Positions 1 to 64,000 of a stretch of DNA of 64,000 bases are shown piece after piece. Each line of letters begins with the position of its first letter. The first letter of the stretch is position 1. Position numbers and translations under genes: made by a program. The notes below the pieces were generated by a model, which did no database searches, was not told the DNA's origin, and saw only the letters and a program-made list of their open reading frames with translations. Source of the DNA: Variovorax paradoxus. Its GTDB lineage: Bacteria > Pseudomonadota > Gammaproteobacteria > Burkholderiales > Burkholderiaceae_C. Location: the NCBI RefSeq assembly GCF_018614955.1, contig NZ_JAGGNV010000027.1:62001-126000 (forward strand), written 5' to 3'.

Positions 1-2
1 AG

Positions 3-242
3 GCCGGTTTCGTTTGCGGCTTCGGCGGGACGCAGCGCCTCCTGCGTCTCGTCGGCAAGGGCCGTGCGCTGCAGCTCATTCTCACGGCGGACACGATCGA
101 CGCGACAGAAGCGCACCGGAACGGCCTCGTCAACGAGATCGTCGATGCAGGCCAGCTCATCCCCCGTGCCGAAACGATCCTCAGCCGAATGGGGCTGAAC
201 GCGCCGCCGTCGGCTGGCACGCCACGATCAAGCGTTATGTGA
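3..242 (+). pseudogene. Enoyl-CoA hydratase/isomerase, 3' part, frameshifted
   Basis: The reading frame entering from the left edge gives a crotonase-fold C-terminal half: GGTQRLLRLVGKGRALQLI, then a stretch ending GLVNEIV, typical of enoyl-CoA hydratases after the catalytic loop. The frame stops early at 240-242, and near position 215 the conceptual continuation (ATIKRYVTRV) lies in another frame. A 1-nt indel around 210-220 followed by decay is the simplest reading, because the normal C-terminal helices are not recognisable downstream. The 5' part lies outside the window, so whether the gene is wholly dead cannot be judged. The family hydrates 2-enoyl-CoA esters in fatty or aromatic acid degradation. 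Family call good; pseudogene status inferred. Confidence 0.6.
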
Positions 243-377
243 CCCGCGTGCCGGCACGCGCTCCGTGCGCGGCCGAGAGGACTGCCGGCGCGCCGCGCGC
301 GATCGCGTGGTCGCAGACGGAACTGCCACCGGTCGTAGAGAATCTTCATCCTTCTACGACTTTGTTCCTGGCAAACA

Positions 378-1235
378 ATGAAGACGCTTCAACTTGCAGC
401 AGGCACTCCGCTGCCCGTGCTCGGCCTGGGTACCTGGCGCCTGGGCGAAGACCGCGCGCTGCGCCGCACCGAGGTCGCCGCCGTGCGCGCTGCCATCGAG
501 ATGGGCTACCGCCTCATCGACACGGCCGAGATGTACGGCGAGGGCGGTGCCGAAGAAGTGGTCGGGCAGGCGATCGCAGAGGCGCTGCGCGCCGGCGACG
601 TGAAGCGCGAGGAGCTCTTCATCGTGAGCAAGGTCTATCCGCACAACGCGAGCCGCAAGGGCACGCCGGCCGCTTGCGCGCGCAGCCTGGCGCGGCTGGA
701 GCTGGAGCAGATCGACCTCTATCTGCTGCACTGGCGCGGCGAGCATCCGCTCGCCGAAACCTGCGAGGCAATGCGCAAGCTCGCGGCCGATGGCCGTATC
801 GGGCACTGGGGCGTCAGCAACTTGGATACCGACGACATGGAAGAACTGGCCACCGTGTGCGGCGAGCCGCTGGACTGCGCGGCGAACCAGGTCTACTACT
901 CGGTGGGCGAGCGCGGGCCCGAGTTCAGCCTCTTGCCCTGGCAGCGCGACCGCGGCATGCCGCTGATGGCCTACAGCCCGATCGACCAAGGTGCGCTGGC
1001 GGGCGATGCGGCATTGAAGAAGATGGCGCAGCGGCTCGGCGTGACGGCGGCGCAGCTCGCGCTCGCGTGGGTCATTGCACAGCCCGGCGTCGTTGCCATT
1101 CCGAAGGCAATGCGCGAAGCGCATCTGCGCGAGAACCTCGCTGCTGCCGACTTGCAATTGAGCGCGGACGATCTGGCCGAGATCGACCGCCTGCACCTGC
1201 CGCCGCGGCGCAAGACGCCGCTGGTGATGATCTAA
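378..1235 (+). CDS. Aldo/keto reductase
   Basis: A 285-aa NAD(P)H-dependent aldo/keto reductase with a TIM-barrel fold. The catalytic tetrad is visible as D48 and Y53 (LIDTAEMYG), K85 (VSKVYP) and H118 (LLHWRG), and the length matches single-domain AKRs. It resembles bacterial YeaE/DkgA-type reductases acting on small aldehydes and ketones; the substrate cannot be told from sequence. It stands alone on the plus strand. The ATG at 378 precedes the first conserved beta strand by the usual distance. Its stop overlaps the end of a possible short remnant on the other strand (see findings). Confidence 0.9.
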   Translation: MKTLQLAAGTPLPVLGLGTWRLGEDRALRRTEVAAVRAAIEMGYRLIDTAEMYGEGGAEEVVGQAIAEALRAGDVKREELFIVSKVYPHNASRKGTPAACARSLARLELEQIDLYLLHWRGEHPLAETCEAMRKLAADGRIGHWGVSNLDTDDMEELATVCGEPLDCAANQVYYSVGERGPEFSLLPWQRDRGMPLMAYSPIDQGALAGDAALKKMAQRLGVTAAQLALAWVIAQPGVVAIPKAMREAHLRENLAAADLQLSADDLAEIDRLHLPPRRKTPLVMI

Positions 1236-1556
1236 GGGACCAGCGCCGCCATCTTGGGCAGCAGGCCCGGCACGATCGGGACCGGATCGAATGCCCGTTT
1301 GGAAGGCACTCCGTGGGAACGCGCGCCGTGCCACACGATGAAATGTTGCTCGCGGGCTTGTCCACAACCTTATCCACCTGCCCGGGGGATAAATTGCCCT
1401 CTGCCTGCGAAGGCGCAGTTGAGCGTGCGCTTCGACTTGGCCACATGCGGGCCCTGCAAATAAGTCACGCGGCGGCAGGGGGCAGCGGGGCGCCTGCGCG
1501 AAGCAGTCCGTGTAGGCTCGCAGACAGTCCGCAACACATCCGAGGAGCACCTTTCG
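1236..1556. other. 321-bp intergenic region
   Basis: No convincing gene. The minus strand holds a 46-codon open stretch (1232-1369) whose translation loosely resembles the start of a PAS_5-type domain, perhaps a decayed remnant. The last 20 bp contain the CGAGGAG ribosome-binding site of the GNAT gene at 1557. Short ORFs here lack initiation signals. Confidence 0.5.
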
Positions 1557-2018
1557 ATGACGCAGTCCCTTCGTGTCCGCCCGGTCGTTCAGAGCGACCA
1601 TACCGCCTGGAGACCGCTCTGGGATGGCTACAACGCCTTCTACGGCCGCCATGGCGCGACCGCGCTGGCCGAGCACGTCACGCAGACGACCTGGCAGCGC
1701 TTCCTCGATCCGGGCGAGCCGATGTTCGCCCTCGTCGCGGAAGACGAGGGGCAGCTCGTCGGGCTGGCACATTGCGTCTTCCATCGCAGCATGACCCGTG
1801 TCGAGCCGGTGTGCTATCTCTCCGACCTGTTCACGCTCGAATCCCGGCGCGGGCGCGGCATCGGGCGCCTGCTGATCGAGGCGGTCTACGAGGAGGCGAA
1901 ATCCGCCGGCGCCTCGCGGGTCTACTGGCAGACGCACGAATCGAATGCCGCGGGCAGGCTGCTCTACGACAAGGTCGCGAAGCACCTGGGCTTTATCGTC
2001 TACACGAAAGAGCTGTGA
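1557..2018 (+). CDS. GNAT family N-acetyltransferase
   Basis: A 153-aa single-domain acetyltransferase. Acetyl-CoA-binding motif A is visible as RGRGIG at residues 98-103, following the beta-4 strand LFTLES, and the C-terminal HESNAAGRLLYDKVAKHLGF is the usual GNAT beta5/alpha4 region. The start at 1557 is supported by GAGGAG nine bases upstream. It transfers an acetyl group from acetyl-CoA to an amine; the substrate is unknown. It is followed after 5 bp by the GFA-type gene, so the two are probably cotranscribed. Confidence 0.9.
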   Translation: MTQSLRVRPVVQSDHTAWRPLWDGYNAFYGRHGATALAEHVTQTTWQRFLDPGEPMFALVAEDEGQLVGLAHCVFHRSMTRVEPVCYLSDLFTLESRRGRGIGRLLIEAVYEEAKSAGASRVYWQTHESNAAGRLLYDKVAKHLGFIVYTKEL

Positions 2019-2023
2019 GCACC

Positions 2024-2431
2024 ATGCCCACCAAGCGAACCGCCCTCTGCGCCTGCGGACAGGCCTCCATCACGGTCGAAGGCGGCCCGCAGATGCAGGG
2101 CGTCTGCCATTGCACCGATTGCAAGCGGCGAACCGGCAGCGCCTTCGGAATCTCGTCCTACTTTCTCAAGACGAGAGTTGCTTCGACAAGCGGTGAAACG
2201 AGCGTCTATGCCTTTCATCATGCCGCCCGGGCGCAAGACCAAGCGCGCCATTTCTGCCCGCGATGCGGAAGCACGCTCTACTGGACCATCTCTTCGCTGC
2301 CGGATCTGATTGGGGTGGCTGGCGGGTGCTTCGCGGACGAAAGCCTGCCCGAACCGACCCACTCCATCACACATCGCAAGAAGGAAAGTTGGCTGACGCT
2401 GCCGCAAACATGGAAGGTGATCGAGGAATGA
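2024..2431 (+). CDS. GFA/CENP-V family zinc protein
   Basis: A 135-aa member of the glutathione-dependent formaldehyde-activating (GFA) family. Seven cysteines occur in the family pattern: C9 and C11 (CACG), C28, C30 and C33 (CHCTDC), C78 and C81 (CPRC), which bind structural and catalytic zinc. True Gfa enzymes condense formaldehyde with glutathione, but most short homologues have no known activity, so formaldehyde detoxification is only a family-level suggestion. It lies 5 bp behind the GNAT gene, and its stop overlaps an ATG at 2428 that could also start the next gene. Confidence 0.85.
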   Translation: MPTKRTALCACGQASITVEGGPQMQGVCHCTDCKRRTGSAFGISSYFLKTRVASTSGETSVYAFHHAARAQDQARHFCPRCGSTLYWTISSLPDLIGVAGGCFADESLPEPTHSITHRKKESWLTLPQTWKVIEE

Positions 2432-2454
2432 GTCCGAACCCGAAGGAGAAGCCG

Positions 2455-2976
2455 ATGCAGTTCATCGCCTGCAAGCACGACACCCACGCCGTTGCGATCC
2501 TGGAGATCTTCAACGACGCCATCGTCAACACGACCGCCCTCTACGACTACAAGCCTCGCACGCCGGACAGCATGGCCGGCTGGTTCAAGACCAAGGAGGC
2601 GGGCGGGTTCCCCGTGATCGGCGCGGTCGACGAGAAGGGCGAGCTGCTCGGCTTCGCGAGCTATGGCACCTTCCGCGCCTGGCCCGCGTACAAGTACTCG
2701 GTCGAGCACTCGGTCTATGTCCACAAGGATCACCGCGGCAAGGGCCTGGGCCTGCTGCTCATGCGGGAGCTGATCGCGGCCGCCAGGGCGCAGCAGTATC
2801 ACGTCATGGTCGGCGCCATCGATCTGGCCAACAAGGGCAGCATCGCGCTGCACCAGCGGCTCGGCTTCGAGCATGCCGGAACCATCAGGCAGGCCGGATT
2901 CAAGTTCGGTCGCTGGCTCGACGTGGACTTCTGGCAGCTGGTGCTCGAGACGCCGGAGCATCCGGTCGACGGCTGA
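2455..2976 (+). CDS. GNAT acetyltransferase, phosphinothricin-acetyltransferase-like
   Basis: A 173-aa GNAT protein with the acetyl-CoA motif RGKGLG at residues 94-99 and the downstream stretch containing NKGSIALHQRLGF typical of Pat/Bar and YncA-type enzymes (methionine sulfone or phosphinothricin acetylation). The start at 2455 is chosen because AAGGAG lies eight bases upstream and the product then matches the family length; an upstream in-frame ATG at 2428 would add nine residues and overlap the previous stop. The real substrate is unknown. It forms a small acetyltransferase/GFA/DinB gene string. Confidence 0.88.
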   Translation: MQFIACKHDTHAVAILEIFNDAIVNTTALYDYKPRTPDSMAGWFKTKEAGGFPVIGAVDEKGELLGFASYGTFRAWPAYKYSVEHSVYVHKDHRGKGLGLLLMRELIAAARAQQYHVMVGAIDLANKGSIALHQRLGFEHAGTIRQAGFKFGRWLDVDFWQLVLETPEHPVDG

Positions 2977-3039
2977 GCCTGCCGTCCGGTGCACGCTCCA
3001 TCGTCTCCTCATGTACAACGCCTTGCCCTCCGATCGACC

Positions 3040-3549
3040 ATGACCGCCTCAACCCTTCTTCACTCCCTCTTCAAGTACAAGGCATGGGCCAACAAGGAGC
3101 TCTTCGCCGAGATGGAAAAGCTGGACCCCGTGGCGCATCAGGTCCAGCGGCACACGGCCATCCGGGTGCTCAACCACATCTACGTGGTCGACCGCATCTT
3201 CGCGGCCCACCTGTGCGGCACAGCGCACTCGTACCAGGCGACCAACACCACCGAGACGCCCCTCCTGGCCGACCTGCGGGCCGCAGTGGCAGAGTCGGAT
3301 GGCTGGTATGTCGACTACGTGGGCAGCCTACCGCCCGAGCGTCTGGCCGAGCCGCTGAGCTTCACCTTCACGGATGGGGGAAGCGGCCGGATGTCGCGGG
3401 AGGAGATGCTGGCCCACGTCGCGACGCACGGTGGCTATCACCGGGGAGCGGTCGGCCGGATCATGGCCGAACTGCCGGTCGCGCCGCCGCGGGACACCTT
3501 CACGCGCTTCTTGCACGAGGTCGATCCAGAGCGGCGGATTCGCGACTGA
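3040..3549 (+). CDS. DinB-family four-helix metalloprotein
   Basis: A 169-aa DinB/YfiT-like helical-bundle protein. The three metal-ligand histidines are visible at H46 (NHIYVVD), H130 and H134 (THGGYH). Members include thiol-dependent transferases (bacillithiol, mycothiol, maleylpyruvate isomerase-like) and damage-induced proteins of unknown role. The ATG at 3040 is preferred over a longer frame opening at 2989, which would add 17 non-conserved residues. It converges on the GntR regulator gene that ends at 3589. Confidence 0.85.
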   Translation: MTASTLLHSLFKYKAWANKELFAEMEKLDPVAHQVQRHTAIRVLNHIYVVDRIFAAHLCGTAHSYQATNTTETPLLADLRAAVAESDGWYVDYVGSLPPERLAEPLSFTFTDGGSGRMSREEMLAHVATHGGYHRGAVGRIMAELPVAPPRDTFTRFLHEVDPERRIRD

Positions 3550-3588
3550 GCGGCGCGGGGCCACGTCAGTCCCAACCCTCGGGCGCTT

Positions 3589-4332
3589 TCAGGCCAGCAA
3601 GGCCTTCACCAGATCGAGCTGCCGGTCCGGCACCCCGCTCGTGAGTTGCAGGTTGGCTTCGATGCGCGACAGGTGATCCGTCATGCAGGCCACCGCGGCC
3701 TCTACGTCGCCGCTCTTGCACACGCGCAGGAAGTCCGAGTGCTCATCGGAAGAGCAGTGCGGGTCGTTGGAGGAGTGATAGAGCATCGCGATCAGCGAGC
3801 TGCGCGCGACCAGTTCGCGCACCAGCTCGGCCAGCGTGCCGTTGCCTGCGGCCTCGGCCAGCGCGACGTGGAAATCGCCCAAGAGCTTTTCGCGCACGGT
3901 GCCTGTGGTCGTGGAGCGCAGCGCGCTGCGCTCGAACTGGATGTGCTGCTCCAGCGCACGGTAGTCCGCAGGCCGGGCCTTGGCGATGAAGAGGCGCACC
4001 ACCTCGCTCTCGAGGATGCGGCGCACGCCGAAGACCTCGCGCGCTTCCTGCACGCTGGGCTTGCTGACGAAGGCGCCCTTGTCGGGAATCATCTCGATCA
4101 GCTTGTCCTTCGACAGCATCAGCAGCGCCGCGCGGATCTTGGTGCGGCTCACGGCATAGACGCGGCCCAGCGCCTCCTCGCGCAGCCAGGTGCCGGGCGG
4201 CAGGCGCTTCTCGACGATGGCGGTGGCGATGTCCTGCGCGATGCTTTCGATGGTCGCGCTCTTGTCGGGCACGGCGGCCGCTTCGGGCGCGGCCGCCGGC
4301 ATGGTCGTGGTTGCTTTGGTGACGCGGGGCAT
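3589..4332 (-). CDS. FCD-domain GntR (FadR/VanR-type) regulator
   Basis: A 247-aa repressor: an Ala/Pro-rich N-terminal tail, a winged helix-turn-helix at about residues 28-92 (REEALGRVYAVSRTKIRAAL then GAFVSKPS), and an FCD ligand domain at about 97-225 with the metal-site segments GDFHVALAEAAGN and MTDHLSRIEANL. It is the last gene of a minus-strand operon behind the racemase and the NCS1 permease. The permease promoter carries a TTTGTATACAAA palindrome (6710-6721), a fitting FCD-GntR operator, so autoregulation is likely. It is clearly paralogous to the GntR regulator at 26.2 kb in the urate locus (shared GDFHV and IEANL segments), and the two may respond to the same or successive metabolites. 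Confidence 0.92.
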   Translation of the reverse strand: MPRVTKATTTMPAAAPEAAAVPDKSATIESIAQDIATAIVEKRLPPGTWLREEALGRVYAVSRTKIRAALLMLSKDKLIEMIPDKGAFVSKPSVQEAREVFGVRRILESEVVRLFIAKARPADYRALEQHIQFERSALRSTTTGTVREKLLGDFHVALAEAAGNGTLAELVRELVARSSLIAMLYHSSNDPHCSSDEHSDFLRVCKSGDVEAAVACMTDHLSRIEANLQLTSGVPDRQLDLVKALLA

Positions 4333-4373
4333 GGAGCGATTGTGGACGAGCGGCGCCGCGCCGCGCGCGGGCT

Positions 4374-5138
4374 TCAGGCTGCGCGTTTCAGCGCCGGCGC
4401 CGAAGGCGGCAGCGCGAAGCCTTCCAGCAAGCCGGCGATCGGCTTCGGCAGCGGCTGCGCCAGCTCGCCGCGCTTGCTGGTGCAAAGCCGCAGGTTCACC
4501 AGCGATTCGATTAGCTGCGTGCCGGCGGCCACGCCGTCGACCACCGGCACGCCCAGCACCTGGCCGATGTGCGCGCACAGGTCGGCCATGCCGGCGCAGC
4601 CGAGCACGATGGTGTCGGAGCCGTCTTCGTCGAGCGCGCGCCGGCATTCGTCGACGATGCGCTCGCGCGCCTTCGAGCCCGGCGCCTCCAGCTCGAGCAC
4701 CGGGATCTCGCAGGCCCGCACGTTGGCGCAGAAGCGCTTCATGCCGTAGGCCTCGGCCAGGTGCCAGGCCTGGCCCGTGGTGCGGCCCAGCGTGGTCACC
4801 ACGCTGAAGCGGCTGCCGACCAGGCTGGCCAGGTGCATGGCCGCCTGCGCGATGCCCACCACCGGCCCGCGTGCCAGTTCGCGTGCGGCCGAGAGGCCCG
4901 GGTCGCCGAAGCAGGCGATCACGTAGCCGTCGATGCCTTCGCGTTCGCCGGCGGCGATCTCCTGCAGCAGGCCGGGCACCGCCAGCGCCTCGTCGTAGTG
5001 GCTCTCGATCGAGGCCGGGCCCATCGCGGGGCTGACCGCGACGATCTCGGTGCCGGGCCGCGCGACGGAGCGCGCGCAGGCACCGATCTTCTCGGTCATG
5101 CTCCAGGTGGTGTTGGGGTTGATGATCTTGATGCGCAT
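4374..5138 (-). CDS. Asp/Glu/hydantoin racemase, probable allantoin racemase
   Basis: A 254-aa member of the aspartate/glutamate/hydantoin racemase family. The N-terminal IINPNTTWSMTEKIG segment is characteristic of hydantoin/allantoin racemases. The two catalytic cysteines are C76 (ACFGDPG) and C181 (GCAGMA). Because it sits directly behind an NCS1 permease and the organism encodes a full urate-to-allantoate route at 23-30 kb, racemisation of R-allantoin to the S-form is the most economical role; 5-substituted hydantoins are the alternative. The gap to the permease is 6 bp, so they are one transcription unit. Confidence 0.87.
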   Translation of the reverse strand: MRIKIINPNTTWSMTEKIGACARSVARPGTEIVAVSPAMGPASIESHYDEALAVPGLLQEIAAGEREGIDGYVIACFGDPGLSAARELARGPVVGIAQAAMHLASLVGSRFSVVTTLGRTTGQAWHLAEAYGMKRFCANVRACEIPVLELEAPGSKARERIVDECRRALDEDGSDTIVLGCAGMADLCAHIGQVLGVPVVDGVAAGTQLIESLVNLRLCTSKRGELAQPLPKPIAGLLEGFALPPSAPALKRAA

Positions 5139-5144
5139 GAAAGT

Positions 5145-6632
5145 TCAGGTCTTGCGGTTGAGGAGGGCGTAGATCACGAAGCCGAGGCCCATGCCGATGA
5201 ACCAGGCGTAGTTGGCGGCACCGCGCCAAGCCGGGATCAGCACGCACAGGATCGGGATCAGCGCCGACGGGATCATGGTCCACACGGCCTTCAGGTTGTA
5301 GCCCTTGCTGTACCAGTAGCGGCCCTTGGGGCTCAGGGTGTAGAGGTCGTCCACCACCACGTGCTGCTTGCGCACCAGGTAGAAGTCGGCGATCAGGATG
5401 CCGAACAGCGGGCCGATGAAGGAGCCCAGGATGTCCAGCGTGTAGTGGATCACCTCAGGGTTGTTGTAGAGGTTCCAGGGCGTGAGGAAGATCGAGCCCA
5501 CCGCGGCGATCATGCCGCCGGTGCGCCAGCTGATGTGCTGCGGCGCCACGTTCGAGAAGTCGAAGGCCGGCGAGACGAAGTTGGCGACGATGTTGATGCC
5601 GATGGTGGCGATCATGAAGGTCAGCGCGCCCAGCACGACGGCGGTGGTGCTGTCGATCTTGCCGACGGTATGCACCGGATCGGTGATCAGCTGGCCGAAC
5701 ACCGGCAGCGTCGCCGCGGTGGTGATCACGGTCAAGAGCGAGAAGAACACGAAGTTGATCGGCAGGCCCCAGAAGTTGCCCTTCTTCACGGCGTCGAAGC
5801 TCTTGCTGTAGCGCGAGAAGTCGCCGAAGTTGAGCATCGGGCCGCTGAAGTAGCTGACCACCAGCGCGATGGCCGAGAGCATCACCGGCAGCGCGTCCCA
5901 GCCCTGGAACTTGACGCCGCCGAGGTTGAGGTCGATGTTGCTCCAGCCGGCCTTCCACACCAGCCAGCCGCACAGGATCGTCATCACCACGTAGACGCCC
6001 GGGCCGGCCCAGTCGATGAACTTGCGGATCGCTTCCATGCCGTGCCAGAACACGAAGGCCTGCAGCACCCACATCACCATGAAGGCCAGCCAGCCCAGCG
6101 CCGACAGGCCCGCGAAGCCGTGCAGCTTGACGTCGGCGTACGGCGCGAGGGTGGGGAACAGGTGCAGCGCCAGCACCATGAAGGCGGCCGAGGCCAGGTA
6201 GGTCTGGATGCCGTACCAGGCCACCGCGATCAGGCCGCGGATGATGGCGGGGATGTTGGCGCCGCGCACGCCGAAGGAGGCGCGGCAGATCACGGGGTAG
6301 GGCGTGCCAGTCACCTGGCTCGGCTTGGCCACCAGGTTGCAGAAGAACTGCACGATGCAGATGCCCACCAGCAGCGCCACCAGCACCTGCCAGCTCGACA
6401 GGCCGAGCGCGAACAGGCTGCCCGCCGTGATGTAGCCGCCGACGCTGTGCACGTCGGACATCCAGAAGGCGAAGATGTTGTACTGGCCCCAGGTCTGCTT
6501 CTTGAGCGGCGCGAGGTCTTCGTTGGTGAGGGCGGGGTCGTAGCCCGGCTTGATGAGTGCGTTGGATTCGGCATGCGGCGCATGGCCGGCGATCGGCAGT
6601 TCGATGCTTCCCTGGCTGACGGCTGTGTTCAC
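5145..6632 (-). CDS. NCS1 family permease (allantoin/hydantoin/nucleobase)
   Basis: A 495-aa integral membrane protein with about twelve hydrophobic segments. The NCS1 signatures include GTPYPVICRASFGVRGANIP followed by a WYGIQTYL helix. The family imports allantoin (PucI, AllP), hydantoins, uracil or cytosine with Na+ or H+. The GTG start at 6632 is chosen because GAGGAG lies seven bases upstream. It is the first gene of the operon permease-racemase-gntR. The promoter region contains a 12-bp palindrome matching two others in the urate locus, which supports allantoin as substrate. Exact substrate inferred. Confidence 0.92.
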   Translation of the reverse strand: MNTAVSQGSIELPIAGHAPHAESNALIKPGYDPALTNEDLAPLKKQTWGQYNIFAFWMSDVHSVGGYITAGSLFALGLSSWQVLVALLVGICIVQFFCNLVAKPSQVTGTPYPVICRASFGVRGANIPAIIRGLIAVAWYGIQTYLASAAFMVLALHLFPTLAPYADVKLHGFAGLSALGWLAFMVMWVLQAFVFWHGMEAIRKFIDWAGPGVYVVMTILCGWLVWKAGWSNIDLNLGGVKFQGWDALPVMLSAIALVVSYFSGPMLNFGDFSRYSKSFDAVKKGNFWGLPINFVFFSLLTVITTAATLPVFGQLITDPVHTVGKIDSTTAVVLGALTFMIATIGINIVANFVSPAFDFSNVAPQHISWRTGGMIAAVGSIFLTPWNLYNNPEVIHYTLDILGSFIGPLFGILIADFYLVRKQHVVVDDLYTLSPKGRYWYSKGYNLKAVWTMIPSALIPILCVLIPAWRGAANYAWFIGMGLGFVIYALLNRKT

Positions 6633-6709
6633 GGGTGTCTCCTCGTGGGGGATGGGGCGGTTGGGCGGATGTCCGAACGGCGTGTTCGGTTCGTTGATTG
6701 CACCCTATA

Positions 6710-6721
6710 TTTGTATACAAA
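6710..6721. promoter_or_regulatory. TGTATACA-type GntR operator, permease/acyP intergenic
   Basis: TTTGTATACAAA is a perfect 12-bp palindrome in the 161-bp divergent region between the NCS1 permease (start 6632) and the acylphosphatase (start 6794). The core TGTATACA recurs at 26930 and 28767 in front of urate genes. FCD-type GntR proteins bind short palindromes of this kind; two such proteins are encoded in the window. Confidence 0.75.
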
Positions 6722-6793
6722 AAATGGGTGCAATCAAGGACGATCTGCGACCGAGGGGTTGGTATTTACCCTTGCTTCGGGAACAATCGCACC

Positions 6794-7102
6794 ATGAACC
6801 CTGGCGACAAGAATGAGGCAATCGAGTGCCGGCTGGTGCGCTTGCGCGGCCGCGTACAAGGCGTCGGCTACCGCGACGCTTGCGTGCGCCACGCGCGAGC
6901 CAAGGGCGTCGCGGGCTGGGTCCGCAACCGTGCCGACGGGTCGGTGGAGGCGATGCTCCAAGGCTCGCGCCGCGAGCTGGATGCCATGTGCAAGTGGCTG
7001 CGCGACGGCGTGCCCGGCGCACAGGTCGACGCGCTCGAGCTCACGCAGCTGCCGCCGCCCTTCGATCGCCTCGATCGATTCGATCAGCTGCCGACCTTGT
7101 AG
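6794..7102 (+). CDS. acyP: Acylphosphatase
   Basis: A 102-aa acylphosphatase that hydrolyses carboxyl-phosphate anhydrides such as acetyl phosphate or carbamoyl phosphate. The catalytic arginine R27 lies in the phosphate loop GRVQGVGYR and the catalytic asparagine N45 in WVRN. The ATG at 6794 gives the usual length; longer in-frame openings run through the promoter. It is divergent from the permease and shares its operator-bearing intergenic region, so co-regulation with allantoin uptake is possible. Carbamoyl phosphate arises in some allantoin pathways, but a link is only speculation. Confidence 0.93.
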   Translation: MNPGDKNEAIECRLVRLRGRVQGVGYRDACVRHARAKGVAGWVRNRADGSVEAMLQGSRRELDAMCKWLRDGVPGAQVDALELTQLPPPFDRLDRFDQLPTL

Positions 7103-7196
7103 GAACAGACGCAAAAGAAACTATCTTTTGTCTTTGTTGCAGCCGCTTCAACGCGCGCGCCCGGCTGGCCACACTCCGAGCCCAAGGAGATAAACC

Positions 7197-8192
7197 ATGA
7201 AAGCCAGCCACTTCGCGCGTCGCGCGATCCTTCAGGCCTGCCTGGCCTGCGGCATCGCCATCTGCGCCCCCGCGGCCATCGCCGCCTATCCCGACAAGCC
7301 CATCAAGCTCGTCGTTCCCTATCCGCCGGGCGGCGCCACCGACGTGATCGGGCGCATCGTCGCGCTCAAGCTCGGCGAGCTGCTCGGGCAGCAGGTCGTG
7401 GTCGACAACCGCGGCGGCGCCGGCGGCAACATCGGCGCCGAGGCTGTCGCGAAGGCGGCGCCGGACGGCTACACCCTGCTGATGGGCGCGCTGACTTCGC
7501 ACGCGACCATGGCGACGCTGGAGAAGGGGCGCATGCGCTACGACATCTCGAAGGACTTCGCGCCCGTCATGATCGTCGGGTCGGTGCCGCTGGTCGTGGT
7601 GGTCAATCCGCAGGTCCCGGTGAAAACGCTGAAGGAGCTCGTCGCCTACGCCAAGGCCAATCCCGACAAGTTGAACTACGCCTCCTCCGGCGCCGGCGCG
7701 CCCCAGCGCATGGCGGCTGAAATCCTCCAGCGCGAGACCGGCATCAAGATGACGCACATCGCCTACAAGGGCAGCGGCCCGGCGATGACCGACGTGGTCG
7801 GCGGCCAGGTCGGGCTGATGGTCGAGACGGCACCGGCCTCGCTGCCCTTCATCACCACGGGCAAGCTCCGCGCGCTGGCGGTCACGACGCCGCAGCGGAT
7901 CTCGATGCTGCCCGACGTGCCCTCGGCGGCCGAGGCCGGCGTGCCGAATCTCGAAGTCAGTTCCACCTTCGGCGTGCTGGCGCCGGCCGGCACCCCCCCG
8001 GCCATCGTGGCGCGCCTCAACGAGGCGCTCGCGAAGCTCGTGCAGTCGCCCGAGGGCAGGGAGATGCTGCTCAAGCAGGGCGTGTATGCGGCGGCGCCGA
8101 CGACGCCGGCGAAGTCGGACGAGCAGATCCAGGCCGAGATTGCCCGCTGGAAAAAAGTCATCGTCGAGGCCAATATCAAGTCCGACGAATGA
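7197..8192 (+). CDS. Bug-family tripartite tricarboxylate transporter receptor
   Basis: A 331-aa periplasmic solute-binding protein. The Sec signal peptide spans residues 1-29 (cleavage near AIAA), then [19 protein letters not shown], the hallmark Bug N-terminus, and the ligand-loop segment containing [18 protein letters not shown] lies ten bases before the ATG. No TctA/TctB membrane partner lies nearby, as is usual for Bug genes in this group. It overlaps the IlvD/Edd dehydratase gene by 4 nt (ATGA), so its ligand is probably the acid processed by that enzyme, plausibly an aldonic acid. Confidence 0.93.
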
Positions 8193-9937
8193 GGGCCCCG
8201 CTGAACATGTCCAAAGACTCCTCCAAGCCCGACGGCACCGACGAACCCTCGGGCATGCGCAAAGGCCTGACCAGCTACGGCGACCAGGGCTTCTCGCTCT
8301 TCCTGCGCAAGGCCTTCATCAAGGGCGCCGGCTACACGGACGCGGCGCTCGATCGCCCCGTGGTCGGCATCGCTAACACCGGCAGCGCCTACAACCCCTG
8401 CCACGGCAACGCGCCGCAGCTCATCGAAGCGGTGAAGCGCGGCGTGATGCTCGCCGGCGGATTGCCGATGGACTTTCCGACGATCTCGGTCCACGAGAGC
8501 TTCGCGGCGCCGACGAGCATGTACCTGCGCAACCTCATGTCGATGGACACCGAGGAGATGGTCCGCGCGCAGCCGATGGATGCGGTGGTGCTGATCGGCG
8601 GCTGCGACAAGACGGTGCCGGCGCAGCTCATGGGCGCGGCCTCGGCCGGCATTCCCTCGATCCAGCTGATCACCGGTTCCATGCTGACGGGCAGCCACCG
8701 CGGCGAGCGCGTCGGCGCCTGCACCGACTGCCGGCGCTACTGGGGCAAATACCGCGCGGGTGAAATCGACGACGAGGAAACCGCCGACGTGAACAACCAG
8801 CTGGTGGCCAGCGTGGGCACCTGCTCGGTGATGGGCACGGCCAGCACCATGGCCTGCATCGCGGAAGCGCTGGGCATGACGATGCCCGGTGGCGCCTCGC
8901 CGCCGGCCGTCACCGCCGACCGTATCCGCATCGCGGAGCAGACCGGCGCGCAAGCGGTCCGGATCGCGCGCGACGGCTTGACCATCGACAAGGTGCTCAC
9001 GCCCGCCGCCTTCGAGAACGCGATGCGGGTGCTGCTCGCGATCGGCGGCTCGACAAACGGCATCGTGCACCTGGCCGCGATCGCGGGCCGCATGGGCCTG
9101 GACATCGACCTGCAGGTGCTCGACCGCATGGGACGCGAGACGCCCGTGCTGCTGGACCTGAAGCCTTCGGGCCAGCACTACATGGAAGACTTCCACAAGG
9201 CCGGCGGCATGGCGACGCTGCTGCGCGAACTCCGACCCTTGCTGCGGCTCGAGGCCATGACGGTCACCGGCAGGACGCTGGGCGAAGAGATCGAGCGCGC
9301 GGGGCCGGGATTCGCGCAGGACGTGGTGCGCACGGCCGCCAATCCGATCTACCCGCAGGGCGGCATCGCGGTTCTGCGCGGCAACCTGGCGCCCGGCGGG
9401 GCCATCATCAAGCAGTCCGCGGCGGATGCCGGGCTGATGGAGCACGAAGGCCGCGCCGTGGTCTTCGAGAACATCGAGGACCTGGTCCTGCGCATCGACA
9501 GCGACGATCTCGACGTCGCGCGCGAGGACGTGCTGGTGCTCAAGAACATCGGTCCCAAGGGCGCACCGGGCATGCCGGAGGCGGGCTACATCCCGATCCC
9601 GCGCAAGCTCGCGCGCGCGGGCGTGAAGGACATCGTGCGCATCTCCGACGGCCGCATGAGCGGTACGGCCTTCGGGACCATCGTGCTGCACGTGACACCG
9701 GAGTCGGCCATCGGCGGTCCGCTCGCGCATGTCCGCAACGGCGACCGCATCCGGCTGAGCGTGGCGAAGCGCGAGATAGCGCTGCTGGTATCGGACGACG
9801 AGCTGGCACGCCGCGCGAAGGAGTCGCCGGTGGTCGAGCCGACGGCCGAACGAGGCTATCGAAAGCTTTTTCTGCAAACGGTGATGCAGGCCGACAAGGG
9901 CGTCGACTTCGACTTTCTTCGCGCGCCGAAGCGCTAG
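8189..9937 (+). CDS. IlvD/Edd family dehydratase (probable sugar-acid dehydratase)
   Basis: A 582-aa Fe-S dehydratase of the dihydroxy-acid/6-phosphogluconate dehydratase family. The cluster cysteines are visible in [14 protein letters not shown] and [10 protein letters not shown]. Members outside branched-chain biosynthesis act on L-arabinonate, D-xylonate or D-galactonate, giving 2-keto-3-deoxy acids. The coupling to a Bug importer (4-nt overlap) and a DapA-family lyase 1 kb away favour sugar-acid catabolism over isoleucine/valine synthesis. The ATG at 8189 gives the coupled start; an ATG at 8207 is the alternative. Its stop shares a CTAG with the stop of the convergent LysR gene. Confidence 0.9.
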
Positions 9938-10812
9938 GCGCGTCCTTTGCAGACGGCCTGCGCCTCGGCGAGCAGGGCTTTCGCCAGCCCGGCGCGCGGC
10001 CCGTGGGTGGCCCAGATCAGGCCCACGCGCCGCACCGGCGCGCGCGCAGGCAGCGCCACGCGCGCGATCGCGAATCCGCTGTTCCACATCGGCGCCCAGT
10101 CCGGCAGCAGGGCCACGCCGAGCCCCTGGCCGACCAGAGCCGCGACCGCCATCAGGTTGTCGATCTCCAGCCGCTGCCGCACGCCGATGCCGTGGTCGCG
10201 CAGGTAGCGGTCGGCCAGCTGTCCGCCCACCACCGAGCGGTCATAGCGGATGAAGGGCTCGGTCGCGAGCAGCTCGTGGGCCTTGCGACGCGCCAGGGCC
10301 TTGGGCGCGACCACGACCAGGCGCTCCTCGAACAGCGCCTGGAAGGTGCAGCCCTTGCCGATCGCGAATTGCGGCTCGACGACGATGGCGGCGTCGAGCG
10401 CGCCGGTCGTCACCTGCCGGCACAGTTCCACCGAGCTGCCGGGCGCGACGAAGACCGACAGATCGGGAAAGCGCGCGTACAGCCGCTTGAGCACCAGCGG
10501 CAACACGCTGGTCATGGCCGAGACGAACACGCCCAGGCGCAGCTCGCCCAGCGACGCGCCGTCGCTCGTGACCGCCCGCAGGTCGCGCACGTCGCGCAGC
10601 ACGTTGCGGGCCCGGTCGAGCATCTTGAGCCCCGCCTCCGTGGGCCGCACGGAGCGGCCGGAGCGCTGGACCAGCGGCAGCCCGATGTCTTCCTCGAGCG
10701 CCTTGACGCGCGCGGCGATGGCCGCGGGCGTGAGGTCGAGCCGGCGCGCCGCCTCGGCCATCGAGCCCAGTTCGGCGACGGCGACGAAGCTTTGAAGGTA
10801 GCGCGTATCCAT
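9934..10812 (-). CDS. LysR-family regulator
   Basis: A 292-aa LTTR. The N-terminal wHTH covers residues 1-60 (SFVAVAELGSMAEAARRLDL), followed by a type 2 periplasmic-binding-like effector domain. It is divergent from the DapA-family gene (start 10918) and convergent with the dehydratase, so it probably controls the Bug-dehydratase/DapA-like sugar-acid genes. It is notably similar throughout to the LTTR at 31580-32482 (shared MAEAARRL, LTPAAI, LLATxPxIRYDR and DWxPxW segments), which points to a recent paralogue pair serving different acids. Confidence 0.92.
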   Translation of the reverse strand: MDTRYLQSFVAVAELGSMAEAARRLDLTPAAIAARVKALEEDIGLPLVQRSGRSVRPTEAGLKMLDRARNVLRDVRDLRAVTSDGASLGELRLGVFVSAMTSVLPLVLKRLYARFPDLSVFVAPGSSVELCRQVTTGALDAAIVVEPQFAIGKGCTFQALFEERLVVVAPKALARRKAHELLATEPFIRYDRSVVGGQLADRYLRDHGIGVRQRLEIDNLMAVAALVGQGLGVALLPDWAPMWNSGFAIARVALPARAPVRRVGLIWATHGPRAGLAKALLAEAQAVCKGRA

Positions 10813-10836
10813 CGGCGCGAATGTACAGGCCGCTTT

Positions 10837-10869
10837 CGGTCAGACCCAAAAAAGATTTTGCTTTGACCG
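10837..10869. promoter_or_regulatory. Candidate LysR operator, inverted repeat CGGTCA/TGACCG
   Basis: CGGTCA at 10837-10842 is mirrored by TGACCG at 10864-10869 around an A/T-rich centre that itself contains CAAAA/TTTTG arms (10847-10860). It lies between the divergent LysR (start 10812) and the DapA-like gene (start 10918), where an LTTR site is expected. Assignment is inferred from position and symmetry. Confidence 0.4.
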
Positions 10870-10917
10870 CGCTGTCTTCTCGCCCTCGCGAGCGCATGTC
10901 ATTCGATACTTTTTCGC

Positions 10918-11856
10918 ATGAACTCCCCCATGACGAAGCGGCTGCGCGGCGTGATCGCGCCGGTCCTCACGCCTTTCAACGACCAGCTCGAGCCCGACGT
11001 CGACCGCTTCATCGCCCACTGCCGCTGGCTGGTGGACAGCCATGCGGGGCTGGCGATCTTCGGCACCAATTCGGAAGCCGCATCGCTTTCGGTCGGCGAG
11101 CGGCTGTCATTGGCAGATGCGCTGGTGGAGGCCGGCGTCCCCGCCGCCAGGCTGATGCCGGGAACGGGTGCCTGCGCGCTGCCGGACGCGGTCGAACTGA
11201 CCCGCCACGCCACCCGGATCGGCGCCTCGGGCGCGCTGGTGCTGCCGCCCTTCTATTTCAAGGGCGTGTCGGACGACGGCGTCTTCGCCTATTACGCGGA
11301 GATCATCGAGCGGGTCGGAAGCGGCTGCGTGCCGATCTACCTCTATCACATCCCGCAACTCAGCCAGGTGCCCATCACGCTCGGCCTGATCGGGCGTCTT
11401 CTCGCGCGCTACCCGGGCACGATCGCGGGCGCCAAGGATTCCTCGGGCGACTGGAACAATTCCAAGGCGATGATCGACAACTTCGCGGGCGCAGGCTTCG
11501 ACGTATTCCCGGCCAGCGAGTCCTTGCTGTCCCTGGCCTTGCCGATCGGCGGTGCCGGCTGCATCAGCGCGACCGTGAACATGAATCCGGCTGGCATCCA
11601 TCGCCTGTTCGAAGGCTGGCAAGGTCCCGAGGCCGCCGAGCTGCAGGCCAGGGCCGATGCCGTTCGCACGATCTTCCAGGCCGTGCCGATGATCCCGGCG
11701 ATGAAGCACGTGGTCTCGCGCTTCGCCGCGCAAGCGTCCTGGCGCAGGGTGCGTCCGCCGCTCGTCGCGCTGGGCGACGCCGCGGGCAGCGAGGTCCTGG
11801 CCCGGCTGGATGCGCTCGGATTCGACATGCCCGGCTATCCGCGACGTCCGCACTAG
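10918..11856 (+). CDS. DapA-family lyase/dehydratase
   Basis: A 312-aa class I aldolase-fold protein of the dihydrodipicolinate synthase/N-acetylneuraminate lyase family. The Schiff-base lysine is K173 in GAKDSSG and the catalytic tyrosine Y143 in YLYHIP. The usual GTTGE carboxylate-binding loop reads GTNSE (residues 49-53), which argues against true DHDPS and for a lyase or dehydratase acting on a 2-keto-3-deoxy acid. With the IlvD/Edd dehydratase and a Bug importer close by, degradation of a sugar acid is likely. Its TAG stop is part of a 24-bp perfect palindrome. Confidence 0.88.
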   Translation: MNSPMTKRLRGVIAPVLTPFNDQLEPDVDRFIAHCRWLVDSHAGLAIFGTNSEAASLSVGERLSLADALVEAGVPAARLMPGTGACALPDAVELTRHATRIGASGALVLPPFYFKGVSDDGVFAYYAEIIERVGSGCVPIYLYHIPQLSQVPITLGLIGRLLARYPGTIAGAKDSSGDWNNSKAMIDNFAGAGFDVFPASESLLSLALPIGGAGCISATVNMNPAGIHRLFEGWQGPEAAELQARADAVRTIFQAVPMIPAMKHVVSRFAAQASWRRVRPPLVALGDAAGSEVLARLDALGFDMPGYPRRPH

Positions 11857-11876
11857 GGCCTGTTAACAGGCCCTAG
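11853..11876. repeat. 24-bp perfect palindrome, copy 1
   Basis: The 12-bp arm CTAGGGCCTGTT is followed directly by its exact reverse complement. It contains the TAG stop of the DapA-like gene and ends with CTAG, so it carries TAG on both strands. The same 24 bp recur at 63011-63034, also over a TAG stop. There is no T-run, so it is not a canonical intrinsic terminator, although a hairpin stopping transcription is possible. Confidence 0.85.
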
Positions 11877-11938
11877 GCTCTGCGCGTTCGCGCCGCGATC
11901 ACTATGATGGCCTGCCGCCCCCGCATCACAGAAATCCC

Positions 11939-12949
11939 ATGAGCATTCCCACCACCCGCCTGGGCCGCACCGGCCTGACCGCGTCGCGGCTCGCGCTCGG
12001 CACCATGACCTTCGGGCTGCAGACCGACGAAGCCGTCTCGCAGCGCATCCTCGACAAGGCGACCGAGGCCGGCATCAACTTCCTCGACACCGCCGACGTC
12101 TATCCGCTCGGCGGCACGGTCGAGACCACCGGCCGCACCGAAGAGATCATCGGCCGCTGGCTGCAATCGAAGGGGCCGGGCGCGCGCAGCCGCTTCGTGC
12201 TCGCCACCAAGGCGGTCGGCAAGGTCGGCCCGAACCCCTGGGACCAGGGCGCATCGCGCAAGCACCTGCTCGACGCCATCGACGCCTCGCTCAAGCGGCT
12301 GCAGACCGACCACGTCGACCTCTACCAGCTCCACAGCGACGACCGCGAGACGCCGCTCGACGAAAGCCTGGAGGCGCTCGATGTCATCGTCAGGTCGGGG
12401 CGCGCGCGCTACATCGGCGTTTCCAACTTCCTGGCCTACCGGCTCGCGCGTGCGCTCGGCCGCTCCGAGCTGCACAAGCTCACGCGCTTCGTCTCGGTGC
12501 AGCCGCGCTACAGCCTCCTGTTCCGCGAGATCGAGCGCGAGCTGCTGCCGCTGGCCGGCGAAGAAGGCCTGGGCGTGATTCCGTACAACCCGCTCGCGGG
12601 CGGCCTGCTGACCGGCAAGTACAAGGCCGGCGCCAAGCCCGAGGACAACACGCGCTTCACGCTCGGCACCGCGGGCACGATGTACCAGGACCGCTACTGG
12701 AACGAGCGCAGCTTCGCCACCGTCGCGCAGCTGCATGCGCTGGCCGACGAGGCGGGGGTGCCGCTCGCGACCCTGGCCGTCGCGTGGGTGATGGCCAATC
12801 CGCTGATCACCGCGCCGCTGCTCGGCGCCAGCCGGCCGGAGCAGCTCGATGCCACGCTCGCGGCGGCCGACTACAAGCTCGATGCCGGGCTGAAGCAGCG
12901 GCTCGACGAACTCACCGCCGACTACCGCAAGGGCGATGCGCCGCGCTGA
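11939..12949 (+). CDS. Aldo/keto reductase (Tas/YajO-like)
   Basis: A 336-aa aldo/keto reductase of the longer Tas/YajO/Kv-beta-like group. The tetrad D50 and Y55 (FLDTADVYP), K91 (ATKAVG) and H132 (YQLHSDD) is complete, and the C-terminal cofactor region (PLLGASRPEQLD) is intact. It catalyses NADPH-linked carbonyl reduction; the substrate is unknown. It follows the palindromic repeat by 63 bp, so it likely has its own promoter and is not read through from the DapA-like gene. Confidence 0.92.
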   Translation: MSIPTTRLGRTGLTASRLALGTMTFGLQTDEAVSQRILDKATEAGINFLDTADVYPLGGTVETTGRTEEIIGRWLQSKGPGARSRFVLATKAVGKVGPNPWDQGASRKHLLDAIDASLKRLQTDHVDLYQLHSDDRETPLDESLEALDVIVRSGRARYIGVSNFLAYRLARALGRSELHKLTRFVSVQPRYSLLFREIERELLPLAGEEGLGVIPYNPLAGGLLTGKYKAGAKPEDNTRFTLGTAGTMYQDRYWNERSFATVAQLHALADEAGVPLATLAVAWVMANPLITAPLLGASRPEQLDATLAAADYKLDAGLKQRLDELTADYRKGDAPR

Positions 12950-12964
12950 GCGCAGCCGCCCGGC

Positions 12965-13996
12965 TCAGCCGTAACGCTGGCGCGCGAGCGCAGCGCCGGC
13001 GGCCAGCGCCTGCAGCTTCTGCAGCGCGACGGCGCGGTCCATCGGCGCGAGGCCGCAATTGGTGCAGGGCAGGAGCCGCTGCTTCGGCACATGCTGCAGC
13101 GCCTGGCCGATGGTGTCGGCCACCTGCTCGGGCGTCTCGACCACCTCGCTCGCCACGTCGATGACGCCGACCATCACGTCCTTGCCGTCGAGCAGGCGCA
13201 TGAGCTGCGGCGGCACGTGCGAATGGAAGCATTCGAGGCTCACCTGCTGGATGCTGCTCTTCGCGAGCGCCGGAAACACCTGCTCGTACTGGCGCCATTC
13301 CTCGCCGAGCGTGGCCTTCCAGTCGACGTTGGCCTGGATGCCGTAGCCGTAGCAGATGTGGACGGCCGTGGTGCAGCGCAGGCCCTGGGCCGCGCGCTCC
13401 AGCGCCCGCACGCCCCAGTCGGCGGCCTCCTTCATGTAGACATTGAAGGCCGGCTCGTCGAACTGGACGATGTCGACGCCGTCGGCCTCCAGGGCCAGCG
13501 CCTCCTGGTTCAGCAGCTCGGCGAAAGCCATCGCGAGCTTCACGCGGTCGCCGTAGTGCCGGTCGGCCACGGTATCGACGATGGTCATCGGGCCGGGCAG
13601 CGTGAACTTGATGCGGTGCCGGGTGTGGGCGCGCAGCAGCCGGGCCTCCGCGGCATGCACGCGGCCTTTCAGGCGGAGCTCCGAAACCACCTGCGGCACC
13701 ATCGCGTCGTAGCGGTTGTCGCGGATGCCCATCCTGACCTTGTGCTCGAAGTCGATGCCCTCGACCTGCTCGAGGAAGCCGTGGACGAAGTGCTGGCGCG
13801 ACTGTTCACCGTCGCCGATCACGTCCAGGCCCGCATCTTCCTGCGCCTTGATCCAGAGCAGCGTGGCATCGGCCTTGGCCTGGGCCAGCTCGGCGCCCTC
13901 GAGCTTCCAGGCCGGCCAGAGCTTGCGCGGCTCCGCCAGCCAGGCGGGCTTGGGCAGGCTGCCGGCGATGGTCGAACTGAAGAGGGGACGGGTCAT
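12965..13996 (-). CDS. MetE-core (cobalamin-independent methionine synthase C-terminal) protein
   Basis: A 343-aa protein containing only the catalytic C-terminal barrel of MetE. The zinc ligands are visible: H213 and C215 (VHICYGYG), E255 (LECFHSH) and C314 (CTNCG). Core-MetE proteins of this length lack the N-terminal folate-binding barrel of 750-aa MetE. Some archaeal relatives use methylcobalamin as methyl donor, while others are of unknown donor. It is 25 bp downstream of, and probably cotranscribed with, an ABC-type binding protein. The donor here cannot be deduced. Confidence 0.87.
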   Translation of the reverse strand: MTRPLFSSTIAGSLPKPAWLAEPRKLWPAWKLEGAELAQAKADATLLWIKAQEDAGLDVIGDGEQSRQHFVHGFLEQVEGIDFEHKVRMGIRDNRYDAMVPQVVSELRLKGRVHAAEARLLRAHTRHRIKFTLPGPMTIVDTVADRHYGDRVKLAMAFAELLNQEALALEADGVDIVQFDEPAFNVYMKEAADWGVRALERAAQGLRCTTAVHICYGYGIQANVDWKATLGEEWRQYEQVFPALAKSSIQQVSLECFHSHVPPQLMRLLDGKDVMVGVIDVASEVVETPEQVADTIGQALQHVPKQRLLPCTNCGLAPMDRAVALQKLQALAAGAALARQRYG

Positions 13997-14021
13997 GGGG
14001 GTTCCTTGGTCATTGGCTCTG

Positions 14022-15017
14022 TTATTGGATCACCTTGTCCGCCCGGTTCAGCACCGAGCGCGGGATGGTGAAGCCGATGCGCTTGGCGGTTTTCAGGTTG
14101 ATCAGCAGCTCGAACTTGGTCGGCTGCTCGATGGGCAGATCGGCCGGCTTGGCGCCCTTCAGGATCCTGTCGACGTAGCGGGCGCCGTCCTTGCCCTCCA
14201 TGCCGTAGCCGGGCCCGTAGGCCATGAGGCATCCGTTTTCCGCGTAGTCGCCCCGTGCGCAGATCGAGGGCAATCCGTTGGCGATGGCCAGTTCGGCGAT
14301 GAGTTTCTGGTTCGAATTGGCGACCGGGTTGAGCGTGACCCAGACGGCGTTGTTGCGCGCCTTGACGGCTTGCGTGAATGCAGCCACGTACTCGTCGACG
14401 CTGCTGGCCTCCATCGAATAGAGCTCCAGGCCCAGCTTCTTTGCGGGCGCCTGGCTTTCTTCCCACTGCGGGATGGAACCCGGCGCCTTGCGATCCCAGA
14501 GCACCGCGACCCGGGTGACCTTGGGCATCATTTCCTTCAGCAGCTCCAGCCTTTTTCCGGCCAGGACCGCCGCCACATTGGTGATCCCCGTACTGTTGCC
14601 GCCTGGCCGCGCCAGGGTTTCGGCCAGGCCGGTGGTGATCGGGTCGGTGACGCCCATGAAGACGATGGGAATGGTGCCGGTCGTCTTCTTGGCCGCCAGG
14701 GCCGCGTTGGTCGTGACCGTGACGAGCACGTCCACCTCCAGCCGGAGCAGTTCGGCCGCGTGGCTCGGGAGCCGCTCCAGATCCAGGCTTTCATGGCGGT
14801 AGTCGATCTGGATGTTCTGCCCTTCGACATAGCCGAGGTCGCGCAGGCCCTGCCGGAATGCCTCCAGCCGGGGCGCGTCCGCGCTGGCCGAGACGGCCGC
14901 CAGATAGCCCACGCGCGGCACTTTCCTCGCCTGCTGGGCCTCGGCCACGGGAGCGGCGGCAAGCATCAGCGCGCAAAGAAGAAGCCGCAGGTTGTTGCCG
15001 TTCATCAGGTTTCTCAT
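14022..15017 (-). CDS. ABC transporter substrate-binding protein (TrpX/PF04392-like)
   Basis: A 331-aa periplasmic binding protein of the family found in Burkholderiales as orphan ABC binding proteins. The signal peptide covers about residues 1-29 (ending VAEAQQ), then KVPRVGYLAAVSASADAPR, the family start, and a C-terminal QPTKFELLINLKTAKRIG, which is diagnostic. No permease or ATPase is adjacent. The start at 15017 puts a signal peptide at the N-terminus; ATG 15005 is also possible, whereas the longest frame (15173) would lack a signal and invade the divergent gene. Ligand unknown. Confidence 0.85.
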   Translation of the reverse strand: MRNLMNGNNLRLLLCALMLAAAPVAEAQQARKVPRVGYLAAVSASADAPRLEAFRQGLRDLGYVEGQNIQIDYRHESLDLERLPSHAAELLRLEVDVLVTVTTNAALAAKKTTGTIPIVFMGVTDPITTGLAETLARPGGNSTGITNVAAVLAGKRLELLKEMMPKVTRVAVLWDRKAPGSIPQWEESQAPAKKLGLELYSMEASSVDEYVAAFTQAVKARNNAVWVTLNPVANSNQKLIAELAIANGLPSICARGDYAENGCLMAYGPGYGMEGKDGARYVDRILKGAKPADLPIEQPTKFELLINLKTAKRIGFTIPRSVLNRADKVIQ

Positions 15018-15134
15018 TCGGAGCTTCCATCTTCCATAGGCTGATTGGTGGATCTCGCCGAGCCCGCAAAGGCGGAAAATCGGCGCCGCGCCGCTGTAGA
15101 TGGCGCAGCCAATCGACGACAAAGTGATCGAATC

Positions 15135-17633
<2,499 letters not shown>

Positions 17634-17691
17634 GACGCCGGGCCGCTCCCGAGTCGAATAGCACCGCGGCGCACAGCGCGGAGGTTACCGA

Positions 17692-18069
17692 ATGAGCACC
17701 ATCCTGATCGTCGAGGACAACGACAAGAACATGAAGCTGATGCGCGACGTGCTGCAGCACGCCGGCCACGCCACGCTGGAGGCGCGGACCGGCGAGGCGG
17801 GCGTGCAGCTGGCCATCGACCACCCGCCCGACCTGATCCTGATGGACGTGCAGCTGCCGGGCATGAGCGGCATCGCGGCCTTGCAGGAGATTCGCGCGCA
17901 TCCGGTGTTGCAGGCGATCCCCGTCATCGCCGTGTCGGCCTCGGTCATGCCCGACGACCATCGCAGCATCGTGAATTCGGGTTTCGACGCTTTCCTGACC
18001 AAGCCCATCGCCCTGAAGACCCTGCGCGCGACCGTCGATCGCTTCCTGAAACAGAAGGGACCGCGATGA
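17692..18069 (+). CDS. Single-domain response regulator (DivK/CheY-like)
   Basis: A 125-aa stand-alone receiver. The acidic pair E8/D9, phospho-acceptor D52 (LILMDVQLPG), the threonine/serine switch position in IPVIAVSAS and the lysine in FLTKPI are present. No output domain, so it works by protein contact or as a phosphate sink or relay. It lies between the histidine kinase and the receiver-cyclase and overlaps the latter by 4 nt (ATGA), so the products are made from one mRNA and probably act in one phosphorelay. Confidence 0.94.
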   Translation: MSTILIVEDNDKNMKLMRDVLQHAGHATLEARTGEAGVQLAIDHPPDLILMDVQLPGMSGIAALQEIRAHPVLQAIPVIAVSASVMPDDHRSIVNSGFDAFLTKPIALKTLRATVDRFLKQKGPR

Positions 18070-19187
18070 GTGCCCACGTCCTGGTCGTCGACGACGTCGA
18101 AAAGAACGTCAGGCTGCTCGCCGACGTCCTGACCGCGCGCGGCTATCGAACGAGCACCGCGGCATCCGGCGAGGAAGCGCTGGCGCGCATCGCGGCCGAT
18201 ATGCCCGACTTGGTCTTGCTGGACGTGATGATGCCGGGGATGAACGGCTACGACGTGTGCCGCGCGATCCGTGCCGATCCGGCATGCGCGGTGCTGCCGG
18301 TGGTGCTGGTGACCGCGCTGGACCCGGAGCACGAGCGCGTGAAGGGACTGGAGGCGGGCGCGGACGACTTTCTGACCAAGCCCATCCACCAGGCCGAGCT
18401 GATGGCGCGCGTGCGCTCCCTGCTGCGCGTCAAGGCCCTGTACGACGAGGTCCAGCGACAGAGGGCCGAGCTGCAGGCCTGGAACCTGACGCTCGAGCAG
18501 CGCGTGGCCGATGCCGCCCGGCAGCTCGAGCGCATCGGGCAGCTCAAGCGCTTCTTCTCGCCACAGCTGGCCCAGGCGATCCTGGCCGGCGGCGCCGACG
18601 ATCCGCTCAAGAGCCATCGGCGCGAGATCACCGTCGTCTTTCTCGACCTGCGCGGCTTCACCGCCTTCACCGAGACCGCCGACCCCGAGGAGGTGATGGC
18701 CGTGCTGGCCCAATACCACGCGGCGATGGGGCGGCTGGTGCTGGCCCACGAGGGCACGCTGGAGCGCTTTTCCGGCGACGGCATGATGATCTTCTTCAAC
18801 GATCCGGTGCCGGTGCCCGATGCGCCGTTGCGCGCGGTGCGGATGGCGGTCCGGATGCAGGAGGAGATGCGCCATCTCAGCGACCAATGGCGCCGGCGCG
18901 GCTACGACCTGCACATGGGCATCGGCATCGCGCAAGGCTTCGCGACCATCGGCAGCATCGGTTTCGAAGGGCGTATCGACTACGGGGCCATCGGAACCGT
19001 GACCAACCTGTCCGCGCGCCTGTGCGGAGAAGCGGAGGCTGGCGAGATCCTGCTGTCGCAGCGCGTCCAGGCCGCCTTGCAGGAGGCGCGGCCCGAAGGC
19101 GAGTGGTCGATCCAGCAGGCCGGCGAGCTGGCGCTCAAGGGCTTTCAGCGCCAGGTGCCGGTATGGCGCGTGGTGCCGGATTCCTGA
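18066..19187 (+). CDS. Receiver-class III nucleotide cyclase
   Basis: A 373-aa two-domain signal enzyme: receiver at 1-122 (D53 acceptor, K105), a coiled-coil linker at ~123-165, and a class III cyclase domain at ~185-370. The metal aspartates D194 (FLDLRGF) and D238 (SGDGMM) and the transition-state pair N314/R318 (TNLSAR) are present, so catalysis is expected. The base-selecting positions are unusual: the Lys of adenylate cyclases is R234 (LERFSGD), and the Asp/Thr position is G307 (DYGAIG). Neither the adenylate (Lys, Asp/Thr) nor guanylate (Glu, Cys) pattern fits. Presumably phosphorylation of D53 by the upstream kinase tunes synthesis; a Crp-type regulator lies 10 bp beyond, convergent. 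Confidence 0.92.
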   Translation: MSAHVLVVDDVEKNVRLLADVLTARGYRTSTAASGEEALARIAADMPDLVLLDVMMPGMNGYDVCRAIRADPACAVLPVVLVTALDPEHERVKGLEAGADDFLTKPIHQAELMARVRSLLRVKALYDEVQRQRAELQAWNLTLEQRVADAARQLERIGQLKRFFSPQLAQAILAGGADDPLKSHRREITVVFLDLRGFTAFTETADPEEVMAVLAQYHAAMGRLVLAHEGTLERFSGDGMMIFFNDPVPVPDAPLRAVRMAVRMQEEMRHLSDQWRRRGYDLHMGIGIAQGFATIGSIGFEGRIDYGAIGTVTNLSARLCGEAEAGEILLSQRVQAALQEARPEGEWSIQQAGELALKGFQRQVPVWRVVPDS

Positions 19188-19196
19188 GCCGGGCCG

Positions 19197-19841
19197 CTAC
19201 CAAGCGGCCGGCAGCTTGCGCAGGATCACCAGGCGGCCGTCGCGCTGCGTGACATAGCCGCCGGCGGTGAGCTCCTTCATGACCCGGTTCACCATCTCGC
19301 GCGAGGAGCCGATGCGGCCCGCGATGTCCTGCTGCGTCAGCTTGTGGCGCAGCACGCGCTCCTCGCCGGCCGGCTCGGACAGCTCGATCAGCACGCGCAC
19401 CATGCGGCCGTAGACGTCCTGCAGCGCAATGCTGCGAACCTGCTCGGTCAGGCGCCGCACCATGCGGATCAGCTTGCGGGTCAGGTGCACCGCGAAGTCG
19501 GGGTGCTCCGCGAGGAACTGGCGCAGCTCCGAACCCTGGACCACGCGGCAGCTGCACGCCGTGAGCGCCTTGATCGATGCCGAGCGCTTCTCGCCGTCGA
19601 TCGAGAGTTCGCCGAAATACTCGCCGGGACCGTACTCGGCGAGCACCACCTCGCGGCCGTCCTCCGAACTGGCGTAGACCTTCACCCGGCCGCTCAGCAG
19701 GATGTAGAGCGAGTCGGTCGTGTCGCCCTCGTTGATCAGGATCGCCTGGGCGGCGAACGAGCGCGTCGACCCGTGCGGCGCGATGGCATCGAGCAGGGGC
19801 TGCGGCAGGCGGTCATTGGCGTCGTCGGTGGCGGAATTCAT
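19197..19841 (-). CDS. Crp/Fnr-family cyclic-nucleotide-responsive regulator
   Basis: A 214-aa Crp-type protein: cNMP-binding beta-roll at ~20-115 with the phosphate cassette YFGELSIDGEKRSAS (E78, R86, S87 conserved), a C-helix at ~118-146, and a winged HTH at ~160-210. The recognition helix SREMVNR keeps R181, E182 and R186, equivalent to E. coli CRP R180, E181 and R185, which read TGTGA half-sites. A perfect TGTGA-N6-TCACA site lies 78 bp upstream of its start, suggesting autoregulation. The C-helix residues that contact adenine in CRP (T127, S128) align with L131 and T132, so ligand choice may differ. Opposite in orientation to the cyclase genes. Confidence 0.93.
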   Translation of the reverse strand: MNSATDDANDRLPQPLLDAIAPHGSTRSFAAQAILINEGDTTDSLYILLSGRVKVYASSEDGREVVLAEYGPGEYFGELSIDGEKRSASIKALTACSCRVVQGSELRQFLAEHPDFAVHLTRKLIRMVRRLTEQVRSIALQDVYGRMVRVLIELSEPAGEERVLRHKLTQQDIAGRIGSSREMVNRVMKELTAGGYVTQRDGRLVILRKLPAAW

Positions 19842-19918
19842 CGTTCACTCCGGATGCTGCGCAGGGGCGCGGCCAGGCGGCTGCATGGCGGCAAACGATT
19901 ATCGGACGCGCCGCCGCC

Positions 19919-19934
19919 TGTGACCAATGTCACA
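19919..19934. promoter_or_regulatory. CRP-type binding site TGTGA-N6-TCACA
   Basis: TGTGACCAATGTCACA has both half-sites perfect with the canonical 6-bp spacer. It lies in the 168-bp divergent region between the crp-like gene (start 19841) and the phospholipase D-like gene (start 20010), 83 bp before the latter. The Crp-like protein beside it keeps the three DNA-contact residues that specify this sequence. Confidence 0.85.
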
Positions 19935-20009
19935 TCCGTGCGGCGCACTGCGCACTCGTGAGAAAGGGGGGGCCTGCCTAGATTAGAGGCACACCAGACA
20001 GAGCCCGCC

Positions 20010-21659
20010 ATGACCTCCCTTTTCCCTCGCTGCCCCCTGCTGATCGCCCATTGCGTCGGCCTGCGCCTGATCGCGCTCGCCCAAGCCAAGGCCGACTCGC
20101 GCCTGGCGGTGTGGGCCTTCATCGTGGTGCTGTTCGGGATGCTGACGGCCTGTGCCGGCTTGCCGAGCGGCGTGCAGCGTCCGAATTCGCAAGCCCGCAT
20201 CGACGTGGCCGACACCCGCCTCGCCGCGGTGGCCGCCGCATCGATGCCGGCAGCCAACGGCCAGCTGTCGGGCATGCGCCTGCTGCCCGCCGGCGACCAG
20301 GCTTTCGAGGCGCGCATCGCGCTGGCCCGTGCCGCCGAGAAGAGCATCGATGCGCAGTACTACCAGATCGCCGACGACCTGTCCGGGCGGCAGTTCCTGC
20401 GCGCGCTGGCCGACGCCGCCGCCCGCGGCGTGCGCGTGCGCCTCCTGGTGGACGACCTGCACGCAGCCGGCCAGGACGCGCTGCTGGCCGGCCTGGCCGC
20501 CCGTCCGAACCTCGAAGTGCGCATGTTCAACCCCTTGGCGGTGCGCGACGGCGGTGTCGCCTCGCGCGTGCTGTTCTCGCTGCACGAGTTCTCGCGCGTC
20601 AACCGGCGCATGCACAACAAGCTGTTGGTCGCCGACAACGTGTTCGCGATCACCGGCGGCCGCAACATCGCCAACGAGTACTTCGGCCGCAGCGAGCCCG
20701 CCAACTTCATCGACATGGACATGTTCGCGGCCGGACCGGTGGTGCGTGAGCTGTCGGTGGTGTTCGACGGCTACTGGAACAGCGAGCATGCCTATCCGAT
20801 CCAGAGCCTCGCGGCAGCGGAGTTCTCGTCGGAAGCCGCCCGGCGCCAGTTCGACGACACCGTGCGTGCAGCCGGCGCCGCCGACCTGACGGTGGCGGCG
20901 CGCGACCCGCTCGGCCAGAGCAGCGTCGGCTCGCAGCTGGCCAATGGGCGCCTCGAACTGCACATCGCCGCCGCCCGCGTGATCGCCGATGCGCCGGCCA
21001 AGGCCGCGCCGGGCGATGCGTCGCTCGCCGATGGCGCCGTCATGAACGGCAAGCTCGAGCTGATGCAGTCGGCGCGTTCCGAAGTGCTCGTCGCCTCGCC
21101 CTACTTCGTTCCGGGCCGGCGCACGCTGGAGATCCTCAAGCAGGCCACCGACAACCGGGTGCGCGTGTCGGTCATCACCAACTCGCTGGCCACGACGGAC
21201 GAGCCGCTGGTGCACTTCGGCTACGCGCGCTACCGCAGCGCCTTGCTGCAGATGGGCGTCTCGCTGTTCGAGCTGATGCCCGGCGCCGAGACGCGGGACA
21301 GCGCCGCCGGCGAACTGCGCGGCTCGCTCGGCCGCCTGCATGCCAAGGTGGCGGTGGTGGACCAGCGCTGGCTCTACATCGGCTCGCTGAACATGGACCG
21401 CCGCTCGGCCCACTCCAACACTGAGATGGGGCTGATCGTCGACAGCCCGGAGCTGGCCGGCCAGGTGGCGAGCCTGCTGCAGGGCGAACGGCTGCCCCGG
21501 AGCTACCAGGTCCGCAGCACCGCCGACCAGCCGGGCCTCCAGTGGGTCGCGCAGGAAGGCGAAGAGAAGGTCGTCTTCGCGCAAGAGCCGAACTCGACCT
21601 GGGGAACGCGGCTGCGCCTGTCGATGCTCTCCATGCTGGTGAACGAAGACCTTCTCTGA
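20010..21659 (+). CDS. Phospholipase D/cardiolipin synthase-like protein
   Basis: A 549-aa protein with two HKD motifs: H202-K204-D209 (HNKLLVADN) and H444-K446-D451 (HAKVAVVDQ), each with the downstream GG/GS-N stretch, so the full two-half active site is present. Residues 32-48 form a hydrophobic segment ending LTAC, a possible lipobox with C48. The family includes cardiolipin synthase C-like phosphatidyltransferases and periplasmic or outer-membrane phospholipases D. Expected action is phospholipid head-group exchange at the envelope. It is alone on its transcript, divergent from the crp-like gene, with the CRP-type site in its promoter. Confidence 0.88.
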   Translation: MTSLFPRCPLLIAHCVGLRLIALAQAKADSRLAVWAFIVVLFGMLTACAGLPSGVQRPNSQARIDVADTRLAAVAAASMPAANGQLSGMRLLPAGDQAFEARIALARAAEKSIDAQYYQIADDLSGRQFLRALADAAARGVRVRLLVDDLHAAGQDALLAGLAARPNLEVRMFNPLAVRDGGVASRVLFSLHEFSRVNRRMHNKLLVADNVFAITGGRNIANEYFGRSEPANFIDMDMFAAGPVVRELSVVFDGYWNSEHAYPIQSLAAAEFSSEAARRQFDDTVRAAGAADLTVAARDPLGQSSVGSQLANGRLELHIAAARVIADAPAKAAPGDASLADGAVMNGKLELMQSARSEVLVASPYFVPGRRTLEILKQATDNRVRVSVITNSLATTDEPLVHFGYARYRSALLQMGVSLFELMPGAETRDSAAGELRGSLGRLHAKVAVVDQRWLYIGSLNMDRRSAHSNTEMGLIVDSPELAGQVASLLQGERLPRSYQVRSTADQPGLQWVAQEGEEKVVFAQEPNSTWGTRLRLSMLSMLVNEDLL

Positions 21660-21687
21660 AGCGCCGGTCGACGCAGTTCCCGCGCTG

Positions 21688-21960
21688 TCAGTTTTCGCCG
21701 TAGGTGGCTGCCCCGTTGGCCGCCACGGCCCGCGCGCCGGCACGAACCGCGGCGCGGTCGGCCAGGCTGATCGGTGCGCGCACGCCGGTGCCCCCGTTGC
21801 TGATCCGCAGCGGCGTTTTCGCCTCGGCCTGAACCTGGGCGCGCGACAGGCTCGACTGGAAGGGCGGCGGCGGCAGGGGGTTCTGCTCGCCCTGGAAGGC
21901 TTGCGCAGCCAGGGCTGCGAGGCTGCCGAGGGCGGCGAGAGCGATGCGCTTCGTATTCAT
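21688..21960 (-). CDS. Small secreted protein, DUF4148-like
   Basis: A 90-aa exported protein: signal peptide at residues 1-20 (MNTKRIALAALGSLAALAAQ), then a short hydrophilic chain containing LSRAQVQAEAK, which is the start pattern of the DUF4148 proteins common in Burkholderiales. Function unknown. The ATG at 21960 is chosen because it opens the signal peptide; the longer frame to 22062 adds a non-signal tail. It lies between the PLD-like gene (convergent) and the M20 gene. Confidence 0.75.
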   Translation of the reverse strand: MNTKRIALAALGSLAALAAQAFQGEQNPLPPPPFQSSLSRAQVQAEAKTPLRISNGGTGVRAPISLADRAAVRAGARAVAANGAATYGEN

Positions 21961-22077
21961 GGTGCAACTCCTGAAGAGATGAATCGGTCGGGGCCGCCTG
22001 GAAATGCAGGGCAATGGACTGCGGCCGCCACATGTACGCCGGCGCGCGCCGGCTGGATTCATCGCGGGAGTGCCGCC

Positions 22078-23304
22078 CTAGATCAGCAGGTCGCTGAGTG
22101 TGCGCGCGATCACCTTGGTGGCGCGCCGCAGGTCTTCGAGCACCACGCGCTCGTCGTTGCGCTTGGCATGCGACTCGAGCACCGTGCGCGGTCCGGCGCC
22201 GTAGATCACGCCGGGGATGCCGGCTTCGCCGTAGAGCCGGACGTCGGTATAGAGCGGCGTGCCCATGGCCATGATCGGCTCGCCGAAGATCTCCCGGCCG
22301 TGCTTCTGGATCGCCTCGACCAGCGGCTTGTTGCCCGGCAGCGGCTTCATCGAATTGGCCAGCAGCAGGCGCTTGATCTCGACCGTGATGCCGGGCAGCG
22401 CTTCCGCGGCGTCGGCGATCAGCTTGCGGATCGTGGTCTCGACCTCGACCGGGTTCTCTTCCGGGATCATGCGGCGGTCGAGCTTGAAGACCACCTTGCC
22501 GGGCACGACATTGGTGTTGGTGCCGCCCTCGATGCGGCCGACGTTGAGGTACGGATGCGTGATGCCCTCGACCTTCGACGTCACCTGCTTGTACAGCGCG
22601 TTCTGCGCATAGAGCGCGTTCAGGATGTGCACCGCGCCCTGCAGCGCGTCGACGCCGGTCGTCGGTATCGCGGCATGCGCCATCTTGCCGTGCACCGTGA
22701 CTTCCATCTGCAGGCAGCCGTTGTGCGCCGTCACCACCTCGTAGCTGAACCCGGCCGCGATCATCAGGTCGGGCTTTGTGAGGCCGTTCTTGAGCAGCCA
22801 GCCCGGACCCAGGATGCCGCCGAATTCCTCGTCGTAGGTGAAATGCAGCTCGACGCTGCCGCGCGCCGGCCTGGCCACCGCTTCGAGCGCGCGCAGCGCA
22901 AAGGTGAAGCTCGCGAAGTCGCTCTTGCTGACCGCGGCAGCGCGGCCGTAGAGGCTGCCGCCCTCGATCTCGCCGCCGTAGGGGTCGTGTGTCCAGCCTT
23001 CGCCGGGCGGCACCACGTCGCCGTGGGCATTCAATGCCACGGTCCTGCCGTCGCTTCCGTACTTGCGCCGCACGATCAGGTTGGTGATCGATTCGAGGCC
23101 GTAGTCCTTCACCTCCTGTTCGGGCACGGCATGCTTCTCGGCTTCGAAGCCGAAGTCCTTCAGCAACTCGGCCGTGCGTTCGGCGTGTGGCGTGTTGTTG
23201 CCCGGGGGCGTGTCGGTCGGCACGCGCACCAGCTGTTGCAGGAACTGCACTTCCTCGTCGAAGTGGGCGTCGATCCAGGCGTCGAGTTTGTTGTAGTCGG
23301 TCAT
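22078..23304 (-). CDS. M20 family metallohydrolase (ArgE/DapE-like), atypical metal site
   Basis: A 408-aa M20 protein with the dimerisation lid domain in the middle. H94 (NAHGDVVP), the acidic pair E159/E160 (TYDEEFGG) and the C-terminal histidine (ESHAKRND) are present. The position of the bridging aspartate (usually GRGxxDMK) reads GRAAAVSK, putting V125 where Asp is expected; D129 is nearby. It may be mono-metal, use another ligand, or belong to a variant subfamily. It follows the UraD/allantoate amidohydrolase gene on the same strand after a 139-bp repeat region, so a role in ureide breakdown is possible, though the repeat may separate the transcripts. Confidence 0.85.
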   Translation of the reverse strand: MTDYNKLDAWIDAHFDEEVQFLQQLVRVPTDTPPGNNTPHAERTAELLKDFGFEAEKHAVPEQEVKDYGLESITNLIVRRKYGSDGRTVALNAHGDVVPPGEGWTHDPYGGEIEGGSLYGRAAAVSKSDFASFTFALRALEAVARPARGSVELHFTYDEEFGGILGPGWLLKNGLTKPDLMIAAGFSYEVVTAHNGCLQMEVTVHGKMAHAAIPTTGVDALQGAVHILNALYAQNALYKQVTSKVEGITHPYLNVGRIEGGTNTNVVPGKVVFKLDRRMIPEENPVEVETTIRKLIADAAEALPGITVEIKRLLLANSMKPLPGNKPLVEAIQKHGREIFGEPIMAMGTPLYTDVRLYGEAGIPGVIYGAGPRTVLESHAKRNDERVVLEDLRRATKVIARTLSDLLI

Positions 23305-23334
23305 GGCTTCAAGGTCGATTTAAGAGACTGTTCG

Positions 23335-23443
23335 GTTCCCGGTCCCTTTCGGGAAACACCGCGGAACCGGCTTTGCCGGGCCGCTGGTGTTGCCCCCTTG
23401 AGGGGGGAGGCGGCTACACGCAGTGAGCAAGCAACGGGGGTGT
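23335..23443. repeat. Intergenic repeat with three short hairpins
   Basis: About 110 bp with three potential stem-loops in a row: TCCC-TTTC-GGGA (23343-23354), CCGGC-TTT-GCCGG (23367-23379) and CCCCC-TTGA-GGGGG (23393-23406). The overall arrangement resembles an intergenic element I associate with Comamonadaceae genomes (from memory, not searched). It sits between the UraD/amidohydrolase gene and the M20 gene and may weaken read-through. Confidence 0.6.
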
Positions 23444-25216
23444 TCAAATTTCTGTGGCGAGGTTGTTCAGCAGCAGCTGGAAGGCTTCCACCGCCAGCTG
23501 CATGTCGTCGTTGGTGCTCGATTCGAGCGGGTTGTGGCTGATGCCGGAGTTGATGCCGCGCACGAAGAGCATGGCCTGCGGCATCACCTCGTGCAGCTTC
23601 ATCGCGTCGTGGCCGGCGCCGCTGGGCATGCGGAACAAGGGCACGCCGAGCGTGTCGACCGCCTTCTCCCAGCGCTGCTGCCATTCGGGCGCGCTCGGCG
23701 CGGCGGAGGCACGCATGCTTTCTTCCAGCGTGTAGCGCACGCCGCGGCGCTCGCAGATGGCCTCGAGCTCGGCGAGCACGTCGGCCGTCAGCGCGTCGCG
23801 CTGGGGGTTGTTGGGCGCGCGCATGTCCAGGCTGAACCTGCAGACTCCCGGCACCACGTTGATCGAGCCGCTCGGCACTTCGAGCATGCCGACGGTGGCG
23901 ACCGAGTCGCCGTCCTTCGCGGCGCGCTGCTCGGCGAAGAGGATCAGCTCGGCCACCGCCGCGGCGGCATCGCGGCGCCGATTCATCGGCGTGGTGCCGG
24001 CGTGGCTGGCCATGCCGATCACCTCGCCCACGTAGCGCACGCCGCCGTTGATCGAGGTCACGATGCCGAGCGGGATGTCGAGCTCGTTGAGCACCGGACC
24101 CTGCTCGATGTGCACTTCGACGAAGCCGAGGTACCTGGCCGGATCGCGCTGCAGCTTGGGGATGTCTTCTTCCTTGAGGCCGGCGATCCGACGCGCCTCG
24201 CGCATGGTGATGCCGTCGGCGTCCTTCTGGTCCAGCCACTTGGGATCGAAGTGGCCGATCAGCGCGCCCGAGCCGAGGAAGGTGGCCTTGTAGCGCTGGC
24301 CTTCCTCTTCGGCGAAGCCCACCACCTCGAAGGCAAAGGGCAGGCGGCGGTTCTGGCGCTTGAGTTCGCGCACGCAGGCCATCGGCACGAAGATGCCGAG
24401 CCGCCCGTCGTACTTGCCGCCGTTGCGCACGGTGTCGTAGTGCGAGCCGGTGAGCAGCGTCCGGGCGCCCGGCGTGGCGCCTTCGTAGCGGCCGACCACG
24501 TTGCCGACGGCATCGATCTCGACGCTGTCGAAGCCGGCTTCGCGCATCCAGCCCGCGATCTGCTGCGCGCAGGCGCGGTGCGCCTCGGTGAGGTAGGTCA
24601 CGGTGAGCTGGCCTTTTTCGGCGTAGCCCGGGTCGGTGTACACCGAGAGCTGTTCCTGCCAGTCCCACACCTCGTTGCCGCGCGTGGGCTCCATGCCGAA
24701 CTTGTCGTCGAGCCGGATCTCCGCGATGCGGTGGATGTTGCGCAGCGCCTCGCCGAGTTCGAAGCCCGGATGGTTGTGCAGCCGGCGCTCGAAGGTGTCG
24801 ATGATCTCGCGTTTGGAGAGGCCCGTGCCGCGCGGCCCGCGCACCGCGAGGATGAAGGGAAAGCCGAACTTCGCGTTGTAGTCGGCATTGAGCTGCTGGA
24901 TCTTCGCGAACTCCTCGGGCGTGCAATCGGTCAATCCGGCCTTGCCCTGTTCGTTGGTGGATTCGGCGGTCAGCGTCTTGCTGACCATGGCCTTGCCCGC
25001 GAGTTCGGGGTGGGCGCGGATCAGGCCCAGCTGCTCGTCGGCCGAGGCCTTGGCGACCACCTGCACCAGCGCATGCTTGAGATGCGCGAGCGAGCGGAAG
25101 GGCCGGGCGGCGGCAGCGCGCTTCGCGATCCACGGCGAATGCTCGTAGGTCCCCTCGAGCAGCGCCGCGACTTCGTCGGGCGTGGCGGCGTTCAGTTGTT
25201 CGATGGTGAGTGCCAT
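23444..25216 (-). CDS. uraD: Fused OHCU decarboxylase (UraD)/allantoate amidohydrolase
   Basis: A 590-aa bifunctional protein. Residues 1-170 are a complete UraD: H69 (RAHPELAGK), E89 (STNEQ) and the ILAVRG-PRGTG loop; this half decarboxylates 2-oxo-4-hydroxy-4-carboxy-5-ureidoimidazoline to S-allantoin. Residues ~185-590 are an M20 allantoate amidohydrolase with di-metal ligands H259 (GSHYDTV), D270 (GKYDGRLG), E304 (AEEEG), H369 (EVHIEQG) and H561 (GISHNPLE), releasing ammonia from allantoate. Allantoinase, which acts between the two steps, is the adjacent gene one base upstream. The fusion is in one continuous frame with no internal start needed. Both halves look active. Confidence 0.95.
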   Translation of the reverse strand: MALTIEQLNAATPDEVAALLEGTYEHSPWIAKRAAAARPFRSLAHLKHALVQVVAKASADEQLGLIRAHPELAGKAMVSKTLTAESTNEQGKAGLTDCTPEEFAKIQQLNADYNAKFGFPFILAVRGPRGTGLSKREIIDTFERRLHNHPGFELGEALRNIHRIAEIRLDDKFGMEPTRGNEVWDWQEQLSVYTDPGYAEKGQLTVTYLTEAHRACAQQIAGWMREAGFDSVEIDAVGNVVGRYEGATPGARTLLTGSHYDTVRNGGKYDGRLGIFVPMACVRELKRQNRRLPFAFEVVGFAEEEGQRYKATFLGSGALIGHFDPKWLDQKDADGITMREARRIAGLKEEDIPKLQRDPARYLGFVEVHIEQGPVLNELDIPLGIVTSINGGVRYVGEVIGMASHAGTTPMNRRRDAAAAVAELILFAEQRAAKDGDSVATVGMLEVPSGSINVVPGVCRFSLDMRAPNNPQRDALTADVLAELEAICERRGVRYTLEESMRASAAPSAPEWQQRWEKAVDTLGVPLFRMPSGAGHDAMKLHEVMPQAMLFVRGINSGISHNPLESSTNDDMQLAVEAFQLLLNNLATEI

Positions 25217-25217
25217 G

Positions 25218-26168
25218 TCAGGCTCCGTGCGTGGCGGGGTAGGGGTGGGTCTTTTTCCAGTGGCGCGCGATGTCGAGCCGGCGGCAGACCCACACGCGCT
25301 CGTGCTTCGCGATGTGATCGAGGAAGCGCTGCAGCGCGGTGATGCGGCCGGGGCGGCCGAGCAAGCGGCAGTGCATGCCGATGCTCATCATCTTGGGGGC
25401 CTCGTCGCCTTCCGCATAGAGCGCGTCGAAGCTGTCCTTCATGTACTGGAAGAAGGGGTCTGCATGCGAGTAGCCCTGCGGCAATGCGAAGCGCATGTCG
25501 TTGCAGTCCAGCGTGTAGGGCACGATGAGCTGCGGCACCACTTCGCCGTCGGTCTTCTGCACCTTCATCCAGAAGGGCAGGTCGTCGCCGTAGTAGTCGC
25601 TGTCGTATTCGAAGCCGCCGTAGTCGGCCACCAGCCGGCGCGTGCGCGGGCTGTCGCGGCCGGTGTACCAGCCGAGCGCACGCTCGCCGGTGAGCTTCTC
25701 GATCGCGGCCATGCCCAGGCGCATGTGCTCGCGCTCGGTGGCCTCGTCGAGGTTCTGGTAGTGGATCCAGCGCCAGCCGTGGCAGGCGATCTCGTGGCCC
25801 AGTTCCTTGAAGGCGGCCGCGACTTCCGGGTAGCGCTCGAGCGCCATGCCGACGCCGAACACGGTGAGCGGCAGGCCGCGCTTCTCGAACTCGCGCAGGA
25901 TGCGCCAGACGCCCGCGCGCGAACCGTATTCGTAGATGCCTTCCATGCTGATGTGCCGGTCGGGGAAGCTCGCCGGGTTGAACATCTCGGAGAGGAATTG
26001 CTCGGAACCGGCGTCGCCGTGCAGCACGCAGTTCTCGCCGCCTTCCTCGTAGTTGAGGACGAACTGCACCGCGATGCGCGCGCGGCCGGGCCATTGCGCA
26101 TGGGGCGGATTGCGACCGTAGCCGACCAGGTCGCGCGGGTAGGGCAGGGTGGTGTCGTAAATGCTCAT
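25218..26168 (-). CDS. puuE: Allantoinase PuuE (polysaccharide-deacetylase fold)
   Basis: A 316-aa cofactor-independent allantoinase of the NodB/polysaccharide deacetylase fold, unrelated to the amidohydrolase-type AllB. Diagnostic are the start YDTTLPYPRDLVGYGR, the NYEEGGE segment, GHEIACHGWRW and the C-terminal GMHCRLLGRPGR. It opens the allantoin ring to allantoate. One base separates it from the UraD/amidohydrolase gene, so the three successive steps are encoded by two abutting genes. It lies 65 bp behind the gntR gene on the same strand, probably in one operon. Confidence 0.95.
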   Translation of the reverse strand: MSIYDTTLPYPRDLVGYGRNPPHAQWPGRARIAVQFVLNYEEGGENCVLHGDAGSEQFLSEMFNPASFPDRHISMEGIYEYGSRAGVWRILREFEKRGLPLTVFGVGMALERYPEVAAAFKELGHEIACHGWRWIHYQNLDEATEREHMRLGMAAIEKLTGERALGWYTGRDSPRTRRLVADYGGFEYDSDYYGDDLPFWMKVQKTDGEVVPQLIVPYTLDCNDMRFALPQGYSHADPFFQYMKDSFDALYAEGDEAPKMMSIGMHCRLLGRPGRITALQRFLDHIAKHERVWVCRRLDIARHWKKTHPYPATHGA

Positions 26169-26233
26169 TAAGTAACCTCCGCGCTTCGCGCTCCGGTATT
26201 CGCCTTGGGAACGGCCCTACGGCTCATGGGGCT

Positions 26234-26908
26234 TCAGGCCAGTGCCAGGCTGATGTCGTGGGTGGGCACCTTGCGGTCGAAAACCAGGTTGGCCTCGACG
26301 TTCAGCAGGTGCTCGGTCATGAGCTGCACCGCCCGCTCTTCGTCCTTGGCGGCCAGCGCCTTCACGATGTCGGCGTGCTCGTCGTTCGAGTGCTCGGCCG
26401 CGCTTGCGCTCTGGTACATCAGCGTGATCAGGGCGCAGCGCGAGATCAGCTCGCCGAGGATCTGCGCCAGCACCGCGTTGCCCATAAGCTCCGCCATGCG
26501 CACGTGGAAGTCGCCGAGCAGTTCGGTTCGGCCCGAAATGTCTTCGCCCGAGACCGCGGCTTTTTCCAGCGCCACGTGCTCCCTGAGCGCCTTGATCTTG
26601 GCCGGCGTCACGCTGCGCACGAAGGCGCGCGTCATCTCGGCTTCGAGCATGCGGCGCACCGCGAAGACCTGCTTGGCCTCGTCGACCGCCGGTGCCGCGA
26701 CGAAGGCGCCGCGCGCGGGCTCGAGCCGGATCAGCTTGTTCTGCGACAGCTGGAACAGCGCCTGGCGCACCAGCGTGCGCGAGACGCCGAAGTGGTCGGC
26801 CAGCTTCTGCTCGGCCAGCTTGCTGCCGGGCTGCAGCCGGTGTTCCACAATGGCCTTGGTGAGTGCGTCGACGATGGCGCGGGTGGTGGTCGAGTCCATG
26901 TTTTTCAT
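26234..26908 (-). CDS. FCD-domain GntR regulator of the urate locus
   Basis: A 224-aa FadR/VanR-type GntR protein: wHTH at ~1-68 (LADHFGVSRTLVRQAL then GAFVAAP) and FCD domain at ~75-205 (GDFHVRMAELMGN, LLNVEANL). It heads the minus-strand puuE-uraD unit and is divergent from uraH; the 74-bp region between them holds a CTGTATACAC operator. ATG 26908 is used; longer frames run through that operator, and ATG 26899 is also possible. It is a paralogue of the regulator at 3.6-4.3 kb. The effector is unknown; allantoin or urate is the obvious guess. Confidence 0.93.
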   Translation of the reverse strand: MKNMDSTTTRAIVDALTKAIVEHRLQPGSKLAEQKLADHFGVSRTLVRQALFQLSQNKLIRLEPARGAFVAAPAVDEAKQVFAVRRMLEAEMTRAFVRSVTPAKIKALREHVALEKAAVSGEDISGRTELLGDFHVRMAELMGNAVLAQILGELISRCALITLMYQSASAAEHSNDEHADIVKALAAKDEERAVQLMTEHLLNVEANLVFDRKVPTHDISLALA

Positions 26909-26926
26909 GATAGACCCAAAGCCTAG

Positions 26927-26940
26927 AACTGTATACACTT
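26927..26940. promoter_or_regulatory. TGTATACA-type GntR operator, gntR/uraH intergenic
   Basis: AACTGTATACACTT matches the perfect palindrome at 28764-28777 at 13 of 14 positions. It lies 19 bp before the gntR start and 43 bp before the uraH start, so one site can control both directions. Confidence 0.78.
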
Positions 26941-26982
26941 TTGTCGACCGGAATTTCCCGAATGCCTTGAAGGAGCACAACC

Positions 26983-27333
26983 ATGGGCTTGAGCACCCAC
27001 GTACTGGACACCATGCACGGCGGCCCCGCGGCTGGCATGGAGGTCGCGCTGTTCACCACCGACGGCGACCAGGCGACGCTCGTCAAGCGCTTCACGCTCA
27101 ATGCCGACGGCCGCAGCGATGCGCCGCTCTACGACAACAGCACGCTGAAGGTCGGCACCTACCGGCTGGTGTTCGACGTGGCTGCGTACTTCAAGGCCAA
27201 GGGCGTGACGCTGCCCGAGCCCAACTTCCTGAATCGCGTGTCGCTGGATTTCGGCGTGGCCCACACCGACCAGCACTACCACGTGCCGCTGTTGGTGAGC
27301 CCGTGGAGCTACTCCACCTACCGCGGATCTTGA
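26983..27333 (+). CDS. uraH: 5-hydroxyisourate hydrolase (transthyretin-like)
   Basis: A 116-aa HIUase that opens the ring of 5-hydroxyisourate to OHCU, the substrate of UraD. The active-site residues are present: H6 (LSTHVLD), R44, H100 (HYHVPLL) and the terminal YRGS signature at residues 113-116. AAGGAG lies ten bases before the ATG. It is divergent from the gntR gene and followed by a convergent lipoprotein gene overlapping its last 16 bp. It is cytoplasmic, with no signal peptide. Confidence 0.97.
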   Translation: MGLSTHVLDTMHGGPAAGMEVALFTTDGDQATLVKRFTLNADGRSDAPLYDNSTLKVGTYRLVFDVAAYFKAKGVTLPEPNFLNRVSLDFGVAHTDQHYHVPLLVSPWSYSTYRGS

Positions 27334-27854
27334 AACGAAGAGAGCTGGCCTTCCGTCAAGGTATCGAGCTGGAAATGCCCTCCCTTGTCCCACAACCAGG
27401 TGTCGGTCCAGACCAGCTTGCCGACGCGGCTCGCAGCAGGGTAGGGCGAGGCTTCGAGCACGGTGCGCTCGATCTCGGCGATCACTTCGGGCGCGTGCTT
27501 GGGCGCGCGCATCCAGTGCATCGAGACCACCTTGCCGTTGGCGTCGAGGCTGACCTGCAGCGTACCGACCGCATAGAGCAGCGGCGGCAGCTTGCCGCTG
27601 TAGATGCGTGCGCCGTTGCGTGCATAGATGTGGCGTGCGGCGTCCTGGCGGTATTCGCGCGCGTTGGCTGCGTTCGAGGGCCTAGGCATCGCGTGGGCCG
27701 TCGAGCCATCGGGAACGGCGCGGGTCAATTGGCCGGGCACCGTCGAAGTGATCGGTGCCGTGGGGCTGGGCGTGCCGCAGCCGGCCAGGCCGAGTGCGGT
27801 GGTCAAGGCGGCCGCGAGGGCGCGGCGCAGCGGCGTGAAAAGTTGCAGATCCAT
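27318..27854 (-). CDS. Putative lipoprotein with TonB C-terminal-like domain
   Basis: A 178-aa lipoprotein: signal peptide with lipobox LAGC (C26), a proline/serine-rich spacer, and a domain of about 90 residues (LYAVGTLQVSLDANGKVVSM then VLEASPYPAA) resembling the TonB C-terminal/energy-transducer fold found in many stand-alone periplasmic proteins. ATG 27854 opens the signal peptide and is preferred to the longer frame. Role unknown. It is the one gene of the urate block transcribed against uraH and xdhC, overlapping the 3' end of uraH. Confidence 0.78.
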   Translation of the reverse strand: MDLQLFTPLRRALAAALTTALGLAGCGTPSPTAPITSTVPGQLTRAVPDGSTAHAMPRPSNAANAREYRQDAARHIYARNGARIYSGKLPPLLYAVGTLQVSLDANGKVVSMHWMRAPKHAPEVIAEIERTVLEASPYPAASRVGKLVWTDTWLWDKGGHFQLDTLTEGQLSSFQDPR

Positions 27855-27907
27855 CGGTGGATTTATACCTTGCGCACAAGGCTCTCCCACTACAGAAGGT
27901 ATCGCAC

Positions 27908-28714
27908 ATGAACGGCATGGTCGACGAACTGCTCGCACGGCTCGCGCGCGAAGAGGGCGTGCTGGTGCGCGTCGAGAAGACGCAGGGCTCGGCGCCGCGC
28001 GAGGCCGGCACCTGGATGGCGGTCTGGGCCGAGGGACTCACGGGCACCATCGGCGGCGGCCAGCTCGAGTTCCAGGCCATCGAGGAATCGCGTGCCTGGC
28101 TGGCCGGCGGCCCGGCCATCGAAGGCGTGCGGCGCTACCCGCTCGGCCCGAGCCTGGGCCAGTGCTGCGGCGGCGTGGTGTTCCTCTCGTTCCGCCGCAT
28201 CGCGGCATCGGACGCGAAGGCGCTGCAGGGCGAGCTGCTGGCGCACCTGGAGCCGGTGGCGCTCTTCGGCGGCGGCCACGTGGGCGCGGCGCTGGCGCGG
28301 CTGCTCTCGACCCTGCCTTTCACCGTGCGCTGGATCGACAGCCGCGACGGCGTGTTTCCCGCCGCGCTGCCGGCGCAGATCGAGACCGAGCATTCGGAGC
28401 CGGTGCAGGACGCGGTGGCGCAGCTCGCGCCGGGCTCGCGGGTGCTGATCATGAGCTTCAGCCATGCCGAGGACCTCGACATCGTGATCGCCTGCCTGAA
28501 GCGCCTGCGTGTGCGCAACGACCTGCCCTACGTCGGCCTGATCGGCAGCAAGACCAAGTGGGCGACCTTCAGCCACCGGCTGGAGGCGAGGGGCTTCACT
28601 GTCGACGAGCTGGCGCGCATCACTTGCCCGATCGGTGTGCCGGGCATCGGGGGCAAGGAGCCGGAGGTCATTGCCGTGGCAGTGGCGGCACAGCTCTTGC
28701 AATCGCTGAGCTAG
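27908..28714 (+). CDS. xdhC: XdhC, molybdenum-cofactor accessory protein for xanthine dehydrogenase
   Basis: A 268-aa XdhC/CoxI-family protein: N-terminal XdhC domain (KTQGSAPREAGTWM, GTIGGGQLE) and a Rossmann domain with GGGHVG near residue 120 and a C-terminal VGLIGSKTK segment. XdhC binds and inserts (sulfurated) molybdenum cofactor into xanthine dehydrogenase. The xdhA/xdhB partners are not in the window; the only molybdenum hydroxylase here is the Pao-type enzyme at 52-56 kb. ATG 27908 gives the conserved N-terminus. It lies upstream of puuD, consistent with a purine route from xanthine to urate and on. Confidence 0.92.
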   Translation: MNGMVDELLARLAREEGVLVRVEKTQGSAPREAGTWMAVWAEGLTGTIGGGQLEFQAIEESRAWLAGGPAIEGVRRYPLGPSLGQCCGGVVFLSFRRIAASDAKALQGELLAHLEPVALFGGGHVGAALARLLSTLPFTVRWIDSRDGVFPAALPAQIETEHSEPVQDAVAQLAPGSRVLIMSFSHAEDLDIVIACLKRLRVRNDLPYVGLIGSKTKWATFSHRLEARGFTVDELARITCPIGVPGIGGKEPEVIAVAVAAQLLQSLS

Positions 28715-28763
28715 GGTTTTCCAGCACGCCCGCGGGAAGAAAAGCCTCGAATTCAAGCTCAAA

Positions 28764-28777
28764 AGTGTATACACTTC
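28764..28777. promoter_or_regulatory. TGTATACA-type GntR operator upstream of puuD
   Basis: AAGTGTATACACTT is a perfect 14-bp palindrome in the 171-bp gap between xdhC and puuD, 109 bp before the puuD start. It shares TGTATACA with the sites at 6710 and 26927. It implies puuD (and the following kinase gene) has its own GntR-controlled promoter. Confidence 0.8.
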
Positions 28778-28885
28778 AGTCCACAAGCCGCAGCGGAGCG
28801 AGACCCCCACGATGGTCTGCGTTCGCGGCACTCTCTCTGCTTACAGCGCCCGCAGTGGTGAGCAGGCCAATACAAGGTTGAGCAC

Positions 28886-30091
28886 ATGGAAAGCTACTAC
28901 CTCGACTGGGCCAATCTGCTGCTGCGCTGGGTCCACGTCATCACCGCCATCGCATGGATCGGCGCGTCCTTCTACTTCGTGATGCTGGACAACAGCCTCG
29001 AGAAGCCGCAGGACCCCGAGTCATTGGACAAGGGCGTCGGCGGCGAGCAGTGGGCGGTGCACGGCGGCGGCTTCTACAACATGCAGAAGTACGCGCTGGC
29101 GCCCAAGAAGCTGCCGGACCACCTGCACTGGTCGTACTGGGAGAGCTACTCCACCTGGATCACCGGCTTCGCGCTCTTCACGATGTCCTACCTGTGGAAC
29201 GCGAGCACCTACCTGATCGACAAGTCCAAGATGGACTGGCAGCCCGGCGCCGCGATCGCGGTCGCGCTGGCCTTCTTCGTCGTCTTCTGGATGGTCTACG
29301 ACGGCATCTGCCAGCTCTTCGGCCGGCGCAAGAACGGCGACACCATCGTGGGCGTGCTGGTGGCGCTCTTCATCGTCTTCGCGACCTGGCTGGCCTGCCA
29401 GTGGTTCGCGGGCCGCGCGGCCTTCCTGCTGGTCGGCGCGATGATGGCCACGACCATGAGCGGCAACGTGTTCTTCTGGATCATTCCGGGCCAGCGCAAG
29501 AACGTGGCGGCGTTGCGCGCCGGTCTGCCGGTCGATCCGATCCACGGCGAGCGCGGCAAGCAGCGCAGCGTGCACAACACCTACTTCACGCTGCCGGTGC
29601 TGTTCTCGATGCTGAGCAACCACTACAGCTTCACCTACACGCACAAGTACAACTGGATCGTGCTGCTCCTGATCATGCTCGGCGGCGCGGCGATCCGGCA
29701 GTTCTTCGTTGTGCGGCATCGCTTCAAGCTCGGCAACGCGGGCAATCCGCTGCCCTATGCGATGGTCGGCGTCGTGGTGCTGGGCCTTTCCATCGTCTGG
29801 ATGCGGCCCGAGCCCGCGGCCGCGCCGGTGGCGGGCGCCGCGGCGCCGAAGGTGGCCTTCGGCGACGTCAAGAAGGTGCTGGAGCAGCGCTGCTACATGT
29901 GCCACGGTGCGCAGGTGCAGATGAAGAACGTGCGGCTCGACACGCCCGACCAGGTGGCGGCGCATGCGCAGGGCGTCTACCAGCAGGTGGTAGTCACGAA
30001 GATCATGCCGATGAACAATTCGACCGGCATCACCGATGCGGAGCGCGCGCTGATCGGCAAGTGGTTCGAGACTGGCGCAAAGACGAATTAG
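28886..30091 (+). CDS. puuD: Membrane urate oxidase/hydroxylase with cytochrome c domain (PuuD)
   Basis: A 401-aa integral membrane urate hydroxylase of the PuuD type. An N-terminal region with about eight hydrophobic helices (LLRWVHVITAIAWIGASFYF first) is followed by a C-terminal cytochrome c domain with haem motif C336-Y-M-C339-H340 and a distal methionine in MPMNNSTG. It oxidises urate to 5-hydroxyisourate and passes electrons to the respiratory chain, avoiding the hydrogen peroxide made by soluble uricases. Upstream is a GntR operator; downstream, 34 bp on, is the glycerate kinase gene. Confidence 0.95.
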   Translation: MESYYLDWANLLLRWVHVITAIAWIGASFYFVMLDNSLEKPQDPESLDKGVGGEQWAVHGGGFYNMQKYALAPKKLPDHLHWSYWESYSTWITGFALFTMSYLWNASTYLIDKSKMDWQPGAAIAVALAFFVVFWMVYDGICQLFGRRKNGDTIVGVLVALFIVFATWLACQWFAGRAAFLLVGAMMATTMSGNVFFWIIPGQRKNVAALRAGLPVDPIHGERGKQRSVHNTYFTLPVLFSMLSNHYSFTYTHKYNWIVLLLIMLGGAAIRQFFVVRHRFKLGNAGNPLPYAMVGVVVLGLSIVWMRPEPAAAPVAGAAAPKVAFGDVKKVLEQRCYMCHGAQVQMKNVRLDTPDQVAAHAQGVYQQVVVTKIMPMNNSTGITDAERALIGKWFETGAKTN

Positions 30092-30125
30092 CGCCTGTGG
30101 ACAATCGGGCCTGGAGACACTCGCA

Positions 30126-31454
30126 ATGAAGCCAACAAATCCCGTACCCGATCCCCATTCCGCGCCGCGCGAATTCCTCGAACATCTCTACCGCGTCGCG
30201 GTCGAACGCGCGCTGCCGCTCGCCAGCATGGGCCCCTACCTGCCCAAGCCGCCCAAGGGCCGCACGCTGGTGCTCGGCGCCGGCAAGGCCGGCGGCTCGA
30301 TGGCGCAGGCGCTCGAGGCGCTGTGGCCGGCCGATGCCAAGCTCGAAGGCCTGGTCGTCACGCGCTACCACCACATTCCGCCCCGGCCCGAAGGGCTGGC
30401 GAAGCGCATCGAGATCGTCGAGGCCGCGCATCCGGTGCCCGACGAGGCCGGGCTCAAGGCGGCCGAGCGCATCCTCGCGCTGACCGAAGGCCTCACGGCC
30501 GACGACCTGGTGCTGTGCCTGATCTCGGGCGGCGGCTCGGCCCTGCTCACGCTGCCGGCCGAAGGACTCACGCTGGCCGACAAGCAGCGCATCAACAAGC
30601 AGCTGCTCGAATCGGGCGCCCACATCGGCGAGATGAACTGCGTGCGCAAGCATCTCTCGCGCATCAAGGGCGGCCGCCTCGCCGCGGCCTGCGCGCCGGC
30701 CCAGGTGGTCACGCTCACCATCAGCGACGTGCCGGGCGACGACCCGGCCGTGATCGCGAGCGGGCCCACGGTGCCCGATGCGACGACCTGCGCCGACGCC
30801 CTGGCCATCCTCGAGCGCTACGGCATCGAGGTGCCGGCTGCCGTGCGCGCGCAGCTCGAAAGCGGCGCACTCGAAACGCCCAAGCCCGCCGACGCGGTGT
30901 TCAAGGGCCATGCCACGCACCTGATCGCGACGCCGCAGCAATCGCTCGAAGCCGCGGCCGCCGCGGCGCGCGCGGCCGGCATCGAGGCCCACATCCTGAG
31001 CGACGAGATGGAAGGCGAGTCGCGCGAGGTCGGCAAGGTGCACGGCGCGCTGGCGCGTGCGGTCGCACTGCGCGGCGCGCCCTTCGCGAAGCCCTGCGTG
31101 ATTCTTTCGGGCGGCGAGACGACCGTCACGATCCGGCCGCGCCAGCCGGGCCAGGCCAAGGGCCGCGGCGGCCGCGCCGGCGAGTTCTGCCTCGGGCTCG
31201 CGGGCGCGCTGGCAGGGCAGAAGAATGTGTGGGCGCTGGCGGCAGACACCGACGGCATCGACGGCGTCGAGGACAACGCCGGCGCCTTCGTCACGCCCGA
31301 CACCCTCGCGCGCGCCGAGGCCGCGGGCCGCAAGCTCGCCGACCACCTGGACCGCAACGACGCCTACGGCTACTTCGACACTATCGGCGACTTGTGCGTG
31401 ACGGGACCGACGCATACCAACGTCAACGACTTCCGGGCCTTGCTGGTGCTGTAG
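30126..31454 (+). CDS. ttuD: Glycerate 2-kinase (MOFRL/TtuD family)
   Basis: A 442-aa MOFRL-domain glycerate kinase. The N-terminal DUF4147 part holds LVLGAGKAGGSMAQAL and SGGGSALLTLP, and the C-terminal MOFRL part holds GGETTVT and DTDGIDG. It phosphorylates D-glycerate to 2-phosphoglycerate. In ureide catabolism glyoxylate is condensed and reduced to glycerate, so the enzyme feeds carbon from urate into glycolysis. It sits 34 bp behind puuD, so the two are cotranscribed under the operator at 28.77 kb. Glyoxylate carboligase and tartronate semialdehyde reductase are not in the window. Confidence 0.92.
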   Translation: MKPTNPVPDPHSAPREFLEHLYRVAVERALPLASMGPYLPKPPKGRTLVLGAGKAGGSMAQALEALWPADAKLEGLVVTRYHHIPPRPEGLAKRIEIVEAAHPVPDEAGLKAAERILALTEGLTADDLVLCLISGGGSALLTLPAEGLTLADKQRINKQLLESGAHIGEMNCVRKHLSRIKGGRLAAACAPAQVVTLTISDVPGDDPAVIASGPTVPDATTCADALAILERYGIEVPAAVRAQLESGALETPKPADAVFKGHATHLIATPQQSLEAAAAAARAAGIEAHILSDEMEGESREVGKVHGALARAVALRGAPFAKPCVILSGGETTVTIRPRQPGQAKGRGGRAGEFCLGLAGALAGQKNVWALAADTDGIDGVEDNAGAFVTPDTLARAEAAGRKLADHLDRNDAYGYFDTIGDLCVTGPTHTNVNDFRALLVL

Positions 31455-31579
31455 GACGTCTTCTTCAGTCCCATGGATGCGCGTCCGGTATGCGGTGCGG
31501 GCCGGTCGACTTCCGGAGGGAGAGGGGCAAGACAGCAGCGTCTCCGCGCCCCGTCCCTTCTTCAAACGCCGGAGCTTCG

Positions 31580-32482
31580 TCAGCGCCCACCGCGCCTTGC
31601 TCGTCCTGCAGCGACGGGAAAGAGTGCCATCGCTTCTTCGCGCACCGCCTCGACCAGCCGCAGCCGCAGCGATGCACGCGACCAGATCAGCCCGATGCGG
31701 CGCGGCTCGAAGGGCAGGGGCAAGGGGATGCGCGCGAGCCGCAAGCCCTCGGGCCAGGGGCGGATCCAGTCGGGCACCAGCGACACGCCGAGGCCGCGGT
31801 CGACCATCACCGCGATGGCGCCGAGCGCATTGAGCTCGAAGCGCTCGCGCGGCTTGATGCCGGCCTTGCGCAGGTACTGCTCGGCCTGCCTGCCGCCCCA
31901 TTGCGTGCGGTCGTAGCGGATCAGCGGCTGGGTGGCCAGCAGCTTGTGCGGGTCGGCGCCGGCCCATCTCGCGGGGGCCAGCACCACCAGGGGCTCCTCG
32001 CGCAGCAGCTGCCAGCACAAGGCCTTGGGCAGGGCGACCGGCGACTGCAGCACGATGGCGGCATCGAGCTCGCCGCGCTGCACCGCGGGATGCATGTCCA
32101 CCGAATAGCCGGGCTGCACGTAGACGTTGACGCCCGGATAGCGCTTCACCAGGCCGGCCAGGATGTCCGGCACCATGCCGAGCAAGGCGTTGGTGCCGGC
32201 GCCGAGCCGCAGGTCGCCCGACAGCGTGGCGTCGTTGGCCACCGTGCGCAGGTCGACCACCTGGACCAGCAGCTCGCGAGCGCGCAGCACGATGCGGTCG
32301 CCGGCCTCGGTGGACGTCACCGTGCGGCCCATGCGCTTGACCAGCGGCGTGCCCATCTCGCGCTCCAGCGCGCGCACCTGCTGGCCGATCGCCGCCGGCG
32401 TGAGGTTGAGCCGGCGCGCGGCTTCGGCCATCGACCCGTGCTCGATGACCGCGACGAAGCTCTTGAGGAAGTCGGTGTTCAC
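31580..32482 (-). CDS. LysR-family regulator
   Basis: A 300-aa LTTR: wHTH in residues 1-60 (SFVAVIEHGSMAEAARRLNL), effector domain after ~90. The start is GTG 32482, which places the HTH as in its paralogue at 9934-10812; no good Shine-Dalgarno is visible, as is common for LTTRs. It is divergent from the CoA-lyase-led operon beginning at 32581, which it presumably controls through the symmetrical site at 32495-32511. Confidence 0.92.
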   Translation of the reverse strand: MNTDFLKSFVAVIEHGSMAEAARRLNLTPAAIGQQVRALEREMGTPLVKRMGRTVTSTEAGDRIVLRARELLVQVVDLRTVANDATLSGDLRLGAGTNALLGMVPDILAGLVKRYPGVNVYVQPGYSVDMHPAVQRGELDAAIVLQSPVALPKALCWQLLREEPLVVLAPARWAGADPHKLLATQPLIRYDRTQWGGRQAEQYLRKAGIKPRERFELNALGAIAVMVDRGLGVSLVPDWIRPWPEGLRLARIPLPLPFEPRRIGLIWSRASLRLRLVEAVREEAMALFPVAAGRARRGGR

Positions 32483-32494
32483 AGTAAATGAAAT

Positions 32495-32511
32495 CTATAT
32501 TCTGAAAATAG
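32495..32511. promoter_or_regulatory. Candidate LysR operator in divergent promoter
   Basis: CTATATTCTGAAAATAG is a 17-bp near-perfect inverted repeat (one mismatched pair) 13 bp from the LysR start and 70 bp before the CoA-lyase GTG. Size and A/T-rich dyad shape fit an LTTR site. Position-based inference. Confidence 0.5.
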
Positions 32512-32535
32512 CACAAGGCGGTTTTTCTTTTGGAT

Positions 32536-32549
32536 GTCTGCGCGCAGAC
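32536..32549. promoter_or_regulatory. 14-bp perfect palindrome in CoA-lyase leader
   Basis: GTCTGCGCGCAGAC is self-complementary over all 14 bp and lies 31 bp before the CoA-lyase start. It could be a second regulator site or an mRNA hairpin; nothing in the sequence decides between them. Confidence 0.4.
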
Positions 32550-32580
32550 TCGGCTTTGGAGTTTCTTCTGGAGACAAAAA

Positions 32581-33453
32581 GTGCGCAGCAAGCTTTTCGT
32601 GCCCGGCTCGCGCCCGGAGCTTTTTCCCAAGGCGCTCGACGGCCCGGCCGATGCGCTCTCCTTCGACCTCGAAGACGCGGTGGCCGAGGATCGCAAGGCC
32701 GAGGCGCGGACACAGGTCGGCGCGCTGCTGCGTTCGGCGGCGGCGCAGGCTTCGGGCAAGACGCTGATCGTGCGCGTCAACGCGATCGACACGCCGCACT
32801 TCGAGGCCGACATCGCGGCCGTGGTGTGCGAGGGCCTGCATCTCCTGAATCTTCCCAAGGCCGAATCCGTCGACCAGGTCCAGGCCGCGGCAGCGGCGCT
32901 GCAGGCGGCCGAGAAGACGAACGGCGTCACGCGCCCGGTGCGCCTGCTGCTGAACGTCGAGTCGCCCAGGGGCCTGCGCCAGGCCGCCGCGATGGCGCAG
33001 GCGCATGCGCGCGTGGCCGGCCTGCAGCTGGGCTTCGGCGACCTGTTCGAGCCGCTCGGCATCGCGCGCCGCGACGTGGCCAACGTGCATGCGGCCATGT
33101 TCGCGATGCGGCTGGCGGCGGGGGAGGCCGGCGTGTTCGCCTACGACTCGGCCTTCGCCGACGTCAAGGACGCCGAAGGCTATGTGGCCGAGGCCGAGAT
33201 GGCGCGCCGCCTCGGCTACCTGGGCAAGAGCTGCATCCATCCCAGCCAGGTGGCGCTCGCGCACCAGGTGTTCCGCCCCTCGGAGGCCGACATCGCGCGC
33301 GCGCTCCGCGTGGTCGAAGCGGCGCGCGAAGCGCAAGCTCGCGGCGTGGGCGCCTATCTGGTCGACGGCCGCATGGTGGACGCGCCCTTCGTGCGCAGCG
33401 CCGAGGCCATCCTGGCCGACGCGAAGCGGCTCGGCCTGCTGCCTGCGCGCTGA
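32581..33453 (+). CDS. HpcH/CitE-family CoA ester lyase
   Basis: A 290-aa CitE-like lyase with the family start RSKLFVPGSRPELF, the acidic SFDLEDAV segment, RVNAIDTPHF and the C-terminal GKSCIHPSQV. Such enzymes cleave or form malyl-CoA, citramalyl-CoA or related beta-hydroxyacyl-CoA esters using Mg2+. The GTG at 32581 is chosen for TGGAG nine bases upstream; a longer frame from 32530 is not conserved. It leads an operon of Bug, amidohydrolase, Bug and CaiB-type CoA-transferase, which suggests that an imported acid becomes a CoA ester and is then cleaved. Confidence 0.9.
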   Translation: MRSKLFVPGSRPELFPKALDGPADALSFDLEDAVAEDRKAEARTQVGALLRSAAAQASGKTLIVRVNAIDTPHFEADIAAVVCEGLHLLNLPKAESVDQVQAAAAALQAAEKTNGVTRPVRLLLNVESPRGLRQAAAMAQAHARVAGLQLGFGDLFEPLGIARRDVANVHAAMFAMRLAAGEAGVFAYDSAFADVKDAEGYVAEAEMARRLGYLGKSCIHPSQVALAHQVFRPSEADIARALRVVEAAREAQARGVGAYLVDGRMVDAPFVRSAEAILADAKRLGLLPAR

Positions 33454-33507
33454 GCGCCGGCGACAGCCATCGATCGACCTTCACAGAACGAACACACCGG
33501 AGACAAC

Positions 33508-34515
33508 ATGACCATCCTTCGACCCTTCATTCCTTCCCTCACCGGCCGCCGCCGCGCGGCAGCGGCCTTGATGTCGATGCTCGGCGCCGCCGTCTTCTAC
33601 GGCAGCGCATCGGCGCAGGAGGCCTGGCCTTCGCGGCCCATCACCATCGTCGTGCCTTATCCCGCGGGCGGCTCCAACGACGTGTTCGCGCGCGCGGTGG
33701 GACGGCGGCTGTCGGAAGCGCTGGGCCAGCCGGTGGTGATCGACAACAAGCCCGGCGCCGGCGGCACGCTGGGCACCGGCACCGTCGCCAAGGCACCGGC
33801 CGACGGCTACACGCTGGCGGCGGTGTCCTCGAGCTTCGTGACCAACGCCGCCGTGCAGCCGCGCCTGCCTTTCGATCCGGTCAAGAGCTTCGCGCCGGTG
33901 GCGATGATGGCGCAGGGCCCTTTCGTGGTTGCGGTGCGCGCCGACCTGCCGGCGAAGACGCCGGCCGAGCTGGTGGCGCTGGCGAAGCAGCGGCCGGGCA
34001 AGCTCAACTACGCCTCGTCCGGCCCCGGCAGCACCAACCAGTTCGCGACCGAGCTGCTGAAGGGAAGCGCCGGCATCTTCATCACGCACATTCCCTACCG
34101 CGGCATGGCGCCCGCCACCACCGACCTGATGGGCGGCAACGTCGATGTGCTGATCGCGAGCGGCCCCTCGCTGCAGCCGGCGCTGCGTTCGGGCAAGGCG
34201 CGTGCGATCGGCATCACCAGCGCGAAGCCCTCGGCCACCGCACCGGAGCTGGTGCCGATGGCGCAGGCCGTGCCCGGCTACAGCTTCAGCATCTGGTGGG
34301 GCCTGCTCGCGCCCGCGGGCACGCCGCCGGCCGTGGTGCAGCGGCTGAACGCCGAGGTCAACAAGATCGTCGAAGGGCCGGAGATGAAGTCCTTCCTCCA
34401 GCGCGAAGGCGCCGAGCCCGCGGGATTGACCGCGGCGCAGTTCGCCGCGCAGATCCAGCGCGAGATCCCGTACTGGCAGAAGGTCGCCAAGGACGCGGGC
34501 ATCTCGACCGAATGA
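33508..34515 (+). CDS. Bug-family solute-binding protein
   Basis: A 335-aa periplasmic TTT receptor: signal peptide ending about residue 36 (SASAQ), then WPSRPITIVVPYPAGGSND and KAPADGYTLAAVS. It overlaps the amidohydrolase gene by 4 nt (ATGA at 34512), so the ligand is probably the substrate of this operon. Second of four Bug proteins in the window, none with membrane partners. Confidence 0.93.
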   Translation: MTILRPFIPSLTGRRRAAAALMSMLGAAVFYGSASAQEAWPSRPITIVVPYPAGGSNDVFARAVGRRLSEALGQPVVIDNKPGAGGTLGTGTVAKAPADGYTLAAVSSSFVTNAAVQPRLPFDPVKSFAPVAMMAQGPFVVAVRADLPAKTPAELVALAKQRPGKLNYASSGPGSTNQFATELLKGSAGIFITHIPYRGMAPATTDLMGGNVDVLIASGPSLQPALRSGKARAIGITSAKPSATAPELVPMAQAVPGYSFSIWWGLLAPAGTPPAVVQRLNAEVNKIVEGPEMKSFLQREGAEPAGLTAAQFAAQIQREIPYWQKVAKDAGISTE

Positions 34516-35387
34516 TGGCGAACGCGTTCCCCAACTCCGGCGGCAGCGCGCTGCCGCGCGAACCGGTGCCGGCCGATGCCTGCGATGCGCACATCCATGT
34601 CTTCGATGCGCGCTTTGCGGAAGCGCCAGGCGCGAAGCTGGTCCCGACGCCGCCGCAGGCCACGGCCGCCGACTACCGATTGATCCAGCAGCGGCTGGGC
34701 ACACGCCGCGCCGTGGTCGTTCAGCCGCGCGCCTACGGCACCGACAACAGCGCGACCCTGGATGCGATCGCGCAGCTCGGGCCGGCGCACGCACGCGGCA
34801 TCGCAGTGCTGACGCCCGAGGTGAGCGATGCGGAACTGCAGCGGCTCGATGCGGGCGGGATCCGCGGCCTGCGGCTCACGCTGCATGCAGCCACCGGCGC
34901 GCCGACCCGCTTCGACATGCTGCTGCCGCTGGCCGAACGCATCGCGCCGCTCGGCTGGCATCTGCAACTGCATTTCCACGCGGCGCAGATCGTCGAACAT
35001 GCGGCCGTGCTGCGGCGACTGCCGTGCCCGGTCGTCTTCGATCACCTGGCGCGCCTGCCGGTGGGCGGCGAAGCGCGGGATGCGGCCTTTGCGGTCGTGC
35101 AGGCACTGCTTCGCGAAGGGCGCGCCTGGGTCAAGCTCAGCGGCGCGTACCTCAACACGCGCACCGGCGCGCCGGACTATGCGGACACGGTGGGCGATGC
35201 CCGCGCGCTGGCCGCCATCGCGCCCGACCGGCTGGTGTGGGGCAGTGACTGGCCGCACCCCACCGAAGTGGCGCACAAGCCCGACGACGCGCGCCTGCTG
35301 GACCTGCTGGGCGAATGGGTGCCCGATGCCGCGACACGCGCCGCGATTCTGGTCCACAACCCGGCCCGTCTCTACGGCTTCGCCTGA
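34512..35387 (+). CDS. Amidohydrolase 2 family (2-pyrone-4,6-dicarboxylate lactonase-like)
   Basis: A 291-aa TIM-barrel metal hydrolase of the Amidohydro_2 family. The first metal motif is CDAHIHVFD (H27, H29), with QLHFHAAQI in the middle and the late aspartate in WGSDWPHPT. Related proteins include the LigI lactonase and other lactonases of aromatic ring-fission products. Between two Bug genes, it probably opens a lactone or cleaves a carboxylate intermediate of the pathway. The start overlaps the previous stop (ATGATG, 34512 or 34515). Confidence 0.88.
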   Translation: MMANAFPNSGGSALPREPVPADACDAHIHVFDARFAEAPGAKLVPTPPQATAADYRLIQQRLGTRRAVVVQPRAYGTDNSATLDAIAQLGPAHARGIAVLTPEVSDAELQRLDAGGIRGLRLTLHAATGAPTRFDMLLPLAERIAPLGWHLQLHFHAAQIVEHAAVLRRLPCPVVFDHLARLPVGGEARDAAFAVVQALLREGRAWVKLSGAYLNTRTGAPDYADTVGDARALAAIAPDRLVWGSDWPHPTEVAHKPDDARLLDLLGEWVPDAATRAAILVHNPARLYGFA

Positions 35388-35423
35388 AGCCCTCCGTCTT
35401 CCTCTTCCCGAAAGCTTCATCCC

Positions 35424-36401
35424 ATGACTTCCCCGCGCCGAGCCTTCTTCCTCGCTCCGCTCCTGATCTCCCTGCTGGCGCTCGCGCCGCGCGCCCAGGC
35501 GCAAGCCGACTATCCGAATCGCCCGGTGCGGCTCGTCGTGCCGATCGCGGCCGGCCAGGCCACCGACATCCTGGCGCGACTGGTGGCCGAGCAGCTCTCG
35601 CGTTCGCTCGGCCAGCCTTTCGTGGTGGAGAACAAGGCCGGCGCCGGCACCACCATCGGCACCGACTTCGTCGCCAAGGCCGCGCCGGACGGCTACACGC
35701 TGGTGATGGCCACCAGCGCCGGCTTCGCGGTGGCGCCGGCCATCTATGCCAGGTTGCCCTACGACCCGGTGCGCGACTTCGCGCCGGTGACCAACGTGGG
35801 CCTGGTGATCCAGACCCTGGTGGCCAGCCGCGATGCGCCTTTCGACAACCTGCCGCAGTTCATCGCCAAGGCGAAATCGGGCGCGATGAACTACGCCTCC
35901 GCGGGCAACGGCTCGACCTCGCACCTGACGACCGAGATGTTCCTGCACCGGGCCGGCGTTGCGGCCGTGCACGTGCCCTTCAAGGGCGCGGCGGAGGCGC
36001 AGCCGCAGCTGATCGGCGGCCAGGTGCAGTTCATGTTCGATGCGTTGCCGGCGGTGCTGCCGCAGGTGCGCGCCGGCAAGCTCAAGGTGATCGGCGTCGG
36101 CTCGGCAGAGCGCACGCCCTTGCTGCCGGAGGCGCCGACCCTGGCCGAACAGGGGCTGAAGGGCTTCGAGGCGGTGGGCTGGATCGGGATGGCCGCCCCG
36201 GCGGGCACCCCGGGCGCCGTCCTGGACAAGCTCAACGAAGCGGTCCACCGCGCGATGGCGACGCCAGAGATGCAGGAGCGCATGAAGGCGCTGTCGTTCG
36301 CGCCGGCGGTCGGTACGCGCGAGCAGTTCGGCCGCTTCATCGCGAGCGAAATCGCCAAGTGGGGCGAGACATCGAAGAACGCGCGCATCGCTCCCCAATG
36401 A
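35424..36401 (+). CDS. Bug-family solute-binding protein
   Basis: A 325-aa TTT receptor with a signal peptide ending about residue 27 (PRAQA), then DYPNRPVRLVVPIAAGQATD and [12 protein letters not shown]. The usual PGG of the Bug N-terminal motif is AGQ here, in the loop that contacts the ligand carboxylate, so ligand preference may differ from its neighbour two genes upstream. Its stop is overlapped by an alternative start of the CoA-transferase. Confidence 0.92.
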   Translation: MTSPRRAFFLAPLLISLLALAPRAQAQADYPNRPVRLVVPIAAGQATDILARLVAEQLSRSLGQPFVVENKAGAGTTIGTDFVAKAAPDGYTLVMATSAGFAVAPAIYARLPYDPVRDFAPVTNVGLVIQTLVASRDAPFDNLPQFIAKAKSGAMNYASAGNGSTSHLTTEMFLHRAGVAAVHVPFKGAAEAQPQLIGGQVQFMFDALPAVLPQVRAGKLKVIGVGSAERTPLLPEAPTLAEQGLKGFEAVGWIGMAAPAGTPGAVLDKLNEAVHRAMATPEMQERMKALSFAPAVGTREQFGRFIASEIAKWGETSKNARIAPQ

Positions 36402-36418
36402 CAACGCAAGGTCCTTCC

Positions 36419-37630
36419 ATGACGACGAACACCGCAGAACAAGCCGTCCGCGGCCCGCTGTCGGGCATCCGCGTGCTCGACCTCAGCGCCTACATCGCGG
36501 GGCCCTACGGCTGCACGCTGCTGGCCGACATGGGGGCGGCCGTGGTCAAGATCGAGCCGCCCGGCGGCGACAACCTGCGCAAGTACCCGTCCACGCTGGA
36601 GGCCGAGAGCCGCGCCTTCATCGGCGTCAACCGCAACAAGCGGGGGCTGGCGCTGGACCTCAAGAAGCCGGAAGGCCTGGAGGTGCTGCATCGCCTGCTC
36701 GGCGAGGCCGACGTGCTGGTCCACAACTTCAGGCCGGCGGTCCCGCCGCGGCTCGGCATCGCCTACGAGCAGCTGCGCGAACGCTATCCGGCGCTGGTCT
36801 ACTGCGCCGTCACGGGCTACGGCGAAGTGGGCCCGCTCAAGGACAAGGCCGGCTACGACCAGGTGCTGCAAAGCATGACCGGCATCTGCGCAATGCAGGG
36901 CAAGGCGGGCGGCCCGCCGGAGATCGTCTACGGCTCGGTGGTCGACTACTACGCGGCCTCGATGCTGGCCATGGGCGTCAGCGCGGCGCTGGTGGAGCGC
37001 GCCCGCAGCGGCCGCGGGCAGTACGTCGGCGTCTCCTTGCTGCGCAGCGCGCTGGCGATGCAGTCGGCGCGCCTCGTGTGGGCCGACGGCGAGGGCAGGG
37101 AGGTCGGGCGCGACATGCGCTCGGGCGGCGTCACGGGGCTGCATCCCACGCGCGAGAGCTACCTCTACCTGTCCGCCAACACGGCGCATTTCTGGTCGGC
37201 GCTGTGCGAACGCACCGGCCTGCAGGCGCTGGCTGCCGATCCGCGCTACGACACGGTGCGCAAGCGCGCGCAGCACGCGGCCGAGATCGTGCCGCGCCTG
37301 CGCGCCGCGCTGCAGCAGCACAGCGCGCTCGAATGGGAGGCCATCTTCGGCGAAGCGGTGCCCTGTGCGGCGGCGCGCGCGGTCGAGGACATGTTCGTGC
37401 ACGAGCAGGTGCTGGCCGAGCAGATGGTGGCGCACTACACGCATCCGGAGGTGGGCGGCTACCGCGGCTTCGACAAGCCGGTCAAGTTCGGCAGCACGCC
37501 CGGACCCGCACCCTTCGCATCGCCCGGCTTCGGCCAGCATGCGGCCGACATCCTGGCGGCGCACGGCTACAGCGAGGAAGAGATCGCCCGGCTGCGTTCG
37601 CTCGACGTGCTGCCCGCGCGGATGGCCTGA
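36419..37630 (+). CDS. CaiB/BaiF family (class III) CoA-transferase
   Basis: A 403-aa class III CoA-transferase with N-terminal GIRVLDLSAYIAGPY, ADMGAAVVKIEPP and the catalytic aspartate D176 (YGSVVDYYAAS). It moves CoA between acyl groups, here presumably activating the imported acid before the CitE-like lyase acts. ATG 36419 has AAGG about seven bases upstream; ATG 36398, overlapping the previous stop, is an alternative adding seven residues. Last gene of the operon starting at 32581. Confidence 0.92.
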   Translation: MTTNTAEQAVRGPLSGIRVLDLSAYIAGPYGCTLLADMGAAVVKIEPPGGDNLRKYPSTLEAESRAFIGVNRNKRGLALDLKKPEGLEVLHRLLGEADVLVHNFRPAVPPRLGIAYEQLRERYPALVYCAVTGYGEVGPLKDKAGYDQVLQSMTGICAMQGKAGGPPEIVYGSVVDYYAASMLAMGVSAALVERARSGRGQYVGVSLLRSALAMQSARLVWADGEGREVGRDMRSGGVTGLHPTRESYLYLSANTAHFWSALCERTGLQALAADPRYDTVRKRAQHAAEIVPRLRAALQQHSALEWEAIFGEAVPCAAARAVEDMFVHEQVLAEQMVAHYTHPEVGGYRGFDKPVKFGSTPGPAPFASPGFGQHAADILAAHGYSEEEIARLRSLDVLPARMA

Positions 37631-37638
37631 GCCGGCGC

Positions 37639-38340
37639 CTAGGCGCGCGAAGCGCGCGCGGGCTTGCGATGCGCGCGCGCGAGCGCGTCCAGCCCGGCGA
37701 ACATGTAGCGCATCAGGTCTTCGAGCAGCCCCTCGCTGTCTTTCGCGATCGCGGGCAGGACCTTGCTCGGTATCTCCTTCGGCGCGACCAGCATCACGAT
37801 GCAGGGCAGCACGGAGAACACGAGGGCGCGCTGCACCGCGGGATGGTCCGGCGGCAGTTCCAGGATCTCCGAGATCAGGCCCAGCAGCAGCCGGGCCTTG
37901 GGCCGCACCGCCTTGTCGACCAGCGCGGGCGCCAGCGGCCCCGGCGACATGAACTCGCGCAGCATGACGCGAAAGCCCCAGGGCGCGGGCTCGCGCGAAG
38001 AGGGCGCCAGCATGTGCGCGAGCAGCGCGCGCAGCTTCTGCCGCGGATCGCCGAGCGAGCGCGTCATCTCGACCAGCTCGTCGACGCTCACGATCTGGCG
38101 GTGCGCCTCGACCAGCACCTCTTCATACAAGGCCTCGCGGCTGCCGAAGTGGTAATTGACCGAGGCCATCGGCGTGCCCGCGCGTTCGCAGATCTCCTTG
38201 CTGGTGGCATCGGCATAGCCGCGCTCGGCGAACACCCGGCCGGCGGTTTCGAGCAGGTGCGATCGGGTGGCGGCGCCGTCGGGGCGCGGTGCGCGCCGCA
38301 CGGGCGCGGCGAGAGCCTTCTTTTTCGCGGTGGTTGACAT
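37639..38340 (-). CDS. TetR-family repressor (CecR/YbiH-like)
   Basis: A 233-aa TetR-type repressor: Lys/Arg-rich tail, HTH at ~46-66 (TSKEICERAGTPMASVNYHFGS), then a helical ligand domain resembling the DUF1956 type of CecR, which controls HlyD/ABC exporters. It is divergent from the exporter operon at 38443-44989, and the 102-bp gap contains an 18-bp perfect palindrome, so local repression of the pump and of itself is expected. Confidence 0.92.
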   Translation of the reverse strand: MSTTAKKKALAAPVRRAPRPDGAATRSHLLETAGRVFAERGYADATSKEICERAGTPMASVNYHFGSREALYEEVLVEAHRQIVSVDELVEMTRSLGDPRQKLRALLAHMLAPSSREPAPWGFRVMLREFMSPGPLAPALVDKAVRPKARLLLGLISEILELPPDHPAVQRALVFSVLPCIVMLVAPKEIPSKVLPAIAKDSEGLLEDLMRYMFAGLDALARAHRKPARASRA

Positions 38341-38368
38341 AAGACTGCAGGAAAGGCGGAATTAGTTT

Positions 38369-38386
38369 GAATTTGAATTCAAATTC
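38369..38386. promoter_or_regulatory. TetR operator, 18-bp perfect palindrome
   Basis: GAATTTGAATTCAAATTC is self-complementary over all 18 bp, 29 bp from the tetR start and 57 bp before hlyD. It is strikingly AT-rich against the local background. Size and position fit the operator of the adjacent TetR protein. Confidence 0.85.
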
Positions 38387-38442
38387 GTTATCATCCAGTC
38401 TACTTCATCGACGACGCACCGGCGAGAAAGCAAGAGCAAGCC

Positions 38443-39470
38443 ATGAACAAGAAGCCTCTCATCGTTGGCGCCATCGTCCTGCTGGCGGCCGTCGCTTCGG
38501 CCGCCTGGTACTTCAACCGCAAGCCCGCCGACAGCGACACGCTGGTGCTCTACGGCAACGTCGATGTGCGCCAGGTCTCGCTGGCCTTCAACGGCAGCGA
38601 GCGCATCGGCAGGCTCGAGGTGCAGGAGGGCGACCATGTGAAGGCCGGCCAGGTGCTGGGCGCGCTGGACACGCGCACGCTCGAACTGCGCGCGGCCCAG
38701 GCGCAAGCGCAGATCAGCGTACAGCAGCAGGCGCTGCAGCGCCTGAAGACCGGCAGCCGTCCCGAGGAAGTGGCGCAGGCGCGCGCCAGCGTGTCGGCCG
38801 CCCAGGCCGATGCCGAGCTCGCGCGCCAGCAGCTCGATCGGCTGCAAGGCATCCGCCAGACCACCGCCGGCCGCGCGGTGAGCCAGCAGGACCTCGACAG
38901 CGCGCAGGCGCGCCGCAAGGTGGCCGAGGCGCAGCTCGAGAACGCACGCAAGGCGCAGCAGCTGGTCGTGACCGGACCGCGCAAGGAAGACATCGCGCAG
39001 GCCCAGGCCCAGTTGGAAGTCGCGCGCGCCGAGCTCGCGCTGCTGCAACACCAGTTGAGCCAGGCCGAGCTCAAGGCGCCCATCGACGCCGTGGTGCGCG
39101 CGCGCCTGATGGAGCCGGGCGACATGGCCTCGCCGCAGCGCCCGGTGTTCACGCTCGCGATCACCGATCCCAAGTGGGTGCGCGCCTATGTGACGGAGGC
39201 CGACCTCGGACGCATCAAGCCCGGCATGGCCGCCACGCTCGCGACCGACAGCCACCCGAACCAGCCGCTCGGCGGCAAGGTGGGCTACATCTCCTCGGTG
39301 GCCGAGTTCACGCCCAAGACCGTGCAGACCGAGGAGCTGCGCAGCAGCCTGGTCTACGAGATCCGCGTGCTGGCCGACGACAAGGAAGACCGGCTCCGGC
39401 TGGGCATGCCGGTCACGGTCCGGCTGTCGCTCGACGGCGCCAAGGTCGCGGCGGCCGGAGGCGTGCGCTG

Positions 39471-39471
<1 letters not shown>
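38443..39471 (+). CDS. HlyD-type membrane fusion protein (YbhG-like)
   Basis: A 342-aa periplasmic adaptor: N-terminal anchor at residues 5-22, beta-barrel/lipoyl segment (LYGNVDVRQVSLAFNGSERI), a long coiled-coil hairpin (~75-225, rich in Ala/Gln) and the second lipoyl part (APIDAVVRARLMEPGD). It links the inner-membrane ABC transporter with the NodT outer-membrane channel encoded downstream. First gene of a five-gene operon under the TetR operator; its TGA overlaps the next ATG by one base. Confidence 0.93.
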
Positions 39472-41230
<1,759 letters not shown>

Positions 41231-41234
<4 letters not shown>

Positions 41235-42352
41235 GCGGTTTCTGGCGCCGGCTCATCGCCCTCACGCGCAAGGAAACGCGGCAGCTCGTGCGCGACCCGA
41301 GCAGCATCGCCATCGGCATCCTGCTGCCGATCATCCTGATCCTGATCTTCGGCTACGGCCTCTCGCTGGACGTCAAGAACGCGCCGCTCGCGGTGGTGAT
41401 GGAGGACAGCTCGCCCACGGCCGCCGATGCGGTGGCCGGGCTGCAGCTCACGCCCTATATCTCGCCCGTCATGCTGGGCTCGATGCGCGATGCCGAGCTT
41501 TTGATGCGCGAGCGCAAGGTCGACGGCATCGTGCGCGTGCCCGGCGATTTCTCGCGCCGTCTCGCGGCCGGCGATGCGCGGATCCAGGTCATCGTGCACG
41601 GCGCCGATGCGGGCCGCGCCAGCATCGTGCTGCGCTACGCCATGGCCGCGCTCGGAGGCAACGCGCAACGGCAGGCCGATCGCGGACAACCCGGCACCGG
41701 CATCGGCACGGTCAGCATCGAGCAGCGCATGTGGTTCAACAGCGCCAACACCAGCACCTGGTACCTGGTGCCGGGGCTGATCGTGCTGATCATGACGCTG
41801 GTCGGCGCCTTCCTCACGGCGCTGGTGATGGCGCGCGAATGGGAGCGCGGCACGCTGGAGGCGCTGTTCGTCACGCCGGTGCGGCCGGTCGAGATCCTGC
41901 TGGCGAAGATCATTCCCTACTTCGGCATCGGCATGGTCGGGCTCGCGCTGTGCCTCGTCGCCGCCCGCTTCCTGTTCGAGGTGCCGATGGTCGGCTCGCT
42001 CGCGCTCGTGATCCTGAGTGCCATGCTCTACATGCTGGTCGCGGTGGGCATCGGGCTGGTCATCTCCTCGGTCACGCGCAACCAGTTCCTCGCGAGCCAG
42101 GTCGCGCTGCTCGCGAGCTTCCTGCCCTCGCTGATGCTCTCGGGCTTTCTCTTCGACCTGCGCAACGTGCCGACGGCGGTGCGCATCGTGGGCCAGGCGC
42201 TGCCGGCCACCTACTTCATGGAACTGATCCGCACGCTGTTCCTGGCCGGCGACGTCTGGCCGCTGGTGCTGCGCAACTGCGCGATCCTGATCGTCTATGC
42301 GGTGCTGCTGCTCGGCCTGGCGCGCTTCGTCACGCGCAAGAAACTCGACTGA
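41231..42352 (+). CDS. ABC-2 type exporter permease (YbhS-like)
   Basis: A 373-aa permease with an N-terminal helix (~25-45), a ~130-residue periplasmic domain and five C-terminal helices (TWYLVPGLIVLIMTLVGAF first), the layout of ABC-2 exporters such as YbhS. The EWERGTLEALFVTPV coupling segment contacts the ATPase. It starts with an ATGA overlap and is followed by a homologous permease 10 bp on, probably forming a heterodimer. Confidence 0.93.
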
Positions 42353-42362
42353 AGGCTTCGCC

Positions 42363-43493
42363 ATGCACGGTTCATTCGTCGCGCTCCTGCTTCGCATCGC
42401 CAACCTCTGCCGCAAGGAGTTCCTGGCGATCCTGAAGGACCCGTCCAGCCGCGCCATCCTGGTGGTGCCAGCGCTGATGCAGAGCCTGCTGTTCGGCTAC
42501 GCCGCCACCTACGACCTCCGCAACGTCGACTACGCGCTGCTCGACCAGAGCAGGAGCGGCGCCTCGACGGCGCTGGTCGCCAAGCTCGACGGCACCGGCG
42601 TCTTCCGCCGCGCCGCCACGCTCGCCACCCAGGCCGACATCGCGCGCGTGATCGATGCGCAGCAGGCGCTGCTGGTGGTCCAGATCGGCCCGCAGTTCGA
42701 AGAGCAGCTGCGCGCGGGCGAGAGCGCGCCGATCCAGCTCGTCATCGATGCCCGCAACTCGAACACGGCCGGTTCCGCCGGCGGCTACATCGCCTCCGTG
42801 GTCGCGGACTTCAACGACGAGTGGCGGCTGCAGCACGGCGGCGCGAAAGCGCCGGTGACCATCGCCTCGCGCGCCTGGTACAACCCGAACCTCGAGACGC
42901 GCTGGAACCTGATGCCCGGCATGATCGCCGCGCTCAGCATGCTGCAGACGCTGCTGCTGACGGCCTTGTCGGTGGCGCGCGAGCGCGAGCAGGGCACCTT
43001 CGACCAGCTGCTCGTCACGCCGCTGTCGCCGATGGAGATCATGGTCGGCAAGGCGGTGCCGCCGGTGCTGATCGGGCTGGTGCAGTCCACCATCGTGCTG
43101 CTGGTCACGCTCTTGTGGTTCAAGGTGCCGATGGCCGGCTCCTTCGTCACGCTCTATACCGGCCTCGCTTGCTTCACCATCGCGAGCGTGGGCATCGGCC
43201 TGTCGATCTCTGCGGTGTCGGCCAGCATGCAGCAGGCCATGCTCTACACCTTCGTGCTGATCATGCCGCTGATGCTGCTGTCGGGGCTGACGACGCCGGT
43301 CAGCAACATGCCGCAAGCGCTGCAGATCGCGACCCTGGCCAATCCGCTGCGCTTCGCGATCGACCTGGTGCAGCGCGTCTACCTCGAGGGCGTGGGCCTC
43401 CTGACTGTCTGGCACAACCTCATCCCGCTGCTCGTCATCGCGGTCATCACGCTGCCGCTGGCCGCCTGGCTTTTCCGCAACCGTCTTGTTTGA
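42363..43493 (+). CDS. ABC-2 type exporter permease (YbhR-like)
   Basis: A 376-aa partner permease with the same layout: N-terminal helix (~32-47), periplasmic domain to ~180, then five helices. Coupling segment AREREQGTFDQLLVTPLSP. ATG 42363 gives the conserved start; the longer frame overlaps the first permease. Together with HlyD, the fused ATPase and NodT it makes a tripartite drug or toxic-compound exporter. Confidence 0.93.
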   Translation: MHGSFVALLLRIANLCRKEFLAILKDPSSRAILVVPALMQSLLFGYAATYDLRNVDYALLDQSRSGASTALVAKLDGTGVFRRAATLATQADIARVIDAQQALLVVQIGPQFEEQLRAGESAPIQLVIDARNSNTAGSAGGYIASVVADFNDEWRLQHGGAKAPVTIASRAWYNPNLETRWNLMPGMIAALSMLQTLLLTALSVAREREQGTFDQLLVTPLSPMEIMVGKAVPPVLIGLVQSTIVLLVTLLWFKVPMAGSFVTLYTGLACFTIASVGIGLSISAVSASMQQAMLYTFVLIMPLMLLSGLTTPVSNMPQALQIATLANPLRFAIDLVQRVYLEGVGLLTVWHNLIPLLVIAVITLPLAAWLFRNRLV

Positions 43494-43510
43494 AGAAAAG
43501 GGGACACGAC

Positions 43511-44989
43511 ATGAAGATCTCCCATCGACTCCTCCATGCGCTGCCGGCGTTCGCGGCCCTGATGCTGGCCGGCTGCGCCGTCGGTCCTGATTTCAAGGCG
43601 CCGACGCCCGCGGCGCCTGCCGACTTCTCGGCCTGGCACGGCGGCTCGCCCGAGCTGCTCGATCCGCAGCTTCGAAGCACGGCGAGCGCACCGATCGGCT
43701 GGTCCGTCTTCGCCGACCCGGTGCTCGATGCGCTCCAGGCCAAGGCGCTCGCGGCCAACCACGACCTGCAGACGGCGGCGCTGCGCTTCGCGCAAAGCCG
43801 AACGCAAAGACAGGCGGCGGAGGCCCAGCGCGGCCCGCAGCTCAACGCCAGCGCGGCGGCGACGCGCCAGCGCCAGAGCGAATTCGGCTCGGGCACGCGC
43901 CTGATCGACGCGCTCAATCCTTCGAACCGCGAGGAGCTGATCGGCGTGCTGAGCGAACCGCACAACCTCTACCAGGCCGGCTTCGATGCCGCCTGGGAGC
44001 TCGATCTGTGGGGCCGCGTGCGGCGCTCGATCGAGGCGGCGGACGCCAACCTCGCGGCCTCGCAGGCGATGCTGGCGCAGGTGCAGCTGAGCGTGCAGTC
44101 CGAGCTGGCGCGCAACTACTTCGAGCTGCGCACCGCGCAGCGCCAGTTGCGCATCACGCGCGCCGACATCGCCGCGGCCGAGGAGACGCTCGAACTGGTC
44201 AAGGCCCGCGCCGACGGCGGCCTCACGACCGACCTCGACGTGACGCGCCAGCGCGCGCAGACGGCCGACTTGCGCGCGCGGCTGCCGCAACTGCTGGCGC
44301 AGGAGGCGCAGGCCGTCAACCAGATCACGCTGCTGGTCGGCGAGCGCCCCGGCGCGCTGCAGGCGCAACTGCTCGAGCGTGCCGATGCGCCCGCGAGCGC
44401 ATTGCCCGATCTCTCGCCCGGCCTGCCTTCGGAGGCCGCGCTGCGCCGGCCCGACATCCAGCGCGCGCAGGCGCAACTGCATGCGGCCACCGCCAGTATC
44501 GGCGTCGCCGTCGCCGACCTGTACCCGCGCATCACGCTGGGCGCGAACTTCGGCTTCGAATCGGTCGGAAGCCGCAGCTTCGGCGAATGGGGCAGCCGGC
44601 AGTGGTCGGTCGGCCCGAGCCTGCAGCTGCCGATCTTCGACGGCGGGCGGCGCCGCAGCACGGTGACCCTGCGCGAGCTGCAGCAGCAGGAGGCCGCGGT
44701 GGCCTGGCAGCAGACGGTGCTGAAGGCCTGGCACGAGATCGACGATGCCTTGAGCGCCTACACGGCAGACCGGCAGCGCCACCTGCAACTGGTGGAGAAG
44801 GAGCGCCACAGCCGCGACGCCCGGGAATTGGCGCGCGTGCGCTACGACAACGGCCTGACCGACTTCCTGGTCCAGCTCGATGCCGAGCGCACGCTGCTGC
44901 AGGCGCAGCGCGACCAGGTGGCCAGCAGCGGACGGCTGGCGCTGGACCTCGTGATGCTGACCAAGGCCCTCGGCGGCACGGCGCACTAG
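43511..44989 (+). CDS. NodT-family outer-membrane efflux lipoprotein
   Basis: A 492-aa TolC-like channel lipoprotein: signal peptide with lipobox LAGC (C22), CAVGPDFKAP start, two OEP repeats with heptad-rich coiled coils (AWELDLWGRVRRSIEAA; ADLYPRITLGANFGF). It completes the tripartite exporter. GGGGACACGAC precedes the ATG at 43511. The stop shares a CTAG tetramer with the stop of the convergent HxlR gene. Confidence 0.94.
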   Translation: MKISHRLLHALPAFAALMLAGCAVGPDFKAPTPAAPADFSAWHGGSPELLDPQLRSTASAPIGWSVFADPVLDALQAKALAANHDLQTAALRFAQSRTQRQAAEAQRGPQLNASAAATRQRQSEFGSGTRLIDALNPSNREELIGVLSEPHNLYQAGFDAAWELDLWGRVRRSIEAADANLAASQAMLAQVQLSVQSELARNYFELRTAQRQLRITRADIAAAEETLELVKARADGGLTTDLDVTRQRAQTADLRARLPQLLAQEAQAVNQITLLVGERPGALQAQLLERADAPASALPDLSPGLPSEAALRRPDIQRAQAQLHAATASIGVAVADLYPRITLGANFGFESVGSRSFGEWGSRQWSVGPSLQLPIFDGGRRRSTVTLRELQQQEAAVAWQQTVLKAWHEIDDALSAYTADRQRHLQLVEKERHSRDARELARVRYDNGLTDFLVQLDAERTLLQAQRDQVASSGRLALDLVMLTKALGGTAH

Positions 44990-45678
44990 GCCCCCCGGGC
45001 GGCCTCGCGCGTCTCGGCGAAAGCGCTGCGACCCAGCCAGCGCCACAGGTCGCGCGCATCGCGCGCGGTGCCCGTAACGCGCAACCGGCGTTCGCAGATC
45101 AGCGCGTCGGCGTCGCGGTCACCGGTCCAGACTTCGGTCAGTGCCAGCACCGTCGATTCGACGATCAGCGTCGCGTCCTCGCCGGGATCGTCGCGGCACA
45201 GGTCGGCGCTGCCCTTGTCCACCACCAGCCACCAGCGGCGCTCGCCCTCGGGCGCGTCGGTGAAGCGGAAGTGGACGACGACGCAGCGTCCGCGCGGGCA
45301 TTCGTCGAGCCGCACGAAGCGGCGGATGTCCCACATCAGGAAGCCGGCGTCGAGCTGGCCGCGCTTCAGGCGGCTGCCGATCCAGCGTGCGCCCCAGTGG
45401 CCCAGCGCCATCACGATCGGCCGCAACTCCTCGCCGGCACCGGTGAGGTGGTACTCCGCCGACACGCCCGTGCCCTGCACGCGCTTGACGACACCGACCT
45501 CCTCGAGCTTGCGCAGCCGCTGCGCGAGCAGCGAGCCCGACATGCGCGGGACGCCGCGGCGGATGTCGTTGAAGCGGGTGCTGCCGCACATCAGTTCGCG
45601 CACGACCAAGGGCGTCCAGCGCTCGCAGAGCACTTCGGCGCCGCGCGCGACGGTGCAGAACTGGCCGTAGTCGATCAT
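44986..45678 (-). CDS. HxlR-family regulator with C-terminal SCP2-like domain
   Basis: A 230-aa protein: HxlR winged helix at ~1-100 (LCERWTPLVVRELMCGSTRFNDI, then GVPRMSGSLLAQRLRKLEEVG) joined to a ~110-residue C-terminal part with SCP2/sterol-carrier-like features (ADLCRDDPGEDATLIVES). The added domain may bind a hydrophobic ligand and make this a one-component sensor. It is divergent from the methyltransferase gene at 45789, its likely target. Confidence 0.85.
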   Translation of the reverse strand: MIDYGQFCTVARGAEVLCERWTPLVVRELMCGSTRFNDIRRGVPRMSGSLLAQRLRKLEEVGVVKRVQGTGVSAEYHLTGAGEELRPIVMALGHWGARWIGSRLKRGQLDAGFLMWDIRRFVRLDECPRGRCVVVHFRFTDAPEGERRWWLVVDKGSADLCRDDPGEDATLIVESTVLALTEVWTGDRDADALICERRLRVTGTARDARDLWRWLGRSAFAETREAARGA

Positions 45679-45788
45679 GGAGCGAATCTATTCCTGTCGG
45701 CCCGGCAAGGCCAGTTCAAATTCTGGACTGGCGCGCAGGGCTGTGCGCAACGATGCTTCATGCACCTTCTTTCTTCTGGAGACGCACC

Positions 45789-46658
45789 ATGAGCACCGTT
45801 CTGCAGCCGGCATTCGATGCCGCCGCCTTCAAGACCACGACGCGCGCGCAGTGGCAGGCCGCCGCCGAGGCCTGGCACCGCTGGGGCCCCTTCGTCGGCG
45901 ACTGGCTCGGCGAGGCGACCGAGACCATGTTCGACCTGGCACGCATCGGCCCGGGCTCCCGGGTGCTCGACGTCGCGGCGGGCGCCGGCGAACAGTCGAT
46001 CTCGGCGGCGCGGCGCGTGGGCGAAAGCGGCCATGTGCTCGCCACCGACATCGCACCGGCCTTGCTCGAACGCGCGGCCGCGGACGCCCGGACGGCCGGC
46101 CTCTCCAACGTCGAAACGCGCGAGCTCGACGGCGAGGCGCTCGACGCGCTGCCCGCCGGCTCCTTCGACGCCGCGATCAGCCGCGTCGGCCTGATCTACT
46201 TTCCCGACCAGCAGCGCGCGCTCGCGGGCATGTGCCGCGCGTTGCGGCCCGGGGGGCGGGTGGCGGCCATCGTCTATTCGACGCCCGAGCGCAACGCCTT
46301 CTTCTCGATCCCCGTGAAGATCATCCGCGAGCGCGCCAAGCTGCCGGCGCCGCTGCCCGGGCAACCGGGGCCGTTCTCGCTCGGCGCCGAGGGCGTGCTC
46401 GAAGCCGCCTTCACCAAGGCCGGCTTGCGCGACATCGAGGTGCGCAAGGTGCCGTCGCCGGTTAAGCTGCCGAGTGCGGCGGAATGCGTGCGCTTCGAGC
46501 GCGAGTCCTTCGGTGCGCTGCACCAGATGATGGTGGCCTTGAGCGAAACGGAGCGAGCGCAGGCCTGGCAGGCCATCGAGGAGGCCTTGCGCACCTTCGA
46601 AACCGGCGACGGCTTCGTCGGGCCGTGCGAGATGCTGGTGGGCGCGGGGACCGTCTAG
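45789..46658 (+). CDS. Class I SAM-dependent methyltransferase
   Basis: A 289-aa methyltransferase with motif I VLDVAAGAGEQSI, the acidic end of beta-2 (ATDI), and the UbiE-like post-I segment RALRPGGRVA. Small-molecule acceptor unknown. ATG 45789 has TGGAG nine bases upstream. Divergent from the HxlR gene, convergent with a LysR gene whose stop shares a CTAG with its own. Confidence 0.9.
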   Translation: MSTVLQPAFDAAAFKTTTRAQWQAAAEAWHRWGPFVGDWLGEATETMFDLARIGPGSRVLDVAAGAGEQSISAARRVGESGHVLATDIAPALLERAAADARTAGLSNVETRELDGEALDALPAGSFDAAISRVGLIYFPDQQRALAGMCRALRPGGRVAAIVYSTPERNAFFSIPVKIIRERAKLPAPLPGQPGPFSLGAEGVLEAAFTKAGLRDIEVRKVPSPVKLPSAAECVRFERESFGALHQMMVALSETERAQAWQAIEEALRTFETGDGFVGPCEMLVGAGTV

Positions 46659-47557
46659 GCGCGCAGGTGGCGGACCAGCAGGTCCGCCGCCGGCGACAGC
46701 AGCTCGCCGGTCTTGGTCGCCATCATCAGCCGCCGCACCGCCCACGCGTCCTTGAGCCGCACCACCCGCAGATCGAGCGCGATCACCTGCGCCTTGCAGG
46801 CCGCCAGCGGCACCACGCCGATGCCGAGGTTGGCCGCGATCATGTGGCACATGGCGTCGAAGCTGCGCACCTGCACGCGCAGCCGCATCGGGATGCCGGC
46901 CTGCTCGGCGGCGCGCGAGGTCAGCTCCAGCAATGAGCTGCTGCGGTTCAGGCCGACGAACTCGTGCGCGAGGCAGGTCTTGAAATCGGCGCGCCGCGTG
47001 CGCGCCAGCGGATGCTGCCTGGCGCACAGCACCACCAGCTCGTCGGTCTGGAAGGGCGCCACGTCCAGGCCGTAGGTGGGCGTGTTCTCGGCGAACACTC
47101 CGACGTCCGCGAGACCATCGACCAGCGCGCGGACGATGTCGCCGCTCAACTGCTCCTCGACCTCGACGCGGATGTCCGGATGGCGTTCGAGAAAGGTCGC
47201 CAGCGCCGCCGGCAGGAACTCGGTGAGCGCCGACATGTTGGCCCACAGGCGCACATGGCCGCGCACGCCGCTCGAGTAGTCCTTGAGCTCGGTGCTGAAC
47301 TGCTCGAAGCCCTGGAACAGCCGCATCGCATGCTGCATCGCGACGTGGCCGGCCGGCGTCAGCGCAATGCCCTGCGGGCTGCGGTCGAGCAGCTTCGAGC
47401 CGGTGGCGTTCTCGAAATCCGACAGGCGCCGGCTCGCGGCCGACAAGGCCAGGTGGCAGGCCTCGGCGCCCTTGGTGATGCTGCCCGACTGGGCCACCGC
47501 GCAGAACAGGCGCAGGGTGACGAAGTCGACGCGGGCCGGGTTGATGGTGCTCGCCAT
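46655..47557 (-). CDS. LysR-family regulator
   Basis: A 300-aa LTTR: wHTH at ~1-65 (FCAVAQSGSITKGAEACHL, SRRLSDFENATGSKLLDRSP), effector domain beyond ~95. Divergent from the CaiB-HMGL-VOC-Bug operon starting at 47680, which it presumably controls. Confidence 0.92.
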   Translation of the reverse strand: MASTINPARVDFVTLRLFCAVAQSGSITKGAEACHLALSAASRRLSDFENATGSKLLDRSPQGIALTPAGHVAMQHAMRLFQGFEQFSTELKDYSSGVRGHVRLWANMSALTEFLPAALATFLERHPDIRVEVEEQLSGDIVRALVDGLADVGVFAENTPTYGLDVAPFQTDELVVLCARQHPLARTRRADFKTCLAHEFVGLNRSSSLLELTSRAAEQAGIPMRLRVQVRSFDAMCHMIAANLGIGVVPLAACKAQVIALDLRVVRLKDAWAVRRLMMATKTGELLSPAADLLVRHLRA

Positions 47558-47579
47558 CGGGCCATTCTAGGCCGGGGGG

Positions 47580-47596
47580 CTTCGCGTTTCGCGAAG
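47580..47596. promoter_or_regulatory. Candidate LysR operator, CTTCGCG-TTT-CGCGAAG
   Basis: Perfect 7-bp inverted repeat with a 3-bp centre, 23 bp from the LysR start and 84 bp before the CoA-transferase start. It could be an LTTR site or a hairpin; position favours an operator. Confidence 0.5.
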
Positions 47597-47679
47597 GGGT
47601 GCTGCCGTCATGGCAATTCCGCAAACCGCGATGCTTTTCTACAGTGCAGCCATCGAACAGCAAAGAGAGACAAGGGCAA

Positions 47680-48837
47680 ATGAATGCACTCGAAGGCCTC
47701 AAGGTCCTGGAGCTCGGCCAGCTCATCGCCGGGCCCTTCGCCGGCAAGACATTGGCCGAATTCGGCGCCGACGTGATCAAGGTCGAGCCGGCCGGCGTCG
47801 GCGATCCGCTGCGCAAATGGCGCATGCTGCGCGACGGCAGCTCGGTGTGGTGGGAAGTGCAGTCGCGCAACAAGCGCTCGGTGTGCCTGGACCTGCGCAG
47901 CGAAGAGGGGCAGGAAGCGGCCCGCGCGCTCGCGCTCGAAGCCGACGTGCTGATCGAGAACTTCAAGCCGGGCACCCTGGAAGGCTGGGGCCTCGGCTGG
48001 GAGCAGCTGCATGCGCTCAACCCGCGCCTCATCATGCTGCGCATCTCGGGCTACGGCCAGACCGGCCCCTACCGCGACAAGCCCGGCTTCGGCGTGCTCG
48101 GCGAATCGATGGGCGGGCTGCGCTACTTGAGCGGCGAACCGGGCCGCGTGCCGGTGCGTGTGGGCATCTCGCTCGGCGACACGCTCGCGGCGCTGCACGG
48201 CGTGATCGGCGTGCTGACCGCGCTGCACCACCGCACGGCGCACGGCGGCGAGGGCCAGTTCATCGACGTGGCGCTCTACGAGTCGGTGTTCAACGTGATG
48301 GAAAGCCTGCTGCCCGAGTACGACGCCTTCGGTGCCGTGCGCGAACGCGCCGGCAGCGCGCTGCCCGGCATTGCGCCGACCAACGCCTACCGCTGCAACG
48401 ACGGCCACTACGTGCTGGTGGCCGGCAACGGCGACAGCATCTTCCGCCGCCTGATGCGCGCCATCGGCCGGCCGGATCTCGAGGAAGACCCGGCCCTGCG
48501 CCACAACGATGGCCGCGTGCAGCACGCCGAGGCGCTCGATGCCGCGATCGAGGCCTGGACCCGCCAGCGCAGCCGCGACGAGGCGCTGGCCGCGCTCGAT
48601 GCGGCCGGCGTGCCGGTCGGGCGCATCTACTCGGTGGCCGATATCGCGACCGATCCGCAGTACCTGGCGCGCGAGATGATCGTCGAGGCCCCCACCTCCG
48701 ACGGCCGCACGCTCAAGGTGCCGGGCGTGGTGCCCAAGCTCAGCGCCACGCCGGGCCGCATCGCGCACCCTGCGCCGCGGCTCGGCGAACACGACGACGA
48801 CCTGCGCTCGGGCGGCTGGCCCGCGCGTTCACGCTGA
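47680..48837 (+). CDS. CaiB/BaiF family CoA-transferase
   Basis: A 385-aa class III CoA-transferase: GLKVLELGQLIAGPFAGKTL, ADVIKVEPAG, catalytic D167 (GISLGDTLAALHG). First gene of a four-gene operon with an HMG-CoA-lyase-like protein, a VOC protein and a Bug importer. It probably makes the CoA ester that the lyase then cleaves. ATG 47680 gives the conserved start. Confidence 0.93.
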   Translation: MNALEGLKVLELGQLIAGPFAGKTLAEFGADVIKVEPAGVGDPLRKWRMLRDGSSVWWEVQSRNKRSVCLDLRSEEGQEAARALALEADVLIENFKPGTLEGWGLGWEQLHALNPRLIMLRISGYGQTGPYRDKPGFGVLGESMGGLRYLSGEPGRVPVRVGISLGDTLAALHGVIGVLTALHHRTAHGGEGQFIDVALYESVFNVMESLLPEYDAFGAVRERAGSALPGIAPTNAYRCNDGHYVLVAGNGDSIFRRLMRAIGRPDLEEDPALRHNDGRVQHAEALDAAIEAWTRQRSRDEALAALDAAGVPVGRIYSVADIATDPQYLAREMIVEAPTSDGRTLKVPGVVPKLSATPGRIAHPAPRLGEHDDDLRSGGWPARSR

Positions 48838-48853
48838 AGGAGCAAGAAACGCC

Positions 48854-49834
48854 ATGAACACCGGCAACGGCACGCGCATCCTCGTCAACGAGGTCGCCAC
48901 GCGCGACGGCTTCCAGATGGAGGGCCGCTTCATTCCCACCGAAGACAAGATCGCGCTGGTCGATCGGCTCAGCGGCCTCGGCTACGCGAAGATTGAGGTC
49001 ACTTCCTTCGCTTCGCCCAAGGCCATTCCCACACTGCGCGACGGCGAGGAAGTGATGATGCGTATCGCGCGCCGGCCCGGCGTGATCTACACCGCGCTGG
49101 TGCCCAATCTGCGCGGCGCCGAGCGCGCACTCGACAGCCAGGTCGACGAGTTCAACATCGTCATGTCGGCCAGCGAGAGCCACAACCTCAGCAACTTGCG
49201 CATGACGCGCGAGCAGTCCTTCTCGCAGCTGTCCGAAGTGATCGCGCTGGCGCGCCAGGCCGCGGTGCCGGTCAATGTGTCGCTGTCCTGCGTGTTCGGC
49301 TGCCCAATGGAGGGCGAGGTGGCGATTTCCACCGTGCTGGGCTGGATCGAACGCTTCGCGGCCCTGGAGGTGCGCGGCATCACCTTGTGCGACACGACCG
49401 GCATGGCTTATCCCACCCAGGTGCAGGCGGTCTGCGCGGCGGCGCTCGAACGCCATCCGGCGCTGGACTTCACCGCCCACTTCCACAACACGCGCGGCAT
49501 GGGCCTCGTCAACACCGTCTCCGCGGTCGAGGCCGGCATCCGTCGCCTCGACATGTCGCTTGGCGGCATCGGCGGCTGTCCCTATGCGCCGGGTGCGACC
49601 GGCAATGTCGCGACCGAGGACGTGGTCCACATGCTGCAGTGCATGGGCTACGACGCCGGCATGGACCTCGAAGGCCTGATCGGCGCCGCCGCGCAGCTCG
49701 AAGCGCTGGTGCAGCACGAGCTCCCGAGCCAGGTGTCGCGCGCCGGCCATCGCTTGACGCGGCACGCACCGCCGGCGGATTTCGACGACATCGTCGCCCG
49801 CGCGAAGGCGCGCGAAGAAAAGGAGCAAGCATGA
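48854..49834 (+). CDS. HMG-CoA lyase-like protein (DRE-TIM family)
   Basis: A 326-aa pyruvate-carboxyltransferase-fold lyase: NEVATRDGFQMEG carries the DRE-type catalytic Arg-Asp, then TSFASPKAIP, SCVFGCPMEGEV and the metal histidines in TAHFHNTRGMG, followed by GGIGGCPYAPGATGN with the active-site cysteine. It cleaves HMG-CoA or an analogue to acetyl-CoA plus a keto acid. In this operon the substrate is likely the CoA ester formed by the upstream CaiB-type enzyme, not necessarily the leucine-pathway HMG-CoA. Overlaps the VOC gene by 4 nt. Confidence 0.92.
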   Translation: MNTGNGTRILVNEVATRDGFQMEGRFIPTEDKIALVDRLSGLGYAKIEVTSFASPKAIPTLRDGEEVMMRIARRPGVIYTALVPNLRGAERALDSQVDEFNIVMSASESHNLSNLRMTREQSFSQLSEVIALARQAAVPVNVSLSCVFGCPMEGEVAISTVLGWIERFAALEVRGITLCDTTGMAYPTQVQAVCAAALERHPALDFTAHFHNTRGMGLVNTVSAVEAGIRRLDMSLGGIGGCPYAPGATGNVATEDVVHMLQCMGYDAGMDLEGLIGAAAQLEALVQHELPSQVSRAGHRLTRHAPPADFDDIVARAKAREEKEQA

Positions 49835-50211
49835 TCGACCATCTGGACCACCTGGTGCTCACCACCGCCGACGAGGAAGCCTGCGTGCGCTTCTATGTCG
49901 AGGTGCTGGGCATGTCGCTCGAGACCTTCGGCGGCGGCCGCAAGGCCTTCCGCTTCGGCAACCAGAAGATCAACCTTCACCTCAAGGGCCACGAGTTCGA
50001 GCCCAAGGCAGAGGTGCCGATGCCGGGTGCGCTGGACCTGTGCTTCATCGCCGCCGTGCCGCTCGACGAGGTCATCGCGCGCCTGAACGAGAAGCAGGTG
50101 CCGATCATCGAAGGGCCGGTCTTTCGCACCGGCGCCACCTCGCGCATCCGCTCGGTCTACATGCGCGACCCCGACCTGAATCTCATCGAGATCTCGGAGC
50201 TCGCGCCCTGA
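49831..50211 (+). CDS. VOC-family (glyoxalase/dioxygenase-like) protein
   Basis: A 126-aa protein with two VOC beta-alpha-beta-beta-beta units: DHLVLTTADEEACVRFYVEVLGM and DLCFIAAVPLDEVIARL, ending YMRDPDLNLIEISE. Metal ligands H8 and the late glutamate (LIEIS) are in place. It resembles the virulence-associated/glyoxalase-like group; the activity is not predictable. Translation is coupled to the lyase by ATGA. Confidence 0.9.
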   Translation: MIDHLDHLVLTTADEEACVRFYVEVLGMSLETFGGGRKAFRFGNQKINLHLKGHEFEPKAEVPMPGALDLCFIAAVPLDEVIARLNEKQVPIIEGPVFRTGATSRIRSVYMRDPDLNLIEISELAP

Positions 50212-50259
50212 AGGGCCGAGCGCCCGCGACAGCTTTTCCACACACGACAGGAGACACAT

Positions 50260-51228
50260 ATGAAACCCGTTCGCTGCCTTCTCGCGGCCTGCCTTGCGCT
50301 GGCCGCCGCCGCATCGCACGCCGACACCTTTCCCTCGAAGCCGATCACCATGATCGTGCCGACGGCGCCGGCCGGCTCCACCGACATCATGGCGCGCATG
50401 GTCGCCGATCCGCTGCAGCGCGCGCTGGGCCAGGCGGTGGTGGTCGACAACAAGCCGGGCGCCAGCGGCAACATCGGCACCGAGGCCGTGGCCCGCGCCA
50501 CGCCCGACGGCTACACGCTCCTGATGCAGTACTCCGGCTACCACGTCGGCAATCCGGCGCTGTTCCAGCAGATCAAGTGGAGCCCGACCAAGGACTTCGT
50601 TCCGGTCGCGCTGGTGATGCGCGCGCCGCACGTGGTGGCCGTCAGCGGCAAACTGCCGGTGAACTCGATGAAGGAACTGGTCGAGTACGGCAAGAAGAAG
50701 GGCGACGGCGGGCTCAACTATGCGTCGTCCGGCAACGGCTCGATCCAGCACATCGCGGGCGAACTCCTCTCGCGCCAGGCCAAGCAGCCGATGACCCACG
50801 TGCCCTACAAGGGTTCGGGCCCGGCGATCAACGACCTGATCGCGGGCAACGTCGACATGTTCATCACCACGCCGCCTTCGGTCATCAGCCACATCGCGAG
50901 CGGCAAGCTCAAGGCGCTGGCCTATACCGGCAGCAAGCGGCACCCGTCGATGCCCAATGTGCCGACCTCGGCCGAGGCGGGCTTCCCGGGCTACGAGGTG
51001 GAGTCGTGGTTCGCGGTCTTCGCGCCGGCGAAGACGCCGCCCGAGATCGTCGCCAGGCTCAGCGCCGAGATCCGCAAGATCGTGGAGAGCGAGAGCTTCC
51101 GCAAGAAGGTCGACGACCAGGGCGCCTTCGCGGTCTACATGGACCCGCCAGCGCTCGGCAAGTTCGTCGACCAGGAACTGGCCCTGTGGTCGAAGGTGAT
51201 CAAGGCAGCGGACATCAAGGCGGACTGA
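50260..51228 (+). CDS. Bug-family solute-binding protein
   Basis: A 322-aa TTT receptor: signal peptide to ~25 (AAASHA), [41 protein letters not shown] precedes the ATG. Last gene of the CaiB-HMGL-VOC operon; presumably imports its substrate. Its last 14 bp overlap the end of the convergent LysR gene. Confidence 0.93.
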   Translation: MKPVRCLLAACLALAAAASHADTFPSKPITMIVPTAPAGSTDIMARMVADPLQRALGQAVVVDNKPGASGNIGTEAVARATPDGYTLLMQYSGYHVGNPALFQQIKWSPTKDFVPVALVMRAPHVVAVSGKLPVNSMKELVEYGKKKGDGGLNYASSGNGSIQHIAGELLSRQAKQPMTHVPYKGSGPAINDLIAGNVDMFITTPPSVISHIASGKLKALAYTGSKRHPSMPNVPTSAEAGFPGYEVESWFAVFAPAKTPPEIVARLSAEIRKIVESESFRKKVDDQGAFAVYMDPPALGKFVDQELALWSKVIKAADIKAD

Positions 51229-52204
51229 GCGGCCCCTCCCGCGGGTACGACTTCCGTCCCGCCGCCTCCGCGGACCGAAGCTCCTTCGCAGTCAGGACGT
51301 AGGCCGGGTTGTTCAGCAGGCGGCGAACCGCCAGGTCGATAAAGGCCCTGGCGCGAGCAGGCTGGGCGGTGCGGCTTCCGTAGTAGATGAAGGTGCTGGA
51401 CCTGTCTGCCACGTGCGCAGTCAGCAGCGGCACCAGGCGTCCCGCGCGAATGTGCGGTGCAGCGGCGACGCCGGTCAAGAGCCCGAGGACATGCCCGGCC
51501 AGCACGGCTTCGGTCTCCAGGACTTCATCGTTGACGCACAACGCAGGCACCACATGGTGCTCGACGATGCTGTCTTCCACCTTGACGTACCAGGGCATGA
51601 GCGTGCCGGTGCGAGGACGGCGAAACACGCTGCAGCGGTGAGCGGCGAGCGCGTTCAGGTTGCCTGGAGCTCCATGGCGGACAAGGTAGGCCGGCGCCGC
51701 GCAGATGATGAGCTGCAGCGGAAACAGCCTGCGCGCGACGACGCCCTCGGCCGGCGACGGCCCCACTCGAAAGCCCACGTCGACACGGTCATCCACCCAG
51801 TTGCCGATCCGGTCGTCCAGTTGCACATCGGGTTGCACTTCCGGATACAGCCCGCAGAACTCGTCGAGCACGGACCACAGCACGGGCGCGAAGACCGAAT
51901 GCGGCCCGACGATGCGCAGCGGCCCGGCGAACTCGTCCTTGGCCAGGCGCGCCATGTGAAGCGCGCGCTGCAGTCCCATCAGCGCAGGCTGCGCGGCTTC
52001 GAGGAACTGCCGGCCCTCGTCGGTGAGCGACAGGCTGCGCGTGGTGCGGTGGAACAGCCGTACGCCGAGGTGCTGCTCCAGCTGCGCCAAGGCCTGGCTC
52101 GCCGCCTGCGGCGTCATCCCCTGCGCAGCGGCAGCCTGGCGCAAGCTGCCGAGCTCGGCGGCCTTGGCAAAGGTCGCGATGGAACGCAATTCGTTGATCG
52201 GCAT
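51215..52204 (-). CDS. LysR-family regulator of the Pao-type locus
   Basis: A 329-aa LTTR of the CrgA/DmlR-like subgroup: wHTH at ~1-60 (FAKAAELGSLRQAAAAQGMTP, FHRTTRSLSLTDEG). ATG 52204 is used because AAAGGG lies six bases upstream; ATG 52222 would add six residues. Divergent from the molybdenum oxidoreductase operon, its likely target. Confidence 0.92.
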   Translation of the reverse strand: MPINELRSIATFAKAAELGSLRQAAAAQGMTPQAASQALAQLEQHLGVRLFHRTTRSLSLTDEGRQFLEAAQPALMGLQRALHMARLAKDEFAGPLRIVGPHSVFAPVLWSVLDEFCGLYPEVQPDVQLDDRIGNWVDDRVDVGFRVGPSPAEGVVARRLFPLQLIICAAPAYLVRHGAPGNLNALAAHRCSVFRRPRTGTLMPWYVKVEDSIVEHHVVPALCVNDEVLETEAVLAGHVLGLLTGVAAAPHIRAGRLVPLLTAHVADRSSTFIYYGSRTAQPARARAFIDLAVRRLLNNPAYVLTAKELRSAEAAGRKSYPREGPLSPP

Positions 52205-52221
52205 GAGTTGCCCTTTCTTCA

Positions 52222-52232
52222 TTGATTATCAA
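52222..52232. promoter_or_regulatory. Candidate LysR operator TTGAT-T-ATCAA
   Basis: Perfect 5-bp inverted repeat around one base, 18 bp from the LysR start, in the 117-bp divergent region before paoA. Short but well placed for autoregulation and control of the oxidoreductase operon. Confidence 0.4.
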
Positions 52233-52321
52233 CAGCAACTTGCCAGTCCTTCAAGGTTGCACGGTCTATTCGGCGCCGGGGCACCGACCTAAAGTCCTTT
52301 GATCAAGGAGCGATACCGACG

Positions 52322-52963
52322 ATGAAAACCCCCGATGAGTTCACGATTTCCCGGCGCGGCCTGCTGAAGGCCGGTGCGGCGACCGCATCGGTCCCGGCGA
52401 TCGGCGCAGCCGCGGTCGCCGCCGCGCCCACGCGCGCAGCCAGCGGGCCGGGCTCTTCGACCGTGACGCTGCGCGTCAACGGCAAGACGCACCGTCTCGT
52501 GCTGGACACCCGCACGACATTGCTCGACGCATTGCGTGAGGACCTTCATCTGACCGGAACCAAGAAGGGCTGCGACCATGGCCAGTGCGGCGCCTGCACG
52601 GTGATGGTCGACGGCCGCCGCATCAACTCGTGCCTGACGCTCGCCGTGATGCACGAAGGCGCCAAGGTGACCACGATCGAAGGCCTCGGCACGCCGGGCA
52701 AGCTGCACCCGATGCAGGCGGCCTTCGTCAAGCACGACGGCTTCCAGTGCGGCTACTGCACGCCGGGGCAGATCTGCTCGGCCGTGGGCATGCTGGATGA
52801 GATCGCCCAAGGCATACCGAGCCACGTCACCGCCGACCTGGCGGCCACGCCGCAGCGCACGACCGTCGAGTTCCGCGAGCGCATGAGCGGCAACATCTGC
52901 CGCTGCGGCGCCTACAGCAACATCGTCGAAGCGATCACCGAGGTGGCGGGGGTGAAAGCATGA
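52322..52963 (+). CDS. paoA: Molybdenum aldehyde oxidoreductase, 2Fe-2S subunit (PaoA-like, Tat-exported)
   Basis: A 213-aa iron-sulfur subunit. The Tat signal is SRRGLLKAG with R11-R12 followed by an alanine-rich h-region to ~residue 40, so the complex is periplasmic. Plant-type cluster cysteines C84, C89, C92, C104 and second cluster C143, C146, C193, C195 are all present. It passes electrons between molybdenum and FAD in PaoABC, which oxidises a wide range of aldehydes in E. coli. First gene of the operon, ATGA overlap with the next. Confidence 0.93.
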
Positions 52964-53910
52964 GGGCCTTCAGCTACGAACGCGTGAGCTCGCCGGCGCA
53001 GGCGGTGGCCGCGGCGGCGCGCGCACCCGGCGCGCGCTTCATTGCCGGCGGCACCAACCTGCTCGATTTGATGAAGCTGGAGATCGAGACGCCCGGTCAT
53101 CTGATCGACGTCAACGGCCTCGGCTTCGACAAGATCGAGCGCACGCCGGACGGCGGCCTGCGCATCGGCGCGCTGGTGCGCAACACCGACTTGGCTGCGG
53201 ACGTCCGGGTGCGGCGCGACTACGGCCTGCTGTCACGCGCATTGCTCGCCGGCGCTTCGGCCCAGTTGCGCAACAAGGCGACCACCGCAGGCAATCTGCT
53301 GCAGAGAACGCGCTGCCCCTATTTCTACGACACGAACCAGGCATGCAACAAGCGCCAGCCGGGCAGCGGCTGCGCGGCGATCGGCGGGTTCAGCCGGCAG
53401 CATGCGGTGGTGGGCGCGAGCGATGCATGCATCGCGACGCACCCCAGCGACATGGCCGTCGCCATGCGCGCGCTCGATGCAGGCGTCGAGACGATGCGCC
53501 CCGACGGCTCGCGCCGGACCATCCCGATCGCCGACTTCCACAAGCTTCCCGGCGCCACGCCGCAGGTCGAGACGGAGCTCACGCCGGGCGAGCTGATCAC
53601 GTCGGTGAAGTTGCCGAGCCCGGTGGGCGGCAAACACGTCTATCACAAGGTCCGCGACCGCGCGTCCTATGCGTTTGCGCTGGTGTCGGTCGCGGCCATC
53701 GTGCAGCGCGACGGCTCCGGCCGCGTGGCGCTGGGCGGCGTTGCGCACAAGCCCTGGCGTGTCGAAGCGGCAGAACGCGAGCTGCCGCGCGGCGCCAAGG
53801 CCGCGACTGCCGCGCTGCTCGCCGACGCCAGGCCGACCGAGCAGAACGCCTTCAAGGTGACGCTGGTCGAGCGCACGCTCGATGCCGTGCTGACGGATGC
53901 GAGGAGCTGA
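52960..53910 (+). CDS. paoB: Molybdenum aldehyde oxidoreductase, FAD subunit (PaoB-like)
   Basis: A 316-aa CoxM/XdhB-type FAD subunit: [16 protein letters not shown] binds [24 protein letters not shown] the second loop. C119, C129, C138 and C157 match the extra [4Fe-4S] site typical of PaoB and absent from ordinary xanthine dehydrogenase subunits. No signal peptide: expected to be exported by hitch-hiking with the PaoA-like subunit. Confidence 0.93.
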
Positions 53911-53913
53911 GCG

Positions 53914-56124
53914 ATGAAGTTCGACACACCCGCCACCACGAACCCGATCGACCAGCTCAAGGTCGTCGGCAAGCCCGTCGACCGGATCGATGGCCGCCTG
54001 AAGACGACCGGCACCGCGCGCTATGCCTACGAACGGCACGATGTCGCTCCGAACCAGGCCTATGGCTACGTGATCGGCTCGGCAATCGCCAAGGGCCGGA
54101 TCGCCTCGATCGACCTCGGCCGCGCCAAGGCCGCGCCCGGCGTGCTCGCCATCGTCACGGCGGACAACGCCGGCAAGCTCGGCAAGGGCAGCTTCAACAC
54201 CGCCAAGCTGCTCGGCGGTCCCGAGATCGACCACTACCACCAGGCGGTCGCGCTGGTGGTCGCAGAGGCCTTCGAGCAGGCGCGAGCCGCAGCACAGCTG
54301 GTTCGCGTCGACTACGTCAAAGCGCAAGGATCGTTCGAGCTCGCGGCCGTCAAGGACGCCGCGGCCAAGCCCCCGCGCATCACCGCCGGTGCGCCGGACA
54401 CCGCCGTCGGCGACTTCGCAGGCGCCTTCGCCGCCGCGCCGGTCCAGCTGGACCAGAGCTACACCACGCCCGACGAGGCGCACGCGATGATGGAGCCGCC
54501 TGCGTCGATCGCGGCCTGGAACGGGGACAAGCTCACCCTCTGGACCTCGAACCAGATGATCGACTGGGGCGCGAGCGAGATGGCGAAGACGCTCGGCATC
54601 GACAAGTCGAACGTCCGCCTCATCTCGCCCTTCATCGGCGGCGGCTTCGGCGGCAAGCTGTTCCTGCGCGCCGACGCGCTGCTGGCGGCGCTCGGTGCGC
54701 GGGCCGCGAGGCGGCCGGTGAAGGTCGCGCTGACGCGGCCCCTGATGTTCAACAACACGACGCACCGGCCCGCGACGATCCAGCGCATTCGCATCGGCGC
54801 GACGCGCGACGGCAGGATCACCGCCATCGGCCACCAGAGCTGGTCGGGCGATCTGCCGAACGGCAAGCCCGACGGCGCGGTACACCAGACCCGCCTGCTC
54901 TATGCAGGCGCCAATCGCATGACGGCCACGCGGCTCGCGGTGCTCGATCTGCCCGAAGGCAACGCGATGCGCGCCCCGGGCGAGGCCACGGGCATGATGG
55001 CGCTGGAGATCGCGGTCGATGAAATGGCCGAGAAGCTCGGACTCGACCCCGTCGAGTTCCGCATCCGCAACGACACCCAGGTCGATCCCGAGAATCCCGA
55101 GCGGCCCTTCTCGCAGCGCCGGCTGATCGAATGCCTGCGCACCGGCGCGGAGCGCTTCGGATGGAGCCAGCGCGATCCGCAGCCGGGCAAGAGGCGCGAA
55201 GGGCGCTGGCTGATCGGCATGGGCATTGCCGCGGCGTTCCGCGGCAACCAGGTCACCAAGTCGGCCGCGCGCGTGCGGCTCGACCGGCGCGGCGTCGTGA
55301 CGGTCGAGACCGACATGACCGACATCGGCACGGGCAGCTACACGATCATCGCGCAGACCGCGGCGGAGATGATGGGGGTGCCGCTCGACAAGGTGGTCGT
55401 GCGGCTCGGCGATTCGAGCTTTCCGGTGTCCGCGGGCTCCGGCGGGCAATGGGGCGCCAACTGCTCCACCTCCGGTGTCTATGCCGCCTGCGTCAAGCTG
55501 CGCGAGGCCGTGGCGCAGCGCGCGGGTCTGCCGGCGGACGGTGCGTCCTTCGCAGACGGCATGGTGCGTGCGGGCGGACGCAGCGTGCCGCTCGCCGAGG
55601 CCGCGGGCGAGAACGGGCTCGTGGCCGAGGACACGATCGAATTCGGCGACCTCGACAAGAAGTACCGGCAGTCGACCTTCGGCGCGCACTTCGTCGAAGT
55701 CGCCGTCGATGCCGCGACGGGAGAGACCCGCGTGCGGCGCATGCTCGCCGTGTGCGCCGCCGGCCGCATCCTGAATCCGAAGACCGCGCGCAGCCAGGTC
55801 ATCGGCGCGATGACCATGGGCGTCGGCGCCGCGCTGATGGAGGACCTCGTGATCGACAAGCGCGAGGGCTTCTTCGTCAACCACGATCTGGCCGGCTATG
55901 AGGTTCCGGTCCACGCCGACATTCCTCATCAGGAGGTGATCTTCCTCGACGAGACCGATCCGATCTCGTCGCCGATGAAGGCCAAGGGCGTCGCCGAGCT
56001 CGGCATCTGCGGGGTGGCTGCGGCCGTCGCCAACGCGGTCTACAACGCGACCGGCGTGCGTGTGCGCGACTATCCGGTCACGCTCGACAAGCTGCTCGAA
56101 CGCATGCCTTCCCTGTCTACCTGA
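53914..56124 (+). CDS. paoC: Molybdenum aldehyde oxidoreductase, catalytic subunit (PaoC-like)
   Basis: A 736-aa molybdopterin-cytosine-dinucleotide subunit. GGGFGGK binds the cofactor, the catalytic glutamate is E695 (KGVAELG), and the N-terminal domain is [17 protein letters not shown]. Length equals PaoC (~730 aa) and is shorter than xanthine dehydrogenase large subunits. It oxidises aldehydes to acids in the periplasm. Starts 3 bp after paoB. The PaoD/XdhC-type maturation partner is not adjacent; the xdhC gene at 27.9 kb is the only one in the window. Confidence 0.94.
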
Positions 56125-56146
56125 AATCGCCTCCCAAGGAACACTT

Positions 56147-56620
56147 GTGAAATCTGTCGCGATGACCGCGATCTCCCTTTCCATGGCCGCTTCGGCCCTT
56201 GCGCAGACCGACGCAGGCCTGCAGATCGCACGCAATGGCTCACAGCCGTCCGCCAAGGGGCCGGCCGAATCCTTTACCGGGTCCGTTCGGGTCGATCCGC
56301 TGTTCCAGGCCAAGGCGACGACACGCGCGACCGGCGCGTACGTCACCTTCGAGCCCGGCGCACGCACGGCATGGCACACCCATCCCGTCGGACAGACCTT
56401 GATCGTGACGGCGGGCGCCGGTCGTGTGCAGCGCTGGGGCGACCCGGTGCAGGAGATCCGGCCGGGCGACGTGGTCTGGATTCCGCCGGGCCAGAAGCAC
56501 TGGCATGGCGCATCCCCGACCACCGCCATGACGCACATCGCGATCACGGAGCTGGCGGACGGCAAGGCCGTCGACTGGCTTGAGAAGGTCAGCGACACCC
56601 AGTACGGGAGCCGGCAATGA
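56147..56620 (+). CDS. Exported cupin-domain protein
   Basis: A 157-aa protein: signal peptide at ~1-20 (ending ASALAQ) and a single cupin barrel with metal motif [12 protein letters not shown] and [18 protein letters not shown] 56147 is chosen because AAGGA lies seven bases upstream and the signal peptide starts there. Cupins of this type are often encoded with carboxymuconolactone-decarboxylase-like proteins in quinone or aldehyde stress loci; here the following gene is the broken remains of one. Location periplasmic, activity unknown. Confidence 0.85.
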
Positions 56621-56654
56621 GCGATCGCCGAGCCCCACGCAAAGGAGAAAAGAT

Positions 56655-56904
56655 TTGAAGAAATCGGTTGCAGGCTCGCTGGCCGGCGTCGCGATGGCGC
56701 TCGCCGGGACGATGATGTCCACGCCAGCCCGGGCGCAAACATCGCCATCGCCCGGCCCGAATGCCCCGGCGCGTCCGGCGCGCGACAACGGGGTGACGCA
56801 AGAGGAGCTGATCGAATCGATCACGCACCTGGCCTTCTAACGCCGGCTGGCCGAGCGCGGTGACCGCGATTTCGGTGGCCAAGGAAGTGTTCCAGAAGAA
56901 ATGA
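56655..56904 (+). pseudogene. Carboxymuconolactone decarboxylase-like protein, deleted and frameshifted
   Basis: TTG 56655 has AAAGGAG eight bases upstream and opens a signal peptide (MALAGTMMSTPARAQ region). The frame then jumps into the last part of a CMD/AhpD-like domain, ARDNGVTQEELIESITHLAF, and stops at 56838-56840. Removing one A at 56839/56840 restores FYAGWPSAVTAISVAKEVFQ, the normal CMD end, whose TGA (56902-56904) overlaps the MFS start. The first half of the CMD domain is also missing. So there is one internal deletion plus a +1 frameshift. A sequencing error could explain only the frameshift. Confidence 0.8.
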
Positions 56905-58340
56905 CCGCAACGGCCGCCTCTGGAGCCCGCGCCTTGCGCGGGCGCGGCGCGGTGCTCGCCATCATCGTCGCGAGCTATTTGATGATCGTGATCGACATCT
57001 CGATCGTCATCACCGGTCTGCCGAAGATCCAGGCGGGCCTGCACTTCACGCCGGCGGGCCTGTCGTGGGTCCAGAACGCCTACACCCTGAGCTTCGGCGG
57101 CCTGCTGCTGCTCGGCGCACGCGCCTGCGACATCCTCGGCCGCCGGCGGATGTTCATCGCCGGTCTCGCGCTTTTCACGCTGGCATCGCTGGCGATCGGC
57201 GTCGCGCAAACGCCCGCATGGCTGCTCGCTTCCCGTGCCGTGCAGGGTGTCGGCGCCGCGATCCTGGCGCCCTCGACGCTGGCGTTGCTGTCCACGCACT
57301 TTGCAGAGGGACCTGAGCGCACCCGCGCGCTGGCGTACTACGCCGCGGCAGCCGGCGTGGGCGCGAGCCTGGGGCTGGTGGCGGGCGGGCTCGTGGCCGA
57401 TCTGCTGTCCTGGCGCGTCGGCTTCTTCATCAATCTGCCGATCGGGATCGCCCTGATGCTCGGCGCGCGCCGCTACATCGAGGAAGCGCCGGGACGCCCG
57501 GGCCGGCTCGATCTGACAGGGGCGGCAAGTTCCACGCTCGGCATGAGCGCCGTGGTGTACGGGCTCGTGCGTTCCGCCGAGACGGGATGGGGCGATGCGA
57601 CCACGATCTCATCGCTGGTGATCGGTATCGCGCTGATGGCGCTCTTTTTCTTCAACGAGTCGCGCGCACGGCCGCCCATTTTCCCGTTGCGCCTGTTCGC
57701 CAGCCGCGAGCGCAGCGCGGCCTATGCGGCACGCGTGCTGTTCCTTGGCGGAATGGTCGGCTTCTGGTTCTTTGCCACCCAGTACCTCCAGGGCGTTCTG
57801 GGCTTGCGGCCGTTCCAGGCGGGCCTCGCGTTCCTTCCGACGACGATTCCAAATTTCGCAGCGGCGATGATGGTGCCGCGACTCACGCGCAAGTTCGGGA
57901 ACGCGCGCTTGCTGGCTGCCGGCCTGGCGGTCGGCGCTTGCGGCATGGCCTGGCTGGCGCAGGTCTCGGAGCACACGCCGTATTGGGCCGGCATCGCGTT
58001 GCCGATGATCCTGATCGGCATCGGCCAGGGCGGTGTGCTGGGGCCGCTGACCGTTTCCGCAGTGGCCGGCGTGGCCAGCGAGGACGCGGGAGCCGCATCG
58101 GGCCTGGTGAACGTCGCGCACCAGCTGGGCGGGTCCCTCGGCCTCGGCGTGCTGGTCGTCGTGTTCGCCGCCGCGGGTTCCGGTTCTGCGCCGGACGCCG
58201 CGCAACTGGCGCACCGCGTCGCCGCTACGTTCAATGCGAGCACGGTCATGCTGTCGGTCGCGCTGGTCGTCGTGTTGACCCTCATCGTGCGGCCAGGCGG
58301 ACGATATCGCCGAGATGATGAAGCCTTAAAGGGCAGCTGA
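56901..58340 (+). CDS. MFS drug/solute exporter, DHA2 (14-TM) family
   Basis: A 479-aa major facilitator with about fourteen hydrophobic segments. The DHA2 features are IDISIVITGLPKIQ in TM1, motif A GARACDILGRRRMF, and motif C-like GVGASLGLVAGG in TM5. Proton-driven efflux is expected. The start overlaps the intact-frame stop of the preceding CMD remnant by 4 nt, so it belongs to the pao-cupin transcript. Confidence 0.92.
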   Translation: MTATAASGARALRGRGAVLAIIVASYLMIVIDISIVITGLPKIQAGLHFTPAGLSWVQNAYTLSFGGLLLLGARACDILGRRRMFIAGLALFTLASLAIGVAQTPAWLLASRAVQGVGAAILAPSTLALLSTHFAEGPERTRALAYYAAAAGVGASLGLVAGGLVADLLSWRVGFFINLPIGIALMLGARRYIEEAPGRPGRLDLTGAASSTLGMSAVVYGLVRSAETGWGDATTISSLVIGIALMALFFFNESRARPPIFPLRLFASRERSAAYAARVLFLGGMVGFWFFATQYLQGVLGLRPFQAGLAFLPTTIPNFAAAMMVPRLTRKFGNARLLAAGLAVGACGMAWLAQVSEHTPYWAGIALPMILIGIGQGGVLGPLTVSAVAGVASEDAGAASGLVNVAHQLGGSLGLGVLVVVFAAAGSGSAPDAAQLAHRVAATFNASTVMLSVALVVVLTLIVRPGGRYRRDDEALKGS

Positions 58341-58358
58341 GCCGCTAAGCTCGGCCGC

Positions 58359-58883
58359 ATGGCAAGAAACATCGAAATCAAGGCGCGCATCCCGAGCGTC
58401 GAGCGTCTTGTTCCGAGGGCCGCGGCCATCGCCGACGAAGGCCCCGTCGACATCCAGCAGGACGACACCTTCTTCCTCTGCAACACGGGCCGGCTCAAGC
58501 TGCGTACCTTTGCCGCGGGCAACGGCGAGCTGATCTACTACCGGCGCGCCGACCTCGCGGGCCCGAAGGAATCCTTCTACCTGCGCACGCCGATCGCGGC
58601 GCCCGACATCCTGCGCGAGTCCCTGAGCCTGGCCTACGGCCAGGCGGGCAGGGTTGTCAAGCAGCGCATGCTCTTCCTCGCCGGGCAAACCCGCATCCAC
58701 CTGGACCGCGTGCAAGGCCTCGGCGACTTTCTGGAGCTCGAGGTGGTGCTCGAAGACGGCCAAAGTGGAGAAGAGGGTGCGCAAGAGGCGCGGCGCATCA
58801 TGGCGCTGCTCTCGGTCGATGCGTCGCAGCTGATCGAGGGCGCCTATGTCGATCTGTTGAATGGAAAGGACGTATCCCGATGA
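58359..58883 (+). CDS. CYTH-domain protein (class IV adenylate cyclase-like)
   Basis: A 174-aa CYTH (triphosphate tunnel) protein: N-terminal NIEIKARI, where the family EXEXK reads N-I-E-I-K, then KLRTF, LIYYRRADLAGPKESFY and RIHLDRVQGLGDFLELEVVL, typical of CyaB/ThTPase-like members. Known activities are cAMP synthesis or triphosphate hydrolysis; sequence alone cannot tell. Overlaps the RidA gene by 4 nt. Confidence 0.88.
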   Translation: MARNIEIKARIPSVERLVPRAAAIADEGPVDIQQDDTFFLCNTGRLKLRTFAAGNGELIYYRRADLAGPKESFYLRTPIAAPDILRESLSLAYGQAGRVVKQRMLFLAGQTRIHLDRVQGLGDFLELEVVLEDGQSGEEGAQEARRIMALLSVDASQLIEGAYVDLLNGKDVSR

Positions 58884-59266
58884 CTGTGATCCAGCACAAC
58901 CCGGAGGGCGTGTTTCCGCCCTACCGCTGTTACAGCCATGCCACGGAGATCAGAGGCGACTCGCGCCTGCTGGTCATCAGCGGGCTCAACGGCTACCTCG
59001 CCGACGGCATCACCATGCCCGAGTCCTTCGAGGAGCAGGGCGATCTGATCTGGACCCACATGGGGACCATCCTGCGATCGGCCGGCATGGATTACCGCGA
59101 CCTGGTCTCCGTGCGCACCTACCTGGCCGCGCCCGAATTCGACGAGGCGAACGTGCGCCTGCGCGTCAAATACCTGGGCGACCATCGGGTGTCCTTGACG
59201 GTGGTCTGCTCCCGATTGCTCGATCCTCGCTGGAAGCTCGAGATCGAGGCAATGGCTGCAAAATAG
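58880..59266 (+). CDS. RidA-family protein (catalytic Arg present)
   Basis: A 128-aa RidA/YjgF-family protein. R112 (CSRLLDPR) aligns with the imine-hydrolysing arginine of RidA, and the C-terminal EIEAMA is conserved. Removal of reactive enamine/imine intermediates is the family role. Translationally coupled to the CYTH gene, 29 bp before a methyltransferase gene. Confidence 0.88.
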   Translation: MTVIQHNPEGVFPPYRCYSHATEIRGDSRLLVISGLNGYLADGITMPESFEEQGDLIWTHMGTILRSAGMDYRDLVSVRTYLAAPEFDEANVRLRVKYLGDHRVSLTVVCSRLLDPRWKLEIEAMAAK

Positions 59267-59295
59267 GCGGTATTGCGCTCTTTCAGGAGACACCC

Positions 59296-60150
59296 GTGGC
59301 CGTTGTCCCCCGCGCCCGGCCGGAAGCGGAGAAGGTCGCACTGAGCCGGGAGAAGGAAACCCTCCTCATTACCCTCTACGCCAAGGGCGAGGAGAGCCGC
59401 CTGCCCGATTCGCTGCTGCACGACCACTTCGCCGCGGAGGCGATGAGCCGCATCGATTACGACTTCTCGAAACTGCAGGTCAGCCGCGACGACATGATCG
59501 GGCTCGCGATGCGCGCGCACATCCTGGACGGCTGGACCCGCGAATTCATCGCGAAGTATCCGAGAGCGACCGTGCTGCATCTGGGCTGCGGCCTGGACAG
59601 CCGCGTGTTCCGCATCGATCCGCCGCCCAGCGTCCGATGGATCGATGTCGACTATCCGGAGGTCATAGCGCTGCGCCGGCGCCTCTATCCGGAGCGCGAG
59701 GGCTACGCCATGATCGGCGCGTCGGTGACCGAGCCCGGCTGGCTGGCCTCGGTGCCCTCGTACCGTCCGGCGATGATCGTCGCCGAGGGGCTTTTCATGT
59801 ACCTCGCCGAGGATGCGGTGCCGCAACTCCTCGCACGGCTCACGCGGCATTTTCCGGGCGGCCATGTGGCCTTCGACAGCTTCAGCCGGCTCGGCCTGCA
59901 ACTCGTGCGGTACCACCGGTCGGTGCGGGCCACCGGCGCAATCCTGCGTTGGAGCATCGACGATGCGCACGAGCTCGAACGCCGCATTCCCAAGATGAAA
60001 CTGCTGACCGAGCTGACGGCCTATGACTCGAACGGCTACGACCCGCAGCAGATCGCCCGGATGTCGTGGCCGGCGCGGATGGCGGTGCGGGTGTTCGCCT
60101 GGGTTCCGCCGCTGGGCAGGCTCGGGCGGCTGCTGCGCTACAGCTTCTGA
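59296..60150 (+). CDS. LCM/PPM-family SAM-dependent methyltransferase
   Basis: A 284-aa methyltransferase of the leucine-carboxyl-methyltransferase-like group (as in polyketide O-methyltransferases): VLHLGCGLDSRVFRID, the IDVDYPEV loop and VAEGLFMYL are diagnostic. GTG 59296 is chosen for AGGAG eight bases upstream. Carboxyl or hydroxyl methylation of a small molecule is likely; the acceptor is unknown. Confidence 0.9.
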   Translation: MAVVPRARPEAEKVALSREKETLLITLYAKGEESRLPDSLLHDHFAAEAMSRIDYDFSKLQVSRDDMIGLAMRAHILDGWTREFIAKYPRATVLHLGCGLDSRVFRIDPPPSVRWIDVDYPEVIALRRRLYPEREGYAMIGASVTEPGWLASVPSYRPAMIVAEGLFMYLAEDAVPQLLARLTRHFPGGHVAFDSFSRLGLQLVRYHRSVRATGAILRWSIDDAHELERRIPKMKLLTELTAYDSNGYDPQQIARMSWPARMAVRVFAWVPPLGRLGRLLRYSF

Positions 60151-60156
60151 AGTCCC

Positions 60157-60990
60157 TCACGCGGCCTTCGGCTCGGGGATGACTGCTGTCAGGGCAAAGT
60201 CGATGAGATGGAGCCAGGTCGCTTCGAGGCCCATGATGTTGTGATGGTCGGAGCCGGCGATGGTTTGCACGCTGATCGGCGTCGGCCAGGCCGCGATGAG
60301 CTTCTCCGAGCGCGCCGGCAGCACGACGTCGTCGCGCGCGGCCAGCAGGACCTGGGTCTTCGCTGCGACCTCCTTGCAGTGCGCCAGCGAGTTGAACTGG
60401 TGCCGCAGCAACAGGGAAAGCGGAACGAGCGGGAAGCGCTTCTTCGCCACCTCCAGCATCGAGTCGTAGGGGGTGACCAGCTGCAGGCTTGCGAAATCCT
60501 GCCGCGCCACGAGCTGAATGGCCACGCCCGTCCCCAGACTTCGACCGACGACGTGCAGGCGCGCGCGCGGGAAGGCCCGGCGCAAGTGATTGGCGAACTC
60601 TTTCGCGTCCTCGACGGAGGCGATCTCGGAGGGGTGCCCCTGCGAGTCGGCGACACCCCGATAGTTGACCGCGGCGAATCCGAAGCCTTCCGGAAGCCAG
60701 TGCAGCACCTTGGCAGTGGCGCGGACGTCCTCCCCTCGGCCCGCGAAATAGATGAACAGATCCTGCAGCGCGTCCTCGCCTTGGGGGTGATAGACATAGC
60801 CGCGGACCATCCCGCCCGGCACGGCGTGAGAGTAGGTGGAAAAGTCCTCGGACAAGTGAACGACGGGGTGCTTGCGGGCGTCGAACAGGATGTGTCCTTG
60901 ACGTGTCGCAAGAAGGGTCCAGTAGGCTGCGATGCCTCCGAGAGCAGCTGCGGAAGCCGATAGTGCAAAGCGAAAGACTTTGGATGACAA
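60157..60990 (-). CDS. Alpha/beta hydrolase (membrane-anchored)
   Basis: A 277-aa alpha/beta hydrolase with an N-terminal hydrophobic anchor (~8-28) and the catalytic triad S151 (GRSLGTG), D220 or D221 (AARDDVV) and H249 or H250 (GSDHHN), as in BEM46/YfhR-type proteins. TTG 60990 with GGAG upstream puts the anchor at the start; the longer ATG frame to 61089 would overlap the LysR gene by 80 bp. Substrate unknown. Confidence 0.8.
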   Translation of the reverse strand: MSSKVFRFALSASAAALGGIAAYWTLLATRQGHILFDARKHPVVHLSEDFSTYSHAVPGGMVRGYVYHPQGEDALQDLFIYFAGRGEDVRATAKVLHWLPEGFGFAAVNYRGVADSQGHPSEIASVEDAKEFANHLRRAFPRARLHVVGRSLGTGVAIQLVARQDFASLQLVTPYDSMLEVAKKRFPLVPLSLLLRHQFNSLAHCKEVAAKTQVLLAARDDVVLPARSEKLIAAWPTPISVQTIAGSDHHNIMGLEATWLHLIDFALTAVIPEPKAA

Positions 60991-61009
60991 GGGGGCTCCG
61001 GCGGAAAGG

Positions 61010-61984
61010 CTATGTGTCGCTTCGTTGCCTGCATTCTGCTGTAAATGCGCGATCGGGCCTGAACCCGGCGCCGCTGTGAACAGGCGCATGTTGTGCCATC
61101 AGCTCAGCGACCCAATCGATGAACACGCGCAGCTTGGTGCTGACATGCCGGTTCGGCGGAAACGCCACGTACAACGGCATCGGATCGAAGCGCCAGCCCT
61201 CGAACAGGGACATCAGCTCGCCGCGCGCCAGGTGCGCCTTGGACATGTAGTCCGGCAGCCAAAGGACTCCCAGGCCGGCCAAGCCGGCGGCGAGGTAGGC
61301 ATTGCCGTCGTCGACCGCGAACACGTAGCGGCCTTGCACTTCGATGCTCTCGCCGTCGCGGTGCATGGCATACGGAAAGGGCTTGCCGCTGCGTGACCAC
61401 AGGAAGCCCACGATGCGGTGATGCGTGTCTTCCAGCTCCCGCGGGTGCGATGGCGTTCCGGCGCGTTCCAGGTAGCTCGGCGCCGCATAAACCCCGAGCT
61501 GCAGGTCGCCCACGCGGCGTGCCATCAGCGACTGGTCGGTGAGTTCGCCGCCGCGCACGACGCAGTCCACGTTTTCCCCGATCAGGTCCACCATGCGATC
61601 GCTCACGCCCATGTCGAGCTGGATGTCGGGGTAGCGCGCGTGGAATGCCGGCAGCGCCGGCACCAGAATCATGCGAGCCAGCGGGCTGGGCACATCCACC
61701 CGCAGGCGGCCCCTGGGCGACGCCGAGGCGCTGGACAGGCTGGTCTCGGCATCGTCCATATCGGCCAGCAGGCGCACCACGCGCTCGTAGTAGGCCGCGC
61801 CGTCGGCCGTGACGTTGACCTTGCGCGTGGTGCGGTTGAGCAGCTTGACGCGCAGCCGTGCTTCCAGCTGCTGCACCAGTTGCGTCACGCTGGTCTTGTT
61901 CATATGAAGCGTCTCGGCCGCCTTGGTGAAGCTGCGTGCTTCCACTACGCGAGCAAATGCCTGCATCGCATCAAAACGGTCCAT
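61010..61984 (-). CDS. LysR-family regulator (DmlR/CrgA-like)
   Basis: A 324-aa LTTR: wHTH at ~1-60 (FARVVEARSFTKAAETLHMNK, LLNRTTRKVNVTADG), effector domain with DCVVRGG typical of the DmlR/AaeR-like group. Divergent from the RidA gene at 62129. The shared 144-bp region holds a clear dyad at 62010-62028. Confidence 0.92.
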   Translation of the reverse strand: MDRFDAMQAFARVVEARSFTKAAETLHMNKTSVTQLVQQLEARLRVKLLNRTTRKVNVTADGAAYYERVVRLLADMDDAETSLSSASASPRGRLRVDVPSPLARMILVPALPAFHARYPDIQLDMGVSDRMVDLIGENVDCVVRGGELTDQSLMARRVGDLQLGVYAAPSYLERAGTPSHPRELEDTHHRIVGFLWSRSGKPFPYAMHRDGESIEVQGRYVFAVDDGNAYLAAGLAGLGVLWLPDYMSKAHLARGELMSLFEGWRFDPMPLYVAFPPNRHVSTKLRVFIDWVAELMAQHAPVHSGAGFRPDRAFTAECRQRSDT

Positions 61985-62009
61985 CTCTGCCCCAGCTGAT
62001 TTAGAAGAT

Positions 62010-62028
62010 TGTTTGGATTCTGCAAACA
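62010..62028. promoter_or_regulatory. Candidate LysR operator TGTTTG-N7-CAAACA
   Basis: TGTTTGGATTCTGCAAACA is a perfect 6-bp inverted repeat with 7-bp spacing, 26 bp from the LysR start. It fits the interrupted-dyad form of LTTR boxes and probably controls both the LysR and the RidA-like gene. Confidence 0.6.
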
Positions 62029-62128
62029 GTGATTATTGGCCTTGCTCGTTTATCCGGAAGGCACGGATCCCTAGAGTCCCTTCATCGTTATCACCGGGTC
62101 GGCCTCGACCCATTCAAGAAGGCAATCC

Positions 62129-62533
62129 ATGACTCAGCGTGACGTCGTTTTTCCGCCCGGGCGCCAGGCGCTCTACGAAAGGAATCGCTATTCGCCGGCG
62201 ATCCGGTCCAATGGCTTCCTGTTCGTTTCAGGGCAGGTTGGCAGCCGCGAGGACGGCTCGCCCGAGCCCGACCTGGAGGCGCAGGTCCGGCTCGCTTTCG
62301 ACAACCTCAAGGCGATCCTGGTGGCTGCGGGCTGCACGTTCGACGATGTGATCGACGTGACCGTCTTCATCGTCGATCCCGAATCGAGGTTCGACGCGAT
62401 CTGGAAGGTGGTGCCGGAGTATTGGGGCAACGCGCCGCACCCGACGCTGACTGGCGTCGGCGTGACCTGGCTCTATGGCTTCCAGTTCGAGATCAAGGTG
62501 ATCGCGAAGCTTCCTGAGACCAGTGATGGTTGA
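62129..62533 (+). CDS. RidA-family protein, catalytic Arg replaced
   Basis: A 134-aa YjgF/RidA-family protein (SGQVGSREDG, DDVIDVTVFIVD). The position of the RidA catalytic arginine aligns with W114 (VGVTWLYGFQFEI), so deamination of imines as in RidA is unlikely; it belongs to one of the Rid subfamilies without Arg. AAGAAGG precedes the ATG. Alone downstream of the LysR-controlled promoter. Confidence 0.85.
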   Translation: MTQRDVVFPPGRQALYERNRYSPAIRSNGFLFVSGQVGSREDGSPEPDLEAQVRLAFDNLKAILVAAGCTFDDVIDVTVFIVDPESRFDAIWKVVPEYWGNAPHPTLTGVGVTWLYGFQFEIKVIAKLPETSDG

Positions 62534-62597
62534 TCTCACGCTGCCCCTGCCGCGCCCCTAGAATCGTTGCAGTCATCGACAGCAAAGGATTTTCGGT

Positions 62598-63014
62598 GTG
62601 AGAAGGTGGTTCGTGCTGCTCGCCCTGGCTGCTGCCGCCGTGCAGGCCCAGACTGCCTGGTTCACGGTGACCGGCAATCCGGACGATGCTTCCGTCAACA
62701 CGGTTCAGGTCGACCCGGTGGCGATCAAGACCGCGGGCGACTTCAAGACCATGAACGTGCGCGTGAGCCGGTCGGAGCCGCGGATCAACTGGGACGGCGT
62801 GCCCTACCGCTCCTACGAGTCGCGGGTCGTCTTCGATTGCCGTGCCGGCAAAGCCAGCTACCTGTACGCGAGCTACTACCTGGAGCCCCTGTGGCAGGGC
62901 GCGCCGCACAAGGCCGTGGACTATGCGGGCCACCCGCGTCCCATGCTGTTTCGCAACGTCGAGCCCAATCCCACCGAGCGCATCGTGCGCGCAGCCTGCC
63001 GTCCCAGCGCCTAG
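62598..63014 (+). CDS. Small secreted protein, surface-adhesin E-like
   Basis: A 138-aa exported protein with signal peptide 1-18 (LAAAAVQAQ) and about 120 residues containing FKTMNVRVSRSEP, YRSYESRVVFDCRAG and a terminal cysteine near the end, a pattern seen in Burkholderiales proteins annotated as surface-adhesin protein E. One disulfide (VFDC to AAC) is plausible. GTG 62598 is the only reasonable start. Its TAG stop lies inside copy 2 of the 24-bp palindrome. Confidence 0.72.
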   Translation: MRRWFVLLALAAAAVQAQTAWFTVTGNPDDASVNTVQVDPVAIKTAGDFKTMNVRVSRSEPRINWDGVPYRSYESRVVFDCRAGKASYLYASYYLEPLWQGAPHKAVDYAGHPRPMLFRNVEPNPTERIVRAACRPSA

Positions 63015-63034
63015 GGCCTGTTAACAGGCCCTAG
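63011..63034. repeat. 24-bp perfect palindrome, copy 2
   Basis: Identical over all 24 bp to 11853-11876 (arm CTAGGGCCTGTT plus exact reverse complement). Again the leading TAG is the stop codon of the upstream gene. Flanks are unrelated beyond the element. Confidence 0.88.
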
Positions 63035-63132
63035 CTGCGCAAGATTCGTCAAGCGCAGCGCAAGAGGGATCAAGCCGGACAACGAATATCGGCGCACCAT
63101 CGCACCCTGTTGGACTCCGCTGGCAGGTGCCC

Positions 63133-64000
63133 ATGGACTACCTAAGTACGCGTGAGACCGCCGCCGCACTGCGAGCGCGGCAGGTGTCGGCGGTCGAACT
63201 GCTCGAGCGGTCGATCGCGCGCATCGAGCGCTTCGACCGGCAGATCCATGCCGTGGTCGTGCGCGACTTCGAGCGCGCGCGTGCCGCGGCACGAGCGGCC
63301 GATGCGGCGCTGGCGCGCGGCGAGCGGCGTCCGCTGCTGGGCGTGCCGATCACCATCAAGGAGGCCTTCAACGTGGCGGGCCTGCCGACGACCTGGGGCG
63401 TCCCCGGCACCGAGAAGGCGCTGGCGCCGGAGGATGCGGTGGTCGTCCGGCGCCTCAAGGCCGCCGGCGCCGTGCTGATCGGCAAGACCAACCTGGCGCT
63501 GCACCTGGCGGACTGGCAGAGCGACAACCCGCTCTACGGCTTCACGCGCAATCCCTGGGACGAGGGCCGCACGGCCGGCGGCTCGTCCGGCGGTTCGGCC
63601 GCGGCGCTGGCGGCGGGCTACGTGTCGCTCGAGTTCGGATCCGACCTGGCCGGGTCGCTGCGCGTGCCGGCGCACTGCTGCGGCATCTTCGCGCACAAGC
63701 CGACGCACGGCCTGGTGCCGATGCGCGGGTTCGCGCCGCCGGGCACGCCGCTTCTGTCGGTGAGCGCCGATGTCGATCTTGCCGTGGTCGGCCCCATGGC
63801 ACGAAGCGCGGGCGACTTGGCGCTGGCGCTCGACGTGACGGCGGGGCCGGACGATGACCGCGCCGCGGCCTGGCGGCTGGCGCTGCCGCCCGTGCGCCAC
63901 GACGCGCTGGCGGATTTCCGCGTGCTGGTGCTCGACACCCATCCGCATCTGCCCACTTCGCAGGCCGTGCGCGCCGCGCTCGATCGCATGGCCGAGGGGC
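63133..64000 (+). CDS. Amidase signature family protein (3' end outside window)
   Basis: The first 289 residues of an amidase. The Ser-cisSer-Lys triad is K76 (VPITIKEAFN), S152 (AGGSSGGSAAA) and S175 (SDLAGSLRVPA), all present. It hydrolyses an amide to acid plus ammonia; relatives include GatA-like and 6-aminohexanoate cyclic-dimer-type amidases, and the substrate is unknown. ATG 63133 follows copy 2 of the palindrome by 98 bp, so it likely has its own promoter. The gene is cut by the window edge. Confidence 0.92.
   Translation, partial: MDYLSTRETAAALRARQVSAVELLERSIARIERFDRQIHAVVVRDFERARAAARAADAALARGERRPLLGVPITIKEAFNVAGLPTTWGVPGTEKALAPEDAVVVRRLKAAGAVLIGKTNLALHLADWQSDNPLYGFTRNPWDEGRTAGGSSGGSAAALAAGYVSLEFGSDLAGSLRVPAHCCGIFAHKPTHGLVPMRGFAPPGTPLLSVSADVDLAVVGPMARSAGDLALALDVTAGPDDDRAAAWRLALPPVRHDALADFRVLVLDTHPHLPTSQAVRAALDRMAEG

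Follow-up and report, generated by a model that had tools for sequence, protein, structure and literature searches.

In class III adenylyl cyclases a lysine contacts N1 of adenine and an aspartate or threonine contacts N6, and in guanylyl cyclases a glutamate is the main determinant of GTP use (accessible part of PMC7384201). Cya2 is a guanylyl cyclase with a Glu-Gly pair at these positions (accessible part of PMC4215837), yet its E488K variant, with the Lys-Gly pair that the sequence of 6fht also shows in our alignment, is described as ATP-specific, turning over the other nucleotide only slightly (accessible part of PMC5995499). Since the same Gly goes with GTP use in the one and with ATP specificity in the other, Gly is neutral and the first position decides; by itself, Gly is ruled out as a sign of a guanylyl cyclase by the variant (PMC5995499, same scope). 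An earlier note on the DNA studied here had defined guanylyl cyclases by Glu and Cys, which is too narrow given that Cya2 carries Gly, and had used the second position to discriminate between the two activities, a use that the two forms of Cya2 contradict.

The protein described here is encoded in a stretch of 64,000 nucleotides of Variovorax paradoxus (the whole of which is called the window below) and carries Arg and Gly at the two base positions. Its relatives constitute a whole class III lineage without the residues on which sequence-based prediction of the product relies. Under the labels adenylate/guanylate cyclase or plain response regulator, the absence of these specificity residues stays hidden.

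The receiver-cyclase and its gene neighbourhood

The gene (18066..19187, forward strand, like all features of the protein given below) translates into a response regulator of 373 residues, in which Pfam places a receiver (Response_reg, residues 5-117) and a cyclase domain (Guanylate_cyc, residues 186-361; 68.7 bits with a cut-off of 21.9). The receiver (18078..18416) contains the residues with the textbook roles, i.e. the acidic pair D9/D10, the phospho-acceptor D53, T83 and K105, and together with the adjoining kinase gene these are the features by which a response regulator is recognized. Between the domains lies a coupling stretch, ..KRFFSPQLAQAIL.. (18537..18593), which aligns with GRYLTDQVV of the Cya2 fusion 6fht, i.e. 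with the cyclase transducer element, of which FGRY is the motif (accessible part of PMC5995499).

The class III domain (residues 181-371, 18606..19178) was delimited by alignment, Pfam and a structure model. In an alignment that is gap-free at the motifs, six key residues face their counterparts in CyaB (3r5g), CyaC (1wc1) and Cya2 (2w01), namely the metal ligands D194 (18645..18647) and D238 (18777..18779), the transition-state pair N314 and R318 (19005..19019), and the base positions R234 (codon CGC, 18765..18767) and G307 (codon GGG, 18984..18986); F192 (18639-18641) lies two residues before the first metal Asp. R234 stands opposite Lys of CyaB and CyaC and Glu of Cya2, and occupies the position of Arg142 in the cytidylate cyclase EaPycC. 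G307, at the Thr/Asp position of adenylyl cyclases, stands opposite Thr of CyaB and CyaC and Gly of Cya2. The fold, the two metal Asp and the Asn-Arg pair are those of a class III nucleotidyl cyclase; R234 and G307 are found instead of the Lys and Asp/Thr of the adenylyl cyclase rule, and R234 instead of the Glu of the guanylyl cyclase rule.

The AlphaFold model of residues 181-371 (mean pLDDT 93, from 39 aligned sequences) has CyaB as its top match among those listed (Z 28.7, rmsd 1.3 over 186 residues), followed there by CyaC and then Cya2. CyaC, with which the earlier note had proposed a structure-based alignment as a check, superposes at Z 27.0, and in the sequence alignment its Lys and Thr face R234 and G307. 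Alignment and superposition thereby bear out the note's residue numbering, the presence of D194, D238, N314 and R318, the placement of R234 and G307 at the Lys/Glu and Asp/Thr sites and the absence from the domain of both a Lys plus Asp/Thr pair and a Glu, and the intact catalytic residues agree with its expectation that the enzyme should work. In the NCBIfam matches listed, no models but those of receivers, kinases and Crp appear for these proteins, each below its own cut-off.

A sensor histidine kinase with a dCache-HAMP-GAF-HisKA-HATPase arrangement (ORF and Pfam, 15045..17633, start codon uncertain), a stand-alone receiver of 125 residues (ORF and Pfam, 17692..18069), which overlaps the cyclase gene by four bases, and the receiver-cyclase follow one another on the forward strand, with the expected Asp in both receivers. 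Divergent from the kinase gene lies a gene for a periplasmic binding protein (14022..15173, reverse strand) of Pfam family PF04392 (ABC_sub_bind), which has only two matches in the whole genome. Among the R/H loci, i.e. those with a related cyclase carrying Arg or His at position 234, homologues of the binding protein occur in the available flank of 17 of the 47 that extend upstream by 5.5 kb or more (19 of all 66), and at none of the 12 loci of other cyclases with as much upstream sequence (0 of all 13). On a Sinorhizobium plasmid (R/A at positions 234/307) and a Microvirga plasmid (R/S) the binding protein, an SCO protein, kinase, receiver and receiver-cyclase lie in a row, and in a more distant Rhizobium relative (N/T) a Cache-HAMP-cyclase adjoins the binding protein. 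The two-component relay probably senses a periplasmic solute. Proximity to a kinase is in itself no special link, kinase-like ORFs being present at 44 of the 47 R/H loci but also at 10 of the 12 others; the corresponding tally of receivers was set aside, as the receiver of the cyclase itself enters into it.

Convergent with the cyclase gene is the gene of a Crp-like regulator (19197..19841, reverse strand), a candidate receptor with a cNMP-binding domain and a C-terminal Crp-type HTH (Pfam). The protein keeps the phosphate-binding motif GEL...RSA; Thr127 of E. coli CRP is replaced by Leu, which counts against cAMP. At the position of E. coli CRP Ser128 it has Thr, and the cAMP determinant is given as Ser/Thr (accessible part of PMC11224242). 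As a fixed partner the Crp-like gene was rejected, as it adjoins the cyclase only in L005/L009 (the window), L010, L039 and L046; in L067 a homologue adjoins the His-type paralogue. The window also has an ORF matching PADLOC models of DrmC, presumably a phospholipase D-like protein, next to the Crp-like gene (20010-21659, forward strand), and in L067 both genes have homologues next to the His-type paralogue.

Up to three ORFs within 3.5 kb downstream of the 66 R/H cyclases (5 unplaceable) were compared, and no receptor is shared among them: the most widely spread cluster, cNMP-binding proteins, is present at 6 loci, and another comprises 8 ORFs from 5 loci. Downstream of an R/G cyclase of Methylomirabilota (L066:7584-9254) a cNMP-binding domain forms the C-terminus of a type II NADH dehydrogenase-like protein, possibly a direct metabolic target of the cyclase product, and near another R/G cyclase (L089:3812-5167) it is fused to a metallo-beta-lactamase (ODP-like) domain. 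Two proteins of similar size (L095:1590-2663 and L099:7527-8600), likewise downstream of R/G cyclases, have one cNMP-binding domain as their sole Pfam match.

By alignment, the genome encodes twelve class III domains, namely the R/G domain of the window, an H/G paralogue, one K/A, three K/D, three Gln and three Asp types; a class I cyclase (PF01295) was not found in this genome. The Gln types (L002, L003, L004) have Gln at the Lys position, and in L003 and L004 the transition-state Asn is missing as well. Given the three K/D cyclases, formation of cAMP would not need the R234 cyclase, a point against ATP as its substrate.

A lineage with arginine or histidine at position 234

The alignment of relatives comprises 104 rows, including the query and the window copies and excluding matches with 120 or fewer aligned residues; position 234 is Arg or His in 86 of these and another residue in 17, one truncated row being unreadable. 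The 79 distinct R/H sequences, a set that is selected by the residue at 234 and leaves the truncated row L112 uncounted, divide into 65 with Arg and 14 with His. At position 307 they have Gly (55), Ala (21), Thr (2) or Val (1), and D194, D238 and R318 are invariant (79/79) and N314 is kept in 78. They span Variovorax and other betaproteobacteria, Rokubacteria, Methylomirabilota, Microvirga, Chloroflexota and others. The best named relatives of the window are Variovorax, with up to 96% identity in the best segment.

A maximum-likelihood tree was computed from 88 chosen cyclase domains. The 41 R/H rows adjacent to the window protein form one group in it (99/96), which joins seven rows, four with Asp, two with Ser and one with Asn at position 234, in a group of 48 (100/99); within this tree sample the group of 48 has neither Lys nor Glu at that position. 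Four sister cyclases (L134, L141, L144, L145), with Asp at the Lys/Glu site, Ala or Val at the second site and Tyr, Ala, Met or Ser at the F192 position, represent a further non-canonical group.

Genome samples give the distribution outside this alignment. Some match at E <= 1e-20 was present in 171 of 321 genomes sampled across the class, and only five matches, from four genomes, scored at least 286 bits, the next score being 182. The phylum-wide sample of 398 genomes contained 31 with matches at E <= 1e-50, 17 of them above 200 bits. The 18 loci that were read have Arg, Lys, His or Ser at 234, and include two ordinary K/T cyclases (L177 and L178, below 190 bits) and two of S/T type (L175 and L176). 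L173 and L174, which belong to two further families of the phylum, have His and Thr with an altered motif, GAGVDHRMGDG.

Arg or His at position 234 is the mark of a lineage and not of a single odd gene, and its lineage-wide occurrence rules out that R234 is a local accident. A literature search returned no characterised member; as most subscription papers were beyond its reach, this is no proof that there is none.

Arginine in place of lysine and the candidate substrates

A genus from another class of the same phylum, probably an alphaproteobacterial one, has orthologues that are about 50% identical to the window protein and have Arg or Lys at 234 and Ala at 307; 54 of its 60 genomes match at E <= 1e-70. 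These orthologues are long proteins with (by eye) an extracellular-type and HAMP-like N-terminal half and are not receiver-cyclases. After removal of rows less than 40% identical to the window protein, 42 rows were read, 38 from the best-scoring loci of this genus and four from other families, and their 234/307 pairs are R/A (26), K/A (10), R/S (4) and H/T (2). The ten Lys rows are nested within the Arg rows, which on the tree takes two changes. L204 and L202, the Arg and Lys rows nearest to each other, share 94% identity in the stretch compared, with 12 differing columns; of the eight catalytic and pocket positions that were followed, only 234 differs. All three bases of the codon differ, Arg being encoded by CGC, CGT or CGG and Lys by AAA. 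Orthologues as close as these are unlikely to differ in product, so Arg probably does the work of Lys.

Taking this exchange together with the catalytic residues kept throughout the R/H set (both Asp and the Arg in all, the Asn in all but one), we favour ATP with some reservation: as judged from sequence, the window protein is probably a kinase-controlled adenylyl cyclase in which Arg234 does the work of Lys. The ATP specificity of Cya2 E488K, the nearest folds (CyaB, CyaC and Cya2), the gene order and the Thr of the Crp-like protein at the Ser128 site also speak for this reading. The kinase, with its periplasmic Cache domain and probably informed by the PF04392 binding protein, would phosphorylate D53 of the receiver, and the dimeric class III domain would then be switched via the coupling stretch. 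Arg234 would replace Lys as the hydrogen-bond donor to N1 of adenine, and with Gly307 offering no side chain, N6 would be held by the backbone or by water, which must also be the case for Cya2 E488K. The resulting cAMP could act through the Crp-like protein. Against ATP it counts that the Arg-Lys exchange was seen in those Cache-HAMP-type cyclases with Ala307 and not in receiver-cyclases, and that 14 of the 79 relatives have His and the sister cyclases Asp, Ser or Asn, from which it follows that position 234 drifts in the wider lineage. R234, to which the earlier note had drawn attention, is unusual, but its interchange with Lys between near-identical orthologues points to ATP.

That note had also held that homology alone does not fix the product and had asked about other nucleotides, legitimately so, as EaPycC has Arg at the same position. 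An Arg that fits N1 of adenine should fit N3 of cytosine with the same geometry, cytosine presenting the same acceptor-donor edge, and CTP is the main rival to ATP: Arg234 would read N3/O2 of cytosine as Arg142 of EaPycC may, and cCMP would serve in ordinary two-component signalling, not in phage defence. In EaPycC the specificity residues F100, R142 and Q144 lie beside the metal ligands D102 and D146 (accessible part of PMC11224242). In the alignment of a PycC-like protein to 8jsf, R142 occupies D-4, the place of R234, and F100 occupies D-2, the place of F192, and two further PycC-like proteins have Arg at the R234 position. However, the Phe is commonplace, occurring in 16 of 17 non-R/H rows too, the position of Q144 is S236 in the window protein and Thr, Ser or Ala in the 79 R/H sequences, and EaPycC has Ser and Lys in place of the Asn-Arg pair that the window protein keeps. 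Since the three PycC rows are far off in the tree (branch 100/98), the Arg probably arose separately in PycC, and the two Arg residues are probably best seen as convergent. With Lys also substituting for Arg in close orthologues, we regard a cytidylyl cyclase as unlikely. Marginally less unlikely, though still doubtful, is a cyclase of relaxed specificity that accepts at least two nucleotides, one base contact being altered and the other missing; the variability of position 234 (Arg, His, Lys, Asn, Ser, Asp) across the wider lineage and the absence of a side-chain contact from G307 would suit it, but Cya2 E488K remains specific with its Lys-Gly pair (accessible part of PMC5995499), and the 41 R/H rows, as one group (99/96), show that a basic residue was kept over a long divergence.

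For GTP speak the Gly shared with Cya2, which is among the closest solved relatives and 36% identical in the structural alignment, yet position 234 lacks the Glu that is the main GTP determinant (accessible part of PMC7384201) and the three Glu-type rows, Cya2 included, form a branch of their own (99/95), which makes a guanylyl cyclase very improbable. A catalytically dead domain serving as a phosphorylation-controlled binding module would account for the unusual base-contact pair, but it is hard to reconcile with the near-complete retention of both metal Asp, the Asn and the Arg among the R/H sequences, and we give it hardly any credence. A bolder version of the CTP reading, rated slightly lower than that reading itself, is that the whole Arg/His lineage consists of two-component-controlled cytidylyl (or mixed) cyclases and that the Lys orthologues are reversions to ATP; if true, cCMP would gain a signalling role outside phage defence. 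The near-identical Arg and Lys enzymes are a natural pair for asking whether Arg reads adenine or cytosine, and such a pair bears both on the product of the lineage and on cCMP signalling outside Pycsar.

Comparison with known cyclases

The resemblance to Pycsar clade E is partial. R234 matches the clade's Arg four positions ahead of the second metal Asp (D-4); at D-2, the Gln of the clade is S236 in the window protein and Met in the PycC-like proteins L120 and L121, so that Gln may not define the clade, and in the tree the window protein does not group with EaPycC (100/98 branch). PycC-like proteins were found in two of the 398 genomes of the phylum search. A Pycsar identity based on the PADLOC PycC models (at most 68.9 bits) was rejected, as the match covers the class III domain that both have in common and the protein falls elsewhere in the tree. 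PycC chains do not appear among the 50 structural matches listed, which is not evidence of a difference. In a scan of six window proteins no PycTM or PycTIR effector was found; the single match to a PycTIR model is that of the Crp-like protein, over its cNMP domain (15-136). EaPycC (8jsf) itself shares with the window protein the Arg at the 234 position and the Phe two residues before the first metal Asp, and differs in having Gln, Thr, Ser and Lys where the window protein has Ser, Gly, Asn and Arg, and in its remote place in the tree.

CyaB, the adenylyl cyclase of Pseudomonas aeruginosa, is, among solved structures, the nearest in sequence (119 bits) as well as in fold and has the same metal and Asn-Arg residues, but for base contact it has Lys and Thr in place of the Arg and Gly of the window protein. 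CyaC, the Spirulina adenylyl cyclase, likewise has a class III domain, but again with Lys and Thr; it carries receivers as well. The Synechocystis guanylyl cyclase Cya2 and its E488K variant (6fht/PaaC) have in common with the window protein the Gly at the second base position, the catalytic residues and the aligned coupling stretch, and differ from it in Glu (wild type) or Lys (variant) versus Arg and in the input, which is CHASE2 or phytochrome in Cya2/PaaC and a receiver here (accessible part of PMC5995499). Finally, in the accessible descriptions of the R. centenum gcyB-gcyC-cgrA cGMP system and of Xanthomonas XC_0250 the cyclase gene is linked to a Crp-like or cNMP-binding partner, as it is in the window; XC_0250 is described there with Leu and Ala instead of the Asn-Arg pair, which the window protein keeps.
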